A DNA stretch of 64,000 bases from assembly GCF_019285735.1 (NCBI RefSeq), contig NZ_CP079107.1, forward strand, positions 310,001-374,000, given 5' to 3'. The notes under the pieces were generated by a model that did no database searches, was not told where the DNA came from, and saw only the letters and a program-made list of their open reading frames with translations. How positions within the stretch are numbered: the first letter of the stretch is position 1; every line of letters begins with the position of its first letter. Source of the stretch: Paeniglutamicibacter sp. Y32M11 (lineage in GTDB: Bacteria; Actinomycetota; Actinomycetes; Actinomycetales; Micrococcaceae). This document shows, piece by piece, positions 1 to 64,000 of the stretch. Made by a program: the position numbers and the translations under genes.

Positions 1-253
1 TGCCTGCGGTCTCCACGGAAAACGCCTGGACCTTGGAATAGGGCAGCGACGTGTAGTCGCGCTTTTTGCCCGTGAGGCCCTGAATGTTCACCGCTATGAG
101 CCGTTTGTTGGTGAAGACCACGTAGTCGCGCGCACCCTTGAAGGCGGCGAGCAGCTCCTCGCCCTGAACAAAGAGGGGAGTGATTTCGCCCGCCACATCG
201 CCGGGATTGCACGGGCTGAGCTTAAACACTGAGGCATTGTTAAAATCGATCAT
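1..253 (-). CDS. PH-like domain protein (partial, C-terminus off the window)
   Basis: The first 84 codons are visible, starting at ATG 253; the gene runs off the left edge. The translated start (MIDFNNASVFKLSP, then GEELLAAFKGARDYVVFTNKRL) resembles the bacterial PH-like fold found in short cytoplasmic proteins of Firmicutes and Actinobacteria, with the characteristic run 'hxxhxxRDxhhhTxKRhhhh' and a following GKKRDYTSLPYSKVQ that fits the next beta strands. No signal peptide or membrane segment is seen. No function is known for most members. The family assignment rests on pattern memory only. Confidence 0.6.
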   Translation of the reverse strand, partial: MIDFNNASVFKLSPCNPGDVAGEITPLFVQGEELLAAFKGARDYVVFTNKRLIAVNIQGLTGKKRDYTSLPYSKVQAFSVETAG

Positions 254-472
254 CCCCCGACCCTACCCAGTGGCAGGGAAGGTTGGGGGAGGACCGCGGT
301 GTACCAGAGCCGCGCCGAGTCGAGAGTGAGGTCTCGCTGCACAAAGCTCATGGGTGAGGCGATGAAAATGCCAGTCATGAGCCAGCGGCAATCGAGGTGC
401 CAAGCGCGCTTTTGGCCCCCAGCGTGCTTGGCTACGACAATCAGCTCGTGGAGATGGAGGCCGTGGCCCCCA

Positions 473-1495
473 TTAGCGCCAGCCGAGCCCCGGTGCCACA
501 TGCGTCAGAATCGAGGAAATGACGTGAGTGTTGTACTCGACGCCGAGCTGGTTGGGCACGGTGAGCAGTAGGGTGTCCGCCGCAGCGATCGCCTCGTCCT
601 GCGCCAACTTCTCAATCAGCTCATCCGGGGCGCCAGCGTAAGACTTACCAAAGACCGCGCGCGTTGTTGGATCGATGTTGCCCACCGAATCCGAGCTGTG
701 CCGGTCGCGGCCGAAGTATTGCCAGTCGCGCTCTTCCGTCAGGGCAAAAATGCTGCGACTGACCGAGACCCGCGGTTCCCGCTGGTGCCCGGCCTCCTTC
801 CAAGCCTCCCGGTAGAGAGCGATCTGCTCGGCCTGCTGGACATGGAAGGGCTTGCCGCTCTCGTCGTCCTTGAGCGTGGAGCTCTGCAGATTCATGCCCA
901 GTTTTGCTGCCCACACCGCGGTGGCATTGGATCCCGAACCCCACCAGATGCGCTCGAGTAGACCTGGCGAATGTGGCTCCACGCGCAGTAATCCCGGCGG
1001 GTTAGGGAACATCGGGTTGGGGCTCGGTTCCGCGAAGCCCTCGCCGGTGAGCACCTGGAGTAGGCGTTCGGTATGCCGCCGGCCCATGTCTGCGTCCGAC
1101 TCACCCGCGGCCGGGGAGAAGCCGAAGTGACGCCACCCATCGATGACCTGTTCGGGTGAGCCACGGCTGATGCCCAGCTGCAGTCGGCCGCCGGAGATGA
1201 GGTCTGCGGCGCCGGCATCCTCCGCCATGTACAGCGGGTTCTCGTAGCGCATGTCGATGACGCCGGTGCCGATCTCGATGCGGCTGGTCTTCGCCCCGAT
1301 CGCGGCGAGCAGCGGGAATGGGGAGGCGTGCTGCTGGGCGAAGTGGTGGACGCGGAAATGGGCGCCGTCCGCCCCGAGCTCCTCCGCCGCAACCGCGAGA
1401 TCGATGGCTTGGAGCAACGCGTCCGACGCGCTGCGCGTGCCAGACTGCGGGTGGTCGGTCCAATGACCGAATGATAGGAATCCGATGTTCTTCAC
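473..1495 (-). CDS. LLM-class flavin-dependent oxidoreductase (luciferase-like)
   Basis: A 340-residue protein from GTG 1495 (VKNIGFLSFGHW). The open frame continues upstream, but homologues of this subgroup begin at this residue; an alternative GTG at 1510 has an AGGAA about 11 bases upstream. The sequence is a bacterial luciferase-like TIM barrel: AADEELGADGAHFRVHHFA-type N-terminal helix, then IGTGVIDMRYENPLYMAEDAG and GGRLQLGISRGSPEQV, which are the flavin-binding strand motifs of FMN/F420-dependent monooxygenases. Substrate cannot be told. It lies 29 bases downstream of the MFS gene on the same strand, so the two are probably cotranscribed. Confidence 0.85.
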   Translation of the reverse strand: MKNIGFLSFGHWTDHPQSGTRSASDALLQAIDLAVAAEELGADGAHFRVHHFAQQHASPFPLLAAIGAKTSRIEIGTGVIDMRYENPLYMAEDAGAADLISGGRLQLGISRGSPEQVIDGWRHFGFSPAAGESDADMGRRHTERLLQVLTGEGFAEPSPNPMFPNPPGLLRVEPHSPGLLERIWWGSGSNATAVWAAKLGMNLQSSTLKDDESGKPFHVQQAEQIALYREAWKEAGHQREPRVSVSRSIFALTEERDWQYFGRDRHSSDSVGNIDPTTRAVFGKSYAGAPDELIEKLAQDEAIAAADTLLLTVPNQLGVEYNTHVISSILTHVAPGLGWR

Positions 1496-1524
1496 AATGG
1501 AGGCCAACACCGCGTTGGCGATTC

Positions 1525-2751
1525 CTATTCCGGACGGATCCGCGGCCCCGTCGGCCGTTCGGCGAGCCGCGCCGCCAAGAGGCCGCCGATGGAGAAGGCG
1601 AGCGTCGCCGCAAGCACCAGGGCTAGCGGCATGGTCCAGGAACCGGTGGCGCCATTGAGCCATCCGGCCAGCGGTGGGGCGCAGGTCGCGGCAAGATAAC
1701 CGCCGGTTTGGATGCGGGCCGACGCGCTGGCGGTGTCGGCGTTATTGTGTGCGACGCGCGGGATGATTGAGAAGATGGCGGTGAACCCGCCACCCTGGGC
1801 CACTCCGCCGATGATGGCCCAGAGCACAAAGGCCTCGGGAGCGGCAAGTAGCCCGATCGGAAGCGCCACCCAGAACATGGCGATGACCGCCGTGGCAATC
1901 CAGAGTTTGGTACGCGAGGCCAGCAGTGGCACGCCAAACGCACCGATGACTGCGGCGATTTGGAACAGTGAGGACGCTGCGCCCGACGCTGCGGCGTCCA
2001 GTCCCCGAGTGTCGGCCAGGAGCAGCGGCAACCAAGCGGTGGTGGCGAAGTAGGCGGCGGACTGACCGCAAAAGGCCAGCACCAGCAGGGAGACAACACG
2101 TCGAAAACGTCTAGTTTCGGCGGTGAGGGCGAGCTGTGCGGTCGAGGCACCGGGTCCGTTGTGGGCACCTGGAGTGGCGGATTGCTGGAGCAAGGTGATG
2201 TCGGGCGTATCCGCGCGGTCCTTGCGTAGCAGCCAGTAGAGCAGCCCCGCGGCCGTGACCACACCCCAGGCCGCGATCGCCCAGCGCCAGCCCAGTACTC
2301 CGGCCAGCGGCGCGGTGCCCAACAACGTGGCCATCGAACCGACGTTCATGGTGGCCGAGTACAGACCCGTGGCGGCGGAGATCCGTTTGAAGGGCACATC
2401 GCGGCGGATTAATACCGGAACCGCGATGTTCCCGAGGGTCATCGCCGCACCGATCACCATGGTTCCGGCCAGCACCACCGAGGCGGGTCCCAGCGAGCGG
2501 ATGATGGTTCCGGCTAGCACTCCTGCTAGACAGAGAACGATGGTGCCTTCCGGGCCAAAGCGGCGGATGCTCCGTGTGGCCAGCGGTGTCATCAGCGCAA
2601 AGAGCAGGACCGGTAATCCGGTCAGCAGACCCGCGCCGACGGCGCTGAGTCCGGTTTCGGCCTGGATGTCGGTGATCACCGCGGTGGGCGCGATGATCGG
2701 AGCGCGCAGGCTCAATGCCACAATCACGATCCCGACGATGACCCAGGGCAA
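1525..2751 (-). CDS. MFS transporter, CynX/NimT-like
   Basis: A 408-residue membrane protein with about twelve hydrophobic segments, beginning WVIVGIVIVALSLRAPIIA, followed by TGLSAVGAGLLTGLPVLLFAL, the arrangement of the CynX/NimT (cyanate or 2-nitroimidazole transporter) branch of MFS. The only in-frame start is TTG 2751; a good Shine-Dalgarno (AAGGAG, 2793-2788) lies 36 bases further upstream with no standard start codon near it, so the true N-terminus is uncertain. It diverges from a second CynX-like gene at 2904, with an operator-like palindrome between them. Substrate is unknown; export or uptake of a small organic anion is the family norm. Confidence 0.8.
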   Translation of the reverse strand: MPWVIVGIVIVALSLRAPIIAPTAVITDIQAETGLSAVGAGLLTGLPVLLFALMTPLATRSIRRFGPEGTIVLCLAGVLAGTIIRSLGPASVVLAGTMVIGAAMTLGNIAVPVLIRRDVPFKRISAATGLYSATMNVGSMATLLGTAPLAGVLGWRWAIAAWGVVTAAGLLYWLLRKDRADTPDITLLQQSATPGAHNGPGASTAQLALTAETRRFRRVVSLLVLAFCGQSAAYFATTAWLPLLLADTRGLDAAASGAASSLFQIAAVIGAFGVPLLASRTKLWIATAVIAMFWVALPIGLLAAPEAFVLWAIIGGVAQGGGFTAIFSIIPRVAHNNADTASASARIQTGGYLAATCAPPLAGWLNGATGSWTMPLALVLAATLAFSIGGLLAARLAERPTGPRIRPE

Positions 2752-2878
2752 GGTTGAGCGCGTGGCTGGGTGGCGGTGCGTGGTGGGCTCCTTCCGCGCT
2801 GTGGTCCTGAATTCAGCCTATCCGAGCCCGTGCCGGTGCTGCGGACTCGTGTGGGGAGACACGAAATTCGCCGTAACA

Positions 2879-2898
2879 AACATCAGACGTCTAATGTT
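2879..2898. promoter_or_regulatory. 20-bp palindrome, probable GntR operator
   Basis: AACATCAGACGTCTAATGTT is a near-perfect inverted repeat (one mismatched pair) centred on AGACGTCT. It lies between two divergent MFS genes and only 5 bases from the ATG at 2904. A FadR-subfamily GntR regulator is the last gene of the plus-strand operon, and such regulators bind short palindromes of this kind. Autoregulation of both transporters by it is inferred. Confidence 0.65.
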
Positions 2899-2903
2899 TA
2901 AAT

Positions 2904-4217
2904 ATGAACTCCGAGACCACTCAGCAGCCGCCCCACCCGTCGCAGGCGGTCGAGGATGTTGCAAACGAATTAGTAGAAGTTGAAGCGGCAGTCGGGGCAC
3001 CGGGAGCCAGAGTGCAGCCCGAGACGCGAAATCGCTGGGCAACAGGTGCCTTAGCGGTTGCCGCCGTGGTGCTGGTGGGACTGAACCTGCGCGCCGGAAT
3101 CGCTTCGGCGGCGCCGCTGTTCCATGACTTGGAGAACCTGCTCGGCTACGGGACGCTCGTGGCCGCACTGCTGCCCACCATCCCGGTCCTGTGCTTCGCC
3201 TTCGCCGGAGCGGGAACCGCCTGGCTGGTGAAGCACACGGGTCTTGAACGCGCGATTGCGCTCGCTCTGCTGCTGCTCACCCTGGGCCTGGGCGTGCGCG
3301 CCTTTGAATCCACCTGGCTGTTGTTGGCCGGCACCGTCTTCGGCATGTCGGGCCTGGCCATCTGCAACGTGGCCATGCCCTCGTTCATTCGGGAACACCA
3401 CGCGCGGCGCACCGCGGCCATGACCGCCACCTACACCGTCACGATGTCGGTGGGCGCGACCACCGCCGCGGCACTGAGCGTGCCGATCGCCGCGCAGCTC
3501 GGCTCCCCAACGCTCGGCTTAGCGGCCTGGGCCATCCCGGCGGGAATCGCACTGCTGGTCATCGTGCCGCTGGCCTGGCGCGGTAGCCGCGTCGCTGGCC
3601 CCACGGCGCCACATATCTCCCCTTGGCCCATGCTTGGCACCCGCAAGGGCCTGCTTTTCACCTCGGTTTTCGCGGTCCAGGCGCTGCTGGTGTACACACT
3701 ATTGAGCTGGTTGCCGCACATCCTTATCTCGCGCGGGCTTGATCCGGCCACTGCCGGCTTCATGCTCGGTCTGGTCCAGGCCGTCAGCATCCCCACCGTG
3801 GTGTTGTTGCTGTGGATGGCCTCGAAGCCGCGGCTCCTGCGACCGGCCTTCATACTGACCTGTGCGTGCTCGCTCGCCGGGTTTAGCGCCCTGTTGGTAC
3901 TTCCGGTGACACTCTCGATCGTGCCCGCGGTGCTGATCGGCCTGGGATTCGGGATTTTCCCGTTGGTGATGCTGATGATCAGCCGCAGCGGCGAGAGCGC
4001 CGCGGAAACCACCGCGCTATCCACCCTGGCCCAGTCCGTCGGATACCTCATCGCCGCCACCGGGCCGTTCGGGCTCGGCTTGTTGCAGGGTGTTCTGGGT
4101 TCCTGGAGCGTCCCGCTGGTGATCCTTATCGGGTTCTCTGCGCTGCAGTTTGTTCTGGGTTACCGGCTCGGTGGCAGCGGGCGCAAAGCGAACGTCCCGG
4201 CGCAGGTGCGCTCATGA
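2904..4217 (+). CDS. MFS transporter, CynX/NimT-like
   Basis: A 437-residue protein with about twelve membrane segments; the first is WATGALAVAAVVLVGLNLRA after a 45-residue charged N-terminal tail. It shares the CynX/NimT pattern LNLRAGIASAAPLF with the divergent transporter at 1525-2751 (LSLRAPIIAPTAVI), so the two are related. Start choice is open: ATG 2904 lies 5 bases after the operator palindrome and would need a nearly leaderless transcript, whereas GTG 3012 (VQPETRNRWA) has GGGAG five bases upstream. The stop overlaps the GntR gene start by four bases (ATGA), so the two genes are translationally coupled. Confidence 0.82.
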   Translation: MNSETTQQPPHPSQAVEDVANELVEVEAAVGAPGARVQPETRNRWATGALAVAAVVLVGLNLRAGIASAAPLFHDLENLLGYGTLVAALLPTIPVLCFAFAGAGTAWLVKHTGLERAIALALLLLTLGLGVRAFESTWLLLAGTVFGMSGLAICNVAMPSFIREHHARRTAAMTATYTVTMSVGATTAAALSVPIAAQLGSPTLGLAAWAIPAGIALLVIVPLAWRGSRVAGPTAPHISPWPMLGTRKGLLFTSVFAVQALLVYTLLSWLPHILISRGLDPATAGFMLGLVQAVSIPTVVLLLWMASKPRLLRPAFILTCACSLAGFSALLVLPVTLSIVPAVLIGLGFGIFPLVMLMISRSGESAAETTALSTLAQSVGYLIAATGPFGLGLLQGVLGSWSVPLVILIGFSALQFVLGYRLGGSGRKANVPAQVRS

Positions 4218-4894
4218 GTACCCCGGTGGTGCGGCCCCCGCTGGCCGACGAAGTTGTCGCTAGGCTGCGCGACGCCGTCTCCTCGGGCCGCTGGGGAGTG
4301 GGGGAGAAGATTCCCTCCGAGCCTGAGCTGGTGGCCGAATACGGAGTTTCTCGTGGGACCCTGCGCGAGGCGGTCAAGGCGCTCGCCCATGCCGGTTTGT
4401 TCGAGGTCCTGCGCGGGGACGGAACCTATGTGCGCGCCACCAGCGAGATCAGCGGCACCGCCCAGCGGGTCTATCGTGAGCACCTAGACGAAGACGTTCT
4501 GCAGGTGCGCTTCGCTCTTGATACTCAGGCCGCTCGGCTCGCTGCCGGCTCGGCGGACACCGCGGTGATCGCCGAGCTGCGGGTGTTGTTGGCGAAACGA
4601 CGCGAAAGCTGGATATCGGGTGATTACGAAGCGTGGTCGGCGGCCGATTGGGAATTCCACCTGCTGGTGGCGCACGCCTCGGGTAATTCACTGTTGCATG
4701 AACTCTACGAAAGTTTCGGCGATGTCTTCCACGGGACCAAGATGGTCCAGCGGCTGGAAGCAGGCTTTGACGGGGCACTGGCCACCGGGCATGAGGAACT
4801 GCTGGATGCGATCGAGGCCGGCGACGGCGAGGCCGCGGTGCATACAGTGATCGCCAACCTCGACTACTGCATGGGGTGGATGCCCGGGAAATAG
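4214..4894 (+). CDS. FadR-subfamily GntR transcriptional regulator
   Basis: A 226-residue regulator. Residues about 8-70 form the winged helix-turn-helix (VGEKIPSEPELVAEYGVSRG, then TLREAVKALAHAGLFEVLRG and a DGTYV wing), followed by an all-helical FCD domain with metal-ligand-type residues (FALDTQAARLAA, WEFHLLVAHASGN, GHEELLDAI). FCD regulators sense small carboxylates. The start overlaps the preceding MFS gene by four bases, and the 20-bp palindrome at 2879 is the obvious binding site. It probably represses both divergent transporters in the absence of their substrate. Confidence 0.88.
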   Translation: MSTPVVRPPLADEVVARLRDAVSSGRWGVGEKIPSEPELVAEYGVSRGTLREAVKALAHAGLFEVLRGDGTYVRATSEISGTAQRVYREHLDEDVLQVRFALDTQAARLAAGSADTAVIAELRVLLAKRRESWISGDYEAWSAADWEFHLLVAHASGNSLLHELYESFGDVFHGTKMVQRLEAGFDGALATGHEELLDAIEAGDGEAAVHTVIANLDYCMGWMPGK

Positions 4895-4897
4895 CAG

Positions 4898-4946
4898 TGC
4901 CGGCGGCGGTGCGTGGGGCACAAGATGCCACCGTTCGCCGCCGGCA
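4898..4946. terminator. Bidirectional hairpin between gntR and the aldehyde dehydrogenase gene
   Basis: Perfect 11-bp arms, TGCCGGCGGCG (4898-4908) and CGCCGCCGGCA (4936-4946), between convergent genes. A weaker inner GGTG/CCACC pairing shortens the loop. There is no clear T-run on either side. Confidence 0.6.
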
Positions 4947-4953
4947 TTGATTG

Positions 4954-6411
4954 CTAGAAGGGATAAACCGGGACCTGGGGGCTGATGGTGATCCATTGAG
5001 TTTCGGTGAAGGCCTCGATATTGGCGCCCGGACCGCCGAGCCTCGAACCGGTACCGGAGGCGCCGACGCCACCGAAGGGTGCGTTGGCCTCGTCCGCGAC
5101 GGTCATCTCATTAATATGGATCTTGCCCGAGTGGATCCGGTCGGCTATTTTCATGGCCTCTCCCACGTCTCCAATGATGGAGACCGAGAGTCCATATTCG
5201 GAGGCGTTGGCGAGCTCGATGGCCTCGTCGATGGTGGCCACCTTCAGTACCGGGGCGACGGGACCGAAGATCTCTTGGTTCCAGGCGGACATGTCCGCGG
5301 TGAGGTCGCAGAGCACGGTGGGCCGGTAAAACTGCCCATCGTAGGTCCCGCCGGCGGCCAAGGTGGCGCCTGCCCCGACGGTGCCCTCAACGATGGATCG
5401 GATGCCCTCGAGCTGGCGTGAATCGATGATCGGGCCCAGATGCACGGGGCCCGCAGAGGGGTCTCCGACCACGAGGGCCTCGGCGCGATCGGATAGTTTC
5501 CGGACATACTCGTCGTGCAAATCCGCGTGGACGATGTGGCGGCCGGTGCTCATGCAGATCTGGCCCTGGTGGAAGAAGGAACCCATTGCGCCGACCCCGG
5601 CCGCAAGGTCTAGGTCTGCGCCGGGGAGCACGATCAGGACGTTATTGCCGCCGAGCTCCAGGTGCGTGCGCTTTAGGTTTCTTGCCCCGGCCTCGCCAAC
5701 GTGGCGGCCGGCGGCGGTGGAGCCGGTGAAGGACACCACTCGCACCTCGGGCGCCTCAACGGTGGCGGCCCCGACATCTCCGCCGCCGGGCAGGTATTGC
5801 AGCACGCCGGCAGGCAGCCCGGCCTCCTCGAAGATCCGAGCGATGAGCGCCCCGCCCACCACGGAGGTGCGGGGGTCGGGCTTGAGCAGCACCGCGTTGC
5901 CCAGAGCGAGGGCGGGGGCGACCGAACGCATGGCCAGCAGCAGTGGGAAGTTGAAGGGCGCGATCACGGAGACCACGCCGGCGGGAACCCGGCGGGCGAT
6001 GGACCAGTGTGGGGCGTCGGAGGGCAGATATTCGCCGTGCGGGTGGGTGGGAAGCGCGGAGGCCTCGAAGCACTCGTTGGCCGAGTAGTAGACCTCCATG
6101 GCGGCCTTGTCGGGGATTGATCCCGTTTCCGTCACGACCCAGTGGATCAGCTCCTCGGCGTGGGCCTGGAGCAGGTCACCGGCCTTGCGGAGGACCGTTG
6201 CCCGCTCGGTGGGTTTGACCGCGGCCCACAGTTTCTGGGCCGAGGCCGCCCGCTTGGCGGCCGCGTGGACGTCGTCGGGTGTGGAGAACCCGATGCTGGC
6301 GATGGTTTCGCCCGTCGAAGGGTTGCTCACCTCTTGGGTTCCGCCGCGGCCCTCGCGCCACTCATTGGAGTAGATCTTGCCGGTCCAGATTGATTTCTCG
6401 AGCACTGACAT
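4954..6411 (-). CDS. Aldehyde dehydrogenase, benzaldehyde dehydrogenase type
   Basis: A 485-residue NAD(P)-dependent aldehyde dehydrogenase that oxidises an aldehyde to the acid. Visible family residues are Asn154 (APFNFP), Lys177 (LLKPDP), general base Glu252 (LELGGNN) and nucleophile Cys286 (GQICMST); the C-terminal EIFGPVAPV and GLSVSI motifs are also present. The overall pattern is closest to the XylC/AreC benzaldehyde dehydrogenases I remember, but vanillin or another aromatic aldehyde is possible. It follows the alcohol dehydrogenase by 26 bases on the same strand, so the pair would convert an aromatic alcohol to the carboxylic acid in two steps. Confidence 0.85.
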   Translation of the reverse strand: MSVLEKSIWTGKIYSNEWREGRGGTQEVSNPSTGETIASIGFSTPDDVHAAAKRAASAQKLWAAVKPTERATVLRKAGDLLQAHAEELIHWVVTETGSIPDKAAMEVYYSANECFEASALPTHPHGEYLPSDAPHWSIARRVPAGVVSVIAPFNFPLLLAMRSVAPALALGNAVLLKPDPRTSVVGGALIARIFEEAGLPAGVLQYLPGGGDVGAATVEAPEVRVVSFTGSTAAGRHVGEAGARNLKRTHLELGGNNVLIVLPGADLDLAAGVGAMGSFFHQGQICMSTGRHIVHADLHDEYVRKLSDRAEALVVGDPSAGPVHLGPIIDSRQLEGIRSIVEGTVGAGATLAAGGTYDGQFYRPTVLCDLTADMSAWNQEIFGPVAPVLKVATIDEAIELANASEYGLSVSIIGDVGEAMKIADRIHSGKIHINEMTVADEANAPFGGVGASGTGSRLGGPGANIEAFTETQWITISPQVPVYPF

Positions 6412-6437
6412 GGTGTTCCTTTCGGGTCGGTGGTCTT

Positions 6438-7538
6438 TCAGAAGACGAGGATTGGTTTGATGACGTCGCCGGATGCCGAGGCGTCGAAGGCGTCGTTGAT
6501 CTGCTCAAACGGGAAGGTCTTGGTCAGTTTCTCCAGCGGAAACTTTCCCAGCTTCCACAGCGCGATTAATTGGGGGATGAACACCTGCGGGACGGAGTCG
6601 CCTTCGATGATGGTGCGGAAACTCCACCCCTTCAACAGGGAACCGCCGACCTCGAAGGAAACCTCTGTGCCCGGGGCGGGGGCGCCGACCAGGGCCACAG
6701 TGCCACCGATGCCCAGGATGTCTGCGGCCTGGCGGAGCACTGCCGGGATGCCGGTGGTGTCCAGCGTGTAGTCCATGCCCCGCTCTCCGGTGATGCGGGC
6801 GATTTCCGCGGCCACATCGGCGGTGCGGCTGTTGATGGTGTGGGTGGCACCCAGCTCCTTCGCCGTGGCCAGGCGTGCGTCGATGATGTCGACGGCAATG
6901 ATGGTGGTTGCCCCGACGGCCGCGGCCGCCATGAGCGCGGCGGATCCCACGGCACCGGTGCCGAAAACAGCGATGGAGGAGCCCGCGCGGACCTCGAGAG
7001 AGTTGATGACGGCACCGGCGCCGGTCTGGAGTCCGCAGCCCAGCGGACCCAGCAGTTCAAGGGGAAGATCGTTGTCGACCTTCACCACGCTGCGCGCCGC
7101 GACATTGACGTGGGTGGCGAAGGATGACTGGCCGAAGAAGTGGGAGGAGACGGCCGTCCCTTGCGCGGAGAGCGCCGTGGATCCGTCGGTGCGGGTTCCG
7201 GCGAAGTTGCGGCCGAAGAAATCGGCGCAGTATGCCGGGCGCCCAGTCAAGCACTGTTCGCAGATTCCGCAGGAGTTCGCCGAGAGCACCACGGAGTCCC
7301 CGGGGCGCACGGAGGCGACCATGGAACCGACTGCTTCGACCACCCCGGAGCCTTCGTGACCGAGCACCGCCGGCAACGGCGTGGGATAGACCTGGTCGCG
7401 CACGATGGCATCGGTGTGGCAAACACCCGTGGCCACCAATTTGACCCGCACCTCGTCGGGACGCAGGTCATCGAGCTCGAGTTCGCGAAGTTCGAAGGGA
7501 ACACGTGGGGCGGTGGCGACTGCGGCGGTGATTTTCAT
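6438..7538 (-). CDS. Zinc-dependent alcohol dehydrogenase, aryl/benzyl alcohol type
   Basis: A 366-residue medium-chain dehydrogenase starting at ATG 7538 (MKITAAVATA) behind an AGGAG. The open frame extends further upstream but without a better start. Catalytic zinc ligands are Cys40 (GVCHTD), His61-Glu62 (GHEGSG) and Cys168 (LGCGLQTG); the structural zinc site is Cys90, Cys93, Cys96 and Cys104. The nucleotide-binding loop is GTGAVG (193-198), with Asp217 favouring NAD. The pattern matches benzyl/aryl-alcohol dehydrogenases (XylB/AreB). It heads the two-gene operon with the aldehyde dehydrogenase, divergent from an AraC regulator. Confidence 0.88.
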   Translation of the reverse strand: MKITAAVATAPRVPFELRELELDDLRPDEVRVKLVATGVCHTDAIVRDQVYPTPLPAVLGHEGSGVVEAVGSMVASVRPGDSVVLSANSCGICEQCLTGRPAYCADFFGRNFAGTRTDGSTALSAQGTAVSSHFFGQSSFATHVNVAARSVVKVDNDLPLELLGPLGCGLQTGAGAVINSLEVRAGSSIAVFGTGAVGSAALMAAAAVGATTIIAVDIIDARLATAKELGATHTINSRTADVAAEIARITGERGMDYTLDTTGIPAVLRQAADILGIGGTVALVGAPAPGTEVSFEVGGSLLKGWSFRTIIEGDSVPQVFIPQLIALWKLGKFPLEKLTKTFPFEQINDAFDASASGDVIKPILVF

Positions 7539-7615
7539 GCTGGTGGTGACTCCTGGATGCGTGTCTGCGGCGTGAAATGCCTTCGGGATCCGGAGGATCC
7601 GTGGGTGATGAGCTT

Positions 7616-7672
7616 TGTATACTGTGACACGGGACATACTGGACGCGGTTGTCGAATTGCGACATCGCAATT
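7616..7672. promoter_or_regulatory. Divergent promoter region with perfect 8-2-8 palindrome
   Basis: AATTGCGACATCGCAATT (7655-7672) is a perfect inverted repeat with a 2-bp centre, in the 177-bp gap between the alcohol dehydrogenase (minus) and AraC gene (plus). A minus-strand -10-like TATACA lies at 7621-7616, so the palindrome falls just upstream of the expected -35 region for the dehydrogenase operon, suited to an activator. That the neighbouring AraC protein binds here is inference; AraC proteins more often use direct repeats. Confidence 0.55.
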
Positions 7673-7715
7673 GTCCATCCACGCCAACGTGGCCATTGGA
7701 GAGCAGGTACTGAGG

Positions 7716-8627
7716 ATGAGCGCTGGAACGGTGGCAGAAGACTGGCACCACGACATGGCATCGAGGTTCGTGGGGCTTGAAGTCGAAGCGGTCGGGCCCT
7801 CCAGCGAGCTAGCCAGAGGGAGCGTCTCGTCCACCGACCTCGGTGGCGTGAAGATCTTCGGCATCTCGGGTTCGCCCCAGCAGCTGGTGCGCTCCGCGGC
7901 TACGGCTCGCCGCTTGCCCGCGGAGTCCCTCAAGGTGTGCGCCGTGCGCCGAGGCCGCGGTATTATCGAGCAATCCGGCCGCGAGGTGGTGGTTGGGCCC
8001 GGTGAATTCACCGTGTACGACACCTCGTTGCCGTATCGAATCACGTGGCCGGACTCATTTGAGTGTGATGTCATGACGGCGCCCGCTGCGGCCACCGGCG
8101 TTCAGGTTGCCTCGCTCACCGGTGTCGACGCGCGGACATGGTCCACTCGCACGGGAACCGGAGCGATGTTGCTGAGATTCATGAAGGACTGTGCCGCCAT
8201 GCCGGCGCCAAGCGCCGTGGCCCGGGAACATCTGGGCTCAGCCGGGGTCTCCCTGCTCACCGGAGTGCTGCTCAGTGATTTTGAACCGGTGGCCGAGGGC
8301 GCCGGGGACCTCTTCCGCAGACAGGTCGAGGCATATGTCGCTCGTTTCCTCCGCGACCCTCGACTGGACCTTGCCGCTATCGCCGCGGCGCATCGGGTCT
8401 CCGTGCGCACGCTTCAGCGAACGTTCGCCGGAACCGGCAGGGGGCTGAGTGGACTCATTCGTCTCCGGCGCCTCGAGGCAGTTCGCCGAGACCTGATCGA
8501 CCCGCGTCTTGCGCATCATACGATCGCCGAGATCGCTGCAGCGTGGTGCTTGCACGACGCCCAATGGCTCGCCAAGGCGTTTAAGGCGGAATTCGATGTG
8601 TCTCCCTCGGAGTTCCGCCGATCCTGA
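7716..8627 (+). CDS. AraC-family transcriptional regulator
   Basis: A 303-residue regulator from ATG 7716 (CTGAGG just upstream); the much longer frame reaching to 7140 is antisense to the dehydrogenase gene and not credible. The N-terminal two-thirds match the AraC_binding_2 cupin-like sensor (LKVCAVRRGRGIIEQSGREV, then GPGEFTVYDTSLPYRITWP). The last hundred residues hold the double helix-turn-helix, LDLAAIAAAHRVSVRTLQRT and HHTIAEIAAAWCLHDAQWLA followed by KAFKAEFDVSPSEFRRS. Regulators with this sensor commonly control aromatic or nitrile catabolism, which fits the divergent alcohol/aldehyde dehydrogenase operon. Confidence 0.9.
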   Translation: MSAGTVAEDWHHDMASRFVGLEVEAVGPSSELARGSVSSTDLGGVKIFGISGSPQQLVRSAATARRLPAESLKVCAVRRGRGIIEQSGREVVVGPGEFTVYDTSLPYRITWPDSFECDVMTAPAAATGVQVASLTGVDARTWSTRTGTGAMLLRFMKDCAAMPAPSAVAREHLGSAGVSLLTGVLLSDFEPVAEGAGDLFRRQVEAYVARFLRDPRLDLAAIAAAHRVSVRTLQRTFAGTGRGLSGLIRLRRLEAVRRDLIDPRLAHHTIAEIAAAWCLHDAQWLAKAFKAEFDVSPSEFRRS

Positions 8628-8674
8628 TCGGTCAGTCGGCTAAACCGACTCCGGCATTGGCGATGCGCGGGCCC

Positions 8675-8699
8675 GCCGGTCATGCCGGCCTCGCTTTTT
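8675..8699 (+). terminator. Rho-independent terminator after the AraC gene
   Basis: GCCGG (8675-8679), 5-base loop, CCGGC (8685-8689), then a CTCGCTTTTT tail. A second small hairpin (AGTCGG/CCGACT, 8634-8650) lies right after the stop codon. Confidence 0.55.
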
Positions 8700-8748
8700 C
8701 TGGACGTCCAGAAATTTCGCTCCACAGCCTCCGCAATAGACTGGGAGC

Positions 8749-9576
8749 ATGCCGATTTTGAACAAGGACACGACCCTTTGCATTTCGTTATCAGCCCGAC
8801 CCAGCAACAACGGGACGCGGTTCCATAACCACCTTTATGACCAGTTGGGGCTGAACTGGATCTACAAGGCCTTCGCCCCCACCGACCTGACGCAGGCCAT
8901 CGCCGGCGTCCGCGGTCTTGGTATTCGCGGCGCGGCCGTTTCGATGCCGTACAAGGAAGCGGTCATTGCGCTGGTTGACACCCTGGCCCCCTCGGCGGCC
9001 GCCATCGACTCGGTGAACACCATTGTTAATGACGGTGGCGTCCTCACCGCTCACAACACCGACTATTCGGCAGTGCTTAATCTGCTCAAAACCCACCACG
9101 TTTCCCCATCCCTTCGCACCGTGGTGCGGGGCGCCGGGGGCATGGCCAAGGCGGTCGTGGCCGCGCTGCGTGATGCTGGATTCCGCGACGTGGTGGTGGT
9201 GGCCCGCAACGAAGAAGCCGGCCGCAGCTTGGCCGAGACGTATGGGTACGTGTGGGAACCGGAGGCTCAGGACGGGGCCGAACTCTTGGTGAACGTCACG
9301 CCCATCGGCATGGCAGGCGGTGCCGAGGCCCAGCAATTATCGTTCACGCTCGAGCAGGTGGCCGCGGCCCAAATGGTGTTTGATGTTGTGGCGCTGCCGG
9401 CCGAGACGCCCTTGATCGGTGCCGCGCGCAGCGCCGGTAAACCGGTCATCACGGGGGCCGATGTGGCTACGCTGCAGGCCACTGAGCAATTTGTGCTTTA
9501 TACCGGCATCACCCCAACCGACGAGCAAATCCTAGCCGCCCGGGACTTCATGCTGGCGGACGCACCCTCGGTTTAA
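8749..9576 (+). CDS. Shikimate 5-dehydrogenase-like protein (SdhL/HI0607 type)
   Basis: A 275-residue homologue of AroE. It begins like the HI0607/SdhL subgroup (CISLSARPSNNGTRFHNHLY), not like biosynthetic AroE (which has S-x-S-P). Substrate-site residues Lys69 (MPYKE), Asn90 (DSVNTIVN) and Asp105 (HNTDY) are kept, and the dinucleotide loop reads GAGGMAKAV. Known SdhL enzymes oxidise shikimate only slowly and their real substrate is unclear. It stands alone between a terminator and a convergent gene, so it is probably not the aromatic-biosynthesis enzyme. Confidence 0.82.
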   Translation: MPILNKDTTLCISLSARPSNNGTRFHNHLYDQLGLNWIYKAFAPTDLTQAIAGVRGLGIRGAAVSMPYKEAVIALVDTLAPSAAAIDSVNTIVNDGGVLTAHNTDYSAVLNLLKTHHVSPSLRTVVRGAGGMAKAVVAALRDAGFRDVVVVARNEEAGRSLAETYGYVWEPEAQDGAELLVNVTPIGMAGGAEAQQLSFTLEQVAAAQMVFDVVALPAETPLIGAARSAGKPVITGADVATLQATEQFVLYTGITPTDEQILAARDFMLADAPSV

Positions 9577-9753
9577 CCTAACGGTCCGCCCATTACGGGT
9601 GCCGCACCGCGTGAAGAAGCCGCCGGGTTTGTGGACCGAATATGGCCGCTACACCCCGGGCCAAACACCCGCACTTCGGTGAACTGGCTTTGCCTTGAGC
9701 CCTCTTGGCTTTTGCCGTGAGCGTGAGAGGCGGGCAGCCGGAGCGTTAAACGA

Positions 9754-9793
9754 CGGTGGTGCGTCGCGGCCGAAAGGCTGCGACGCACCACCG
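9754..9793. terminator. Long perfect hairpin with GAAA tetraloop
   Basis: Arms CGGTGGTGCGTCGC (9754-9767) and GCGACGCACCACCG (9780-9793) are perfectly complementary; the insert pairs further as G-GCC-GAAA-GGC-T, giving an 18-bp stem (one G-T) closed by a GNRA loop. It lies between convergent genes and lacks a T-run. Confidence 0.7.
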
Positions 9794-9820
9794 ATGCGCT
9801 GGAACGTGTGGAGCGCGGTA

Positions 9821-11647
9821 TTACTCCGTGACCTCGAAACTGAGGGTTTCAGTAAATTCACGGCCGTGCACGTCGGTCGCGGTGACCTCTGCGGTGTGCG
9901 CGCCAACGGCAAGCTCGGCGGGCAGTTCCAGGCGCCACAGGTGCATGGTGCGGTCCGCGAGGCTGCCGCCGTTAACCAGCTGTTCCTGTGCGGCGACCGG
10001 ATCGGAGAACTCGGCGCCGGAGAGCTGGGCCTCGCCTTCCATCGCCTGGGTGCGAGTGGCTTCGGTGCTAGGAGCACCGTCGATGCTGACCTTCACGGTG
10101 GAACCGGTGGACCCCATCCAGAAGTTGGTGGTCAACCACGTTTTATTGACCAGATCCGACTTCGGAACGGTCAGCGGGTTCTCAAAGGCGGGAGCCTTGC
10201 CCTTGTTAGCGAGGTTCGCGTCAAACCATGCGCGGTAGGCAGGAGTGTTCAGCCCGAGGGCCATCTGCACCGAGTCATCTTCGCCACGCACCGTGAAACG
10301 CTCAATCACATCGGTGTTCTTGATGTCCAGGGTCAGCACACCCGGACGTCCGCCGTCACGCTGCAGGGCCAACGGGTAACCGTTCTCGGCCTCGCGTCCG
10401 GAGAACCAGTCACCGGAGATTGCGCCGGCGGTGATGTGGGTGAAGGGCAGCCCATCAACGCCAAAGGCCTCATTCCATCCGGCAGTCTTGTCGCCTTCAC
10501 GGAGGTTTTCGAGGCTGTGGGTGTGTCCGCCCAGAGCCACTGCTTCGCGGCCTTCTAACATCTTGTAGATTTCGGCGACCTGCGCAACTTGGTGCTTGGG
10601 ATTTGACTGGTCCGCGTAATCCAGCAGCGGGATGTGTGCGGCGATCACGATGACCTTGTTCTTGGGCACCTGAGCGAGATCGTTGCGCAGCCATTGAAGC
10701 TGCTGCTCATCGAGGGCTCCGGTGTAGTCACCGTGAGCGGCGGGCTGTTTTGTTGGGTATTCGACGGTGTTCAGCGCAACCACGTGTGCCTTGCCTGCAT
10801 CAAAGGAGTAGTACTCCGGACCGAGGTTGGCCTTGAAGGTGTCGAACTCATGCTCACTGGTGGTCGCGTCGTAGTCCAGATCGTGGTTTCCGGGCAGGAA
10901 GCGTGCCGGGCCGTTTAGAACGTTGGTCAGCTCGCGTGTCTGCGGGTAAAAGGAAAGAACGTCGCCGACCACGTCCCCAATAAACAGTGCCCCGCAGCCC
11001 TCGTAGTCGGTGCGCTGGGCCAGATCAGCGAAGGCACCATTGCGGGCGTATTCGACCTCGTCCTGGTCGTAGGTCTGAACATCGCCGCCGATGAGGCAGT
11101 GCTACTCAGTGGATTTGGTCAGCTTGCTCTTGGCCAAGGGGAAGTTCACGGCCTGAGGCAGGGCGCCGGTCGGGGCGAGACCACCGAATTTCAGTTCCGG
11201 GGAACCTTCGGACAGGTGGTGGTAGGAGAACTGGGCGACGTTGTTGTCGTCAACGGGGACCTGGTAGCCGCGCGGCTGGGTGACAAAAACGCTCATGTTC
11301 TCGAAGGCCGGCAGCTCGTAGCGACCCTGTGAATCTGTGGTGGTGACCTCGCGGCCGTTGGACACGCTCACACCCTTGAGGCCAGGTTCGTTGGTGTCCT
11401 GCGTAGAGTTCTTGTTCTCATCTTCGAAGACGATGCCATCGATGAGCTGCTCGGCGGTGTTAGCTGTCGACTTTACGACGTCGACGGTGCCGCGGTAGGC
11501 GTCCGTATCCCAGTTGCTGGGAGCTGGGTCGGCACTGGCGGCGGGGGAGAGCAATGCAACTGCGGTCAGCATGCTGGCTAGGGTGGCGGCTGTGATGGCG
11601 ATCGGTCGGGCTTGGCGTTTTTTGGATGAATGGGCAAACGACTGCAC
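9821..11647 (-). pseudogene. Secreted calcineurin-like phosphoesterase interrupted by in-frame TAG
   Basis: One 608-codon frame from GTG 11647 (GGAGG six bases upstream) to 9821, broken by a single TAG at 11104-11102 with no frame change. The first part has an export signal (basic start, then IAITAATLASMLTAVALLSP, AASA cleavage) and a MetallophosN-type Ig-like domain. The second part opens with metal-binding GGDVQTYD and continues with IGDVVGD, GNHDLDYD, AAHIPLLD and GGHTHS, then the MetallophosC domain to the end. All metal ligands lie after the stop, so the truncated product would be inactive. CAG (Gln) to TAG is one base change. Options are a recent nonsense mutation, a sequencing error, or readthrough. 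An internal restart (for example the frame from 10972) would lose GGD and the first metal site. Confidence 0.85.
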
Positions 11648-12106
11648 GATGTACCTCCGGGTTTGAGTGAAACCTGCCAACTAATAGGTCGACCCAACAA
11701 ACGTTCCAAGCGCAGATGAATGGAAAACCCGGATCGAGATCCGGGCAGGGGACATGCAGGTGAAGAATTGCCGACCTATGGTGCGAGGTTCAAGCACTGC
11801 GTCAGTCACGGCGCGGCCGCGGCAGGAAGCGACTCACTCGGGCGCTTCGAGGCGGCCCAGCGCTGACACAACGAGCGACAGTCCCGTAGCTTCGGGGCTC
11901 GCGGCCCTACTGATTGGAGTCTGTCTGGTGGAGTGCCTGCACGATGGACACCAGCGCACTGAGCAATCCGCACCAGACGGTATTTGCGTCGAGGCATGAG
12001 CCTCGTTGAGTCTCGGAGGTAGAGCCATCGCTCGACTCGATGGGGTGGCGCTCCCTGAATTGTTGGGAACACAAACGCTGAAGGGCCAGAAGCCGCGTGG
12101 GTGGCC
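11648..12106. other. Non-coding stretch with a short palindrome
   Basis: No convincing gene on either strand; the short open frames here overlap each other and lack ribosome binding sites. CCCGGATCGAGATCCGGG (11728-11745) is a perfect 8-2-8 palindrome about 80 bases upstream of the phosphoesterase start and could be an operator. The rest shows nothing I can name. Confidence 0.4.
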
Positions 12107-12364
12107 TCAGCGACCCAATATTTGGCGCATGAAAAGCCGTAGTCCACCGCGCGAACCCAAATGCCCTTCTAGCTCCCAGGGGTCGGCGGACGCGTCCGAT
12201 AAACGGCCATCTTCGCCGTACAGGAGATGTTTGGTACCGGGCCCGGGGATCTGAGCACCGGCCAGATGAGGAAGCCCGGGGCTTGACGCTGAACCGTGCA
12301 GGGCGCTGGGCCCCATCTTCGAGGTATTGCTCGCCGAGTTATTCGGGTGGATTGATTTCTTCAT
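12107..12364 (-). CDS. Possible small hypothetical protein
   Basis: An 85-codon frame from ATG 12364 (MKKSIHPNNSASNTSK) to 12107; GTG 12373 with AGAGGAA a few bases upstream is an alternative start. The product is rich in Gly, Ser and Pro, with no membrane segment, signal peptide or motif I know. It lies alone in a 0.8-kb region without other genes. It may be a real small gene, a remnant, or chance. Confidence 0.25.
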   Translation of the reverse strand: MKKSIHPNNSASNTSKMGPSALHGSASSPGLPHLAGAQIPGPGTKHLLYGEDGRLSDASADPWELEGHLGSRGGLRLFMRQILGR

Positions 12365-12483
12365 GCTGATCACTGGTTCCTCTGTCCGTACCTCCATTCT
12401 AGATTTGCTTGATTCATCGGGGCGTGTAAATCGAGAATGTCTTTGAATACCTAGCGGTGCCCAGCGCAAACCCACTAGGGGGG

Positions 12484-13281
12484 CTAGCGCGACCAGTTGT
12501 ATGGCGTGGTGGTGGAAACCTTGATCAGTCCGGAACGTTCCAGAATGGGCCGGGAGTACTGCGTCGAATCGCTGTGGACCAATTTTTTGCCCGCCGCAAC
12601 GGCCGAACGCGCACGCTCAGCCGTGAGAGCACGGTAGATGCCTCGGCCACGGTAAGCCTCCAGAGTCGCTCCTCCCCAGATGCCGACGAAGTCGGTGTTC
12701 GGAACGGGTTCGAGTCTGCCCGCGCTGACCATCCGGCCATCGGTCTCGGCCACCCATAATTCCATGCCGTCGTTGCGTGCCAGACGCTCGATGAGGGCAT
12801 CGGCAAGGCGGGTGCTGGCGGGATCACCGAATGCCTCCTCGACCATTTCACTCATGGCGCGAATATCGCTATCACTGGTGACGCGTCGCAGGAGAACCCC
12901 CGGAGGTGTTTGAACCCCGCGACATAACCCCTCCAGAGCACCGATCATGATCGATTCTGGTTCATCTGGCAGGAATCCGTGATCCAGGAGTGCTTCGTGG
13001 AGACCCGGGGCGCGGTCGTGTCCACGGGTTTTCCACTCGACATGGGTAATGGCCGGATCGGCGCGATAGTAATCCAGCGCTCGATTCACGAGCTGGTTGA
13101 TTCCACCGGCGTCGAGTGTTCCAAGGTCTCGATAGGTGACAAAACCTCGGCCTCCGGCGAACGTCACCAGTCGGATGGGACCTGCGAGCTCCACTCGGAT
13201 AGCACTGGGCGTTTCGGCATCTGTGCGTAGTTGTTCATCGTAAGCCGCGAGGTATTTCAGCTGGTCAGTCATCGGTTTCAT
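12484..13281 (-). CDS. GNAT-family N-acetyltransferase
   Basis: A 265-residue protein from ATG 13281 (MKPMTDQLKYLAAYDEQLR); ATG 13272 is also possible and neither has a strong ribosome binding site. The C-terminal half is a GNAT fold: GMELWVAETDGRMVSAGRLE (beta4), GIWGGATLEAYRGRGIYRAL with the acetyl-CoA pyrophosphate loop R-G-R-G-I-Y, and a final strand near SGLIKV. The N-terminal half (FVTYRDLGTL, YRADPAITHVEWKTRGHDR) resembles the degenerate second GNAT domain of tandem acetyltransferases. Substrate unknown. It diverges from the RamB-like gene at 13481. Confidence 0.8.
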   Translation of the reverse strand: MKPMTDQLKYLAAYDEQLRTDAETPSAIRVELAGPIRLVTFAGGRGFVTYRDLGTLDAGGINQLVNRALDYYRADPAITHVEWKTRGHDRAPGLHEALLDHGFLPDEPESIMIGALEGLCRGVQTPPGVLLRRVTSDSDIRAMSEMVEEAFGDPASTRLADALIERLARNDGMELWVAETDGRMVSAGRLEPVPNTDFVGIWGGATLEAYRGRGIYRALTAERARSAVAAGKKLVHSDSTQYSRPILERSGLIKVSTTTPYNWSR

Positions 13282-13390
13282 GCTTGCAGGGTGGATGCCT
13301 AGGCGCAACCCCGCATTCCCGCGCTAATACATGTCCGCCGAACCTCGTGAGGAGTCGACGCCATATCGGGAACAACCACGACTCAACTTC

Positions 13391-13452
13391 TTTGCTAAAA
13401 ACGCATACTTCGGTCTTCTATTCACGACTTACTCACCTTTTTGCTGGAAAGG
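13391..13452 (+). promoter_or_regulatory. Candidate RamB-type autoregulatory region
   Basis: Upstream of the regulator at 13481 are CTTTGCTAAAA (13390-13400) and the dyad CCTTT-TTGCTGG-AAAGG (13436-13452). Both contain TTTGCT followed by A-rich sequence, similar to the AAACTTTGCAAA-like site I recall for corynebacterial RamB, which represses its own gene. A TACCCT -10-like box lies about seven bases before the GTG start, so the transcript may be leaderless. Confidence 0.4.
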
Positions 13453-13480
13453 TATTCGTTTCTTCGCGTACCCTGAAAAT

Positions 13481-14980
13481 GTGAGCACCCCCACATGGAA
13501 CCGGCCAGCAACACCGGAGAAGAGCGTCCTGTCGCCGGAAGATGCCGAGCAACTGGACATCATTTCTCTGGGGCGACGAATTCGTCATCTGCGTAAGTCC
13601 AAGTCAATGACGCTTGATGATCTCTCCGCAGCGGTGGGCACCGCGCCCAGTCAGCTGTCGCTGATGGAAAATGGGAAGCGCGAACCAAAGCTCAGCATGC
13701 TCAAGGCATTGGCGACGATCTTCGGCGTAGGTCTGGATGAACTCCTCGGTGCCGCGCCACCCACCCGGCGCGCTGCCCTAGAAATCGAGTTGGAACGTGC
13801 CCAACGCGGTCCGCTCTACCAATCCCTTGACTTGCCCAAGGTGAGGATCTCTTCGAGACTGCCCATGGACGTGCTGGAATCCCTCGTCGGGTTGCAGGGT
13901 GAACTTGAGCGGCGGCTCAACGAGCAGTTGGCCACGCCCGAGGAGGCCCGACGCGCCAATGCCGAACTGCGCGGTGAGATGAAGGAACGCAACAACTACT
14001 TCCCCGCCATTGAAAAGGAAGCAGCGGGGCTGCTCAAAGCCATCGGCCACACCTCCGGGCCGCTCTCGCATCACCAAGTTGCCGACATCGCGTCGCACTT
14101 GGGCTTTTCCCTCCACAATGTTTCAGATCTCCCGCACTCCACCCGATCTGTCACGGATCTTAAGAACATGCGCGTCTATCTCACGCAGTCGCAGCGCTCC
14201 GAACATTCCACCCGTTCGGTGCTCTTGCAGGCGTTCGGGCACCACGTATTGGGCCATGCTCCACCCACCGACTACGCCGATTTTCTGCGCCAACGCGTGG
14301 CTACCAACTACTTTGCCGCGTCGCTGATGATGCCGGAGAAGGCAACGGTGGATTTCTTGCAGAAGGCAAAGAGCGCACGCGAGCTGGCCGTCGAGGACAT
14401 CCGCGACGCCTTCTCTGTGTCCTATGAGACGGCGGCCCATCGCTTCACCAACCTGGCCACCGAACACTTAGGCATCACCGTGCATTTCCAGAAGGTCCAC
14501 GAATCGGGCATCATTCACAAGGCGTATGAAAACGACGGAGTGAACTTCCCGATGGACCACACCGGATCGATCGAGGGGCAGGCGGTATGCCGACACTGGA
14601 CCAGCCGCGAAGTCTTCGACGTGGCCGACCAATTCAGCGCCTACAATCAGTACACCGACACCAGCGCGGGTACCTTCTGGTGCACCGCGCGGACCGAACG
14701 ATCTACGGCCGGAAAGTTCTCGCTCAGCATCGGCGTGCCCTATGTACACGTGAAGTGGTTCCGCGGCCGCGACACCACCGAACGATCCATTTCCACCTGC
14801 CCGGATGAATCCTGCTGCCGCCGCCCGCCACTTGATCTGCAGAAGCAGTGGGCCGGCCAAGCCTGGCCCAGCGCACGCGCCCAGACTCACCTCTTGGCTG
14901 CCATGCCCCAGGGTGCCTTCCCTGGTGTAGACGAGACGGAAGTATATTCATTCCTCGCGCATCACGCCGGGGACAAGTAG
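13481..14980 (+). CDS. XRE/IrrE regulator, RamB-like (short-chain fatty acyl type)
   Basis: A 499-residue regulator starting at GTG 13481 (VSTPTWNRPATPEKS); the open frame upstream is not conserved-looking. Residues about 30-85 form an XRE helix-turn-helix (LGRRIRHLRKSKSMTLDDLS, QLSLMENGKREPKL). The middle has an ImmA/IrrE-type metallopeptidase-like region (FGHHVLGH, FAASLMMPE), degenerate for the HExxH motif, and the C-terminus a DUF2083-like, cysteine-containing region (CRHWTSREVF, TCPDESCCRRPP). In Corynebacterium and Mycobacterium such proteins (RamB, Rv0465c) control the glyoxylate shunt and acetate use. No isocitrate lyase gene is next to it here. Confidence 0.85.
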   Translation: MSTPTWNRPATPEKSVLSPEDAEQLDIISLGRRIRHLRKSKSMTLDDLSAAVGTAPSQLSLMENGKREPKLSMLKALATIFGVGLDELLGAAPPTRRAALEIELERAQRGPLYQSLDLPKVRISSRLPMDVLESLVGLQGELERRLNEQLATPEEARRANAELRGEMKERNNYFPAIEKEAAGLLKAIGHTSGPLSHHQVADIASHLGFSLHNVSDLPHSTRSVTDLKNMRVYLTQSQRSEHSTRSVLLQAFGHHVLGHAPPTDYADFLRQRVATNYFAASLMMPEKATVDFLQKAKSARELAVEDIRDAFSVSYETAAHRFTNLATEHLGITVHFQKVHESGIIHKAYENDGVNFPMDHTGSIEGQAVCRHWTSREVFDVADQFSAYNQYTDTSAGTFWCTARTERSTAGKFSLSIGVPYVHVKWFRGRDTTERSISTCPDESCCRRPPLDLQKQWAGQAWPSARAQTHLLAAMPQGAFPGVDETEVYSFLAHHAGDK

Positions 14981-14981
14981 C

Positions 14982-15014
14982 CCGAGGCGTCCCCGTGCCT
15001 GACGTCTGCCTCGG
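14982..15014 (+). terminator. Hairpin after the RamB-like gene
   Basis: CCGAGGC (14982-14988) pairs with GCCTCGG (15008-15014), with GTC/GAC extending the stem past a small bulge; TTG follows. Placed directly after the stop codon. Confidence 0.5.
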
Positions 15015-15053
15015 TTGCTGTGCGACGGCGCAAACACGGCAGAATGGGTGAAG

Positions 15054-15071
15054 CCCCGCAACGTAGCGGGG
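15054..15071 (+). promoter_or_regulatory. Leader hairpin before the yeiH-like gene
   Basis: CCCCGC-AACGTA-GCGGGG forms a stable 6-bp all-GC hairpin 12 bases before the GGAGG of the exporter gene at 15095. It could be part of the preceding terminator region or a leader element. It matches no riboswitch class that I can recognise. Confidence 0.35.
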
Positions 15072-15094
15072 AATGAACCTTTGGAGGAAACGCC

Positions 15095-16171
15095 GTGATG
15101 GGCGATCGTACACGGGGCGAAAACGCACCCGAGTTTCTTGGGGAAGGCACGGTACGCCCGGGAACACGAGCATGGCTGCGCACTCGTTGGCCGGGTTTGG
15201 CAGCTTGTGCCGTGGCCGTGGTGCTCGCCTTCGTGGTGCATCGGTTGCTACCTTCCGTTCCGGTGATGACCACCGCGGTGACGCTCGGTATTGTAGCAGC
15301 TAACCTTCCCGGTACCGGATCGCTGGTTGCTGGGCCATGGCGGTTGGGCCTGAAATTCGCGTCCAAGAAGCTCATGCATGCCGGAATCGTGCTGCTTGGC
15401 CTGAAACTGAGCATCATGGATGTGCTGGATCTGGGCTGGGTGACCTTTGGGGTGGTGGCGGTCATTGTGCTGCTGGCCTTCGGTGGAACCTACCTATTGG
15501 GTAAGGCCTTCCGGCTGCCGGGGGATCAGCCCCTGCTGGTGGCCACCGGATTCTCTATTTGTGGTGCCTCAGCGATCGGCGCGATGAGCGCCGTACGGCG
15601 CTCAAAGGATTCAGACACCGTGATTCCCGTGGCACTGGTGACGCTCTGCGGAACGTTGGCGATCGCTGTTTTGCCGCTCTTGCGTGATCCATTGGGTTTG
15701 GGGCCGGTTCCCTTTGGGCAATGGGTGGGAGCCTCGGTTCATGATGTGGGTCAGGTGGTTGCCACCGCACAGACCGCGGGGGCCTCGGCGCTGGCCATTG
15801 CCATCGTCATCAAGCTCACCCGCGTGCTGATGCTCGCGCCGATGGTTGCCGCGGCAGGAATCTTGGGCCGCCGCGGTCAGCAAAAAAACGGCGGACAAGG
15901 CCTCACGCTCCCACCCATCGTTCCGGGATTTGTTGTGGGTTTTGTTCTGCTGGTGGCCGTTCGTTCAATCTTCTATATCCCCTCCGAGGTGTTGGAGGCC
16001 GTGACGCTGGTGCAGGACGTGGTGTTGGCGGCGGCGCTCTTCGGCCTAGGTTCGGCCGTGCGGATCCGCCAACTCTTTGCCTCAAAGGGCGCGGCAGTGC
16101 TCATGGCTCTTAGTGCGTGGGCATTGATTGCCGGGTTGGCCTATGCAGGAGTGCTGTTATTGCAGCTCTAG
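15095..16171 (+). CDS. YeiH/UPF0324-family putative sulfate exporter
   Basis: A 358-residue inner-membrane protein from GTG 15095 with GGAGG seven bases upstream. About ten hydrophobic segments follow a 30-residue cytoplasmic tail. Family motifs are visible: TLGIVAANLPG, KKLMHAGIVLLGLKLS, ATGFSICGASAIGAMSAV, and VHDVGQVVATAQTAG. Members are annotated as putative sulfate or sulfonate-related exporters in the CPA/AT-like superfamily, largely on context. No sulfur gene is adjacent, so the substrate cannot be confirmed here. Confidence 0.85.
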   Translation: MMGDRTRGENAPEFLGEGTVRPGTRAWLRTRWPGLAACAVAVVLAFVVHRLLPSVPVMTTAVTLGIVAANLPGTGSLVAGPWRLGLKFASKKLMHAGIVLLGLKLSIMDVLDLGWVTFGVVAVIVLLAFGGTYLLGKAFRLPGDQPLLVATGFSICGASAIGAMSAVRRSKDSDTVIPVALVTLCGTLAIAVLPLLRDPLGLGPVPFGQWVGASVHDVGQVVATAQTAGASALAIAIVIKLTRVLMLAPMVAAAGILGRRGQQKNGGQGLTLPPIVPGFVVGFVLLVAVRSIFYIPSEVLEAVTLVQDVVLAAALFGLGSAVRIRQLFASKGAAVLMALSAWALIAGLAYAGVLLLQL

Positions 16172-16178
16172 AACGGTC

Positions 16179-18632
16179 CTAGCGGCCTTTAGCAGGAGCC
16201 CCTTCCGCAGTGAATCCCAACGTCGCGTAGCCGGGGGCCCGCTTGTCGTACGCGCGGGCGATGACCGGGGTCAACACGTCAATGTAGTCGTGGATCATCG
16301 CGGTGCTCTTGCCCGGGTACGGTCGGGTGATTCGTCCGGCATATTGCACCAACCTGCCCTTGAAGGAAATTGGGGCGGCGAGGAACAAGGTGTCGAGACG
16401 GGGGCAATCGAAGCCCTCTCCGATGAAGGAACCCGTGCCAAGGACCAGCAGCGGATCTTCCGGAGCCGTGGAATTGATACGCTCCATTGCGGCTTGGCGC
16501 GCGGCGGTCTTCAAGGAACCGTTAAGCTCGATGGGATCCAGTCCGGCCGATTTCACGGCCTCGGATATCAGCTGCAGGTGTCGCTTCCAGGTGGAGAGCA
16601 CCAGAATCTGCCGACCTTCACTGTGTGCCTTCAGCACGTCCTGAACAATCTGCTCCAGCCGCGATTTGTCCTCGATGAGGATCTTATAGATCTGGGTGAT
16701 CCCACCCGGTGAACTAGGGTCGATATTCCCGTCATAGGTGAAGGCCGTCTCGTGGCGGGTCAGCCGCAGGGCAGGGGCAGGATGCTCGGCCGCACTTTGC
16801 GGCAATTCCCCATGGCGCAGTGTGGCAAATTCATGGGTGAAGGAACCCAGCTGATGGAACATCAGTTCCTCCAATCCATCACGCCGGTATGGTGTTGCCG
16901 TCAGTCCCAGCCATGAGCGTGCGGGGATCTGATTTAGAACATGGCTGAAGGCTGCGGCCGGGATATGGTGGCACTCATCAACCACCACAAAGCCATAACC
17001 GGCGCACAGCTCGGCAACATTTTTGCGCCGTACCAGGGTGGGCAACAATGCCACGTCAATCCGGCCCGTTGTTTTGGACTTGCCGCCGCCGATTTGCCCC
17101 GGCTTCTCACCCAAGAAGGTGAGGATTTGGGAGCGCCATTGTTCCGCCAGTGCTTTGCGATCCACGAGGATCAACGTGGAAACTCCCTTGGCCGCGGCCA
17201 GAGCGCACGCCATGACCGTCTTGCCGCTGCCGGGCGCTGCCACCAAAACCGAATGCGTTCGGGTCTTAAGCGCGGTAAATGCGCGTTGTTGTTCTGGGTG
17301 CAGGGTGGCGGTGAAAGAAAAGTCGTGTGACGCGCCGACGGAGCGCTCATCGGTGAGTTTAAGCCGGCTACCGCCAGCTTGGACTAGCTCCTCGAGCCTA
17401 GGCAATAGGCCTCGGGGCAGGATGAGGTCACCTCCGAGGGTCTCGTCATAGCTGGTGAGGAAGCGTGGGATGTCCCAGGTGGATCGGCGTTGGCGTTGGC
17501 GTTCGTAAAAGTCCGGATTAGGCAAAGCCGCGGCATGCTTCAGTGCGGTGATCATGGCGGGCCCAAGATCGGTGGCGTGCAGCGTGATGCGGGCACCGAT
17601 CGATGCGTTCACTATGGCTGCGGGCCGCGGAGAAATTTTGGAGGACGACGGTATATCTAGACGGGCCTTACGTCCAGTGAGGGGTGCTGGCAGTTGGCGC
17701 AAGAGTGAGCGTAGTTCGGCAGGGCTAACCCGCCCCAGCGCTGAGAGGTACGCCCATTGGTCGTCATAAGGTTCCAATGTTGCGGTGTCGAGGAACAACG
17801 TGGTCCCGTGCATTCGACGTTTACCGCTGAGCGGGGCAGCGATCAGATTGCCCATGCCCTTACCGCTATGCCGGTCCTGAGAGGGGAACAATCGGTCATA
17901 ACTGCGCAGCGACATGGACCCCCTGATGCCCATGGCCTCGTGCAACAACGAGCTGGCCAGCGCCCGGGCGGCCTCGGCGGCGACTTCCTGCGTGAAAAAT
18001 ATCCATGCGTGCGCCCCACGTCCGGATTGCGATATCTCCAACGCCGCGGGGATAGCTCGGAATCGTGCGGCCTTCAGAAAAGCTAGCGCATCGAGCATGG
18101 CAGCTTCCCCGTCAAAGTCCGCGGCCACAAAGCAGCACGTGTCGCGCTCACTCAAAGGGTAGAAACCGATGTGTTGCGTGCCGCGCAAATGGGCTTCAAT
18201 TTCGTTCGGAGTCAAGCGCGTGTAGTTGGCCGTGTTCCGATCCATCCATTTGCGCCAGCCACCTGACACGGCTGGAACCCATCCGGAACGTCCTTCGGTG
18301 GGGCTTTCCCAACGGAGCGCAAACACATCGGTACGGACCCGGAAGAGATCCATGAACAGGGCGATCTTTTCCGCCTCGGAGGACTTCGCATTCACTGGTC
18401 CCGGTGAACGCAGGGCAAGTTCGGCTTGGGCCGGGGCAGCTGAGCGAGCCTCTGCCTGGCCCAGTGATAAAAGCTTGCGCAAGCGGGCGTTCTCCAGGCG
18501 GAGGTTATCGAGCTCGCGTTGCATAAAGCCATCATCGGATTCGTCCGTGGGCAGACCGGCAGCCAGCGCAGCGATCTCTTCCTCGGTGATGGGAAGCTGC
18601 GCCTGTACAGGGTCATGGCGTTCAGGATTCAC
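16179..18632 (-). CDS. AEP primase-like domain fused to SF2 helicase (TOTE-type)
   Basis: An 817-residue two-part protein. Residues about 42-55 (DNLRLENARLRKLL) look like a short coiled coil. Residues about 85-310 match the archaeo-eukaryotic primase domain of TOTE-type conflict systems: metal motif ADFDGE (Asp172, Asp174), SGRGAHAWIF (Ser203, His208) and YDRLFPSQD (Asp246, Asp253). From about 440 comes a complete SF2 helicase: APGSGKT (466-472), DECHH (Asp552-Glu553), LTATP, VLSTW and QYAGRITRP. The primase active-site residues are intact. Such fusions are associated with mobile-element or phage conflict, but this copy sits alone among housekeeping genes with no nuclease beside it, so a DNA-repair role is also possible. 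Confidence 0.8.
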   Translation of the reverse strand: MNPERHDPVQAQLPITEEEIAALAAGLPTDESDDGFMQRELDNLRLENARLRKLLSLGQAEARSAAPAQAELALRSPGPVNAKSSEAEKIALFMDLFRVRTDVFALRWESPTEGRSGWVPAVSGGWRKWMDRNTANYTRLTPNEIEAHLRGTQHIGFYPLSERDTCCFVAADFDGEAAMLDALAFLKAARFRAIPAALEISQSGRGAHAWIFFTQEVAAEAARALASSLLHEAMGIRGSMSLRSYDRLFPSQDRHSGKGMGNLIAAPLSGKRRMHGTTLFLDTATLEPYDDQWAYLSALGRVSPAELRSLLRQLPAPLTGRKARLDIPSSSKISPRPAAIVNASIGARITLHATDLGPAMITALKHAAALPNPDFYERQRQRRSTWDIPRFLTSYDETLGGDLILPRGLLPRLEELVQAGGSRLKLTDERSVGASHDFSFTATLHPEQQRAFTALKTRTHSVLVAAPGSGKTVMACALAAAKGVSTLILVDRKALAEQWRSQILTFLGEKPGQIGGGKSKTTGRIDVALLPTLVRRKNVAELCAGYGFVVVDECHHIPAAAFSHVLNQIPARSWLGLTATPYRRDGLEELMFHQLGSFTHEFATLRHGELPQSAAEHPAPALRLTRHETAFTYDGNIDPSSPGGITQIYKILIEDKSRLEQIVQDVLKAHSEGRQILVLSTWKRHLQLISEAVKSAGLDPIELNGSLKTAARQAAMERINSTAPEDPLLVLGTGSFIGEGFDCPRLDTLFLAAPISFKGRLVQYAGRITRPYPGKSTAMIHDYIDVLTPVIARAYDKRAPGYATLGFTAEGAPAKGR

Positions 18633-18689
18633 ACCACCATTGTGCCCGAAACCCGGTTCGCCGGCGGGTCTCGGGCAGCAACGGGCGGC

Positions 18690-20480
18690 CTAGGAGAGGT
18701 GGTGTGTTTGGGCCAGCGCGTAAACGGGAGTATCAAGGCCCTCAAACCGGGCTTTGAGCTGCAGGGCTAGATACTTGGAGTAGTGCCTCGACTGGTGCAA
18801 ATTTCCGCCGTGGAACCACAAGTTTTCCTGCTGCGTGGGTTTCCACATGTTGCGCAGTTCCCCCTGCCACGGACCCGGATCTTTGGTGGTCTCCGAGCCT
18901 AGCCCCCAGCACTTGCCCACCGTGTCAGCGACATCTTGGGAGATCAGCCGTGCTGCCCAGCCATTCATTGACCCGTAGCCGGTGGCATAAACGATGGCAT
19001 CCGCTCGAAGCTTGGTGCCATCGGTGAGTATCACCGAGTCCTCATTTAGCCTGGCTACGTCCCCGTGGGCCAGAGCAATGGAGCCATTGGACACCAGTTC
19101 GGAGGCTCCGATATTGATGTAATAGCCGGAACCGCGGCGAAGGTACTTGAGGAACAATCCCGAATCGTCATCTCCGAAATCTAGGTCAAATCCGGCGTCG
19201 GTAAGTCCCTGATAGAAATCGGCGTCGTCCGCGCGGATCTTCTCAAAAGCGGGGCGGTGGAACTGGGGAAGGACCTTGTAAGGGATTGATGCGAAGATTA
19301 GGTCCGCAGTATCGGTCTCGATGCCATTGGCCAGAGCTTCCTCCGAATACAGCGGTCCAAGCACCGTATCCATAAGCGATTCGGAGCGGACAATGTGAGT
19401 GCTAGAACGCTGAACCATGACCGGTCTGGCACCGTTCTGGAACAAATCGGCACAGATGTCGTGGGCTGAATTGTTGGCGCCGATGACTACCACGTCCTTG
19501 CCTTGGTAGTCCCCGCCACCGGGATGGGCAGAGGAATGATTCTGTTCGCCGGTGAACACGTCTTGGCCCTCAATGGTAGGAACGTTGGGCAGCCCGGACA
19601 TCCCCGTGGCAATCACCACGTGAGTTGGGATCAGAGTCAGTTCCTGACCGTCGCGAATCACGTCCACTTTCCACGTTCCGGTGGCGGGGTCGTGGACGGC
19701 GCTGGTGGCTTCGGTGTTGGACCAGTAATCCAGTTCCATGATGCTGGTGTAATGCTCAAGCCAGTCGCCCATCTTGTCCTTGGGGGTGAACACCGGCCAA
19801 TGATCAGGGAAGGGGATATAGGGCATGTGGTCGTACCAAACCGGGTCATGCAGGGCGAGCGAGTGGTAGCGCGAACGCCATTGGTCCCCGGGGCGGGGAT
19901 GCTTATCGATGATCAGTGCCGGGACACCCTGACGTTTGAGCCGGGCACCAAGACCGATGCCGCCCTGACCTCCACCGATGACTAGAACATAGGGTTGCTC
20001 ACTGACTCCGAACTCGCTGCCCCTTCGCTTGCGCCTATCTAGCCAGTTCTCCGAGGACATTTCGGTGCCATGATCTGCCCCGCGTTCACGGAGGCGCCCC
20101 GACGGCTCGGGGAATTCACGCAGCCCTTGAGCGGTGGAAAGCAACGTCCAGCATTTGCCGTCGCGTAATCGCAGTAGCCCCCGTGCATCGACTGCGTTGT
20201 TGCTGAAGGTATACCAAGCTTCAATGATCCCTTCGGACTCGGTGGCGGAAACCAGCGAAATGTTCCGTGGCCAGGCCCCTGGGCCCACGCCGTCTAGCAT
20301 GGCCTTGATGTCGTTTCGACCTTCGGCAGTGTGCAGATTCCACGTCAGCGCGGTCAGATCGCGCCAGTAGCTTTCTTCACCAAAAAGTTCCGCTGCCCTC
20401 TGGGTGTTTCCCTCTTCGAGGGCGCGTCCCAAATCCTGGAGCCATTGCCCGGCGACTGCAATTGCGTTCTCTTCACTCAT
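18690..20480 (-). CDS. Flavin-containing monooxygenase with N-terminal NTF2-like domain
   Basis: A 596-residue protein from ATG 20480; an in-frame ATG six bases earlier directly abuts the AAGGAG, whereas 20480 has proper spacing. Residues 1 to about 130 form an NTF2/SnoaL-like alpha-beta domain (YWRDLTALTWNLHTAEGRND). The rest is a class B flavin monooxygenase: FAD loop VIGGGQGGIGLG, FMO-type FTGEQNHSSAHPGG, NADPH loop VVIGANNSAHDI and the late ATGYGSMNGW motif. Enzymes of this two-domain form oxidise organic heteroatoms or ketones using NADPH and O2. The GAF regulator gene lies 92 bases upstream on the same strand and probably controls it. Confidence 0.85.
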   Translation of the reverse strand: MSEENAIAVAGQWLQDLGRALEEGNTQRAAELFGEESYWRDLTALTWNLHTAEGRNDIKAMLDGVGPGAWPRNISLVSATESEGIIEAWYTFSNNAVDARGLLRLRDGKCWTLLSTAQGLREFPEPSGRLRERGADHGTEMSSENWLDRRKRRGSEFGVSEQPYVLVIGGGQGGIGLGARLKRQGVPALIIDKHPRPGDQWRSRYHSLALHDPVWYDHMPYIPFPDHWPVFTPKDKMGDWLEHYTSIMELDYWSNTEATSAVHDPATGTWKVDVIRDGQELTLIPTHVVIATGMSGLPNVPTIEGQDVFTGEQNHSSAHPGGGDYQGKDVVVIGANNSAHDICADLFQNGARPVMVQRSSTHIVRSESLMDTVLGPLYSEEALANGIETDTADLIFASIPYKVLPQFHRPAFEKIRADDADFYQGLTDAGFDLDFGDDDSGLFLKYLRRGSGYYINIGASELVSNGSIALAHGDVARLNEDSVILTDGTKLRADAIVYATGYGSMNGWAARLISQDVADTVGKCWGLGSETTKDPGPWQGELRNMWKPTQQENLWFHGGNLHQSRHYSKYLALQLKARFEGLDTPVYALAQTHHLS

Positions 20481-20572
20481 GTCCATCTCCTTTGAAAGGA
20501 TGTTGCGATGGAGTTGATGTTATGAGCTAGGTCACATGCGCGCGATGGTTGCAAAAGGTTGCAGAGCTGCCG

Positions 20573-21733
20573 CTAGCGTCGCACCGTGGCAGGTAGGGTC
20601 AAGCGGTAGGGCCGAGATTCAATGGCGACACCGAGCTTGGCGCGCAGCCGGGACAGTTCTGCTCGCACCGAAACGGTAGTTGAGTACCCGGGTAAATGGG
20701 CCATCAAGGTCTGGGCATCCATGCCCTCGGGATGAACAATCAGCAACTCGAGAATTTCCATATGACGTTCCCCGAGTCGAATCTCGGTGAGCTTCCCACC
20801 CTGGGTAATTACGGCCATGGGATGGGCGGACGTGACGAGTTCAAGGCTCGCCCCGGTGCTGGAACTGGTTCCATGCAACAGCCAGCCGCCGGCAACGGGT
20901 TCGACCACTACTGCGCCGAGCTCAGGTAACCATGTTCCGCCAGCCCGAAGAGATGCAGGAATCCTGATACGCGGGCTCACACCAAAACCTTCGGCGTGGG
21001 CAACCCAGCCGTGGGCATCAATCAGCACGAAGCGGGTGGTGGGCATTCGTGTGGTGATGGTGAGTTGGTGTAATTCTTGATGATGTTGTGCTGCCAGGAT
21101 GCTTGCTGCTTCGCGCGCAGTCGAACTGACCAGTGCCAAAGTATGTGGATGGGCGGTGCGATACGAACCTGAGAGCGTGATGACCCCCAACGCCGCACCG
21201 GTGCTCGCCTGAAGAATCGGTGCGCTGGTACATACCCAGGTGTGTTGTTCTTCGCGTGCATGCTCCGGGCCAAAGATCTGCACCGGTGTGCCTTCGGCCA
21301 TCGCGGCGCCCAGCCCATTGGTGCCCACATCTTTTTCACGCCAGCGCGCGCCAACGGCAAAACCGATATCCTCGCTGCGTCGGCGAATCTGCGAAGGACC
21401 AGAAACCCACAGTACGTATCCCTCATCGTCGCTGATCACCAATTCATTTCCCGCATCGGCGGCCAATTGAAGAAGCCTGTCTTCCAACATGGGGACCATC
21501 GCCGCTAGGACCGAGGCGCGATCGCGTCGTGACATGACATCGGCGGTACTCAGCGGGCCGGTGGGTTTATTCTTCGACGACTGCCGAGACCAGGAACGGG
21601 CGACCACCGAGCGCACCAGCTCCGGGATGGCTTCGGTGTTTAGCCACGAACGATGCAAGGGCAGAAGCGAACGGGCCTTGGCCACGGGGTCCTCCAGAGC
21701 GGCCAGGGCTGGCTCCAAGCGGATTACATTCAA
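20573..21733 (-). CDS. GAF-domain transcriptional regulator (AcoR/MimR-like, no AAA+ domain)
   Basis: A 386-residue regulator. The N-terminal third matches the input region of AcoR/MimR-type activators (RSVVARSWSRQ, then a GAF domain with VISDDEGYVLWVSG, GARWREKDVGTNGLGAAMAE and TSAPILQASTGAALGVITLS). Unlike enhancer-binding activators, there is no sigma-54-interacting ATPase; the C-terminus (LGERHMEILELLIVHPEGMD, VSVRAELSRLRAKLG) is a winged-helix DNA-binding domain. This AAA-less form is common in Actinobacteria beside oxygenase and aldehyde dehydrogenase genes. It lies just upstream of the monooxygenase and probably activates it in response to a small organic effector. Confidence 0.8.
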   Translation of the reverse strand: MNVIRLEPALAALEDPVAKARSLLPLHRSWLNTEAIPELVRSVVARSWSRQSSKNKPTGPLSTADVMSRRDRASVLAAMVPMLEDRLLQLAADAGNELVISDDEGYVLWVSGPSQIRRRSEDIGFAVGARWREKDVGTNGLGAAMAEGTPVQIFGPEHAREEQHTWVCTSAPILQASTGAALGVITLSGSYRTAHPHTLALVSSTAREAASILAAQHHQELHQLTITTRMPTTRFVLIDAHGWVAHAEGFGVSPRIRIPASLRAGGTWLPELGAVVVEPVAGGWLLHGTSSSTGASLELVTSAHPMAVITQGGKLTEIRLGERHMEILELLIVHPEGMDAQTLMAHLPGYSTTVSVRAELSRLRAKLGVAIESRPYRLTLPATVRR

Positions 21734-21886
21734 CTCGCGCTCCTTTGTTAACCCTTAGAGGATTGCACGGAAGCGAACGAATGAATAGAGGGGGGAGGAT
21801 GCCAACACCGTATCGGGACGAAGTTGGAACCCGTAACTCAACGCGTAAAAGTTGGACGTGGTGAACAAAAGTTGTAGTTCTAGAGG

Positions 21887-23479
21887 ATGAAACATGAACC
21901 TTATGAGTTCTCCCACATGGTACTCGCCACACGAGGAACCGGAGGTTATCGCCAATATCGAATACCGGCACTTGCCATTTCCACCACCGGAACCGTGCTT
22001 GCTGCCTACGACGGGCGACCCAACCTTGATGACCTACCCAACACCATTGATCTTTTGATCAGGCGCAGTCTTGATAATGGGCGCAGTTGGGAACCTCAGG
22101 CCAATATCCGTTCAGGGTCTGGACTCCAAGGCTTCGGCGATCCGAGTCTCTTGGTAGACAAGCTAACCTCCAGAATTTTCTGTTTTCACGCAGCCGGAAC
22201 CCACGCCGGTTTCTTCGAGGCCATCGAAGGGCTTGAACCCGAGGATTCCGTTCAACATGTGGATCTCTCGCATTCGGATGATGACGGTTTGACCTGGACC
22301 CATCGGCGGATTACCGCGCAGCTCAAGTCCGAGGGGATTACCGGTCTCTTTGCCGCTGCCGGAACTGGCATTCAGCTAGAATTCGGGCCATACGCCGGGC
22401 GCCTCGTTCAGCAAATGGTGCTTTTGGCGCACGGTGAGATCCGGGCCGCTTCAGCCTATTCGGATGATCACGGTGAATCGTGGACTTTGGGTGAACTCAC
22501 CGCGGTAGAAGCCAACGAAAACAAGGTCGTAGAAATCAGCGGCGGAAGGGTACTGCTGAACTCGCGCGCAAAGGGCATGCGGCTTCAGGTCGTCTCGACG
22601 GATGGTGGCCACAGTTATGGGCCGCTTCGACCGGTGCCCTCGCTGCCCGATCCGAGCGACAACGGCAGTATCCTGGCGACAGGCATGGGAAAAGAGCGCG
22701 CCCTCCTGATGACCAATAACCGCGACACCGAGCTGCGCCGGAACACGGTACTCAGTCTCTCCACCGACGAAGGGTACAGCTGGCGGCCCGTAGCTACGAT
22801 TTGCGCGGGCAGCAGCGCCTATTCAAGCGGAGCCATACTTGCCGATGGTTCCTTGGGTGTGCTCTATGAACGCAATGGGTACTCGGAGATCGTTTTTGCG
22901 AGACTCGACCCCCAGGGATTGTCAGCGCGGGCACTGGAGTCAGCGGCGGCTGCATATCGGGACAACGACGGCGGAAGCTTCGCCATGGTGTTGCGCTCGA
23001 TCACCCCGGGACGACCCGAAACATGGGTCAACGTGGGTGACACCCACGTCATTTCCGCCTCAGCCGGAACTTGGGGCGTGCACACCTGGAAGGAAATTGG
23101 CCAGGGATACGGTGACGGTGAACAAGAGCTGGGCACACGCGAAGCTCAAGACGTCAACTATGGAACGCCAGCCCCGGGGCTCCGGGCAGGAGACATTCTG
23201 GCCTTCACCGGACGATTCAGGAACCAAGGGAAGGCACCGATAAGGGTGAAGCTGGCGGGCAACTTCGACGGCGACATCACCAAGGCATTCCCTCCGGTCG
23301 ACCTTGCGTCCGGAGCCGAAACCCTGTATTTCACTCCTACCTATACGGTAACCGCCCCTGACGTCGCACTCGGCAGGGCCATCGTAGAGTGTGCGGTAGT
23401 TTCGGGATCAGATCGATGGGAACGAACCTTTCTTGCCGACACCGCCACCGGGCTCGTGAGCGAGATGGTAAAGCAATAG
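21887..23479 (+). CDS. Exo-alpha-sialidase (BNR-repeat, GH33-like)
   Basis: A 530-residue sialidase-fold protein. The catalytic YRIPAL motif (FRIP/YRIP, arginine-triad Arg) lies at about residue 24-29, followed by Asp boxes SLDNGRSWE, SDDDGLTWT, SDDHGESWT and STDEGYSWR. Residues from about 370 form a separate beta-rich domain (GTPAPGLRAGDILAFTGRFR, KLAGNFDG), perhaps a CARDB/NPCBM-like carbohydrate module. No signal peptide, lipobox or anchor is present from ATG 21887 or the next ATG at 21917, which is unusual for a glycan-scavenging sialidase. No sialic-acid uptake or catabolic genes are adjacent. Confidence 0.8.
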   Translation: MKHEPYEFSHMVLATRGTGGYRQYRIPALAISTTGTVLAAYDGRPNLDDLPNTIDLLIRRSLDNGRSWEPQANIRSGSGLQGFGDPSLLVDKLTSRIFCFHAAGTHAGFFEAIEGLEPEDSVQHVDLSHSDDDGLTWTHRRITAQLKSEGITGLFAAAGTGIQLEFGPYAGRLVQQMVLLAHGEIRAASAYSDDHGESWTLGELTAVEANENKVVEISGGRVLLNSRAKGMRLQVVSTDGGHSYGPLRPVPSLPDPSDNGSILATGMGKERALLMTNNRDTELRRNTVLSLSTDEGYSWRPVATICAGSSAYSSGAILADGSLGVLYERNGYSEIVFARLDPQGLSARALESAAAAYRDNDGGSFAMVLRSITPGRPETWVNVGDTHVISASAGTWGVHTWKEIGQGYGDGEQELGTREAQDVNYGTPAPGLRAGDILAFTGRFRNQGKAPIRVKLAGNFDGDITKAFPPVDLASGAETLYFTPTYTVTAPDVALGRAIVECAVVSGSDRWERTFLADTATGLVSEMVKQ

Positions 23480-23585
23480 CGTCGAGTGTTGGGTCCGGCG
23501 GCGCCTTCCGTAACATCGGCAGGAATGTGCTGTCCGCTGCCTGTCGGTGGGCGAGTGGTGAGGCCACCCGCGAGAGAATGGAGGC

Positions 23586-24155
23586 ATGAAAATCGGATTT
23601 ATTCGTCATGGACAGACCAACTGGAACGCGCAGGACTTCCTGCAGGGCTCAACCGACATTCCACTGAACAACGTGGGCCGACAGCAAGCTCGCGATGCGG
23701 TCGCGATCTTGGGTGCAACAACTTGGGATGCCATTGTTAGTTCACCGCTATCACGGGCACGAGAGACGGCGCAGATTCTTGCCGACGGTTTGGGCATTGA
23801 GCTGGGCCGTACCTACGACGAGCTGATAGAACGCGATTACGGCCAGGCTGAAGGCATGCGACTGGAAGAGTCGGAGAAGCTTTGGCCCAACAAGACTGGC
23901 GGGGGCATCGAGACTCTGGACTCCACGGTGGCGCGCGGGCAAGCAGCTATCGCCAAGATTGCCGCGGATTTCCCGGGCAAGAATGTTGCCGTCGTGTGCC
24001 ACGGAACCATCATCCGCTACACGTTGTCGGCGCTCGCCGGATACACGTTCGACACCATCTTTAACGCCTCGGTGTCGCTGATCGACAATAACGAAGGTAG
24101 CTGGAAGGTACGTAGCGTCAACGGTGAAGTTATCGAGACCGAGGTAGCCCTGTAG
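23586..24155 (+). CDS. Histidine phosphatase family protein (phosphoglycerate mutase-like)
   Basis: A 189-residue cytoplasmic phosphatase. The N-terminal RHGQTNWN carries the phospho-accepting histidine at residue 8; SSPLSRARETAQ supplies the second arginine, and VVCHGTIIRY the second catalytic histidine. The residue ELIERDYGQAEG is the typical acid-donor loop. Length and pattern fit the cofactor-dependent phosphoglycerate mutase-like branch (CobC/GpmB type); the substrate cannot be stated. A proper distance to the upstream sialidase (106 bases) and AGAATGGAGGC upstream support an independent start. Its end is 16 bases from the convergent gene at 24172. Confidence 0.88.
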   Translation: MKIGFIRHGQTNWNAQDFLQGSTDIPLNNVGRQQARDAVAILGATTWDAIVSSPLSRARETAQILADGLGIELGRTYDELIERDYGQAEGMRLEESEKLWPNKTGGGIETLDSTVARGQAAIAKIAADFPGKNVAVVCHGTIIRYTLSALAGYTFDTIFNASVSLIDNNEGSWKVRSVNGEVIETEVAL

Positions 24156-24171
24156 TCAGCGCGAAGGCACT

Positions 24172-25428
24172 TCAGCTCCATGACGCGGGGTACCCGGTGA
24201 AGTCGGGATCATCGTCATCGGTCTGTGCGAACTGGAACTGAACCGCAGAGGGGCGGGCAAGTTCCAACACCAACGGCTTGATCAGAGCATTGGGAACGGA
24301 AAGCCGCGAATCAATCCGAATCAGCCCCTCGGGACGCAGCCTTTCCAAGCGCTTCCACGACGCGTTGATGGCTTCGGGATTTCCCCGTGGGTCGTCGTTG
24401 TCGAGTCCACGGATGGGGTGTTTGAGTACGGCAACGTCTATTGGTTCAACTGCCGCTTCCAAAAGAAAATAGCGGGTCAGATAGCCCGTCTCCACGCCTT
24501 GGTAGATTGATTCATCCTCCACGGAAACCGAGCGGTACATGCGTTGTGCTACGCGTCGGACAGCTATGGCGAGGTGGCGCGCGGGGTCTTCGAAGGCCAA
24601 GATCGCCTGCCTGCTCGGATAGGCGCGAGTGGTACTCAGATCGATGAGACCGGCCCCCACCATGGCGTCCCAGTACAAGGAGAGCCTCGTGACATGCCGC
24701 GCGCTGGTGAACACCACTGGACCATCATCAGATGACCCACTCTTCGGTAGCCGTGCGGTGTCGTAGATGGCTTCGACATCCAGCGATTTTGAAGCCTCTT
24801 GAACATGTTTCCGGGTCAAGATCTTCGCACCGGTAATCTCTCGCCTCGGACCAAACCATCGAAAGAACGACTGCATTCGGCGCGTCAGGGGTAGATTCGC
24901 GATGCATTCATAGACCTCCTCTTGGCTCAGCCTCGGGACCGTAACGAGAACCCCATGGAGCTGTGGGATCTCGGAATAGCCGGGTTCGCGCTTAGGGAAG
25001 CTGAAGCAGTCTAAATAGGATGCGACCCGCTGGAATTCTTCTGGGGTGCCGGTCCAGGTGTTCGTGCTGTGCAGGAATTGGAGATAGGCGCCAAGAGCAT
25101 GAGACATTTCTAGGAAATCGTTTGTTGGTTGGCCGAACATCAACTCGTCAAGCGTTAATGCGAGGGCCGGCACGCCAAAAGACGTGATCATTCGGCCGCC
25201 ACTGACTCGCGCGTAGTTTTCCAGAACCGCCGTTATTCGATTCGTGAGCTCGGAACCGTGTCGATCAAAATGAGTTTTCTCGCACCAAGATTCGAAGGCC
25301 GGCAGGACACGTGGCAGTTCGTGCCGTAGCCGCACCTCGTCGAGGCGGACTACCGATGGACTGGAAGTATTTCCTCGTGACCGCTGCGGTTTTGTGAATG
25401 ATTTCGGATATTTGGGGGACATCGTCAT
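24172..25428 (-). CDS. Uncharacterised protein, paralogue of the 31649-32815 product
   Basis: A 418-residue soluble protein starting at ATG 25428 or 25422 (MTMSPKYPKS); the open frame reaches 170 codons further but that part is antisense-like, low-complexity sequence over the neighbouring gene. I know no family name. It aligns by eye with the product of 31649-32815: shared W-T/S-G-T/S-P/V-EEFQ-V (near residue 130), LPLTRRMQSFFRWFGPRREI against LPMVHTARALLEWVGEGREV, and LYWDAMVGAGL against AYWDALLRAGL. The protein appears to be largely helical, with winged-helix-like features near the end (LRPEGLIRIDSRLSVP). It follows the exonuclease gene by 113 bases. Confidence 0.7.
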   Translation of the reverse strand: MTMSPKYPKSFTKPQRSRGNTSSPSVVRLDEVRLRHELPRVLPAFESWCEKTHFDRHGSELTNRITAVLENYARVSGGRMITSFGVPALALTLDELMFGQPTNDFLEMSHALGAYLQFLHSTNTWTGTPEEFQRVASYLDCFSFPKREPGYSEIPQLHGVLVTVPRLSQEEVYECIANLPLTRRMQSFFRWFGPRREITGAKILTRKHVQEASKSLDVEAIYDTARLPKSGSSDDGPVVFTSARHVTRLSLYWDAMVGAGLIDLSTTRAYPSRQAILAFEDPARHLAIAVRRVAQRMYRSVSVEDESIYQGVETGYLTRYFLLEAAVEPIDVAVLKHPIRGLDNDDPRGNPEAINASWKRLERLRPEGLIRIDSRLSVPNALIKPLVLELARPSAVQFQFAQTDDDDPDFTGYPASWS

Positions 25429-25541
25429 TCCACACTGTTGAACCTCTGGATGATGCCTGGAACCAGAGCATCGCAGTTGATGGCTTGAGCATACTAGCGA
25501 GCTCCGGCCGATGGTACCGGGGGAAGAAATTTCTGGATTTT

Positions 25542-26786
25542 TTAGCGAGGAATGTTGAGGATTTGGTTCCACAAGAAGTCTTCGCCAACGACTGGAATGC
25601 CGTAGGCGCGGGCTTTGCGTGCCTTTCCCGATAGGGTGTCCGGATCGGCCGCGACGAGTAGCTTGACCTTCTTCGTAACGGCCGAATGGGGGATGTATCC
25701 CGAGGATTCCAGTGCCGCCTCGATGGTGCTGCGGGGTTGGGTCATGTCCCCGGTGAGGACGATTAGGTCGCCGGATTTGAGTACCGTCCGCGGCGAAGCC
25801 GCCACTACGGAATCGACGGCGCTGCGACGTGGTTTTGTGCGTGAAGCGACTTCGAATTGTGCTGGGGGAATCCGAAGCAGACGGGCAATGGTTTCTAGAT
25901 CTTCGAGTTCGATTTTGGTGAGAAGTCCATCGTTCCATGCGGTTGCTGCCACGGATGAGAAGTATCGGGAGTGCAGTTCGATGATGGTTGGCCGGCTAAT
26001 CTGCAGTTCATCGGCCAATGCGATCAACGCTGATTGCTCATGTGCCGAGAGTTGGCGATCCAGGAGCGCGCGGTCCAACAATGCCAAATACTCCTGATGC
26101 TCAGCTGGTCCGCTGATTTCGGGAAGCCGATCAACAACTCGATCAACAAAATGAACTTCCTTGGAAGCGGATGTAGACCTATGTGTGGGTTTCAGCAGCT
26201 GCCGCGGAGGATTTGGAACCCACATGGTCTGAGCCGCTTCGTTGAGCAGAAAGTCCCAGTCGCCCAGATCGGGGTCCAATTCCATATATCTTGCTAGGAG
26301 CACCGCGGTAGCTTCTGCATCGTCCCCGGCGCTGTGAGCATGTCGCAACTCGATGCTGAATGAATCGCAGCAGTCCTGCAGGGAGCGCCCGGCGCCCGGG
26401 AGATATTCGTGGGCCATCTGCATCGTGCATAAACCGCGGGGTAAATAGAATTCTGGAAGTGTGAGCCCAGCGCGACGGAATTCAGCGTCAAGGAATCGTG
26501 CATCGAACCCGAGATTGTGCCCGACGACAATCGTTCCAGACAGTCGCCATTCGAGTTCCGAAGCGATATCCGTAAACCGCGGAGCGCTGAGGATATCTTT
26601 GGCTCGTATGCCATGGAGAGATTGCTTGCCCAGATCACGTTCTGGATTGATGAGGGTTTCCCAGCGGTCCAAAACTGTGCCGGAACGGTCCATGGTGATG
26701 ACAGCAATTTCCGCGATGCGGTCATGATTACCAGGGAATAGTCCTGTGGTTTCGGTGTCGATAACTGCAAAGTGCCCCAAGTTCAT
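25542..26786 (-). CDS. DEDDh 3'-5' exonuclease with C-terminal BRCT domain
   Basis: A 414-residue protein starting at ATG 26786 (MNLGHFAVIDTETTG). The DnaQ-like exonuclease motifs are complete: IDTETTG (Exo I, Asp and Glu), GHNLGFDARFLD (Exo II) and HSAGDDAEAT (Exo III, His and Asp). The last 90 residues (VLKSGDLIVLTGDMTQPRST, then KVKLLVAADPDTLSGKARKA and VVGEDFLW) form a BRCT domain like that of DNA ligase. The middle, about residues 210-320, is a helical region with no clear match. The architecture suits DNA repair or proofreading rather than replication, since no polymerase lies nearby. Confidence 0.9.
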   Translation of the reverse strand: MNLGHFAVIDTETTGLFPGNHDRIAEIAVITMDRSGTVLDRWETLINPERDLGKQSLHGIRAKDILSAPRFTDIASELEWRLSGTIVVGHNLGFDARFLDAEFRRAGLTLPEFYLPRGLCTMQMAHEYLPGAGRSLQDCCDSFSIELRHAHSAGDDAEATAVLLARYMELDPDLGDWDFLLNEAAQTMWVPNPPRQLLKPTHRSTSASKEVHFVDRVVDRLPEISGPAEHQEYLALLDRALLDRQLSAHEQSALIALADELQISRPTIIELHSRYFSSVAATAWNDGLLTKIELEDLETIARLLRIPPAQFEVASRTKPRRSAVDSVVAASPRTVLKSGDLIVLTGDMTQPRSTIEAALESSGYIPHSAVTKKVKLLVAADPDTLSGKARKARAYGIPVVGEDFLWNQILNIPR

Positions 26787-26964
26787 CAATGTCCCCGTTC
26801 GATTCCAGAATTCAACAATGCTCTCTGAGCATAAGCGGATTGGCTCTGCCCAGGACCGAGGGCAAGCTGGGGTGTGAACAATGCCCGGGGACACATACCG
26901 GTCATATCAATCATTCCGTGGAACCCGTTGCCTTTTGTTAACCTAACTCCGGTACAAGGAGAGG

Positions 26965-28218
26965 ATGCGCGGTAATAGAGAAGGAACTGTCGAACCCAAA
27001 CTTCAACGTCGATTGGGCACCTCTGACGCGGTCATGATCGGTCTCGGCGCGATGGTCGGGGCCGGGCTGTTTTCAGCGTTTACCCCAGCTGCCGCAGCGG
27101 CCGGTTCTGCGCTTCTCATCTCGCTGGTTCTTGCCGCAGCTTTGGCGTATGCCAACGCTCGCTCGAGCGCCCAGCTCGCGGCTCGTTACCCGACTTCCGG
27201 CGGCACGTATGCGTACGGGCGAGAGGTTTTGGGGCAGTGGCCGGGCTTCATTGCTGGCTGGGGATTTGTTGTCGGGAAAACAGCTTCTGCAGCAGCCATG
27301 GCGCTAACCTTTGCGACCTATGTGGTTCCCGATGTGTGGGTCAAACCAGTGGCCGCCGCTGCAGTGCTGCTGCTGGTGAGCGTTAACTATCTTGGTGTCA
27401 CGCGAACGGCCGTTGCCGCACGCGTCATAGTTTCGGCAGTGCTGGCTCTTTTGGCCGTGATCGTGGTGATGATTCTGGCTGGCGGACCTTCGCGGCCAGA
27501 CTATGTACCAGGGGCCGGAACTGGAATTCTCGGAGTGTTGCAAGGAGCAGGGCTGCTGTTCTTCGCCTTTGCTGGTTACGCGCGCATTGCGACACTTGGT
27601 GAGGAAGTCAGGAACCCACGCACGGCAATTCCTCGTGCCATCGGGATTGGGCTGGGAATAGTTGTGGTGCTCTATGCAGCGGTGGCCGCGGTGTTGATTA
27701 GTGTTTTGGGACCCGGAGGAATCGCTCAAAGTACCCGACCGTTGGCTACTGCACTAGGTGACTCGTGGGCCTCTCCGTTGGTCCAAATCGCTGCGGCGCT
27801 GGCGTCTCTGGGTGCGCTTTTAGCGTTGATAGCCGGGTTGGGGAGGACCGCGATGGCCATGGCTCGAGAGCGCGATTTACCTCATGCGTTGTCCGCCATC
27901 CACCCTCGTTTTTCAACACCGCACCGAGCCGAACTCGCCGTCGGAGCGGCAGTATTACTGCTGATCTTCTTCTTCGATTTGGGCACGGCCATCGGGTTCT
28001 CGTCCTTCGGGGTGCTGGTGTACTACTTGATCGCCAACATTGCGGCAGTTAAGCAGCCACGCGCTGAACGTTTGAATCCAGTCTGGTTGGGGGTCTCCGG
28101 CGCTATTGGCTGTGCCGTACTTGTGGTGACCCTTCCTACGAGTGCTGTCATCGGCGGAACTGTCATGTTTGCTTGTGGTATCGGATATCGAGCGATCCGA
28201 TTACGAGCCTTCGGCTGA
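26965..28218 (+). CDS. APC-superfamily amino-acid permease
   Basis: A 417-residue permease with about twelve membrane segments. The first helix contains the substrate-binding break typical of APC proteins (SDAVMIGLGAMVGAGLFSAF), followed by YPTSGGTYAYGREVLGQWPG and FAFAGYARIATLGEEVRNP. Small for the family, it has no extended loops or tails. A substrate cannot be assigned. It stands alone, convergent with the response regulator at 28228 (nine bases between stops), and is divergent from the exonuclease gene. Confidence 0.85.
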   Translation: MRGNREGTVEPKLQRRLGTSDAVMIGLGAMVGAGLFSAFTPAAAAAGSALLISLVLAAALAYANARSSAQLAARYPTSGGTYAYGREVLGQWPGFIAGWGFVVGKTASAAAMALTFATYVVPDVWVKPVAAAAVLLLVSVNYLGVTRTAVAARVIVSAVLALLAVIVVMILAGGPSRPDYVPGAGTGILGVLQGAGLLFFAFAGYARIATLGEEVRNPRTAIPRAIGIGLGIVVVLYAAVAAVLISVLGPGGIAQSTRPLATALGDSWASPLVQIAAALASLGALLALIAGLGRTAMAMARERDLPHALSAIHPRFSTPHRAELAVGAAVLLLIFFFDLGTAIGFSSFGVLVYYLIANIAAVKQPRAERLNPVWLGVSGAIGCAVLVVTLPTSAVIGGTVMFACGIGYRAIRLRAFG

Positions 28219-28227
28219 TTCGGCCAC

Positions 28228-28899
28228 CTAATCCATGTGCAATTCAACAAGTCCGAGCTGGGTGGCGCGGATCAAGAGTTGAACCCTGTCGCGAACGCCG
28301 AATTTGGCCATGGCACGGCTCAGATGAGCCTTGACGGTTGCCTCGGAAAGGTGCAGCGTGGCGGCGATCTCAGGGTTGTTCAAACCCCTCGCTAGCAATC
28401 GTAGAACTTCTAGCTCTCGGTCCGAGAGCGCCATCGTGCCATGACGATTGGCATTGTTCGACTTGACCTCATGCGCGTCACGAATAGCACGAATAAGGTC
28501 CTGTGAGACCGAAGCCGAAATGGCTGCGTTTCCATCGTGTACCGCTTGAATGGCTCCGAGAATCTCCGTGGGTTCAGCGTCTTTTACGAGATAGCCAGCT
28601 GCCCCCGCGCGCAGTGCGGGAACGAGGAATTCCTCGGAAGAGAAAGCTGTGATGGCCAGAATTCCGATGCCAGGATAATTGGTTGTAATGATTCCGGTGG
28701 CTTCTACGCCGTCCATGCGTGGCATCTGCATGTCCATCAAAATGACATCGGGGGAGTTTCCCACGCAAAAATCAACAGCCTCAATGCCGTTGGTTGCCTC
28801 CCCCATCCAGTGGAATCCGGGGGCGGCCTCGATAATAATTTTCAGGGCTTGGCGCATGAGTGGTTCATTATCGACTACAAGAATCTGGATATCTGTCAC
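28228..28899 (-). CDS. NarL/LuxR-type response regulator
   Basis: A 223-residue response regulator: receiver domain with acid pocket Asp10/Glu12, phospho-acceptor Asp56 (ILMDMQMPRMDG), Thr84 and Lys106 (LVKDAEP), then a LuxR helix-turn-helix at about 155-215 (LSDRELEVLRLLARGLNNPE, IAATLHLSEATVKAHLSRAM). Its gene is transcribed away from the small peptide gene at 29001 and the histidine kinase at 29220, with a 101-bp shared promoter region. It is presumably the partner of that kinase, since no other kinase lies close. Confidence 0.92.
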   Translation of the reverse strand: MTDIQILVVDNEPLMRQALKIIIEAAPGFHWMGEATNGIEAVDFCVGNSPDVILMDMQMPRMDGVEATGIITTNYPGIGILAITAFSSEEFLVPALRAGAAGYLVKDAEPTEILGAIQAVHDGNAAISASVSQDLIRAIRDAHEVKSNNANRHGTMALSDRELEVLRLLARGLNNPEIAATLHLSEATVKAHLSRAMAKFGVRDRVQLLIRATQLGLVELHMD

Positions 28900-28975
28900 G
28901 TTTTGAGTCTAATGAACTTCGCTCACCTGATAGTGGCGACGGGCCTGTCATAAAGAATTCATTGAAATTTATCTG

Positions 28976-29001
28976 TTGACTTTGAGAAATTGGTGCGAGA
29001 A
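28976..29001 (+). promoter_or_regulatory. Candidate promoter of the peptide gene
   Basis: TTGACT (28976-28981) fits a -35 box; GAGAAT (28997-29002) at 15-bp spacing is the best -10 candidate. If used, transcription would begin close to ATG 29010, giving a leaderless mRNA and making 29010 the actual peptide start. Confidence 0.4.
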
Positions 29002-29192
29002 TGAGCAACATGACTCCTAAAACTCGCATTCTCGCCGCTGTAACCATGTCCTTGGCCTTGCTTCTGCCTGCCGCCATTCCTGCCCAAGCAGCGGGAGCAC
29101 AAGGTCTATCGCTTCCAGTTGCCTCACCTGCTGGTGCCTCTGACGCTTTCAACGACTGGGTATGCCGTAACCTCGGGGCCTTGTGCCGCTGA
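29001..29192 (+). CDS. Small secreted peptide with two C-terminal cysteines
   Basis: A 63-residue product (or 60 from ATG 29010, MTPKTRILAA). A clear Sec signal peptide, KTRILAAVTMSLALLLPAAI, ends with PAQA at residue 30. The predicted mature peptide has 33 residues, starting AGAQGLSLPVASPAGAS and ending DWVCRNLGALCR, with Cys55 and Cys62 able to form a small disulfide loop. I recognise no family. It lies between a divergent response regulator and a downstream membrane histidine kinase, the arrangement expected for a signal peptide or a regulated antimicrobial peptide. The function is inferred from location only. Confidence 0.7.
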   Translation: MSNMTPKTRILAAVTMSLALLLPAAIPAQAAGAQGLSLPVASPAGASDAFNDWVCRNLGALCR

Positions 29193-29200
29193 TTTTTCTG

Positions 29201-29234
29201 GAAAGTAGGGCTCACTGACATGAGCCCTACTTTC
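29201..29234 (+). terminator. 14-bp hairpin between peptide and kinase genes (terminator or attenuator)
   Basis: Perfect arms GAAAGTAGGGCTCA (29201-29214) and TGAGCCCTACTTTC (29221-29234) with a 6-base loop. There is no T-run after it. The ATG at 29220 lies at the end of the loop, so that codon would be sequestered. It may set the peptide-to-kinase ratio. Confidence 0.65.
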
Positions 29235-30506
29235 AGACAGAATGGGGTAGTGAAACTATCTCGTTCTCCACTGACCGTAAACGAATTATCGTCCGCTCCG
29301 TTAGGACGGACGATTCTTCTCATTGCCAGCGGTATTGTTGCGTTGTTGCTCATCACCGATGTGGTGAGTCTGCTCAGCGAAGCTGATCCTGCGCAGCAAA
29401 TGGTTCGGGCAACGGAAGTTATGGTTAGCGGGGCCTTCACTCTGGCTCTGGGGCTGCTGTGGGTGAGGACACGGATAGCTGTCGTAGCGTCAGTTCTGGC
29501 CATGATCTTGGCCTTGGTCGTGGGTAAGTACCTTTTCGCCCTGCTTGTGGTTCCACTCCTACTGGGCTTGGTGACGTTGACCCAAACCCGGAAATTCTCA
29601 TTTAGATACTTTTTAGTGACGCTGGCTTGGTCAATTTCCATCGTTGTGGTGCGTTCGTACGACGTTGGATTCTTGATCCTCCTGATCCCGTTGTTGGCCG
29701 CTGCATACTTCGTCGCGCTTTTCGCACGAAAATATCAGGAACAACGCGAAGCGGACCGGAAGCGCATCGAAGACCTGCGAATCAAGCAGCAAGAAGCAGT
29801 TGACGCAGAGCGCAAGGCCATCGCGCGGGACCTTCATGACATCGTGGCGCATGACATCACCGTCATTTCTATGCAGGCCAAGGCCGCGGGATTCTCGGGT
29901 GATCCCGCGGTGGCCCAGGCAGCCCTCAAAGTTATTGGAGCAACCTCAAGGGAAGCCCTGCAGGATTTGCGGGTCATGCTCAATGTTCTGCGCAAAGACG
30001 GCCCAGCCACGCGTGTGGATGGATCGCTCGTCGATTCGGCAGGAAACGCGGCCAGCAGTCTGGAGATCCTGATTGGTGTTGAGGTTTTTGCCGAACGTTT
30101 GGTGGACCTAGGGCATCCCACCGAAACCAAGGTTGACCCTAAGCTTGCCTCGCTGCCGCAATCCGCGCAGACGGCGTTGTATCGGGTGTTGCAGGAATCC
30201 ACGACAAACATCGTCAAACATGCTGAACCGGATGCTCCGTGCCGGATCGAAGCGTTGGTGGTCGGAAACCGCATTTGGCTGGAAGTTGCGAACGCGTTGC
30301 CCCGACTAAGCACAGATCAAGGCTTCGGCAGCGGTGGACATAGCTCGGGGATAGTTGGAATGTCCGACAGGATGGCAACTTTCGGAGGCACGCTTTCGGC
30401 TCAACGTGTTCGCGGTGATTGGGTAGTGCGCGCGGAATTACCCGCAAGTACGTTGGGAATGGGCAAGGGGCACCATGTGGAGCAAACGGGCGGGCAACGC
30501 ATTTAG
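29220..30506 (+). CDS. Membrane sensor histidine kinase (HisKA_3/NarX-DesK-like)
   Basis: A 428-residue kinase counted from ATG 29220; because that codon lies in a hairpin, GTG 29250 (VKLSRSPLTVNE) is an alternative start. About six membrane helices span residues 30-170 without an extracellular domain, followed by a coiled linker (ARKYQEQREADRKRIEDLRI). The HisKA_3 box is AIARDLHDIVAHDITVISMQ with His206; the ATPase N-box is VLQESTTNIVKHA and the G-box GHSSGIVGMSDRM. As in many actinobacterial kinases of this group, the D-box Asp is replaced by Asn (LEVANALP). The partner is most likely the response regulator at 28228. It may sense the adjacent secreted peptide. Confidence 0.88.
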   Translation: MSPTFRQNGVVKLSRSPLTVNELSSAPLGRTILLIASGIVALLLITDVVSLLSEADPAQQMVRATEVMVSGAFTLALGLLWVRTRIAVVASVLAMILALVVGKYLFALLVVPLLLGLVTLTQTRKFSFRYFLVTLAWSISIVVVRSYDVGFLILLIPLLAAAYFVALFARKYQEQREADRKRIEDLRIKQQEAVDAERKAIARDLHDIVAHDITVISMQAKAAGFSGDPAVAQAALKVIGATSREALQDLRVMLNVLRKDGPATRVDGSLVDSAGNAASSLEILIGVEVFAERLVDLGHPTETKVDPKLASLPQSAQTALYRVLQESTTNIVKHAEPDAPCRIEALVVGNRIWLEVANALPRLSTDQGFGSGGHSSGIVGMSDRMATFGGTLSAQRVRGDWVVRAELPASTLGMGKGHHVEQTGGQRI

Positions 30507-30664
30507 TGAGGTTACCTCACTAACTATGGCCAATAGTCTAATGTGCTGCACTGCCGGTGTGGATAGTGTTGTTACTAGATCGGCGGCATAGCCGATTGGT
30601 GGAACCCGGAAATGTTTTGCGAGTGGCGTTTCTAGGTATCACCTCCAGCACGCCAGACGACGCC

Positions 30665-30856
30665 AGTCCCGCTGACCAAGCCCCCAAGTTGGTTAGCACT
30701 AGGGGAATCGTGTCAAATGCTTTCCCCCAAGGAGCATTTGACGCCCAAGATTCCTGGTAGTTTCTACCCCCAAGGGAAGCTACCTTCGGCGCCGTCGGGC
30801 GTGCTGATGTTTAAGTACCCTTAGCCGAGCCGGGATCGAGTGATCCGGTTATTTGC
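30665..30856 (+). ncRNA. Candidate structured RNA: three tandem hairpins with CCCCCAAG loops
   Basis: Three consecutive hairpins with unrelated stems carry the same loop: A, GCTGACCAA/TTGGTTAGC (30671-30697, loop GCCCCCAAG); B, GTCAAATGCT/AGCATTTGAC (30712-30742, loop TTCCCCCAAGG), extended by GGAATC/GATTCC (30704-30709, 30749-30754); C, GGTAGTTTC/GAAGCTACC (30756-30784, loop TACCCCCAAGG). The C-runs begin at 30681, 30724 and 30767, exactly 43 nt apart. Stems differ completely while loops are constant, as expected of a functional RNA. A terminator follows (30830-30854). The design recalls the actinobacterial 6C RNA, but has three hairpins and five Cs. C-rich loops could pair with G-rich ribosome binding sites. 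The 5' end is not defined. Confidence 0.7.
30830..30854 (+). terminator. Terminator of the hairpin RNA
   Basis: CCGGGATC (30830-30837), loop GAGT, GATCCGG (30842-30848), one bulged G, then TTATTT. It supports plus-strand transcription of the preceding hairpins and a 3' end near 30855. Confidence 0.6.
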
Positions 30857-30938
30857 CCCAGCGGGAATGAATTGAACTTGCAAGGCGGTTATCTAGCAGT
30901 AGGAAACCACCAAATCCCGCATGGAGAGCACCACATAA

Positions 30939-31562
30939 ATGAGCATTGAAGCTGTCACAAACGTGTACGACCAGCTAGCCATCGACAAAGACACGGCAGA
31001 CAAGCTGTTCCTTGAGGCCCGTACCGCCAATACTTTTTCGAACGACGAAGTCTCCGAAGAGACCCTTGAAGCCATTTATGAGCTCACCAAAATGGGCCCG
31101 ACGATGATGAATAATCAGCCGCTGCGCATCACCTGGGTTAAGAGTGCAGAAGCCCGCGAGGCAGTTGTTGGCCAGATGATGGAAATGAATCGGCCCAAGT
31201 CCCTATCGGCACCCGCGCTGGCGGTGCTGAGCTATGACGCCGACTGGCACGAACAGTTCCCCGTGTTCTTCCCACACGCGGCCGAGCGCAAAGCGATGTT
31301 TGACGGCGATGCCACGATGCGAGCCGAAATCGCCAAAAACAACGCATGGATGCAGGCCGGATACTTCATCATGTCCGTCCGCGCTGCGGGCCTGCATGCC
31401 GGCCCCATGGGTGGATTTGACGCGGCTGGAGTGGACGGCGTTATCAACGAGGGATCGGCCAATCACGCCTTCCTGATTGTCAATGTGGGCACTCCGGGAG
31501 AAAACCCCTGGTTTGACCGGTTGCCGCGCCTTGATACTGAAATGGCCACCCGCAGTATCTAG
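30939..31562 (+). CDS. Nitroreductase-family protein, malonic semialdehyde reductase (RutE)-like
   Basis: A 207-residue flavoprotein. The pattern (LFLEARTANTFSNDEVSEE, then TKMGPTMMNNQPLRITWV, and KNNAWMQAGYFIMSVRAAGL, HAGPMGGFD) matches the RutE/HadB branch of the nitroreductase family, which binds FMN and reduces malonic semialdehyde or similar small carbonyls with NAD(P)H. It is cytoplasmic, without signal peptide. No other rut (pyrimidine degradation) genes are adjacent. A GGAGAG lies about 13 bases before ATG 30939. A strong bidirectional terminator follows. Confidence 0.82.
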   Translation: MSIEAVTNVYDQLAIDKDTADKLFLEARTANTFSNDEVSEETLEAIYELTKMGPTMMNNQPLRITWVKSAEAREAVVGQMMEMNRPKSLSAPALAVLSYDADWHEQFPVFFPHAAERKAMFDGDATMRAEIAKNNAWMQAGYFIMSVRAAGLHAGPMGGFDAAGVDGVINEGSANHAFLIVNVGTPGENPWFDRLPRLDTEMATRSI

Positions 31563-31589
31563 GCACTAGGTACCTCTGAACCCAACAAT

Positions 31590-31629
31590 GTCAGGCGGAG
31601 GACGCGTTTCTGCGTGTCCTCCGCCTGAC
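31590..31629. terminator. Bidirectional terminator
   Basis: Arms GTCAGGCGGAGGAC (31590-31603) and GTCCTCCGCCTGAC (31616-31629) are perfectly complementary, 12-base loop, between the convergent reductase and the gene at 31649. Confidence 0.75.
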
Positions 31630-31648
31630 GCCGTTAAGCCACGAGTGG

Positions 31649-32815
31649 CTAGGCCAGAAGCTGTTCGGCCACACGCGTTAACGCGCGTTCCAAAGAAGCT
31701 CGAAGCACGCGGGGCACTCGAATATGTTTTCCGATTCTCACCAGTCCTTCTGCTTCCATGGCACGCAGCAACGTCTGTGCGGCAGGAACTGTCTTTTCAA
31801 ATAATGGTTGGAGGTGTTCTTGTTCGGGTGCCAATTCGCCGGGTGCGGGAACCGAGAACGCTGCTTCGGTCCGCGGTGGGTGGGCCGATCCAGCCTTTCC
31901 CAGTAGTGCCGCTGACATCTGGGTGACCATGTTCCCGTGCTTGGTCTCCACGCCGTTGAGCAGCATGTGAGCATAGATGCCTTCGGCCAAAAGATCCTTA
32001 ACACCACGGGCGCTGAACCCAGAGTCGGCATTCAACGCCTCGGCGACAGCCGGGGTGGGTACAGCCTTCTCTAGCTGCTTAGTCAGCAGGCCCGCACGCA
32101 ATAGTGCATCCCAGTAGGCACCAACCTTGGGGAGCTGCTCGATGGAGGCGACGGCCGTTCCAGCCTCCGGATTCCAAACCGCCGCCTTCGTGGTCGTAGC
32201 ATCCAGCTTGACCTCCAAGCCAATGGCTGCGGCAGCTGCCACGAGGTCAGCTTCCAATAATCCGCCAGTGGGTTGGACTTCGCGGCCCTCGCCGACCCAC
32301 TCGAGCAAGGCCCGTGCGGTATGAACCATCGGCAACTTGGCCCAACGTTCGTCCGCACTGGCATCGTCAAGTTCCGGAACTTGGACAGGCGACTGCCCGC
32401 CCTGGGCTGTGATGAGGTCAAAGACCGCCTGGAATTCCTCGACGGATCCGCTCCACCGCCCGCTCTCGGCGAGAAAGAGCACAAACTCGCGCAGCATGCT
32501 GGCACAGGTCACGGCGACTTCGTCACCGATCGACCGCAGATCCTTAAACTGGATAGCCAGCGCATCATGGTTCAGCTCGGACACCGCCACCTTTTCGCGC
32601 AGACGAGCGTGCACCGTCAGCAGGGTGACTAGGCCCTCGATGCCAGCTTCCGTGTCGGCGGGGGAGTGCTGCTGGTTGAAGTACGCGCGCAACGCCGCCA
32701 CGTAGGGCAGCATGGCCCCGCGCACCTGATCTTCAAACTTCGAGGCCCCGGCACTGGGATTGCGGGCGGGGTGCCCTGCGTGTGCCTTGTTCTTGGCTGA
32801 CTTTGCTTTTGACAT
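31649..32815 (-). CDS. Uncharacterised protein downstream of the SWIM-SNF2 helicase
   Basis: A 388-residue soluble protein from ATG 32815 (MSKAKSAKNKAHAG), with GGGAGAC upstream; the longer frame reaching 32950 overlaps the helicase gene and is unlikely to be used. The N-terminus is Lys/Ala-rich and basic. It has no known domain name, but is clearly paralogous to the product of 24172-25428 (see that entry for the aligned motifs). The gene follows the helicase by 73 bases on the same strand and is probably cotranscribed, so it may be a helicase partner. Late residues (AMEAEGLVRIGKHIRVPRVL) look like a winged-helix wing. Confidence 0.75.
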   Translation of the reverse strand: MSKAKSAKNKAHAGHPARNPSAGASKFEDQVRGAMLPYVAALRAYFNQQHSPADTEAGIEGLVTLLTVHARLREKVAVSELNHDALAIQFKDLRSIGDEVAVTCASMLREFVLFLAESGRWSGSVEEFQAVFDLITAQGGQSPVQVPELDDASADERWAKLPMVHTARALLEWVGEGREVQPTGGLLEADLVAAAAAIGLEVKLDATTTKAAVWNPEAGTAVASIEQLPKVGAYWDALLRAGLLTKQLEKAVPTPAVAEALNADSGFSARGVKDLLAEGIYAHMLLNGVETKHGNMVTQMSAALLGKAGSAHPPRTEAAFSVPAPGELAPEQEHLQPLFEKTVPAAQTLLRAMEAEGLVRIGKHIRVPRVLRASLERALTRVAEQLLA

Positions 32816-32888
32816 GTCTTTACCGTCTCCCTCTAAATGGGTGCAATCAGTGGATTTATGCTGGGGGGGGTGGTGCTGCGCGTAGGAG

Positions 32889-35800
32889 TTAGTCGGCGAA
32901 GAGCGAGCGCACGTCATCGGCGCTGATCGCGGAGGCGAACGCCGCGTCATCGTCGAGCACCGCGGTGAAGAGCTTGGCCTTCTTGTCCTTCAACGCCATG
33001 ACCTTTTCTTCGATGGTGTTCTTGGAGACCATGCGGTAGACCATGACGTTGCGCTTCTGCCCGATGCGGTGGGCGCGGTCGACGGCTTGGTTCTCCGAGG
33101 CAGGGTTCCACCACGGGTCCATGAGGAAGCAGTAATCAGCCTGGGTGAGGTTTAGGCCGAATCCGCCGGCTTTCAGCGAGATCAGGAACACCTGAACCTT
33201 CCCGGAGGTAAAGGACTCGATAACCTTGGCACGCTTGGTGGTGGACCCATCAAGATAGGCGTGCTCGATTCCTGCCGCGTTGAGACGATCACTGGCCTTG
33301 GTGAGGAAGGAAGTGAACTGGCTGAAAACTAGGGCATTGTGGCCCTCGGAGGTGAGATCCTCGAGTTGTTCAAGCAGGGCATCAAGCTTGCTGCTGGGCA
33401 CCGAGGAGTACTCGTCGTCGATGAGTGAGGCATCCAGCGAAAGCTGGCGCAGCTTGGTGAGCGACGAGAACACGGCGAAGCGATTCTTGTCCATGTCTTC
33501 GAGCATTCCCAGCACCTTCTGGCGCTCGCGCTGCAGATGGCGCTGGTAGATCACGCGATGTTTGGGGCTGAGATCAAGCTCAAGAACCTGCTCTTGTTTC
33601 TCCGGCAGGTCGGTGGCCACCAATTCCTTGGTGCGGCGCAGCATGAGCGGACGGATACGGCGGCGTAGGCGCTTCAGGGCCTCGTCGTCTCCGTCCTTCT
33701 CGATGGGTTTCCGGTAAGTCTCGTCAAAGCGCTTAAGCGTGGGGAAAAGCCCCGGCGCAGCAACGGCAAACAAGGACCAAAGCTCGGAGAGGTTGTTCTC
33801 CATCGGAGTGCCGGTGATGGCCAGCTTGAAGGGTGTGGGGAAGTCGCGAGCCTGCTTGGCAGCCTGAGTCGTTGGGTTCTTCACGAACTGCGCCTCATCG
33901 AGGATCAGCCCCGAGAACTTGGTGGAAGCGTATTCGTCCTGATCGATGCGGAACAGGCCGTAGGAGGTGATGACGATATCCACGCTTGCCGCGATATCTT
34001 GCAACGGGACACCACCGCGGCGGACCGTTTCGGTGATGTAGATGCTGCTCAGGTCCGGGGCGAAGCGTCTGGCTTCGGCTTCCCAGTTCGAGACGACGGA
34101 GGTCGGGGCGATGACCAAGAACGGCGGCATCGGTCCCGTGGACTCGTCGTGGTGGTCCTTGGCATGCTGGATGAGTGCCAGCGTCTGCAAGGTTTTGCCC
34201 AGTCCCATGTCATCTGCGAGCACTCCGCCGAGTGAATTGTCGTAGAGGAAGGATAGCCATTCGAAGCCCTCGCGCTGGTATGGACGCAGCGTGGCATTGA
34301 TGCCAGCCGGCACCGGGGCATGCTTGACGGTCATGATGTTCGTCAGTCCCTCGGCGGATTCCTTCCACGCTTCGGAGGCCTCCACGTTGGTGGCGATGTC
34401 TTTGAGGTCCTCCCAAAGGGATGCCTGATGCTTGGAAATTCGGATGCTTCCGTCCGCGGTCGCATCCGAGAGCGTGCGCGCCTCCTCGATGAGCCGGCGC
34501 AACTGCTCGTATTCCGGGCGGTCCAGCGCAAAGTACTTCCCGTCGGGCAGCATGAGGTATTGATCCGCGTGCGCCAGGGCTTGGAACAGCTCGGTGAACG
34601 GAACATTGTTCCCATCGATGCGTACCTCCACACCAAGATCGAACCAGTCATTCGATTCGGTGTTTTCCGTGGAGATGGTGATCAATGGGTCGGCAGTGAG
34701 TTCCTCATAATCCGCGGCTATACCCTCGACGGTGACTTCCAAATTCTTGATGCGACGCAGGGCGGGCAGCGCGGTGTTGATGAAGTGTGCCGCCTCGACT
34801 CCGGTCAAGGTAATGACGGTGATGTTGGCAACAGCATGGTGGTGCGCGTTGGTGAACACCGAATTGAAGGCAGCCGGGAAGTCGGCCATGGCGGCGCTTG
34901 CCTCGCGCTGCAGTACCATTTCGGCCTTGGTGTTTCGCTCGATGCCAGCGGTGGGCTGCGCGCGCAACGGTAGGAGGGTGTCGCCGTAAGAATAGCCCCA
35001 GTGCAGCTCAAATCCGGGAACGGAGGCTTTGTCCTCTTTGCGCTTACGTGGATTTTCGGGGCTCCACAAGACATGCTTAAGCAGCAGCTGCATGGTCGGT
35101 TCCATCGAGGTTGGTACCTGGATGGAGTGGTCAACTGAGGAGAGCTCGGAGGCCTTGGCTAATTTGGGGAGGTATTCCTGCTCAAAATTCTCCCGTGCGT
35201 TGGCCGGGATGAGTACCTTTTTGTCCGTGCCGAGCAGTCCGGTCAGAAGCGGAGGGATACGTGCGCGGGTCGGTGCCAGATTGAGATTTACATGTTTCAT
35301 GCCCTCGGTAGCGCTCCACCAGAAAACTCCGTGGTCAGCGACGCTGCCGATGAAGTCGGTATTGAATTCCGCGGGAAGTATGTCGACGAGGGGGCGGACG
35401 CGAAGCTTCTTGCCCTCGGTGAGGACATCGGTCCTGATGGCGACGGGCTCGTGTACCTTGATGGTGGATTTTGCCGATGGTCCACGTAGCTCGACGCCAA
35501 GTCCGGCGGCCGTGCGCAGGTGCTCCCACAGCATGGGGGAGAGGAAGTCGCTTACCGAGAGATGGGTGCCGTTCCAGGCGGTGAAGGAGTTTAGCTGCAA
35601 GAGGGCGCAGAACCATTCAATCTGGTCTGGGTCGTAGGCGAAATCGAAGGGCAATTTAGGGATGCCGCCGGTTCGGGTGTAGCGAAAATGCTGCCATGCG
35701 AGATTGCCGGAGACCCAGCGACCCTTGTCATTGAGCTGCACGGGGCGCAGCACCAACTCAAGCTTTGAGGTGTGCGGGATATCCCCGCCCTTGATCTTCG

Positions 35801-36269
35801 CTATCGCTGCGGCCTGGTACCGGTGCAGCGTCCGTGGACGAAGCTCAAATTGAACCCCTAGTGTGCGTTCTTCGAGGTCTTGCTTCTCGGTGCCGTCTTC
35901 GCCCATCAGCGAGAGCAGGGTTCGTTCCCAAGGGGCCCGTGGGTCGATTTCCTCGACTTCAGTGGATCCGCCCCACATGTAGGCCAAGAGTGCAGCCGCA
36001 GCATGTTTGCAGTTTGAGCCCACGGGGCAGGTGCAAATGCCGTGTTGGGGCATCAAGTAGCCGTCGCGGATTTGGGAGTGCACGGCCGTCCGGTAAATGT
36101 TTCCGCCCGATCCCAGGACGCTGGCTCGCACGATGCTCATCGGTGCGACCCAGTCAACGTCCAGAACCCGTCCCTGAGTCGCGTAGGCTGCGCCGCGATC
36201 GAGGCTGAGGGGGCCGACCAGATTTCGAATCAGGGTGGTCGACGAGATCATGGGTGCAGCGGAAGACAT
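32889..36269 (-). CDS. SNF2-family helicase with N-terminal SWIM zinc finger
   Basis: A 1126-residue protein. Residues about 70-95 hold a SWIM zinc finger (CTCPVGSNCKHAAA: Cys79, Cys81, Cys87, His89). A long middle region of about 550 residues is typical of bacterial SWIM-SNF2 proteins. The SNF2 motor begins near residue 640 with LRPYQREGFEWL and contains LADDMGLGKTLQT (Walker A, about 685), ILDEAQFVKNP (DEAQ box, about 790), TGTPMENNLSELWSLF, LRRTKE, LVFSQFTSFL and DRAHRIGQKRNVMVYRMV. Such proteins remodel nucleic acid-protein complexes; the bacterial role is not well defined. It forms an operon with the gene at 31649. Confidence 0.92.
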   Translation of the reverse strand: MSSAAPMISSTTLIRNLVGPLSLDRGAAYATQGRVLDVDWVAPMSIVRASVLGSGGNIYRTAVHSQIRDGYLMPQHGICTCPVGSNCKHAAAALLAYMWGGSTEVEEIDPRAPWERTLLSLMGEDGTEKQDLEERTLGVQFELRPRTLHRYQAAAIAKIKGGDIPHTSKLELVLRPVQLNDKGRWVSGNLAWQHFRYTRTGGIPKLPFDFAYDPDQIEWFCALLQLNSFTAWNGTHLSVSDFLSPMLWEHLRTAAGLGVELRGPSAKSTIKVHEPVAIRTDVLTEGKKLRVRPLVDILPAEFNTDFIGSVADHGVFWWSATEGMKHVNLNLAPTRARIPPLLTGLLGTDKKVLIPANARENFEQEYLPKLAKASELSSVDHSIQVPTSMEPTMQLLLKHVLWSPENPRKRKEDKASVPGFELHWGYSYGDTLLPLRAQPTAGIERNTKAEMVLQREASAAMADFPAAFNSVFTNAHHHAVANITVITLTGVEAAHFINTALPALRRIKNLEVTVEGIAADYEELTADPLITISTENTESNDWFDLGVEVRIDGNNVPFTELFQALAHADQYLMLPDGKYFALDRPEYEQLRRLIEEARTLSDATADGSIRISKHQASLWEDLKDIATNVEASEAWKESAEGLTNIMTVKHAPVPAGINATLRPYQREGFEWLSFLYDNSLGGVLADDMGLGKTLQTLALIQHAKDHHDESTGPMPPFLVIAPTSVVSNWEAEARRFAPDLSSIYITETVRRGGVPLQDIAASVDIVITSYGLFRIDQDEYASTKFSGLILDEAQFVKNPTTQAAKQARDFPTPFKLAITGTPMENNLSELWSLFAVAAPGLFPTLKRFDETYRKPIEKDGDDEALKRLRRRIRPLMLRRTKELVATDLPEKQEQVLELDLSPKHRVIYQRHLQRERQKVLGMLEDMDKNRFAVFSSLTKLRQLSLDASLIDDEYSSVPSSKLDALLEQLEDLTSEGHNALVFSQFTSFLTKASDRLNAAGIEHAYLDGSTTKRAKVIESFTSGKVQVFLISLKAGGFGLNLTQADYCFLMDPWWNPASENQAVDRAHRIGQKRNVMVYRMVSKNTIEEKVMALKDKKAKLFTAVLDDDAAFASAISADDVRSLFAD

Positions 36270-36660
36270 GCCATCAGTCTAAAGGGGTGCGCCCACGTTA
36301 CAGTCCTTTGCGCCGCCGCCGCGGTGCACATCATAGTTGCGACTGTTTGGGCGGCCGTGTGGAGGAACGGACCGTTGGACAACCTGCCGTGGACGAACTG
36401 GCTGCAGCTCTTGCTCTTCGGTCTCATTGGATCGAGGATAAGGGTGGGATTGCATCGCGGTGTAACGGGTCAGAAATCAGCACGTTACATATCTTTCTGT
36501 AGTAAATGCGGTCAGATGACGCATTTACTGCAGTTATTGCAGTTCGAGCGTCGTTGTGTCGTGAGTCACCGATGAAAAGTGAACTGGCGTTGCTTCGCAT
36601 CACTTTCCCGGCCAAAGTTGAGATTAGATATTCGAAATTTCTTGAACGGGAGCGTGGATT
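36270..36660. other. 391-bp non-coding region upstream of the dadA-like gene
   Basis: No supported gene. It contains a dyad TGTAACG/CGTTACA (36461-36467 and 36483-36489, 15-base spacer) and then a hairpin CTGTAGTAAATGCG/CGCATTTACTGCAG (36497-36510 and 36520-36533, one G-T pair, loop GTCAGATGA) followed by TTATT. The two elements may be an operator plus a terminator or attenuator before the gene at 36661. A run of AT-rich sequence (TTGAGATTAGATATTCGAAATTT) lies between 36615 and 36640 and could hold a promoter. Confidence 0.5.
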
Positions 36661-37938
36661 ATGGCCAGCACAGCAACGCCAGAACATGTAGTTATTGTCG
36701 GTGCAGGCTTCGTCGGTCTGTCTGCGGCTTGGTACCTGCAAGAAGAGGGCGTTAAGGTCACCGTGGTTGACCGCGGCGGCGTGGCCTCGGGCTCTTCGTG
36801 GGGCAATGCTGGTTGGCTCACCCCGGCGCTGACCTTGCCGATTGCCGAACCGTCGATCTTCACCAACGGCTTGAAGATGATGTTCGACCCGGCCTCCCCG
36901 CTCTACATTCCGCTCAAGGCCGACGCCAAGCTACTGCGTTTCCTGGTGGGCTTCGCGTGGCACAGTACCCCGAAGAAGTGGCAGGAAGCCATGCGCGTCT
37001 ACTCGGAGATCGGGACCACCGGTCTGGACGCCTTTGACGAGATCGCCGAAGGTACCGGCGCGGGCCCGGGAGTCGCTGAAAAAACCACGTCGGCCGACCC
37101 GTTCCTGACTGGCTTCAAATCACTGAAGGACCGCGAAGTCCTGTTGCACGAATTCGAGATGATTCATAAGACCGGAGGCAACGTCGAGTTCGACTTGCTC
37201 ACTGGAGATGAGCTGCGCGCCATCGAGCCGACTCTCTCCGATGACGTAGCTGCCGGCGTTGCTATCAAGAATCAGCGCTTCCTTAACCCGCCGAAGTACA
37301 TGCAGTCCCTGGCCGAATCCGTGGTGGCTCGCGGTGGCGACATCGTTGGCGCCTTCAACGTCACCGACATCCGTGACAACGGCACCTCGGTGACCGTCAT
37401 TGGTTCCGAGGGTCGCGCGATGACCGCGGATCACGTGGTCATGGCCACCGGAGCCTGGATGAATGACTTGACCAAGAAGTTTGGTGTCAACGTTGTGGTG
37501 CAGGCCGGCCGTGGATACTCGTTCACGGTTCAGCCCGAGGTCATGCCGACGCATCCGATCTACTTCCCGTCCCAGCGTGTGGCCTGCACCCCGTTGGGCG
37601 ATCGTTTCCGCATTGCGGGCACCATGGAATTCCGCGACGTCAACCACCAATTGGAGCCCAAGCGCATCGAGGCCATCGTGGCCGCCGCGGCCCCGGTTTA
37701 CAAGGGCATCAATTGGGAAAACCGCAAGGAAGAATGGGTTGGCGGTCGTCCCTGCACCGCCGATGGACTGCCGCTGGTCGGCGCCACTCGTTCTCCGCGC
37801 GTTCATGTGGGCGGCGGCCATGGCATGTGGGGCGTCGCTCTTGGTCCGCTCACCGGCAAGATGCTGGCCGCCGGGATCGTCGGCAAGGAAAAGCCGGCCG
37901 TGGCGCGACACTTCAACCCCCTGCGTAAGGGCTTCTGA
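36661..37938 (+). CDS. dadA: FAD-dependent D-amino-acid dehydrogenase-like protein
   Basis: A 425-residue DAO-family flavoprotein from ATG 36661. The FAD loop is VVIVGAGFVGLSAAWYL (residues 10-26), with VTVVDRGG at the end of strand 2; GNAGWLTPA is the DadA-type motif after GSSWGNAG. The C-terminal HVGGGHGMWGVALGPLTGKM binds the isoalloxazine, and RPCTADGLPLVG is the family signature. DadA oxidises D-alanine and related D-amino acids to 2-oxo acids, passing electrons to the respiratory chain. Other DAO-family activities, such as glycine or hydroxyproline oxidation, cannot be excluded. It stands alone, followed by two terminator hairpins. Confidence 0.8.
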   Translation: MASTATPEHVVIVGAGFVGLSAAWYLQEEGVKVTVVDRGGVASGSSWGNAGWLTPALTLPIAEPSIFTNGLKMMFDPASPLYIPLKADAKLLRFLVGFAWHSTPKKWQEAMRVYSEIGTTGLDAFDEIAEGTGAGPGVAEKTTSADPFLTGFKSLKDREVLLHEFEMIHKTGGNVEFDLLTGDELRAIEPTLSDDVAAGVAIKNQRFLNPPKYMQSLAESVVARGGDIVGAFNVTDIRDNGTSVTVIGSEGRAMTADHVVMATGAWMNDLTKKFGVNVVVQAGRGYSFTVQPEVMPTHPIYFPSQRVACTPLGDRFRIAGTMEFRDVNHQLEPKRIEAIVAAAAPVYKGINWENRKEEWVGGRPCTADGLPLVGATRSPRVHVGGGHGMWGVALGPLTGKMLAAGIVGKEKPAVARHFNPLRKGF

Positions 37939-37946
37939 GCCCCTCT
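37929..37946 (+). terminator. Terminator overlapping the dadA stop codon
   Basis: GGGCT-TCTG-AGCCC (37929-37942) followed by CTCTTTTG; the stop codon TGA (37936-37938) lies in the loop and right arm. Confidence 0.6.
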
Positions 37947-37969
37947 TTTGTCAATGAAGTGACAAGGAA

Positions 37970-38019
37970 CCCCAGGGCGGTGCGGAGGTGATTTCCGCGC
38001 CGTTCCTTGGGGCTTCTTT
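37970..38019 (+). terminator. Second terminator after dadA
   Basis: Long hairpin with outer CCCC/GGGG arms (37970-37973 and 38009-38012), an inner GCGGA/TCCGC stem and mismatches between, followed by CTTCTTT. Together with the hairpin at 37929 it forms a tandem terminator. Confidence 0.65.
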
Positions 38020-38323
38020 GACTTCATGACTGCTGACGCAAAATCTGAATCTTAGCGGCCGTGGTTCTCCTGTCGCTCGGATCTGTAGCCTCGACGACGG
38101 AGGCGGCTAGGGTCGGCTGTGGTGCCATCCGAACGAGGACGAACTCAATACCGTACGTAGCACCGGTTTCTAGAATTTCCATGCCTCGCGCTATGGGTGA
38201 AAGCGGCGTAATGCCAGAATGCTGAGGAGTAACGTCGGGATCATGAAGGGATCGTCCGTTGGGGATGAGGGCGGGACAATCGGTCTCGGCCGCCCATGGA
38301 CTCCCGAGAAGGGTCAGCTCTCC

Positions 38324-39109
38324 ATGAGAACGTATGTCGTCACAGGATCCGCTTCTGGCATTGGCGCTGCAACCGCCGAACTACTTCGCGAGCGCGGCCA
38401 CAAAGTTATCGGTGTGGACCTTCGGAACGCCGAAGTGAACGCCGATCTTTCCACCGCGGCCGGACGTGCAAGCGCCATTGCCGACACCTTGCTTGCCAGT
38501 GCTGGAAAGATCGATGCGGTCATCGCCGCAGCAGGTGTCTCCGCACCCAAGGCGTTCACCGTCGCGGTCAACTTCTTCGGTGTAACGGCGTTCCTCGAAG
38601 GCCTATTGCCCGCACTCTCCGCATCGTCCGCCCCGCGGGTTGCCGTCGTTTCCTCTATGGCTTCCCTGCAGGTGAATTCCGAAGCGCTGGTCGAGGCGCT
38701 GATGGCCGGCGACGAGACCGAGGCTCTCCGCATTGGTGGCGAGCTGGAAGCTGCGGGACCGCGCACCGGCTACCTGAACTACCCATCATCGAAACGCGCG
38801 ATTTCCCGCTGGATCCGCCGCGAATGCATCACCGAGGCATGGGCGGGTGCGGGAATTCCACTTAATGCGGTGGCGCCCGGAACCGTCATTACCAATATGA
38901 CCCGTGAATTGCTGGCCACCGAAGAGGGCCGCAAGATGGCTGACGACAATGTGCCGATGCCGCTGAACTACCACTCCGAGGCAGTGGTGATTGCCCGCAT
39001 GCTGGCCTGGCTGACGAGCGAGGAGAATACTCATGTCACCGGTCAAACGATTTACATTGACGGCGGCGCGGACGCAACGCTGCGCGGGGATGACATCTGG
39101 TCAAAGTAG
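38324..39109 (+). CDS. Short-chain dehydrogenase/reductase (3-alpha-HSD/carbonyl-reductase-like)
   Basis: A 261-residue classical SDR from ATG 38324 (MRTYVVTGSASGIGAAT); the frame reaches 35 codons further with no better start. The NAD(P) loop GSASGIG is at 8-14, the substrate-site serine at about 110-111 (VVSSMAS), and the catalytic YPSSK has Tyr153 and Lys157. A gap between beta strands and short loops (no NAG motif but AAAGVSAPK) resembles the HsdA/3-alpha-hydroxysteroid dehydrogenase-carbonyl reductase branch. Alone between non-coding regions; its substrate is unknown. The terminator at 39128 follows directly. Confidence 0.85.
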   Translation: MRTYVVTGSASGIGAATAELLRERGHKVIGVDLRNAEVNADLSTAAGRASAIADTLLASAGKIDAVIAAAGVSAPKAFTVAVNFFGVTAFLEGLLPALSASSAPRVAVVSSMASLQVNSEALVEALMAGDETEALRIGGELEAAGPRTGYLNYPSSKRAISRWIRRECITEAWAGAGIPLNAVAPGTVITNMTRELLATEEGRKMADDNVPMPLNYHSEAVVIARMLAWLTSEENTHVTGQTIYIDGGADATLRGDDIWSK

Positions 39110-39127
39110 TACCCGGTAATCATGATC

Positions 39128-39189
39128 AACACCCGCGTAGCCGTAGTGTGCACCTACTCTTGGGTGAGCGCCACGGCTACGCGGGTGTT
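39128..39189. terminator. Bidirectional 16-bp hairpin
   Basis: AACACCCGCGTAGCCG (39128-39143) pairs perfectly with CGGCTACGCGGGTGTT (39174-39189); the 30-base loop can pair further. It separates two convergent genes. Confidence 0.7.
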
Positions 39190-39226
39190 CGGCGTTAAGC
39201 CATCGGGTCTAAGCCCTACCGAGGGG

Positions 39227-40081
39227 TTAGGGGTGGCGCGTGCCGTTGCCGCCGAGCACGCTCGCATATCCTTCGCGATAGCTAGGGAAAGTGAAAACGA
39301 AGCCGGTAGACAACAGGCGTGCGTTGGACAGGCGTCTGTCGCCTCCCCGGTTCACCGTGGCGGTGCCGACTTGAGGTTCGGGCAGCCCGAGTTGGTGTGC
39401 CAAGAAGGTCTGGACCTCGGATAATTCGGCGGGTTCATGATCTATCCCCAGGTAGAGCTGCGCCGGGGAATTCTCCATGGTGCAGAGGTGCACAATGGCG
39501 GCGGCGGCGTCGTCGCGGTGAATCCTGTTGGTCCATACCGAATGTTCGGGTTTGCGGGCGGCCCCGGTTTTTACCTGGGTGATCAGGTAGTTACGTCCCG
39601 GACCATAGATGCCCGCCAAACGAAGGACGATGGCAGAAGGGGCGAATTGATGCAGCAGCGTTTCAGCCTCGGCCAGGATCCGTGCGGTAGCGGTGCTTGG
39701 GGCAATCGCGGTGTCCTCGTCTACCCATCCGCCATTCGCATCTCCGAATACGGCGGTGGAGGAGACCATGAGCAAACGCCGGGGGGTAACTCCGTCGCGC
39801 TCAAGCGTCTGGATGAGGCGGCGCGTTGCCTCTAAATACGTGCGTCGGTAGGCTTCTTCGCTGCGTTCGGGCGCCGCGGGAGTGAAAACTATGACCTCGG
39901 TGTCGGGATCTATCCGGGGCCAGGTGGTGGCATTCGTGCCCAAGTCAACCCGCGCGCTGGCAAAGGTAGAGGGGAGCAGTTCGGGGCGGCGGCGCCACGC
40001 TGTGACGTGGTGGCCCGCGGCCTGAAAGCGGAGTCCGACCTCGGTACCGAGGTCTCCGGCACCGAGGACGAGTACCTTCAC
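39227..40081 (-). CDS. NAD(P)-binding SDR, atypical epimerase-like
   Basis: A 284-residue protein from GTG 40081, which overlaps the previous stop (GTGA), so translation is coupled to the upstream gene. Residues 1-20 hold VLVLGAGDLGTEVGLRFQAA, the nucleotide loop; the rest (VIVFTPAAPERSEEAYRRTY, LMVSSTAVFGDANGGWVDED, IVLRLAGIYGPGRN) follows the extended/atypical SDR pattern of YeeZ-like nucleoside-diphosphate-sugar epimerases. The usual YxxxK is not clearly present, so it may be non-catalytic or use a different residue. Its function is unknown. Confidence 0.8.
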   Translation of the reverse strand: MKVLVLGAGDLGTEVGLRFQAAGHHVTAWRRRPELLPSTFASARVDLGTNATTWPRIDPDTEVIVFTPAAPERSEEAYRRTYLEATRRLIQTLERDGVTPRRLLMVSSTAVFGDANGGWVDEDTAIAPSTATARILAEAETLLHQFAPSAIVLRLAGIYGPGRNYLITQVKTGAARKPEHSVWTNRIHRDDAAAAIVHLCTMENSPAQLYLGIDHEPAELSEVQTFLAHQLGLPEPQVGTATVNRGGDRRLSNARLLSTGFVFTFPSYREGYASVLGGNGTRHP

Positions 40082-40707
40082 TTGGCGGCTGGACGCAATC
40101 CGGCTCGCGCCATGGCGTCCGTGTAGGCGGCAACCATTTCGTCGAACCATGCCTGCTGCTTTTCTGCCGAGCCTAGGAAGGCTCGATCAGCGGTGGAACG
40201 GACTTCGTAGATCTTGATACCACGCTGGTTAATGACCTGCTGGCCACCTGCCTTGATCCACGCCTGCACCAGGCGCTTGGCCTCGGTGCCATGGGCGATG
40301 ATCGCTGAGGTGCGGTATGCGATTCGCATAAGCTCCTTCAGCGGGCGGATACCCGCCTTCACCTGATCCGGTGTTAGCTTGGTGCCGCCCTCGGGCAGCT
40401 CCCACGGGAAGACATTCCACGGGATACCAAAACGCGGCTCCAGCCCGGCAGCCTCATAGACTGCAGCAAGCCGTGCCGCGGTGGGATCGTCGTTGCGCAA
40501 AGACAGGAAGCCCGAAGACGTTCCGGGGCCCGGCGCGATTTGCAAGGAAATAACCCGAGCCTCATCTACGTCGTGCACTGGGTCAATGAGCGGAACCCGG
40601 GAACCGGGCTGCTGGTCCTGCAGCTTGCGACATAACGCAGTGAGTTCGGCGACGGAATCGTCCTCCACCTTGCTCAGCTGTTCTTCAAAGTACTCAGATT
40701 GGCTCAT
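40078..40707 (-). CDS. Uracil-DNA glycosylase-like protein
   Basis: A 209-residue protein. The pattern RVISLQIAPGPGTSSGFLSL, then RNDDPTAARLAAVYEAAGL, GIPWNVFPWELP and IIAHGTEAKRLVQAW resembles the actinobacterial group annotated as uracil-DNA glycosylase superfamily, with the ISLQIAPGPG strand in the active-site position and the later AHG histidine. The canonical UDG motifs (GQDPYH, HPSPLS) are absent, so a UDG-fold protein with a different base or no glycosylase activity is possible. It precedes and overlaps the SDR gene at 39227 by four bases. Confidence 0.65.
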   Translation of the reverse strand: MSQSEYFEEQLSKVEDDSVAELTALCRKLQDQQPGSRVPLIDPVHDVDEARVISLQIAPGPGTSSGFLSLRNDDPTAARLAAVYEAAGLEPRFGIPWNVFPWELPEGGTKLTPDQVKAGIRPLKELMRIAYRTSAIIAHGTEAKRLVQAWIKAGGQQVINQRGIKIYEVRSTADRAFLGSAEKQQAWFDEMVAAYTDAMARAGLRPAAK

Positions 40708-41074
40708 TATTCACCTTTCGCCCTCTCGTTGAGCCTACGCCGTTTATGGTCGCGGCGCATTCCGGCGGGCAGTCGCGCCGATGGATCGGGACAATCTTTT
40801 TGCCATTCACCGACCAAGCTGCGAATTCGCGGCTCGGTCTGGTGGGATTTTGGGCCTTCTTCGCGAGAGTCAAACGTGGATTTTAAACGCTGCAACGGAT
40901 CTAAGGAGGCGTTCACGGGTTGGGAAGGCATCCTTACCACAAGCAATGCGGCACTGGGTGTCCGATTGTGAAACGCAGTTCCAGCCTTTAGTCTAGAAAG
41001 GACGATTGTATCGTGCGTCACACGCAAGCGAGCCTCCCGCAGGGGTATGGATCATGATCGGAATAGAGGACTAC
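40708..41074. other. 367-bp intergenic region
   Basis: Divergent spacer between the UDG-like gene and the acyl-CoA synthetase gene. It contains a small palindrome ACGAT-TGT-ATCGT (41002-41014), 60 bases upstream of the synthetase start, which may be an operator. No gene or structured RNA is seen. Confidence 0.4.
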
Positions 41075-42664
41075 ATGGATGTGCAGCCACTGGCCAACTA
41101 CTCGGAGCTGACGCCGCTGCGATTCCTGCAACGCTCCGTGGAGGTTTACCCGTCCAAGGACGCCATCGTTCATGGCGCGAGGACCTATAGCTATGCACAA
41201 TTTGGTGCCGAGGTTCAAAGGTTCGCGAAGGCGCTTGCCGCTCGCATCCACCCGGGAGATCGGGTGGCGGTGCTGGCTCCCAACATTCCAGAGATGCTTT
41301 TCGCTCACTACGCCGTCCCGCTTGCGGGTGGTGTCCTCGTGGCGCTGAATACTAGGCTCTCCGCCCGGGAGCTGGGCTACATCATGGAACATTCCGGAGC
41401 AAAAATCCTTCTTGCCGACTCCGAGTTGCTGGCCGCAACTGCTTCCCTGCGCTCCGAGATTCCAACCCTTGAGGCTCTCATTGAGATCCAGGATTCGGAG
41501 TTCGCCGGGATCAGGCCAGAGGTGGAAGTGGATGACATCTATAGTGACTTCCTTTCCACGGGCACCGGGGCGGATCTTGACTATGCGATTGCCGATGAGC
41601 GCGCGCCGATCACGCTGAACTACACCTCGGGGACCACGGGCAAACCCAAGGGTGTGCTGTACTCGCACCGCGGCAGCTACCTGAATTCTCTGGGGGAGGC
41701 CTTCCACCAGGGCTTTGACGCGCACACTCGGTATCTGTGGACCCTGCCGATGTTCCATTGCAACGGGTGGTGCACTCCATGGGCGGTCACCGCAGCCGGT
41801 GGCACGCACCTGTGCCTGCGCGGCGTGCGCGATCAGCCGGTGTGGGACGCGATTGATGACCTCGGCGTCACCCACCTCTGTGGTGCCCCGACCGTCTGCT
41901 CCATCATTGCCGACTCAACCCGGGCCCACGCGCTGGAGCGCGGCATCAAGATCACCACCGCCGGGGCGCCGCCCTCCCCAGCAATCATTCAAAAGCTGCA
42001 AAAACTGGGCATTGACGTGGTCCACGTCTACGGTCTCACCGAGGTCTATGGCCCCTATACGATCTGCGAGTATCAGGACGCCTGGGATGATTTGGATCAA
42101 GAGGCCAAGGCGCAGAGGGTCTCCCGGCAGGGCGTGGGCATGGTTCAGGCAGAATCGGCGCGCATTGTGGATATGGAGATGAAGGATGTGCCCGCCGATG
42201 GGGAAACCATGGGTGAAATCGTGCTGCGTGGCAATAACGTGATGATCGGCTATTACCGCGACGAGGAAGCCACCGCCACCGCGTTCGCCGGAGGGTGGTT
42301 CCACACCGGGGATTTGGGTGTGATGCATCCCGATGGCTACATTCAGCTCAAGGACCGTGCCAAGGACATCATCATTTCCGGCGGTGAGAATATTTCGACC
42401 ATTGAGGTCGAGCAGGCTTTCGCGAGTCATCCGGAGGTCCTGGACGTCGCGGTGATCGGTGTGCCGGACGAAAAATGGGGCGAAACTCCGGTGGCCTACG
42501 TTATCCTGTCCAGCGGTTCCCACGTTGATGCCCCAACCCTGCAGGCTCACGCCCGCACCCAATTGGCGGGATACAAGGTTCCCAAAATTATCAAGTTCCC
42601 TCAGGATTTGCCGCGTACTTCCACCGGTAAAGTCCAGAAAAACGCGCTGAGACAAAACGCTTAA
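41075..42664 (+). CDS. Long- or medium-chain acyl-CoA synthetase (AMP-binding)
   Basis: A 529-residue ANL-family ligase. ATG 41075 (MDVQPLANYSELTPLRF) has AGAGGA four bases upstream and fits the family start; ATG 41054 is an alternative. The ATP loop is YTSGTTGKPKGVLYSHRG, and the later motifs GLTEVYGP, GWFHTGDLG, KDRAKDIIISGGENIS and the catalytic Lys in PRTSTGKVQKNALR are all present. It activates a carboxylic acid to the CoA thioester through an acyl-adenylate. The sequence resembles AlkK/FadD35-like enzymes of medium-chain or branched substrates. It stands alone, so the substrate is not indicated. Confidence 0.88.
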   Translation: MDVQPLANYSELTPLRFLQRSVEVYPSKDAIVHGARTYSYAQFGAEVQRFAKALAARIHPGDRVAVLAPNIPEMLFAHYAVPLAGGVLVALNTRLSARELGYIMEHSGAKILLADSELLAATASLRSEIPTLEALIEIQDSEFAGIRPEVEVDDIYSDFLSTGTGADLDYAIADERAPITLNYTSGTTGKPKGVLYSHRGSYLNSLGEAFHQGFDAHTRYLWTLPMFHCNGWCTPWAVTAAGGTHLCLRGVRDQPVWDAIDDLGVTHLCGAPTVCSIIADSTRAHALERGIKITTAGAPPSPAIIQKLQKLGIDVVHVYGLTEVYGPYTICEYQDAWDDLDQEAKAQRVSRQGVGMVQAESARIVDMEMKDVPADGETMGEIVLRGNNVMIGYYRDEEATATAFAGGWFHTGDLGVMHPDGYIQLKDRAKDIIISGGENISTIEVEQAFASHPEVLDVAVIGVPDEKWGETPVAYVILSSGSHVDAPTLQAHARTQLAGYKVPKIIKFPQDLPRTSTGKVQKNALRQNA

Positions 42665-42692
42665 GCGCTAGAACTGAGGGCCCAGAAAACCG

Positions 42693-42731
42693 CGTCAACC
42701 CACCCGAAACCGAACGTTGGCAGGGTTGACG
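42693..42731 (+). terminator. Terminator after the acyl-CoA synthetase gene
   Basis: CGTCAACCC (42693-42701) pairs perfectly with GGGTTGACG (42723-42731), 21-base loop. No T-run. Confidence 0.5.
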
Positions 42732-43157
42732 TGGTGCTATTTCCACGCAGTCACATCCGTGACACCAGCAACATTAGCCACATAGGGTGTACCCAGCACG
42801 AGTACTAATCCGCAGGAAATAGGCGACTCCCCCGTCTCTTCCTTGGCTGAAAGAGTAGATATCATGCGTCCTCAACACGTTTCGTTGAAAATCGCGGTGG
42901 CCACCTTGTCCACATTGGGTTCCGAGCCCGGGAGGCCACGGCTCGGGCGCAGTATGGCGCTGCGCCGTGTGGATCTTCCCCGGGGGCACGGCCGCCGTTC
43001 GGCGGTTATGCCGATGCTCCGGATTGCTGCTGGGTGACGGGGCCGTCCTTTATCTAGAATCACATAGGGTCCGGGCCCGGATACGCCGCGCATTAATCCT
43101 TACGCGATGGGGTGGCGGGGGGATTACCCGTGTGAGCTTCCGCTGGTAGGCTGAGTA
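42732..43157. other. Non-coding region upstream of umuD
   Basis: About 430 bases without a supported gene. A short minus-strand frame ending at 42742 reads TPYVANVAGVTDVTAWK, which looks like the tail of a decayed surface-protein domain, but has no start and cannot be assigned. No RNA structure is apparent. Confidence 0.35.
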
Positions 43158-43173
43158 TCGAATCTTTGTTCTA
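43158..43173 (+). promoter_or_regulatory. LexA (SOS) box upstream of umuD
   Basis: TCGAATCTTTGTTCTA matches the actinobacterial/Bacillus-type SOS box TCGAAC-N4-GTTCGA at 10 of 12 fixed positions, ten bases before the umuD start codon. It lies downstream of a -10-like TAGGCT (43146-43151), so LexA would block transcription. This indicates DNA-damage control of umuDC. Confidence 0.75.
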
Positions 43174-43182
43174 GAAAAGGCG

Positions 43183-43611
43183 GTGCTCGTGTTCGGAACA
43201 GATTTGCCGCAGCCACAGCCGCCCTCGCCCGATTCACAAGGTCCGGTCGGTGCCGTAGAAGCCATGGGGTTTCCCTCTCCGGCGAGAGATTACTACAACG
43301 GCGGAATCGATCTGAACCGCCTCCTGATTAGGGACCGAACGTCCACTTTTCTCATGCGCGTCTCCGGCAACTCGATGGCCTCCGCGGGGATCAGCCACGG
43401 AGACGAAGTTATTGTGGACAGGGCTCTGGCGCCACGCGATGGATCAGTGGTCATTGCCATCCAAGACGGAGAACTGGTGATCCGCAGGCTAGTAGATCAC
43501 CGGGGCTCCCTCGTCCTCGTCAGTGACGAAGTGCCAGCAGAACAGGCAGAAGCCGTGGCCGAAGAGACCATCGTGTGGGGCGTCGTCACACGATGTTTGC
43601 ACCATGTGTAG
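43183..43611 (+). CDS. umuD: UmuD-like SOS mutagenesis protein, catalytic Lys replaced
   Basis: A 142-residue S24/LexA-fold protein from GTG 43183. The nucleophile Ser64 is in VSGNSM; the C-terminal half (GSVVIAIQDGELVIRRL and IVWGVVTRCLHHV) aligns with UmuD over its full length. In E. coli UmuD the partner lysine (Lys97) lies in V-K-R-L; here the codon is CGC, giving Arg101 in VIRRL. The usual cleavage pair (Cys-Gly or Ala-Gly) before GFPSPA is Met28-Gly29. Both changes suggest reduced or absent self-cleavage, or cleavage by another route. The gene lies 139 bases upstream of umuC and is preceded by an SOS box. Confidence 0.85.
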   Translation: MLVFGTDLPQPQPPSPDSQGPVGAVEAMGFPSPARDYYNGGIDLNRLLIRDRTSTFLMRVSGNSMASAGISHGDEVIVDRALAPRDGSVVIAIQDGELVIRRLVDHRGSLVLVSDEVPAEQAEAVAEETIVWGVVTRCLHHV

Positions 43612-43749
43612 GAAATCAGTCATCGCGCCGACGCCTCGTGGCGTACCTGCCAGAACTTGTGCCAGCCAGCCTCATCCGAGCGACACCACCGTGGCGGCGT
43701 CGGCTACAGGGGTTCCACCTAGATTACAGCGTTCCTTGGCGAGGACATC

Positions 43750-45024
43750 ATGAGCGAACGAATTGCGTTGGTGGACGTTAATAACTTCTATGTCTCCTGC
43801 GAGCGGGTCTTTGACCCGAAGCTGGTCGGCCGACCGGTTGTCGTCCTTTCCAACAACGATGGTTGCGTTGTGGCGCGCTCGCAGGAGGCTAAGAACCTAG
43901 GAATTACCACCGGTGCACCCTTTTTCCAAGTCAAACAGTTCATGCAAAGCCATGGCATGGTGGTGCGATCGAGCAATTATGAACTCTATGGGGACATGAG
44001 TGCCAGGGTCATGGAAGTGCTCTCGCGCTACGGGACATGGCAAGAGGTGTACTCCATCGATGAGTCGTTTATCGGTGTTCAAGGTAATCCCGACCAGCTT
44101 GGCAAACTAGCGACAACTATTCGTGCCGCCGTAGCCCGCAGCGTCGGGGTACCGGTGTGTGTGGGCGTTGCGCCCACCAAAACTCTGGCCAAGTTCGCCA
44201 ACCACGTCGCCAAGCACAATGCCCATCTTGGCGGGGTATGTTCCATGGATTCCATGGACCCACAGCTTGTTGCGGACATCCAATCCAGGGTTCCGGTCAC
44301 GGATCTATGGGGCGTCGGCTCGCGCACCGGAACCCGGCTCGCCGGGTTGGGCATCACCAGCATCGCTGACCTCAAGGCCGCCGATGTTACTGACATTCGC
44401 AAGAAGTTCTCCGTAGTGCTTCAACGCACCGTGCTGGAACTTAACGGAACGCCGTGTATCGCCCACAATGAGGAGCGAGCTGACAAGCAGCAAATCATGT
44501 ACTCACGCTCGTTCTCCAGCCCCGTGCGAACCATCGAGGAGATGGTTGAGGTGATGTCCATTTATGCCCAACGCGGTGCCTCCCGATTGATGAACGACGG
44601 ACTCTGGGCCACCTTAGTCACTATCACCGCCGGCACCAGCCGCTTCGCCTCCGGAGAAGCGTCATTCCCCTCGATCACCCTCAAACTTCCCGCGCCCACC
44701 CAGGACCCGATTTTGCTGACTCGGCTAGCTGTCGGGGCCATGCGGGAAATCATGCTTCCGGGCGCTTCCTACGTACGCGGAGGTGTCGTTCTCTCCGGAT
44801 TACAGCCCGAACCCGAGCAAGCGGTCTTTGGAATCTTTGACGCAGGATCGGATGAGAAGCACGTCGGCGATGTGCTCGGAGCGGTCAAGGCCCGGTTCGG
44901 GAACAAATCAATTGGCTTAGGCTCTGGGGGACTAGCCACGGAACCCGGGTGGTCGATGAAGCGAGACTATTCCTCGCCAAAGTTCACTACCGAGTGGGCG
45001 GAGATTCCGGTCGTGAAGGCCTAG
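43750..45024 (+). CDS. umuC: Y-family DNA polymerase V subunit UmuC
   Basis: A 424-residue translesion polymerase from ATG 43750 (GAGGA upstream). Palm motifs are complete: [18 protein letters not shown] with the first metal Asp, [15 protein letters not shown] in the fingers, and YSIDES with the catalytic Asp-Glu. The thumb helix-hairpin-helix is [15 protein letters not shown], and the C-terminal little-finger domain runs to about 340. It would synthesise past DNA lesions together with processed UmuD. A 138-base gap from umuD is unusual; most umuDC genes overlap or nearly touch. Confidence 0.93.
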
Positions 45025-45455
45025 TTTTTGCGGTCATGAGCGGGGGAACAGATTTCCTCGGGGCAGCCTTGCCACGTTTTAGAAAAATGCGCCACGATCT
45101 GAAGACCGCGCTCAAAAGCGTACCTTGTGGCAGGGTGGCCGTTCATGATGGTCGCTGAATGGCGGATAGCAAGGAGGAAGAATTGGCACACTGATTCGTA
45201 GTTCCATAGGTCCATCGCCGTATCAATGACTTCGTCATGGCTCATGAATTCGGGGTCATCAACCACATCGTGAGCAATCGCGGCGACGATGTCCCTATCT
45301 AGGCGGTGGTGCTGATCGCAATCGCACCATTCGATGCCCCGCGATGGAAGCTGCCAAATATCGGGTTCGCGATCAGACTCGGTCGGTTCTTTCGGGTAGT
45401 CGGACGGGAATGCAGCAATGAATTTTTGGTTGCTAGATAGCGGGGAAGTTTCCAC
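45021..45455 (-). CDS. Uncharacterised protein convergent with umuC
   Basis: A 144-residue soluble, acidic protein from GTG 45455 with AAGGAGG close upstream, which supports it as a real gene. The sequence contains [20 protein letters not shown], possibly a metal-binding stretch, and a helical region ([20 protein letters not shown]). No family is recognised. Its stop overlaps the umuC stop by four bases. Confidence 0.6.
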
Positions 45456-45662
45456 AGGTTCCTCCTTGAAATGCTCTTGGGCTCAGCATAGGCGTGGCCA
45501 CCCACAGGTACCCGAGATACCGAGAAGGACGCACACATTAACGAGCGCGGCTGGGTAGGGAATGCCAAGCGGGGGAATACTGGTGGTGAATTTTCTTTCT
45601 AAATTCGGGAAATCCCACAAATCTCTGACAGGCTAAAAGTCGAGGGAGAGGAATGAGTCATC

Positions 45663-46967
45663 ATGAACGGCAGGAGAACAGCGATGTACCAGCGTAGAAA
45701 ACGCCTGTCGCTGATGATGCTCCCGGCACTGGTTTTAGTTGGATGCACCGCGGCACCCGCGCCCAGCACGACGACGCACAGCTCTTCCGCATCGTCCCCC
45801 AACACCCGCGCTCCCATCACGATCCCCGAGCCTTCCCCGGTGACCTCGAGTGCAGACACCTCACCTCACGACCCCGGAACCACTGCCACTCCGAGCCCTA
45901 GCACCGAGCCGTCGGCTGTCCCGCTAGATGCCGCGCATCGGCAGCTGGCCACGATGAGCAGGAAAGAAAAGATTGGTCAGGTGCTCATGGTGGGAGTCCC
46001 TGCCACGGGGAGCAACTCCGCCGATTTATCGACCATCACCCGCAACGCGCTGGGGAATGTGTTCCTCAAGGGTCGAAGTAGTGCAGGGAGTGCGGCAACG
46101 GGCGAGGTCGTCGAACGCATTAATACGGCCATCGTCAAGGGAACGGCCGCGGACATCACGCCGTATGTTGCCACCGATCAGGAAGGCGGCAACGTCCAGG
46201 TGCTACGGGGTGCCGGATTTTCCACCCTGCCCACCGCCTTGGTCCAGGGCAGCTGGGACAGCACGACACTGACTCACCGCGCCACCGAATGGGGCAAGGA
46301 GCTGGCCGCGGTCGGCATCAACCTCAACCTCGCCCCGGTGGCCGACACCGTATCCTCGGCGTCCTTTGCACCATCCAACGGTCCCATTGGACAGTGGAAG
46401 CGCGAATACGGTTATACGCCCAAGGCCGTTTCGAAGGCGTCACAAGCCTTCACCAAGGGGATTGGGGCGGCGGGAGTTGACTCCGTTATTAAGCATTTTC
46501 CAGGACTGGGCCGCGTCACGCAGAACACCGACATCGCCGAGAATGTCATTGACACCAAGACCACCCGCAATGATCCGTATCTTGAACCCTTCCGGGCGGG
46601 CATCGCTGCTGGCAATGAGTGGGTGATGGTCTCCAACTCCTACTACTCCAAGATCGACGCCAAGAACATTGCGCCGTTCTCTTCCACCATCATGCGGGGG
46701 ATGCTGCGCGAAGACCTCGGTTTTACCGGCGTCATCATTTCCGATGACATGTGCGATGCCACGCAACTTTCGCCGTGGGGCTATGCGACGCGCGCAGTGC
46801 GCTTCTTCGAGGCGGGCGGAACCATGATGCTGTGTGTGAATGCTGGGAAGCTGGGCCAGATTTCCGCGGCTCTGGCAGAGCAAGCGAAAAAAGATCCGGG
46901 ATTCGCTCGCCTCATTGATGCCGCGGCGCTCAAGGTGCTCCAAGCCAAGCAAGACGAAGGTTCCTAG
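45663..46967 (+). CDS. Lipoprotein glycoside hydrolase family 3 (NagZ-like)
   Basis: A 434-residue surface lipoprotein: basic start, hydrophobic LSLMMLPALVLVGC with lipobox Cys28, then about 65 residues of Ser/Thr/Pro-rich linker before the GH3 domain (from about 92, LDAAHRQLATMSRKEKIGQV). Catalytic features are VIKHFPGLGRVTQNTD (the Lys-His and acid/base loop of NagZ-type enzymes) and IISDDMCDA with the Asp nucleophile. Such enzymes cleave beta-N-acetylglucosaminides of peptidoglycan or chitin fragments. The first start ATG 45663 has GGAGAGG upstream; ATG 45684 is also possible. Its stop overlaps the convergent gene by four bases. Confidence 0.85.
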   Translation: MNGRRTAMYQRRKRLSLMMLPALVLVGCTAAPAPSTTTHSSSASSPNTRAPITIPEPSPVTSSADTSPHDPGTTATPSPSTEPSAVPLDAAHRQLATMSRKEKIGQVLMVGVPATGSNSADLSTITRNALGNVFLKGRSSAGSAATGEVVERINTAIVKGTAADITPYVATDQEGGNVQVLRGAGFSTLPTALVQGSWDSTTLTHRATEWGKELAAVGINLNLAPVADTVSSASFAPSNGPIGQWKREYGYTPKAVSKASQAFTKGIGAAGVDSVIKHFPGLGRVTQNTDIAENVIDTKTTRNDPYLEPFRAGIAAGNEWVMVSNSYYSKIDAKNIAPFSSTIMRGMLREDLGFTGVIISDDMCDATQLSPWGYATRAVRFFEAGGTMMLCVNAGKLGQISAALAEQAKKDPGFARLIDAAALKVLQAKQDEGS

Positions 46968-48148
46968 AGAACCAAAAGATATCCTCCGGCCCTTTCGCGC
47001 AGCGACGCCAACAGAAGAAGACGCTGCGCTTCGAAGCCCAGCTGGGACTTCTTCGAAATCCAGCCGTATTGATCGCTATGGCCCGATTTCCATCCCTCGG
47101 CCCACGAGTGTATGTCTGCGATGAGCTCAGGATCTAGCCCCAGCCGGTGCGGATCGATCTCGCGCCCCGATGAGGGGTCCCCCAACGGCCAGCGCCGCCC
47201 ATGCGCTGGCTCCAAATGAACCACCAACCGCTCTTGAACACCCAAATACTTGATGAGTAAGGCATCGGGGTTCAGCGTTCCGGATGACGGACAGATGATG
47301 GAGGAGCCGACTCCTGTGGCCAGGGAGCTGAAGGCGGCAGACCGGTAGCCCGGACCGCTTCCACCATGACCCCACAGGCGCAGGGCAGGATCCACCATGA
47401 TCCCCATGGCATATTTGGGTGCCCTCCACGGTGCCGGCGCATTGACAGCAACACAGCTGAAAAGGAGTTCTCGGGCCGCGACGGATATGTAGTCGCCGCG
47501 CACGCCCGTCGTTGATTGCAGGATGGTTTGGAAGCGGAGCACGTCGCTCGGCGTGGAGAACGCCGTGCCGGCCGGGCCAGCCCACAAGGTGGAGTAGCCG
47601 GTGGGACTCAGCGAGGTTTCGGGTAGTGGATAGCGTGTTGAGACCATGCCCAGCGGCGTAAAGACTTCGCGTTCCAGCACGAGGTGCAAGGGTTCGGCCA
47701 ACAAGGATTCCAACAGTGCGCCCAAAAACCAGTATCCGGTGTTGCTATAGGTGAAGGATCCGGGGATCCCGGTGGATGAGACGGAGGTGATCTGCTTCAA
47801 GTCCCATGGCCGACCCGGCTGCTCGTGGACGGCGCGAAGGTAGGCCGGAGTGTGGGCATAGTCGCCCAGTCCCGCGGTGTGGTTCAGCACCGCTTTGATG
47901 CTGCCATGCCCCGGAGCTCCGGGAAGGAATTTAGCGATCTTGTCGGTGACACGCAGGGCGCCGGCATCCATCAATCGCTGTACCGCAGCGGCAATAAACA
48001 TCCTGGTCAGGCTAAAGACCGGAAGCGCATCTTTGTCACCGAAAATACGCAGGACACCGGATTCGCTGGGATCCCGCCGGGCGGCGGCCGAGTCGGTGGG
48101 TAGCTGTGCCACCAACGATTCAAAGGCCGCAGCACTACTCATGGCCAT
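46964..48148 (-). CDS. Serine hydrolase of the beta-lactamase (class C/EstB) fold, Lys-to-Arg variant
   Basis: A 394-residue protein. It has the fold signatures YSNTGYW (Tyr base), NHTAGLGDY and HGGSGPGY, but the nucleophile motif SxxK reads SLTR (Ser47-Leu-Thr-Arg50, codon AGG, one base from AAG). Without the lysine the usual penicillin-recognising mechanism is not expected, so activity as a beta-lactamase or esterase is doubtful. No signal peptide is seen. It overlaps the GH3 gene at its 3' end by four bases. Start choice (ATG 48148 or 48142) is not settled. Confidence 0.75.
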   Translation of the reverse strand: MAMSSAAAFESLVAQLPTDSAAARRDPSESGVLRIFGDKDALPVFSLTRMFIAAAVQRLMDAGALRVTDKIAKFLPGAPGHGSIKAVLNHTAGLGDYAHTPAYLRAVHEQPGRPWDLKQITSVSSTGIPGSFTYSNTGYWFLGALLESLLAEPLHLVLEREVFTPLGMVSTRYPLPETSLSPTGYSTLWAGPAGTAFSTPSDVLRFQTILQSTTGVRGDYISVAARELLFSCVAVNAPAPWRAPKYAMGIMVDPALRLWGHGGSGPGYRSAAFSSLATGVGSSIICPSSGTLNPDALLIKYLGVQERLVVHLEPAHGRRWPLGDPSSGREIDPHRLGLDPELIADIHSWAEGWKSGHSDQYGWISKKSQLGFEAQRLLLLASLRERAGGYLLVL

Positions 48149-48183
48149 GAGCCTAGGTCAGCATCCGCACGGCGCAAGCAAAA

Positions 48184-48241
48184 GGCGCGGCCCGGGGAAA
48201 CCTGCGGTGAAATATTCACCGCGCCGTCCCCGGGCCGCGCC
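48184..48241. terminator. Two-tier GC-rich hairpin
   Basis: Outer arms GGCGCGGCCCGGGGA (48184-48198) and TCCCCGGGCCGCGCC (48227-48241) enclose an inner perfect hairpin GCGGTGAA-ATA-TTCACCGC (48204-48222). It lies in the 134-base gap between the hydrolase gene start and the subtilase stop, so it serves the minus-strand subtilase. Confidence 0.7.
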
Positions 48242-48282
48242 CGTAAGGTGCCAATAGCTTCATCGGAACCAGTGCTGTAGTG

Positions 48283-51200
48283 CTACTTGCGAGGCTGCAC
48301 GTCCAATACCTGGGCGCGCTGTCCCGAGGAATTGTGCAGGTGCAGGAGCAGCGCCTTGGCCTTGGTATCGGTGGAGGCTACCGTGGCTTTTAGCTGGCTC
48401 TTGTTGAGATCGGCGAACACCGTTCCCTCACCGGCGAAGGACAATGCCGGCTTGATCGCGTTGAAGTCGATCCAGTCGGTGGCGTCAACAGGAACGTTGG
48501 CGCCTGTCTCATCGGAGTTGTACTGCGAGTAGGAGTACACGCGGTAGGAGATCGGTGCGTCCGAGCCAGTCAAACCCAGCGCAGCGAGCGACACCGGGAA
48601 GCCGGCTACATTGGTGTCGAAGGTATTCGAATCAACATCTCCGCCCAGTCCGTTCAGGAGCTGCAGGTCAACCTGCTTCACGGGGTTCAGACTGTAGGTG
48701 GCTACCAGATCGGCGTCGAGTCCGTCGGCGACGGTATTAAAGGTGACAAAGTCTGCCTCGCCGTCGCCATTGGTGTCGATCTCGATGTCGATCTCGGTAC
48801 CGCCGGCCAAATGCGCCCAGTTGCCCCAGGTGCTCACACCGAAGTTCAGCAGACCATCGGCAGCTCCGGTGCTGGGGGCGGTGGTGGCCGCACCCACGTG
48901 CTGCAGATCCATTTCGCGTGCGCCCGGAACCTCATCGGCGCTTGCCGGGAGCTTGGTCGACGATGCGCCAAGTTCAAAGGCGGAGACCAGCGAGCGTACC
49001 TGAGTGGCACCGGATCCCGCCACGACGTCGTCGCCGGCAAGTTTGATGGTGCCGGTGGTGGCGCCCTTAGCGAAAGATGCCTTCTTTGCGGCCATGTCGG
49101 AAACCAGTTTTGGTGCCGCATGGACGGGAACACGCAAGGTCGGTGCGGTGGAGCTGGTGAGTTCCACTCGACCCGAAACATCGGCAACCCAGGCCCGCGG
49201 CAGACCAAGCTGCTCGGTGTCCATGGTTGGATCGATAGTCTTCGCGTACTTGTTCGCATCCACGTTCAACGTCACCTTGACGTTAGTGGTGGCGCCCGCG
49301 GCGAGCTTGACCGATTTCTGGCTCAGCGTGTAGCTGGCGCCCGGAATCTTCGTGGCCGGAAGGTAGGCCACCTTGTAGGTCTGGCTCTTATCGGACTTGT
49401 TGACCACAGTGATGGACTTGGTGGCCGAGTACTTCTTCTTGTCCACCTCGATGACACCGAAGCTCACGCTGGTGAGGTCCGGGTCCGCGGTGGCGAAGGC
49501 GTAGACGGGAGTCTCCAATGCGGCGTCGGCGATCACTCGACCGGAACCCACGCGGTTGGGGCCGTAGGCCTCGCCGTTGGCGGCCAGCACATCCGCGGTG
49601 GCGGTATTCATCATGATCGACTTGATTTGGTACGCGGTGTAGTTTCCGCTGCCGGCGACAAGTGCGGCGATGCCCGCGGCGTGCGGGGTGGCCATGGAGG
49701 TACCCGACATGACTGCCGGAGCGTTGCCGGTACCCACTCCGACGGAACCGATGAGAGTTCCGGGGGCAGCAATATCCGGCTTCACCACGCCTTCGGAGCC
49801 GTGGACACCACGCGAGGAGGACGAGTTTAGTGTGTCTCCCAGCCCGGAGTCACTTGATGCGGTGCCAACGAGCGCCGGATCCAGGGTGACGTTCAGGGTG
49901 CCGGCCTGGGCTGCCGGGCGCAAGGTATCGGAGTAGGCCTTGGTGAACTGTGCGCCGGGGATGGTCGCGTTGCCGGCGATGCCGGCCTCGAAGACCGAGA
50001 CCTCGGAGTCCAGGATGACTCCGGTGGCGCCGGCTGCCTCGGCATTGTTAAAGCGGGTTCCGGAGCCACAGGGGAACTCGAGGTTTTCGCTCCACTGGAG
50101 CCACACCCACTTACCGGTAAGCGAGCCCGCCTCAAAAGGATCGCAGCCGAAGGCGTTGGACTCCGGGGCCATCACCACGGCGCCGCTTAGCGCAGCGGGA
50201 TCGGCGGCGGTGTAGTTGAAGTTGGAGGAATACTGACCGGCCGCGGTGCCAGCGTTCTCGGCAGGAGCATTGACGGTGATGCCATCGAGCGTGACCTTGG
50301 TGGCCACGGAGTTAGCGACGGTCAGTGCGGAACGGGCATTGCCCGGGGAGCCTCCGACGTCCGTCACGTCACCGGCGTTGCCCGAAGCCACCACCGAGAG
50401 GATGCCCAAGTCGGTCAGCGAATTAACAATGTCATTTTCCGGGTCATCGGCTGGGGAATGATCCGAGCCCAGCGACATGTTCACAATCTGGGCGCGGTCA
50501 TCGAAGTTGCCATCGTTGTTGGGGTCCAACACGTAGTCAAGAGCCTGACCCACCACAGAGGAAGAACCGCCACAGCCGAAGACACGAATGCCAACTAGCG
50601 CGGCTTCCGGGGCGCTGCCGGGACCGATGCGCATGGCCGCTACATCGTCAGCCGTGAGTTTGGTGTAGTCGCCGGTAAAGGTGGAGCCGTCAGCGTTAAC
50701 GCCGTAACCGGCTGCCGAACCTGCGACGTGGGAGCCGTGTCCGGCGGCCGCACAGTCCAGCGGGTTGGCGTCGGGCTGCGGAACCGGCTGGTAGTCCTCG
50801 GCATCGGGGTCGGCGTTGTAGTTATCGCCCACCAGATCCCATCCGCCGATGAACTTGGCCGGATCGTAGAGTCCGGAGTCAGCAGCGGGGAGAGCTGTCG
50901 AGTCCTGTGCCTGCTTGTATCCGTCGACGGTTCCGGGTCCACCGAATCCGGCGTGGGTGTAGTCGATGCCGGTATCCAGAACGGCAATGGTGACGCCTTG
51001 GCCGGTTTCTTGTAACGCGCTCCATGCTTGCAGGGCGCGGGTGTCGATGTCGGCGTTCTTGTTCTCGGGTGACTTGGGAACAATGGCGGTGATCTTCTTG
51101 ACGTCGCTGCGTGAAGCCAATGCGCGCAACGCCTCCGCGTCGCCGCGTAGCGCAACTCCGGGAATGGAGTTGGTGGTCGAGTAGATGACATCGGCCTTGG

Positions 51201-51570
51201 CCTGCGCTGCCGCAGACTTTCCCTTGGCCTTGATGTCGTTACGGATTTCCTTGACCTTGCCAGCGTTCTTGGTGGTCTTGCCGTGGGGCTTTTTGGCGCT
51301 GTCTGGCTGGGTGGCGGTAAACGCGCCCTGTCCCTCGAACTGCACGAATACGGAAACTTCTCCGCTGGCAGTGGACAGGGGGCCAGCTACCTTCAAGTTC
51401 TGCAACGACTTGGTGGCTAGTCCGCCGATTGATGGGGAATCGCCATTCGGGGCGACGTCGATCGTGGGAGGTGCTGCAAGAGAGGGGACGGACATGGTGA
51501 CGGCCAGGGCTAGCCCGGATGCCGATGCCAAAATCGTCCGCGCAAGCTTGTGGCGACGCGGGGTAAGCAT
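48283..51570 (-). CDS. Secreted S8 subtilisin-like peptidase with PA domain
   Basis: A 1095-residue exported protease from ATG 51570 (AAGGAG at five bases); the 13 codons upstream are not needed. The signal peptide is MLTPRRHKLARTILASASGL followed by ALAVTMSVPSLAAPP. An I9 propeptide-like region follows (VFVQFEGQGAF). Catalytic residues are Asp near 200 (IAVLDTGIDYTHAG), His near 275 (GHGSHVAGSAAG) and Ser near 620 (SGTSMATPHAAGIAAL), with a PA domain inserted between His and Ser (FEAGSLTGKWVWLQWS). A long beta-rich C-terminal part (Fn3-like and further domains) extends to the end without an anchor. It would degrade extracellular protein. Confidence 0.9.
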   Translation of the reverse strand: MLTPRRHKLARTILASASGLALAVTMSVPSLAAPPTIDVAPNGDSPSIGGLATKSLQNLKVAGPLSTASGEVSVFVQFEGQGAFTATQPDSAKKPHGKTTKNAGKVKEIRNDIKAKGKSAAAQAKADVIYSTTNSIPGVALRGDAEALRALASRSDVKKITAIVPKSPENKNADIDTRALQAWSALQETGQGVTIAVLDTGIDYTHAGFGGPGTVDGYKQAQDSTALPAADSGLYDPAKFIGGWDLVGDNYNADPDAEDYQPVPQPDANPLDCAAAGHGSHVAGSAAGYGVNADGSTFTGDYTKLTADDVAAMRIGPGSAPEAALVGIRVFGCGGSSSVVGQALDYVLDPNNDGNFDDRAQIVNMSLGSDHSPADDPENDIVNSLTDLGILSVVASGNAGDVTDVGGSPGNARSALTVANSVATKVTLDGITVNAPAENAGTAAGQYSSNFNYTAADPAALSGAVVMAPESNAFGCDPFEAGSLTGKWVWLQWSENLEFPCGSGTRFNNAEAAGATGVILDSEVSVFEAGIAGNATIPGAQFTKAYSDTLRPAAQAGTLNVTLDPALVGTASSDSGLGDTLNSSSSRGVHGSEGVVKPDIAAPGTLIGSVGVGTGNAPAVMSGTSMATPHAAGIAALVAGSGNYTAYQIKSIMMNTATADVLAANGEAYGPNRVGSGRVIADAALETPVYAFATADPDLTSVSFGVIEVDKKKYSATKSITVVNKSDKSQTYKVAYLPATKIPGASYTLSQKSVKLAAGATTNVKVTLNVDANKYAKTIDPTMDTEQLGLPRAWVADVSGRVELTSSTAPTLRVPVHAAPKLVSDMAAKKASFAKGATTGTIKLAGDDVVAGSGATQVRSLVSAFELGASSTKLPASADEVPGAREMDLQHVGAATTAPSTGAADGLLNFGVSTWGNWAHLAGGTEIDIEIDTNGDGEADFVTFNTVADGLDADLVATYSLNPVKQVDLQLLNGLGGDVDSNTFDTNVAGFPVSLAALGLTGSDAPISYRVYSYSQYNSDETGANVPVDATDWIDFNAIKPALSFAGEGTVFADLNKSQLKATVASTDTKAKALLLHLHNSSGQRAQVLDVQPRK

Positions 51571-51994
51571 AGTTCTCCTTGAATGGGATGGGAGCGATGC
51601 GAGAAACACCCGTGAAACAGGGGAATCCCAAGCGACATCCTATGTGAGTTCAAGCACATATCAAGGGGTTGTTTGATATTTTTTACAAAAAAGACATCGT
51701 GCCGACCCAAGTGCCCATGCGTGTGAGAGTCGTTGGTGAGGGAAGCTGGGGACGAAGTGTCGGCGCTGGTTGTTAGCGTGTTTTCAGGTCGGTGGTTCTG
51801 TGAGGAACCTCAGCCGATCAGCATGAGCGCCGGAATGTATCACCGGGTTGCGGGTGGCCCTGGGCAAGGACGTCGACCGCAATTGAGGGACAAACATACG
51901 GTGTGGCTCGGCCGTTTCTTGGGGAAACGAAAAACGCTGGTCCCATGCAATTTGCATGGGACCAGCGTTTACTCATCGCCGAAGGTATTCAGGA
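51571..51994. other. 424-bp intergenic region with subtilase promoter
   Basis: No gene is supported. A minus-strand promoter fits TTGATA (51664-51659) and TAGGAT (51642-51637) at 16-bp spacing, about 70 bases upstream of the subtilase start. The right end is the ThiD/PdxK terminator. In between I see no further element. Confidence 0.45.
51933..51969. terminator. Terminator of the ThiD/PdxK gene
   Basis: AACGCTGGTCCCATGC (51933-51948) pairs perfectly with GCATGGGACCAGCGTT (51954-51969), 5-base loop. On the minus strand a T-rich TTTTCG follows, so it works as a rho-independent terminator for the gene at 51995. Confidence 0.8.
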
Positions 51995-52819
51995 TTAGCG
52001 TGAACCGCCCTGCCACAATGCATCAAAGGGAGCCGCCGAGGAAACGCGGTTCTTGATGCCCTCGGTAACAAAGGCCTTTGCGTTGCGAGCAGCCTGCAAG
52101 GGTGTCTCACCCTTGGCCAGCTCCGCGGTGATCGCAGCAGCTAACGAGCAGCCAGCACCAGAGACTGCAACCTCGCCGACCTTGGGTGCGGAGAGAATCT
52201 CGAGGGTTTCACCGTCGTAGTAGACGTCCACGGCTTCGCTGCCAGCAAGGCGGATTCCGCCCTTGGCCAGTACCGTTGCCCCCGAGATGGCATGGATCTT
52301 CTTGGCGGCCTCGGTCAGGTCCTCAACGTTGTTGATCTTCATCCCGGAGAGGGACTCGGCCTCAAAGTGGTTGGGGGTAACAAAGGTGGCAAGTGGCAAC
52401 AGGTTTGCTTTGAGCGCTTCGTCGGTGTCCAGCGCGTGGCCCGGCTCCTGGCCCTTGCAGATCAACACAGGGTCGAGCAAAACGTTGTCCCATTGCTGGG
52501 ACTTTAGAGCCGTTGCGACGGTGTTGATGGTGGCCGGGGAGCCCATCATGCCGAGCTTTACGGTTTTTAGATCTGCGGCGTAACAGGTCTGGATGGCTTC
52601 CAGCTGATCGGCAATGACCTGTGGTTCGACGGGAACGAAGCGATGGTTCCAGTTGTCCTTCGGGTTAAAAGATACGATGCACGTCAACGCGACAATGCCG
52701 TAGGTGCCCAGTTCCTGGAAGGTCTTCAGGTCGGCCTGGGCGCCGGCGCCGCCGGTTGCTTCAGATCCGGCGATGGTCAAAGTGATGGCGGGACGGTTCC
52801 CGGTGGAGACAGAGGTCAT
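51995..52819 (-). CDS. Hydroxymethylpyrimidine/pyridoxine kinase (ThiD/PdxK)
   Basis: A 274-residue PfkB/ribokinase-fold kinase. The N-terminus TIAGSEATGGAGAQADLKTF is the ThiD/PdxK signature, VLLDPVLICKGQE provides the mid-domain strand, and SGAGCSLAAAITAELAKG carries the GAGC anion hole with the Cys of the PdxK-ThiD2 type. The Bacillus/Staphylococcus PdxK proteins use this form, so pyridoxine/pyridoxamine kinase in B6 salvage is at least as likely as HMP kinase. No thiamine or B6 genes flank it, and a start ATG 52819 is clear. Confidence 0.85.
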   Translation of the reverse strand: MTSVSTGNRPAITLTIAGSEATGGAGAQADLKTFQELGTYGIVALTCIVSFNPKDNWNHRFVPVEPQVIADQLEAIQTCYAADLKTVKLGMMGSPATINTVATALKSQQWDNVLLDPVLICKGQEPGHALDTDEALKANLLPLATFVTPNHFEAESLSGMKINNVEDLTEAAKKIHAISGATVLAKGGIRLAGSEAVDVYYDGETLEILSAPKVGEVAVSGAGCSLAAAITAELAKGETPLQAARNAKAFVTEGIKNRVSSAAPFDALWQGGSR

Positions 52820-52900
52820 GAATTCATTTTAGGCGCGCTTTTCCATGCTACGGCGCAGCCACGATCATCGGATGGCCAGATCGATAGTCGCTGTTAGCAT

Positions 52901-53557
52901 TCAGGACCGGGTGAACGTGGTCAACTGAGTGGCGTTGGACCACCCCGCGGGCCGATGTTCGCGTGTGCCCTGAGCGGTGTCGGCGCAGATCACCATAAAC
53001 AACACCGCCAAGCCCTGACCCGCAGCGGCGGCCGAGAGATTGGCCAAGATGGCTGCACGGAATTGCTCAACGTTTGCGGTGGCCGTGATGCTGGGATCGG
53101 CCAATAGCGCAAAACCGTCGCCGAAATGGACTCGACCCCGACCCGCGGTTGCATCAAAATCGGCAATTTCAACCACGTCATAGTCGTTCATGGGAGCTTC
53201 AAAGAGCGTGGCCGTTTCGGGCAACTGTGCCACCTGTTCCACATCGCTGGACAGGGCAGCCAACAACACTCGGCGGTCGGTGAGTGTCCACCCGCGTGTG
53301 GCCAGATCCCGACCAACCTCTGCATCGGGGGTACCGAGGAACGTCAAACGTGTCTGGGAATCGGGGGAGTCTGCTGTGGTTTTTTCTAACAGCCCGTTGA
53401 GATCGGAAGCAGCGGGCCATCTGCTGGTGATTTCATAGTCACTACCGTCTTCGGAAACGCTGTGGAGTTGGCCGTCTTCATCTCGCAGTACCGTGCGGTC
53501 TCTAAGTACGGCAAATGCCTGAACCCAATGCGGGAGGGTGGTGGACTCGAACGACAT
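52901..53557 (-). CDS. Uncharacterised protein with possible GNAT-like C-terminus
   Basis: A 218-residue soluble protein from ATG 53557 with AGGAG at eight bases. The C-terminal half (DVVEIADFDATAGRGRVHFG, then LSAAAAGQGLAVLFMVICAD) resembles the last strands and acetyl-CoA-binding helix of GNAT proteins, though the R/Q-x-x-G-x-G/A loop is not clear. The N-terminal half (FAVLRDRTVLRDEDGQLHSV) is not recognised. Its neighbours give no functional hint. Confidence 0.55.
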   Translation of the reverse strand: MSFESTTLPHWVQAFAVLRDRTVLRDEDGQLHSVSEDGSDYEITSRWPAASDLNGLLEKTTADSPDSQTRLTFLGTPDAEVGRDLATRGWTLTDRRVLLAALSSDVEQVAQLPETATLFEAPMNDYDVVEIADFDATAGRGRVHFGDGFALLADPSITATANVEQFRAAILANLSAAAAGQGLAVLFMVICADTAQGTREHRPAGWSNATQLTTFTRS

Positions 53558-53687
53558 TCAGGATGCTCCTATTTCTCATAGAGGTCATCGCAGGAACACG
53601 AGGGACGCGACGTGGCAGACCAACCGGTGGGGCTGCCGCTGACTATTCCTCCGCATTTCCTACTTCACTACCGACTCTACGCCTGCT

Positions 53688-53723
53688 GCGGGTGGTGCTT
53701 GGGACACTGCGAGGATCACCCGC
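53688..53723. terminator. Weak hairpin between the TetR gene and the 52901 gene
   Basis: GCGGGTG (53688-53694) and CACCCGC (53717-53723), 22-base loop, no T-run. It lies in the 174-base gap after the TetR stop on the minus strand. Confidence 0.35.
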
Positions 53724-53731
53724 CACGCTGA

Positions 53732-54382
53732 TCACCGGGAGATGGAACGAACCAAGGAGAGCAAGTCATCGAGGATGCTGCGCACTACGGGTAGGCGCGA
53801 AAGGACGACCAAACGGGCGATGACCGGCGAAATGTTTTTGATGAGTCGATGGCTACGTGATGCCTCGTCCGAAGTGTCGTAGGCCCAAAAGAGGAAAATG
53901 CCACGTTGGATCAACCAGAGAAGTTCGGGAAGGTCATGACGAATGGCTAGCGGCGGCAACGGACTACTGGCAGACACCACTTGGCGCCACAGCTCAAATT
54001 CCATGCTTCGTTGCGCTTCGTTGGGCTCTGCGGGAGATTCGGCAAAAGCCGCGCGGATAAAAGCGGGGCCAAATTCGTGGAACGGCGCCAGAATTTTCAA
54101 GCCGTTGCCCAGCGCCAAGCGAATGTTGGCTTCCAAGTTGTTCCCCGGGCGTAGCAACGGTCCAACGCTACTTCGGTGTTTCTGCACCAATCCACGAAAT
54201 AACTCGTGGACGATCTCATCCTTTGAATCGAAGTAGTAGTACGCGTTGCCCAAAGAAAGGCCGGATTCTTGGGCGATACTGCGCATCGTGGTGCCAGCAA
54301 ACCCTTGGGCAGCGAATAACTTCATGGCAGTGTCCAGCAGCAGCTGACGTGTTTCAACGCCCTTTGCTGTTTGCTGTCCCAT
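53732..54382 (-). CDS. TetR-family transcriptional regulator
   Basis: A 216-residue regulator from ATG 54382 (AAGGGG upstream). The N-terminal 50 residues are a TetR helix-turn-helix (TAMKLFAAQGFAGTTMRSIA, QESGLSLGNAYYYFDSKDEI). The rest is an all-helical ligand-binding domain (FIRAAFAESPAEPNEAQRSM, LLWLIQRGIFLFWAYDTSDE) of the AcrR-like subgroup. A perfect 24-bp palindrome lies 42 bases upstream of the start, so it is probably autorepressed. The true target gene may be the palindrome's other side, which faces the queuosine transporter gene. Confidence 0.88.
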   Translation of the reverse strand: MGQQTAKGVETRQLLLDTAMKLFAAQGFAGTTMRSIAQESGLSLGNAYYYFDSKDEIVHELFRGLVQKHRSSVGPLLRPGNNLEANIRLALGNGLKILAPFHEFGPAFIRAAFAESPAEPNEAQRSMEFELWRQVVSASSPLPPLAIRHDLPELLWLIQRGIFLFWAYDTSDEASRSHRLIKNISPVIARLVVLSRLPVVRSILDDLLSLVRSISR

Positions 54383-54854
54383 GACTTTCCCCTTACTGGC
54401 TCTTCGCTGACACTCATTATAGTCATTTTTGAACGTGTTCAAAAATGCGCTGTTTTGGTCAAAGCCCGAGTTCCCCTGCGGGTCTTTAGAGGTTTTCGAT
54501 TTCCTCGGGAAACCGCAAAGTTCATGTGTGTAGACACAGAACGCATAGGAAACGGCTGAACGATTTTCAACGGTTGAAGGCACGTCCCCAGCTTTCGGGG
54601 CCCGGCCATGAGGGAGCGATGACATGACGGATGGGAGTCGAATCAACGCGGGTAATGGGGTGTGCGGACATTAGCAGTGGAGCTGTTGATTCCGGTACAG
54701 CGGCGCCGCCCACCCGACATGGGATACTTGAACCTCAAGTGCTAATACAGCGAGTGGTCCTGGCTGCACACACTTTCCATCGGCGTACCTCGCCTTGGAA
54801 GTTGTTGCTCTCCGGGGCCAACTTGGCGAACCACTTCTTCGATTGGGTACAACC
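54383..54854. other. 472-bp divergent region between the TetR and YhhQ genes
   Basis: Apart from the 24-bp palindrome at 54424, it contains a second 13-bp palindrome TTCAACGGTTGAA (54566-54578) and a small hairpin ACTTGA-ACC-TCAAGT (54726-54740). I looked for a preQ1-type riboswitch before the transporter gene and did not find one. No gene is supported. Confidence 0.45.
54424..54447. promoter_or_regulatory. 24-bp perfect palindrome, TetR operator
   Basis: CATTTTTGAACGTGTTCAAAAATG without its two central bases is a perfect inverted repeat (11-2-11). It has the TGAAC-N2-GTTCA core often bound by TetR/AcrR-family dimers and lies directly upstream of the tetR gene. Confidence 0.75.
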
Positions 54855-55580
54855 ATGGGCGAAAAATCCGCCTCCATCAAACTACGTCCACAGGCTTCGC
54901 GCGCCATTTTTGCGTCCGCGGGAAGCCCCTATTTTTCCACGGTGCTGGCACTGATGGCCGTCGTGGTCATCCTCTCCAACATCGGCGCCGCGAAGGGGGT
55001 GACCTTTGGCCCGATCGTCACCGACGGTGGGTTCTTCCTTTTCCCGCTGGCCTACATCCTCGGCGATGTCATCTCCGAGGTTTACGGCTTTAGGGTCGCC
55101 CGCCGGGCCATCATCACCACCTTTGTGCTGGCAGCCTTCTCCACCCTCTGCTTCTGGATCATGATCGAATTGCCCGCCGCCGATTGGTATGACGGCCAGG
55201 CCGCACTCGAGCGCACACTGGGACCGGTCTGGTTGATCGTCCTAGCTTCGTTACTGGGGTTCTTGGTGGGACAAACACTGAATTCATTTGTCTTGGTAAA
55301 GATGAAAGAACGCTTTGGAGAACGCGGGCTGGTAGGACGCCTCATGGGTTCCACGGGGGTGGGAGAATTCGCCGACACCTTGATCTTCTGTTCCATTGCG
55401 GCTTCCGTCATCGGGATAACCGACCTGAAGACGTTCCTGAATTACCTGGTGGTCGGTTTCGTTTACAAAACCGCGGTGGAGTTCCTCTTTGTCCCCGTGA
55501 CGACGCTGGTCATCCGCTGGTTTAAGCGACGTGAACCTAGCTATGTCGCCACTGGCTCGGAGGCCAATAACGCCGTTTAG
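54855..55580 (+). CDS. yhhQ: Queuosine precursor transporter (YhhQ/QPTR)
   Basis: A 241-residue inner-membrane protein from ATG 54855 (MGEKSASIKL); the 20 codons upstream are unlikely to be used. About six helices carry the family motifs NIGAAKGVTFGP, FPLAYILGDVISEVYGFRVA, LNSFVLVKMKERFGERGLVG, TGVGEFADTLIFCSIA and VGFVYKTAVEFLF. YhhQ imports preQ0, preQ1 or queuine. With the tRNA-guanine transglycosylase at 59123 and no preQ0 synthesis genes in view, it supports salvage of queuosine precursors. Transcription is divergent from the TetR gene, separated by a palindrome that may control both. Confidence 0.88.
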   Translation: MGEKSASIKLRPQASRAIFASAGSPYFSTVLALMAVVVILSNIGAAKGVTFGPIVTDGGFFLFPLAYILGDVISEVYGFRVARRAIITTFVLAAFSTLCFWIMIELPAADWYDGQAALERTLGPVWLIVLASLLGFLVGQTLNSFVLVKMKERFGERGLVGRLMGSTGVGEFADTLIFCSIAASVIGITDLKTFLNYLVVGFVYKTAVEFLFVPVTTLVIRWFKRREPSYVATGSEANNAV

Positions 55581-55595
55581 CCGCGCACCACTAAT

Positions 55596-55657
55596 AAGGG
55601 GCGGCAAGCCCATCTTTCACCAATGGCACATGGTCAAGGGGAGGCTTGCGGCCCCTT
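55596..55657. terminator. Terminator after yhhQ
   Basis: AAGGGGCGGCAAGCC (55596-55610) and GGCTTGCGGCCCCTT (55643-55657) pair with one mismatch, followed by TTGTTGTGT. Confidence 0.7.
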
Positions 55658-55724
55658 GTTGTGTCCGCGGTTCTCATCCGAAATGCTGAGGCTTGCTGGT
55701 GTGGAGCATTGGTAGCATCGGGGC

Positions 55725-56417
55725 ATGGAGACCACTCACCGCGAGCTGCTACGGGCCACCGGACTAGTCGCTGGCTATGGCGGTAACGACGTGTGCGGCC
55801 CGGTAGACCTTGTGCTCGAAGCAGGCCAAGCGCGGGGTATTGTCGGGTTTAATGCCGCAGGTAAATCCACGCTGCTGCGCACCCTGGTGGGATATCAGGA
55901 ACCCGTCAGCGGAGAATCTGTGATCCTGGGATCGTTCACGGACGACTCAAGTTTCATCTACAGAAAAGCTGTGTCGGTGGTATTCGACGAAGATGCGTTC
56001 TTCCCCTCACTGAGCGTGGAAGAACATCTGCAGCTGATTGCCGGCGGCCACCAGATCGAGGAGCCGCAAGCCGCGGTCGAGGCGGAATTGAAATTCTTTG
56101 ACCTCACTGCGGCTCGTACCTCATATCCTCACCGCTTGTCCTCCGGGCAGCGCCGCAGATTGCTGTTGGCCGCGGCACTGGTACGCCCATCCCTTTTACT
56201 GGTCCTAGATGAACCCGAACAACGACTGGACCCGGTCATGCGCGCCGCCCTAGCGCTACGTCTACGACGTCTGGCCGATGCCGGCACGGCGCTGCTGGTC
56301 ATCACCCATGATCCCGAGTTCCTCACCATGGTGGCTGACTCCGTGCTGCTCATCGTGGATGGTCAGGTCATAGAGGCAAGTGTCCAAGACGGGGCGGCAT
56401 CGATTGCCCACGGCTGA
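55725..56417 (+). CDS. ABC transporter ATP-binding protein
   Basis: A 230-residue ABC ATPase: Walker A GFNAAGKST (about 41-49), signature LSSGQRRRL, Walker B LLLVLDEPEQRLDP and switch histidine VITHDPEF. The Q-loop position reads VFDEDAFFP, with Asp where Gln is usual; this may be a family feature. Its stop lies 38 bases inside the next gene, DUF6297, which is presumably the membrane partner. Together they resemble a two-component exporter found in Micrococcaceae and other Actinobacteria. Substrate unknown. Confidence 0.85.
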   Translation: METTHRELLRATGLVAGYGGNDVCGPVDLVLEAGQARGIVGFNAAGKSTLLRTLVGYQEPVSGESVILGSFTDDSSFIYRKAVSVVFDEDAFFPSLSVEEHLQLIAGGHQIEEPQAAVEAELKFFDLTAARTSYPHRLSSGQRRRLLLAAALVRPSLLLVLDEPEQRLDPVMRAALALRLRRLADAGTALLVITHDPEFLTMVADSVLLIVDGQVIEASVQDGAASIAHG

Positions 56418-58098
56418 CGCGCTGGCGGCTCTGGATAACACGCCCGTGGACTTTGACCCATGGGCGCGAAACCGCGTGGCGGAAAAGTTAGCTCGCCGCG
56501 ATGACTTCTGGGACCGTTTGGGCGATTTTTATGTCACCATGCTGGGCGCTGCGATCATTTTTTCCTACGCCGCGGGTCTGGCCTTTGCCTTCGCTGACCA
56601 ACTTCGATCCGCGTCCGACGGAGGATTGATCCGGGATGGCCTTGGGGTGGTGCCCGGCTCATCCGCCGCCTCGGCGCTGGTCATGCTCGGCTTATTGGGT
56701 GGTTTGTCGCTGATTGCTCGTCTGGGCCCGGCCGCTGTGGACCGGGCTCAAGGGTTTTGGTGGTTGAGTTTGCCCGTGGTGCGGACCGGGTTCCTGGCTC
56801 GATTGCTGCGTCAGCGATTGGTCAGTACTTTCGCCATTGGTGCCTTCCTTTGGCTGCCCATCGGCTATGGAAGCGTGATGGCGGGCATATCGCCCGGCTC
56901 AGCGCTGGGAGTGTTGCTCGGCGCCGTGACCCTAGGGATGCTTTTTGTGCTGATCTCACTACTGGCTGCGTTCTCGCAGACCCGCGGGCGGGGGCCAACC
57001 TTCCTTGCCGTGCTGAATTGGATGTGCGCAGCGGTGCTGGTGGCTTATCTGGTGGACGTGCTCTTGCGGGTGGGCGGAAGCGGCACCATGGAATGGTTCT
57101 GGTTTTCGCTGCCTTCCCGGTTGCCCGTAGTGGCCCAGGCTGGAGCCTGGTGGGTCCCAGTGGCCCTGATCGGTGCGGCTCTTGCCGGGTTCGCCGTACT
57201 GAGGGGCCAACTTCAACGTATTCCGAGTGCGGAATTAATCTCTCGAGGGGCGTCCAGCGCACATGCTGGTGCCGCGCTGGCAATGCTAGACGATAAGGCA
57301 CTAGGTAGTGCCATAGGCGCCGCGGGCTCCGGGGACAGCAAACGGGTCATGCTGGTACTGGCAAGAAATAAGCAACGCGGAGGAGATCTCTTCTCGCGTA
57401 TGCTTCCGGCGTCATGGGTCCGCGGCCCATTTTCGGCCCTGATCCGGGCCGAATTCTTGGTACTCCTGCGCACCAAGAAGACCTGGAGCGGGCTATTGGC
57501 GGGATGGAGTGTGCCGCTGGCCGGCGTCTTTGCCGTCCAGGGTGCGAGCGCGGTGGTGCTCGGAATACTGGTGATCGTCGGAGCGATTCTGGCGGCGCGG
57601 GCAGCCTCGGCGGCGGCTGCCCAAGCTGCGGATGTGCCAGCGCTGGATTCCATCATTCCGCTGAATCGCGGTGCGGTGCGCCAGACCCACGCGCTAGTCG
57701 CAGCGCTGCTGCTGGTCCCCTGGGGGATTTGCCTTGCCGCATTCCTGGGCTGGGCGGTGCACTTAGAGGGGACGGGATTCCTTCTGATGCTCGGTCTCGG
57801 TGCCCTCACGGGAATCGGTTTGGCCGCGGGCGCCGTGAGAATGGCTTTCCGACCAGCACTGGATTGGGGCTCTGTTTTGCTCATGTCCGCCGTGGGAAAG
57901 GCCGCAGGGCCCATGATTCAGCATCTACTCTACGGCTACGACGTCATGGTGCTCTCGGTCATCGGGCTGCTGGCGGCGTTCGTCTTAGTGCCGGTACCGC
58001 CCACCTTGATCCTGTTAGCCGTGCTGGTTGCCGTTGTTGCTTGGGCGGCGGGAACATCAACGGCGGTGCGCTCTCACGCTCACCGTTCTCAGCTGTAG
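56380..58098 (+). CDS. DUF6297-family membrane protein
   Basis: A 572-residue membrane protein from GTG 56380 (AGAGGC just upstream), overlapping the ABC ATPase by 38 bases in another frame. The 60-residue cytoplasmic N-terminus is followed by about twelve hydrophobic segments in two halves, with a soluble middle section (residues about 300-360, SSAHAGAALAMLDDKALGSA). The family is known only as a domain of unknown function in Actinobacteria. The overlap and order point to a permease subunit for the ATPase. Small or hydrophobic substrates are possible. Confidence 0.8.
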   Translation: MSKTGRHRLPTADALAALDNTPVDFDPWARNRVAEKLARRDDFWDRLGDFYVTMLGAAIIFSYAAGLAFAFADQLRSASDGGLIRDGLGVVPGSSAASALVMLGLLGGLSLIARLGPAAVDRAQGFWWLSLPVVRTGFLARLLRQRLVSTFAIGAFLWLPIGYGSVMAGISPGSALGVLLGAVTLGMLFVLISLLAAFSQTRGRGPTFLAVLNWMCAAVLVAYLVDVLLRVGGSGTMEWFWFSLPSRLPVVAQAGAWWVPVALIGAALAGFAVLRGQLQRIPSAELISRGASSAHAGAALAMLDDKALGSAIGAAGSGDSKRVMLVLARNKQRGGDLFSRMLPASWVRGPFSALIRAEFLVLLRTKKTWSGLLAGWSVPLAGVFAVQGASAVVLGILVIVGAILAARAASAAAAQAADVPALDSIIPLNRGAVRQTHALVAALLLVPWGICLAAFLGWAVHLEGTGFLLMLGLGALTGIGLAAGAVRMAFRPALDWGSVLLMSAVGKAAGPMIQHLLYGYDVMVLSVIGLLAAFVLVPVPPTLILLAVLVAVVAWAAGTSTAVRSHAHRSQL

Positions 58099-58157
58099 CA
58101 CGAAGCAACGATCGTGAAATCTGTGGCTGATACCGATTCTGCCCCTACGATGGGCTC

Positions 58158-58748
58158 ATGGAACTCCTTACGGCAGCTGGGCTGAGCTCGGCAGCAGGAT
58201 TAAACGCCTACATCCCCTTGCTCATATTGGGGTTGTTAAACCGCTTCACCGCATGGGTGGCATTACCCGAGGGGTGGGGCTGGCTGTCCAACGGTTGGGC
58301 GCTGGGAATACTGGCCGTGCTTCTGGTGATCGAGGTGGTGGCGGACAAGATACCAGTTGTTGATTCCTTTAATGACGTACTGCAGACCGTGGTACGTCCA
58401 GCCTCGGGCGGGCTGGTTTTCGCCTCCGGAGTCGGCGCGCAGACCATCGCCGTAAACAACCCCGATGCCACGTTCGGAACCTCGCAATGGGTACCGTTGG
58501 TGATCGGTGCGGGGATCGCGTTGATCTTCCATCTGCTGAAGTCTGGGGCTCGACCATTGCTGAATTTGGGGAGCGCTGGAGTCGCCGCGCCGGTGGTCAG
58601 CACCGCCGAAGACGGAGCATCACTGGGTCTAAGCGTCTTGGCCATCGCTCTGCCGGTCGTGGTGATCATTGTGGTCGTGGGCCTTGGCGTATTGCTTCTC
58701 TTTGGGGTGGCGAAGTTGCGTCCGCGACGAATGCGGAAGGCAATCTAA
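58158..58748 (+). CDS. DUF4126-domain membrane protein
   Basis: A 196-residue protein from ATG 58158. The start ELLTAAGLSSAAGLNAYIPL, then LVIEVVADKIPVVDSFNDVL and the following hydrophobic segments are typical of DUF4126, a family of small integral membrane proteins common in Actinobacteria and Proteobacteria. Four to five membrane helices are predicted; the last (LSVLAIALPVVVIIVVVGLG) precedes a basic tail. Function is unknown. It is separated from the ABC operon by 59 bases and may be part of it. Confidence 0.85.
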   Translation: MELLTAAGLSSAAGLNAYIPLLILGLLNRFTAWVALPEGWGWLSNGWALGILAVLLVIEVVADKIPVVDSFNDVLQTVVRPASGGLVFASGVGAQTIAVNNPDATFGTSQWVPLVIGAGIALIFHLLKSGARPLLNLGSAGVAAPVVSTAEDGASLGLSVLAIALPVVVIIVVVGLGVLLLFGVAKLRPRRMRKAI

Positions 58749-59122
58749 GGCCATAGAACGGTGGGCGTTTAACGCCACACTCGCGGCCCTCCGCTCAAGG
58801 AAAACCGCGAATGTGGTGGGTGGCTGCAACGCGAGATTCTTTTGTGGGTGTAGCGTCATCGGGTCCGGAACCCCTCGCTGCTGCGGCAACGCCCTTCGGT
58901 TGTTACTTTGCCGAATCGGAATCCTGTGTCGCGTCAACGGCGTTGATGCGACACTCGATGCTCGGGATTTTGGGGGCCCAAATTCTTTCGGTTCCGCCAT
59001 GCTTCGACATCGACAACAACTCCCGCCAATGCCATGGAACGCAGCAATGATTCACGAGTTGATTCAAGGAGCAGCCTGCCGATGACCAATGCGACGATGC
59101 TGTGGATGGCGACCTAGGTGGG
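58749..59122. other. 374-bp region between convergent genes, possible gene remnant
   Basis: No intact gene. On the minus strand 59113-58934 is open for 60 codons and begins VAIHSIVALVIGRLLLESTR, which looks like a membrane-protein fragment; it lacks a start and a ribosome binding site. No hairpin terminator is evident, which is unusual for this window. Confidence 0.35.
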
Positions 59123-60409
<1,287 letters not shown>

Positions 60410-60584
60410 CTACCTAGTGTGCCGCATGGTCCCGGTGAGAAGGCAAAATGTGGGCGTGCATTGGCTCACCTCGGGGTATTTCTTCGCTCACATCATCGAC
60501 TATCAGCACGGTGTACGGCGTAGCGTTGGAATGAGACCTGGCAGGATCCAAGCCAGCGCAACAGAGAGCGGCTACCAAGCAAAC

Positions 60585-61655
60585 ATGGGCAAAAATTACG
60601 GCAGTCTGTTGACCCTTGGACCAGCACACAACGATCACTGGATTGCTCTGCGCACCGGAATCGGTGTGTTTGTACCGCTTTTTGTCCTACTTGCCGTTGG
60701 CCGGCTGGATCTGATGATCTTCGTGATTTTTGGTGCCTTCACCGGTGTGTATGGACGAGTTCCTGGATATCTGAACCGGCTGGTGGCTCAGTCGAAGGCC
60801 GGTGCATTGTTCCTAGCGGTCATCCTTTTAGCGGTGCTTTCCTCTGAATTCATGGTTGACCATGAGGACCTGGTGCGTGGAGCCTGGACGATCGTCATTT
60901 TGACCACGGTCGTTTCGGGTGTCTGTAACGTCGCCACCTCCTTCCTCCAGCTTCGGCCCGGCGGCTCGCTCTTCCATATCTTCGCTTTTGCTGCCATCGC
61001 TTCGATGCCTATGCAACCGCCGATGCTCGAATCCATGGTGGCAGCATTGGCGGCCGTGGCCTTGGCCATCGTCATTGGTTTTTCCGGCAGCATGTTCCCC
61101 GGTAATCAGGGATGGGGGGAACGTGCGCAGCTCCCAGTGCTCTCCGCCAAGGTGCGTACGGCGATCTGGTGGGAATCACTTTTCTACCTGCTGGCTGCAG
61201 GGCTGGCCGGAACCATTGCCACGCTGCTCGCGCCAGTACTCTCCACGGGGCACAGCTATTGGGCCATGGTGGCGGCAGTGGTCCCGCTGGTGGGGCACAC
61301 CACGGGCCTGCGGGTGCGCCGTGGGCTGCACCGTATCTTGGGAACGCTCACCGGCATCGTGGTCATGGCGGCGATTATCGCGTTCCAGCCACCGATCTGG
61401 GTGCTTTTGATCGTCATCGGGATGCTGCAGGTCTGCGCCGAGCTGTTCATCGCCAGAAACTACTTCATCGCCCAAATCTTCGTGACACCGTTGGCGCTGG
61501 TGGGAGTCTCCATCGGAACCGGATTGAGCACCAAGCTGCTTTATGACAGGGTGCTGGAGACAATCATTGGCGCCGTCGTTGGTGTGATTGTGGTGTTGCT
61601 GGGTTCGCTCTTCGGCTCCTGGTACAAGCGGCGAATACTTCCGGCACAATCATAA
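60585..61655 (+). CDS. FUSC/aromatic-acid-exporter-like membrane protein
   Basis: A 356-residue membrane protein from ATG 60585 (MGKNYGSLLTLG); ATG 60531 is an alternative, and the longer frame overlapping tgt is not used. The two hydrophobic halves (residues about 20-150 and 205-350) follow the FUSC/YccS-like pattern, with the conserved GHSYWAMVAAVVPLVGHTTG and RRGLHRILGTLTGIV between helices, and the C-terminal short cytoplasmic tail. Such proteins export aromatic or other organic acids. No periplasmic adaptor is expected in a Gram-positive. Its gene stands divergent from tgt and convergent with the IclR gene. Confidence 0.8.
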   Translation: MGKNYGSLLTLGPAHNDHWIALRTGIGVFVPLFVLLAVGRLDLMIFVIFGAFTGVYGRVPGYLNRLVAQSKAGALFLAVILLAVLSSEFMVDHEDLVRGAWTIVILTTVVSGVCNVATSFLQLRPGGSLFHIFAFAAIASMPMQPPMLESMVAALAAVALAIVIGFSGSMFPGNQGWGERAQLPVLSAKVRTAIWWESLFYLLAAGLAGTIATLLAPVLSTGHSYWAMVAAVVPLVGHTTGLRVRRGLHRILGTLTGIVVMAAIIAFQPPIWVLLIVIGMLQVCAELFIARNYFIAQIFVTPLALVGVSIGTGLSTKLLYDRVLETIIGAVVGVIVVLLGSLFGSWYKRRILPAQS

Positions 61656-61657
61656 AA

Positions 61658-61698
61658 ATCGGCCAGCGAGGAGCCGGAGCCGGCTGGCGATCTGTTTT
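61658..61698 (+). terminator. Rho-independent terminator of the FUSC gene
   Basis: ATC...GCCAGC (61658-61666) pairs with GCTGGC...GAT (61683-61691), then CTGTTTTTA. It also ends at the IclR stop codon (TAA on the minus strand at 61700-61698). Confidence 0.7.
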
Positions 61699-62501
61699 TA
61701 GCTGCCGAAGGTATGTCCCGAATAGCCAAGCTTGCGAGAAATCTGCAACGCCGTCTGCGACATGACCGAGGTCAGTGCCTTCATGCGTTCCTTGGGCATG
61801 TAGGGACTGGTGGCAGAGATGCTGATAGCAGCGATGATTTTGCCGCTGCCATCACGAATCGGTGCTGCTACACAACGAATTCCGGGCTCGTTGTCTTCCA
61901 AATCAAGGGCCGTTCCCGCGTTAGCATAACTCGCCATGCGCTTGAGGAAGTCGTCTTTGGACAGCGACGTCGATTGTTCCACCGGGGACTCGCGGTCAAA
62001 AGTCTCTTCCCAGCGCTCCGGGGTATCTAAGAGCAGCGCCTTGCCAATTCCGGTGCGGCTGAGCGGCATCCGTAACCCAATGCGGGATCGCATCTGCGCT
62101 CCGCGCGTTCCTGGCACTTTGTCTACGTATAGAACCTGGGACTCGTCCTCGACGGCCAGGTGGACGGTGTCCTGATACTTTCGAGCCAACTCCTCAAGAA
62201 TGGGCTTGGCGATCACCGGGACCGGGCTTTGATACAGGGCATGGAACCCGAGCTCGATCAAGGCCGGACCTAAACTGAAATCGGTTCCGTGACTACTACG
62301 CAGGAACCCTCGCTGGTTCAGCAACTGCACCAGCCGATGAGCGGTGCTTTTCCCGATTCCAGTTGCTGCGGAGACCTCGTTCAATGTCGTTGCTCCATCG
62401 GCGATGGCCCGCAAAACGTCAAGCCCACGCGCCAAGGTGAGAGTTCCGATCGGCGGAGTGTCCGCATGGCGGACAGGGGCTGGAGTGGGGTCTTGATTCA
62501 T
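61698..62501 (-). CDS. IclR-family transcriptional regulator
   Basis: A 267-residue regulator from ATG 62501 (MNQDPTPAP); ATG 62531 would add ten residues and neither has a good ribosome binding site. The N-terminal winged helix (TLTLARGLDVLRAIADGATT, LNEVSAATGIGKSTAHRLVQ) is followed by an IclR effector domain (YQDTVHLAVEDESQVLYVDK, LPLSRTGIGKALL-type motif, EPGIRCVAAPIRDGSGKIIA). It diverges from the dgoK-dgoA genes, so it probably controls galactonate degradation, with 2-dehydro-3-deoxygalactonate or galactonate as effector. Confidence 0.88.
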   Translation of the reverse strand: MNQDPTPAPVRHADTPPIGTLTLARGLDVLRAIADGATTLNEVSAATGIGKSTAHRLVQLLNQRGFLRSSHGTDFSLGPALIELGFHALYQSPVPVIAKPILEELARKYQDTVHLAVEDESQVLYVDKVPGTRGAQMRSRIGLRMPLSRTGIGKALLLDTPERWEETFDRESPVEQSTSLSKDDFLKRMASYANAGTALDLEDNEPGIRCVAAPIRDGSGKIIAAISISATSPYMPKERMKALTSVMSQTALQISRKLGYSGHTFGS

Positions 62502-62676
62502 GGCTTGACTACTCTCGTCAGCGATTCTCATGATCGAATCAGGCTCGTCCGGAACTGGGTCGCATCCCACTATATGCGACGTGCTTTGAAATATTGGAAC
62601 GACTGCTCCAGCCTTTCATGTGAACGGGAGCACATTGGACCCGTGACCGGAACCACGTATGAGGATTAGACGAGCA

Positions 62677-63675
62677 ATGTTGCACAGCACCGAAGGCCAG
62701 TTGATCGCCCTTGATTGGGGCACAACATCCGCACGTGTTTATCTCTTGGGTGCCGACGGCACCGTGTTGGATCGCCGGAGTGAGCCATGGGGCATCTTGC
62801 AAGTAGCCGAACGCGGGCAAGCAACATCAGTCAGCCTGCAAGCTTCCTTCGAACAATGTCTAGAATCGCTATGCGGCGACTGGCTAGCCCAGTATCCTCA
62901 TGTGCCGCTGCTTGCCTGCGGCATGGTCGGAAGCAAGCAGGGCTGGGCCGAAGCCGCCTACACTCAGACACCGGCGGACTTACACTCCTCCGAGATGGAA
63001 TTGAGAACTGTGGAACTGGCCAATGGGCGAGTGCTGCACATCATTCCCGGAATCATCGACAAAAAGGCCCTCCCGGACGTTATCCGGGGGGAAGAAACTC
63101 AGATCCTCGGAGCGCTGCACATGCAAGGCGCTATCGACCCCGACGTACCAGCCGAACCACGGCTGATGTTGTTGCCGGGGACGCACTCCAAGTGGGTGAC
63201 GCTCAGCGGTGCAATCGTGCAGCGATTCAGCACCACAATGACCGGCGAAACCTTTGCGCTACTGTCCAAGCACAGCATTCTTGCCAAGTTGATGGAACCG
63301 AACCCCGAGATCTCCTGGATCGCTTTTAAACGTGGGGTGGAGATCGCACGTTCTCAGCATGGACAAGCCGGAATCATGATGACAGCCTTCTCGGCTCGAA
63401 CCCTGGTCCTCACTGGTCAGTTGGAACCGATCGATATTCTCGATTACCTCTCCGGATTGATGATCGGGTCTGAGATCCGTGGAGTCTTCGACTCCTGGAC
63501 CGGGGACCTTCCGCAAAGCATCACCATCTGCGGCAATGAGAACCTGAGTGCCCGCTACAAGGCGGCGCTGCAAATATTTGGCATCGCCAACATCCATGTC
63601 CTGAATGACACCGCATCGGCAGGCATGTGGAAGGTCGCTCACAACACCGGCTTGCTCAGTGGGCAGCCCGTATAG
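62677..63675 (+). CDS. dgoK: 2-dehydro-3-deoxygalactonokinase
   Basis: A 332-residue sugar-acid kinase from ATG 62677 (MLHSTEGQLIALDWGTTSAR); ATG 62659 in frame is an alternative. The ASKHA-type phosphate loop is ALDWGTTSARVYLL, and the family signature GMVGSKQGWAEA, LMLLPGTHSKWV and MTGETFALLSKHSIL are present over the usual length. It phosphorylates 2-dehydro-3-deoxygalactonate to the 6-phosphate in the De Ley-Doudoroff pathway. The aldolase gene follows by 67 bases. Confidence 0.92.
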   Translation: MLHSTEGQLIALDWGTTSARVYLLGADGTVLDRRSEPWGILQVAERGQATSVSLQASFEQCLESLCGDWLAQYPHVPLLACGMVGSKQGWAEAAYTQTPADLHSSEMELRTVELANGRVLHIIPGIIDKKALPDVIRGEETQILGALHMQGAIDPDVPAEPRLMLLPGTHSKWVTLSGAIVQRFSTTMTGETFALLSKHSILAKLMEPNPEISWIAFKRGVEIARSQHGQAGIMMTAFSARTLVLTGQLEPIDILDYLSGLMIGSEIRGVFDSWTGDLPQSITICGNENLSARYKAALQIFGIANIHVLNDTASAGMWKVAHNTGLLSGQPV

Positions 63676-63742
63676 CTTCGGGCAACAGAGATTTCGCAAC
63701 ACTTTTTCGCAGACGCAAATAACTCTTAGAAAGGTCAGCATC

Positions 63743-64000
63743 GTGATCGAGGCATCACCTCAAAGGACATCCACCGGACTCGTCGCCATCCTGCGCGGGC
63801 TGCACCCCGACGAAGCAGAAGCAGTTGGTGCCTGCCTGTACGAAGCAGGGTTCAGGTCGCTAGAGGTTCCGCTGAATTCTCCCGATCCATTAAAAAGTAT
63901 CAAGATCCTGCGCAGTACCCTGCCTGCCGATGTCCGGGTCGGCGCCGGAACGGTGCTCAATGTTGAGCAGGTTCGGGCGTGCAAGGCCGCCGGGGCGCAG
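63743..64000 (+). CDS. dgoA: 2-dehydro-3-deoxy-6-phosphogalactonate aldolase (partial, runs off the window)
   Basis: The first 86 codons from GTG 63743 (AAAGG about ten bases upstream) encode the N-terminal half of a KDPG/KDPGal-type aldolase: TGLVAILRGLHPDEAEAVGA, the strand FRSLEVPLNSPDP with Glu (base) and GAGTVLNVEQVRACKAAGAQ. The enzyme cleaves the kinase product to pyruvate and glyceraldehyde 3-phosphate. LEVPLNSP, not LEITLRT, and the neighbouring dgoK favour the galactonate branch. The Schiff-base Lys is beyond the end of the window. Confidence 0.9.
   Translation, partial: MIEASPQRTSTGLVAILRGLHPDEAEAVGACLYEAGFRSLEVPLNSPDPLKSIKILRSTLPADVRVGAGTVLNVEQVRACKAAGAQ

Follow-up and report, generated by a model that had tools for sequence, protein, structure and literature searches.

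Gene context and fold of the locus

In the window, i.e., the whole 64-kb stretch of DNA from the soil bacterium Paeniglutamicibacter sp. Y32M11 that was analyzed, a sensor histidine kinase gene and a nitroreductase-fold gene flank a structured RNA, RNA-A, whose fold covers 30575-30812 (+) and is composed of two 5′ hairpins followed by a cloverleaf (Table 1). The CCCCCAAG run occurs in each of the three arms of the cloverleaf, always inside the hairpin loop. Four copies of this run are found in the whole 64 kb, against 3.55 expected by chance; three copies packed into 94 bases, all of them in hairpin loops, are therefore not a chance occurrence.

Table 1. Features at the RNA-A locus (window coordinates)
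Feature	Position	Strand	Basis or remarks
Sensor histidine kinase gene, neighbor	29220..30506	+	
Palindrome TGAGGTTACCTCA (TGAGG..CCTCA), likely site for a regulator, lying ahead of the RNA promoter	30507..30519	.	Conservation
Box TATGGCCAATAGTCTAATG, probable activator/promoter element	30525..30543	+	Few changes in 11 aligned loci
Probable −10 element TAGTGT	30564..30569	+	Predicted; TA conserved in 11 aligned loci
Hairpin H1 (ATCGGC/GCCGAT)	30579..30596	+	Helix 1; 97.0% of cells paired, both-side change in 1/6 pairs
Hairpin P0, loop TTTTGCGAGTGG	30598..30643	+	Helix 2; both-side change in 8/15 pairs
Cloverleaf core, closing stem around three arms	30646..30806	+	Fold and covariance model R1
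Closing stem	30646-30664 with 30788-30806	+	18 consensus pairs
Arm 1, 9 bp, one G-T; loop CCCCCAAG at 30681-30688	30671..30697	+	Helix 4
Arm 2, 10 bp core; loop CCCCCAAG at 30724-30731	30712..30742	+	Helices 5-6
Arm 3, 9 bp, one G-T; loop CCCCCAAG at 30767-30774	30756..30784	+	Weakest helix (7); pairing in 78.2% of cells
ECF-type promoter GGAAT-N18-GGTT of the next gene, outside the RNA, marking its downstream limit	30864..30890	+	Conservation
Nitroreductase-fold gene, malonic semialdehyde reductase family (NF003768), neighbor outside the RNA	30939..31562	+	

The fold agrees with the initial annotation, which had described three tandem hairpins with stems of 9, 10 and 9 bp and one G-T pair in the first and third. 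These hairpins are real, but they are the arms of a cloverleaf under a closing stem, and two further hairpins lie on the 5′ side. In the closing stem, CAGCACGCC-A-GACGACGCC pairs with GGCGCCGTC-G-GGCGTGCTG, one of the consensus pairs being A-C in the window sequence, and the core of arm 2 is lengthened below by a bulged GGGGAATC/GATTCC helix. The fold energy is −99.4 kcal/mol for 30640-30870 (z −6.3 versus shuffles) and −115.7 for 30575-30812 on the + strand (z −8.8), compared to a z of −4.75 for the minus strand of the latter interval. The loops are exposed, with a mean unpaired probability of 0.85-1.0 in all 11 RNA-A and 12 RNA-B (see below) sequences folded.

Conservation and covariation of RNA-A

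The region is recovered by blastn within the genus. The covariance-model search proposed in the initial annotation was performed with a model, R1, built from eight relatives with the window sequence left out; R1 scores the window sequence at 153.8 bits and finds RNA-A in 14 of the 15 genomes of the Paeniglutamicibacter group, which comprises Paeniglutamicibacter species as well as strains labelled Arthrobacter or Micrococcaceae. The sole genome of the group that lacks RNA-A, G013, also lacks the RNA-B pattern. P. sulfureus (G010) harbors an additional diverged copy, L031 (G010:C9:245000-248200), which brings the total to 15 RNA-A loci; the kinase and reductase genes are unmatched in the 3.2 kb of this locus.

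Covariation was evaluated on an alignment of 11 of the 15 sequences, in which 75 pairs were tested. Changes on both sides affect 30 of the 75 pairs versus 13.0 in shuffles (0/500 shuffles as high), a control that can overstate significance when the sequences are related, and 93.6% of the alignment cells pair versus 35-46% in slid versions, a control that preserves relatedness. The low pairing of arm 3 arises partly from an alignment shift of the window sequence and L002 at this arm. The loops hardly vary while the stems covary. Loops 1 and 2 read CCCCCAAG throughout the 11 aligned sequences, whereas loop 3 is CCCCAAG, with four C instead of five, in nine of them, which corrects the constant loop of the initial annotation. 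Likewise, the 43-nt spacing is exact in the window, where the runs start at 30681, 30724 and 30767, but it is not strict, since it varies from 40 to 44 bases in relatives. The case that would have spoken against the initial interpretation, i.e., relatives that keep the stem sequence but lose the pairing or the loop, was looked for and did not occur. Besides the C-rich loops, the P0 loop TTTTGCGAGTGG is kept just as strictly in the 11 aligned sequences on a stem that covaries, and differs in L031; it may constitute a second functional site.

The alignment also distinguishes the two strands. The consensus energy is −90.9 on the + strand versus −68.3 on the − strand, and the pair counts are GU 97 and AC 15 on the former versus GU 64 and AC 28 on the latter. 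The arms are palindromic, as they would be in a DNA element such as a cruciform or a protein-binding repeat; yet the strand asymmetry in GU/AC counts, the lower consensus energy on the + strand and the presence of promoter-like boxes at a fixed place all argue against a DNA element, to which we give next to no credence.

A second RNA exposing the same loops

A search with a three-loop pattern uncovered another RNA, RNA-B, in 14 of the 15 genus genomes, G013 being again the exception. RNA-B is located upstream of rplJ-rplL in all 14 loci, with rplA on the other side in 10 of them and the other four stretches without an rplA match; the Y32M11 copy lies at G000:C1:2815909-2816003 on the − strand. 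In RNA-B, two 5′ hairpins are followed by three more, whose loops are CCCCAAG, CCCCCAAG and CCCCCAAG; its stems differ from those of RNA-A, while the loops are the same. In an alignment of 12 of the 14 sequences, 95.1% of the cells are paired, and 23 pairs are changed on both sides, against 8.5 in shuffles. Inspection by eye reveals a conserved −35/−10-like promoter, TTGTGN-TANNNT, and a T-rich tail behind the third hairpin in some of the loci.

The covariance model of RNA-B, R2, finds a copy between rplA and rplJ in Zafaria cholistanensis (E 1.1e-12). The stems of this copy are much changed, identical columns between the Zafaria and Y32M11 arms amounting to just 25/48, 22/33 and 34/56 even with the loops counted in, and the loops still contain CCCCCAAG. 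RNA-B is matched weakly by R1, and since R1 and R2 each match the other RNA weakly, a common origin of RNA-A and RNA-B is possible.

At this locus, then, lies a conserved structured RNA on the + strand that exposes three CCCCCAAG loops on covarying stems, and RNA-B carries the same loops. The initial proposal that different stems present an invariant loop is borne out by the covariation of the stems and by the repetition of the loops on other stems in RNA-B. Because a second RNA displays the same loops on different stems, the loop is suggested to be a working part of the molecule; fixed loops on changing stems in two RNAs point straight at what is functional. The invariance of the loop across two genera could also reflect an action on another structured RNA with an invariant G-rich stretch (e.g., rRNA or a housekeeping RNA), a reading we regard as very improbable.

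Further candidates have been observed in some species. CCCCAAG loops and strong terminator-like hairpins characterize both a candidate RNA-C (L058, L069, L087), which is 3′ of a guaB-like gene, identified by eye, in L087, the sole locus examined, and a candidate RNA-D in G012 (L086, G012:C139:141214-141285, −). Another candidate is located at G000:C1:2510308 (L085).

Probable promoters, 3′ side and relation to the neighboring genes

The palindrome upstream of RNA-A is found at 14 of the 15 loci, the exception being L031, and TGAGGNNNCCTCA matches once in the window (0.07 expected). The TATGGCCAATAGTCTAATG box has its sole match in the window when up to three mismatches are allowed; in relatives, the conserved upstream box is TATGGYCAA-RGTC-AATG-like and the −10-like element reads TA..GT. 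A scan with the sigma-70 consensus gave no promoter at 30564..30569. The start of RNA-A is predicted at about 30574-30578, just past TAGTGT. The upstream boxes would set the timing of RNA-A production, and the histidine kinase, or the neighboring two-component system, is a possible controller of the RNA.

On the 3′ side, the initial annotation had placed a terminator with TTATTT. The corresponding hairpin sequence, GGATCGAGTGATCC-TTATTT, does exist in the window from 30832 on, but when the DNA behind the RNA was scanned loosely for a hairpin plus T run, similar sites turned up in just 3 of the 15 loci (the window, L002, which is its near twin, and L013), so a conserved terminator was not found. 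The putative terminator overlaps a stretch that resembles GTGA-N6-TCAC in relatives (7/15 loci, loose pattern). Behind RNA-A, GGAAT-N18-[G/C]GTT, which we take to be the consensus of SigR/SigH-type ECF sigma factors, is present in 14/14 loci holding the reductase gene.

RNA-A could conceivably form the 5′ leader of the reductase mRNA and control that gene in cis. Indeed, the reductase gene follows in each of the 14 genomes with RNA-A at this place, and no conserved terminator separates the two. However, the conserved ECF-type promoter lies between RNA and gene in 14/14 loci, the reductase gene is unmatched in the 3.2 kb of the P. sulfureus copy L031, and RNA-B, with the same loops, sits elsewhere in the genome; a cis-acting leader is consequently judged improbable. 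Because promoter-like boxes precede RNA-A and the next gene has its own ECF-type promoter behind the RNA, RNA-A is probably separate from the reductase mRNA. We infer that RNA-A and RNA-B are transcribed as separate sRNAs, with the loops as seeds.

Comparison with known RNA families

The initial annotation considered the RNA undescribed and distinct from 6C, and the searches concur. Rfam 15 at gathering score gave no match in the window, nor any over one locus each of the RNA-B, RNA-C, RNA-D and Zafaria copies. The 6C model (RF01066) scored above its cut-off in 0/15 genus genomes, with weak matches at other places in five of the 15, and, with E values up to 10 allowed, no row fell in the region; since no control genome exceeded the cut-off either (2/14 rang), this search is not very sensitive, and RNA-A is not 6C by the tests available. 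The Scr2736 model (RF02831) had no match in the window or in one locus each of RNA-B, RNA-C, RNA-D and Zafaria. RNA-B shares with the L10 leader (RF00557) its position upstream of rplJ, but the L10-leader model did not match over RNA-B, its one weak match in the Y32M11 genome (26.6 bits, cut-off 44) being separate (L084, 3146-3316 versus 3386-3561 for RNA-B). Among the matches listed in the open-licence literature, no title describes RNA-A or RNA-B, and none concerns Paeniglutamicibacter by genus name. To our knowledge, sRNA regulation in Micrococcaceae seems little studied.

Several systems nonetheless offer analogies. CsrB/RsmZ-type sponge RNAs repeat a GGA motif on their loops and titrate CsrA. 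They resemble RNA-A and RNA-B in that one identical loop is repeated on different stems, but the motif is here the C-rich CCCCCAAG instead of GGA and has no known protein. The 6C RNA reportedly was the subject of a study by Mai et al. in 2019. It is described as a pair of stem-loops with six or more C (PMC8388888), whereas RNA-A has three arms within a closing stem and two further hairpins on the 5′ side, and its loops, CCCCCAAG or CCCCAAG, have four or five C and a fixed AAG. Like RNA-A, 6C and B11 present C runs on stem-loops; either C-rich loop of Mycobacterium abscessus B11 is enough for repression of a 5′ UTR containing a G tract, which makes its loops redundant (PMC10470900). LhrC of Listeria is multicopy, has several redundant C-rich sites, binds a G-rich sequence upstream of the start codon and is induced with the participation of a two-component system (PMC4132741). 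It differs from RNA-A in sequence, structure and lineage, and its sites are CU-rich, one lying in a single-stranded stretch (PMC4132741). The UCCC-loop sRNAs of Gram-positive bacteria (RNAIII, RsaE, FsrA) also have C-rich sites that bind G-rich sequence. Finally, C-rich loops are reported for scr5583 and scr1434 of Streptomyces (PMC3765725).

Candidate targets and proposed mode of action

By analogy with mycobacterial B11/6C, the RNA-A loops most likely pair with G-rich ribosome-binding sites, one of the two options named in the initial annotation, the other being a protein. On balance, we favor a model in which RNA-A acts as a regulatory sRNA in its own right, about 235-250 nt long, made from a regulated promoter of its own and equipped with loops of this function. 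Each loop would pair via CCCCC(AAG) with a G-rich ribosome-binding site, optimally CUUGGGGG located a few bases upstream of the start codon, and would thereby block ribosome entry on several mRNAs; several loops per RNA would provide redundancy and allow one RNA to act on more than one mRNA, as described for B11 and LhrC. Should the loops work like those of B11, Actinobacteria would possess more than one form of C-loop sRNA.

Possible targets were sought with the pattern CTTGGGGG-N3-14-RTG, which has 57 matches in the Y32M11 genome versus 35 for a reversed-pattern control; neither this contrast nor another, of 333 versus 99, is usable as evidence, because the control reverses ATG. Inspection covered 40 matched stretches, 24 from the Y32M11 genome and 16 from relatives, the latter picked for A-rich spacers or recurrence and hence not a fair sample; 11 of the 40, representing seven different genes, look like gene starts. 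Among the 24 own-genome stretches, only L399 clearly resembles a gene start; its product is receiver-like by eye and has no Pfam match. The other candidates include a family 2 glycosyltransferase (L430) and, by eye, a secreted protein (L421-L423) and a secreted coiled-coil protein (L427-L428). The candidate genes carry CTTGGGGG 4-6 bases ahead of ATG. For two of them, CTTGGGGG before the start is kept in 5/5 species having the gene; these two genes are found in just 5 of the 15 genomes, that of Y32M11 not among them. Predicted loop-target duplex energies are about −13 to −25 kcal/mol, versus −5 to −10 for an invented ordinary SD.

The supposition that the loop binds such sites thus finds individual conserved CUUGGGGG examples but no clear genome-wide excess. 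CTT precedes GGGGGNNNNNATG in 21 of 133 cases in four genomes, where the other trinucleotides are CTC (31), CCC (25), TTC (18), TCC (16), TTT (12), CCT (9) and TCT (1), and in 2 of 34 in the Y32M11 genome alone. A spacer of 5 is over-represented (35/121 rows, five genomes), a figure confounded by codon phase. Because the trinucleotide control is negative, the antisense reading draws on precedent and examples, not on statistics. As side observations, G013, which lacks RNA-A and the RNA-B pattern, has the fewest CTTGGGGG-N3-11-ATG matches (10 versus 12-29 in the others), and an uncharacterized TTTGGGGGTTTCGATG repeat occurs in the Y32M11 genome as seven identical strings at G000:C1 93640, 105751, 491376, 498251, 507909, 1350702 and 1359759.

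The AAG stretch also counts against antisense pairing, for it is no less strictly conserved than the C run, and base pairing with varied mRNAs would not call for this. This strictness, together with the three loop copies per RNA, the near-invariance of the loop in two RNAs whose stems differ and in a second genus where the stems change, and complementary start sites that show no clear genome-wide excess, would suit an RNA-binding protein that binds the CCCCCAAG loops and is soaked up by RNA-A and RNA-B in the manner of CsrB/RsmZ and CsrA. We consider such titration, the main rival reading, unlikely, though to be taken seriously; the actinobacterial C-loop sRNA B11 acts on mRNAs (PMC10470900). 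If the partner is a protein, a post-transcriptional regulator is still to be discovered. A bolder and somewhat more doubtful idea is that CCCCCAAG is a shared loop code on which two or more RNAs with unlike stems (RNA-A and RNA-B, joined in some species by RNA-C/RNA-D) converge, competing for one dedicated partner, most boldly an actinobacterial RNA-binding protein, which would form a CsrA/CsrB-like layer of control in Micrococcaceae.

Distribution beyond the genus and rejected look-alikes

Searches over more than 40 genomes used stricter filters, and weak relatives may thus be missed. The three-loop pattern matched 22 of 245 family genomes, namely the 14 of the genus, Zafaria, G101 and six others whose matches were rejected, since they look by eye like Pro-Lys coding repeats. 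G101, another Micrococcaceae genome, displays tandem CCCCCAAG...GGGGGTG units (L055, L076) that are unlike RNA-A and RNA-B. Over 197 family genomes, R1 matched 13, 12 of them from the genus; the remaining match, in G093 (E 0.08), is a long palindrome and was rejected. Over 178 genomes and at E up to 1, R2 matched 25: 10 from the genus, that of Zafaria and 14 more with E values of 0.001 or worse, of which five were inspected and all rejected by eye. In viral contigs, 120 stretches fit the bare pattern, and blastn of the RNA against plasmids and phages gave no match. A T-containing version of the pattern was found in 3 of 394 class genomes, Y32M11 and two whose matches resemble an element of Streptomyces.

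This Streptomyces element, with CCCCCAAG multi-hairpins in 14 of at least 118 stretches fitting the pattern, was rejected as a family member because its other strand folds better and carries an Rfam match. The consensus energy is −69.2 on the Scr2736 strand versus −52.3 on the other (9/14 loci aligned), and the Scr2736 match (RF02831) is on the strand opposite the CCCCCAAG runs in 3/3 loci searched. In three loci, the element is beside citrate synthase or its neighbor, and in two of them (L106 and L162) it is 3′ of citrate synthase itself. In its own right, the element (L106, L162, L104 and 11 other loci) is a conserved multi-hairpin, adjacent to the Scr2736 match, with repeats that read CTTGGGGG on the Scr2736 strand, and the 64-nt model of Scr2736 may fall short of the full length of this RNA.
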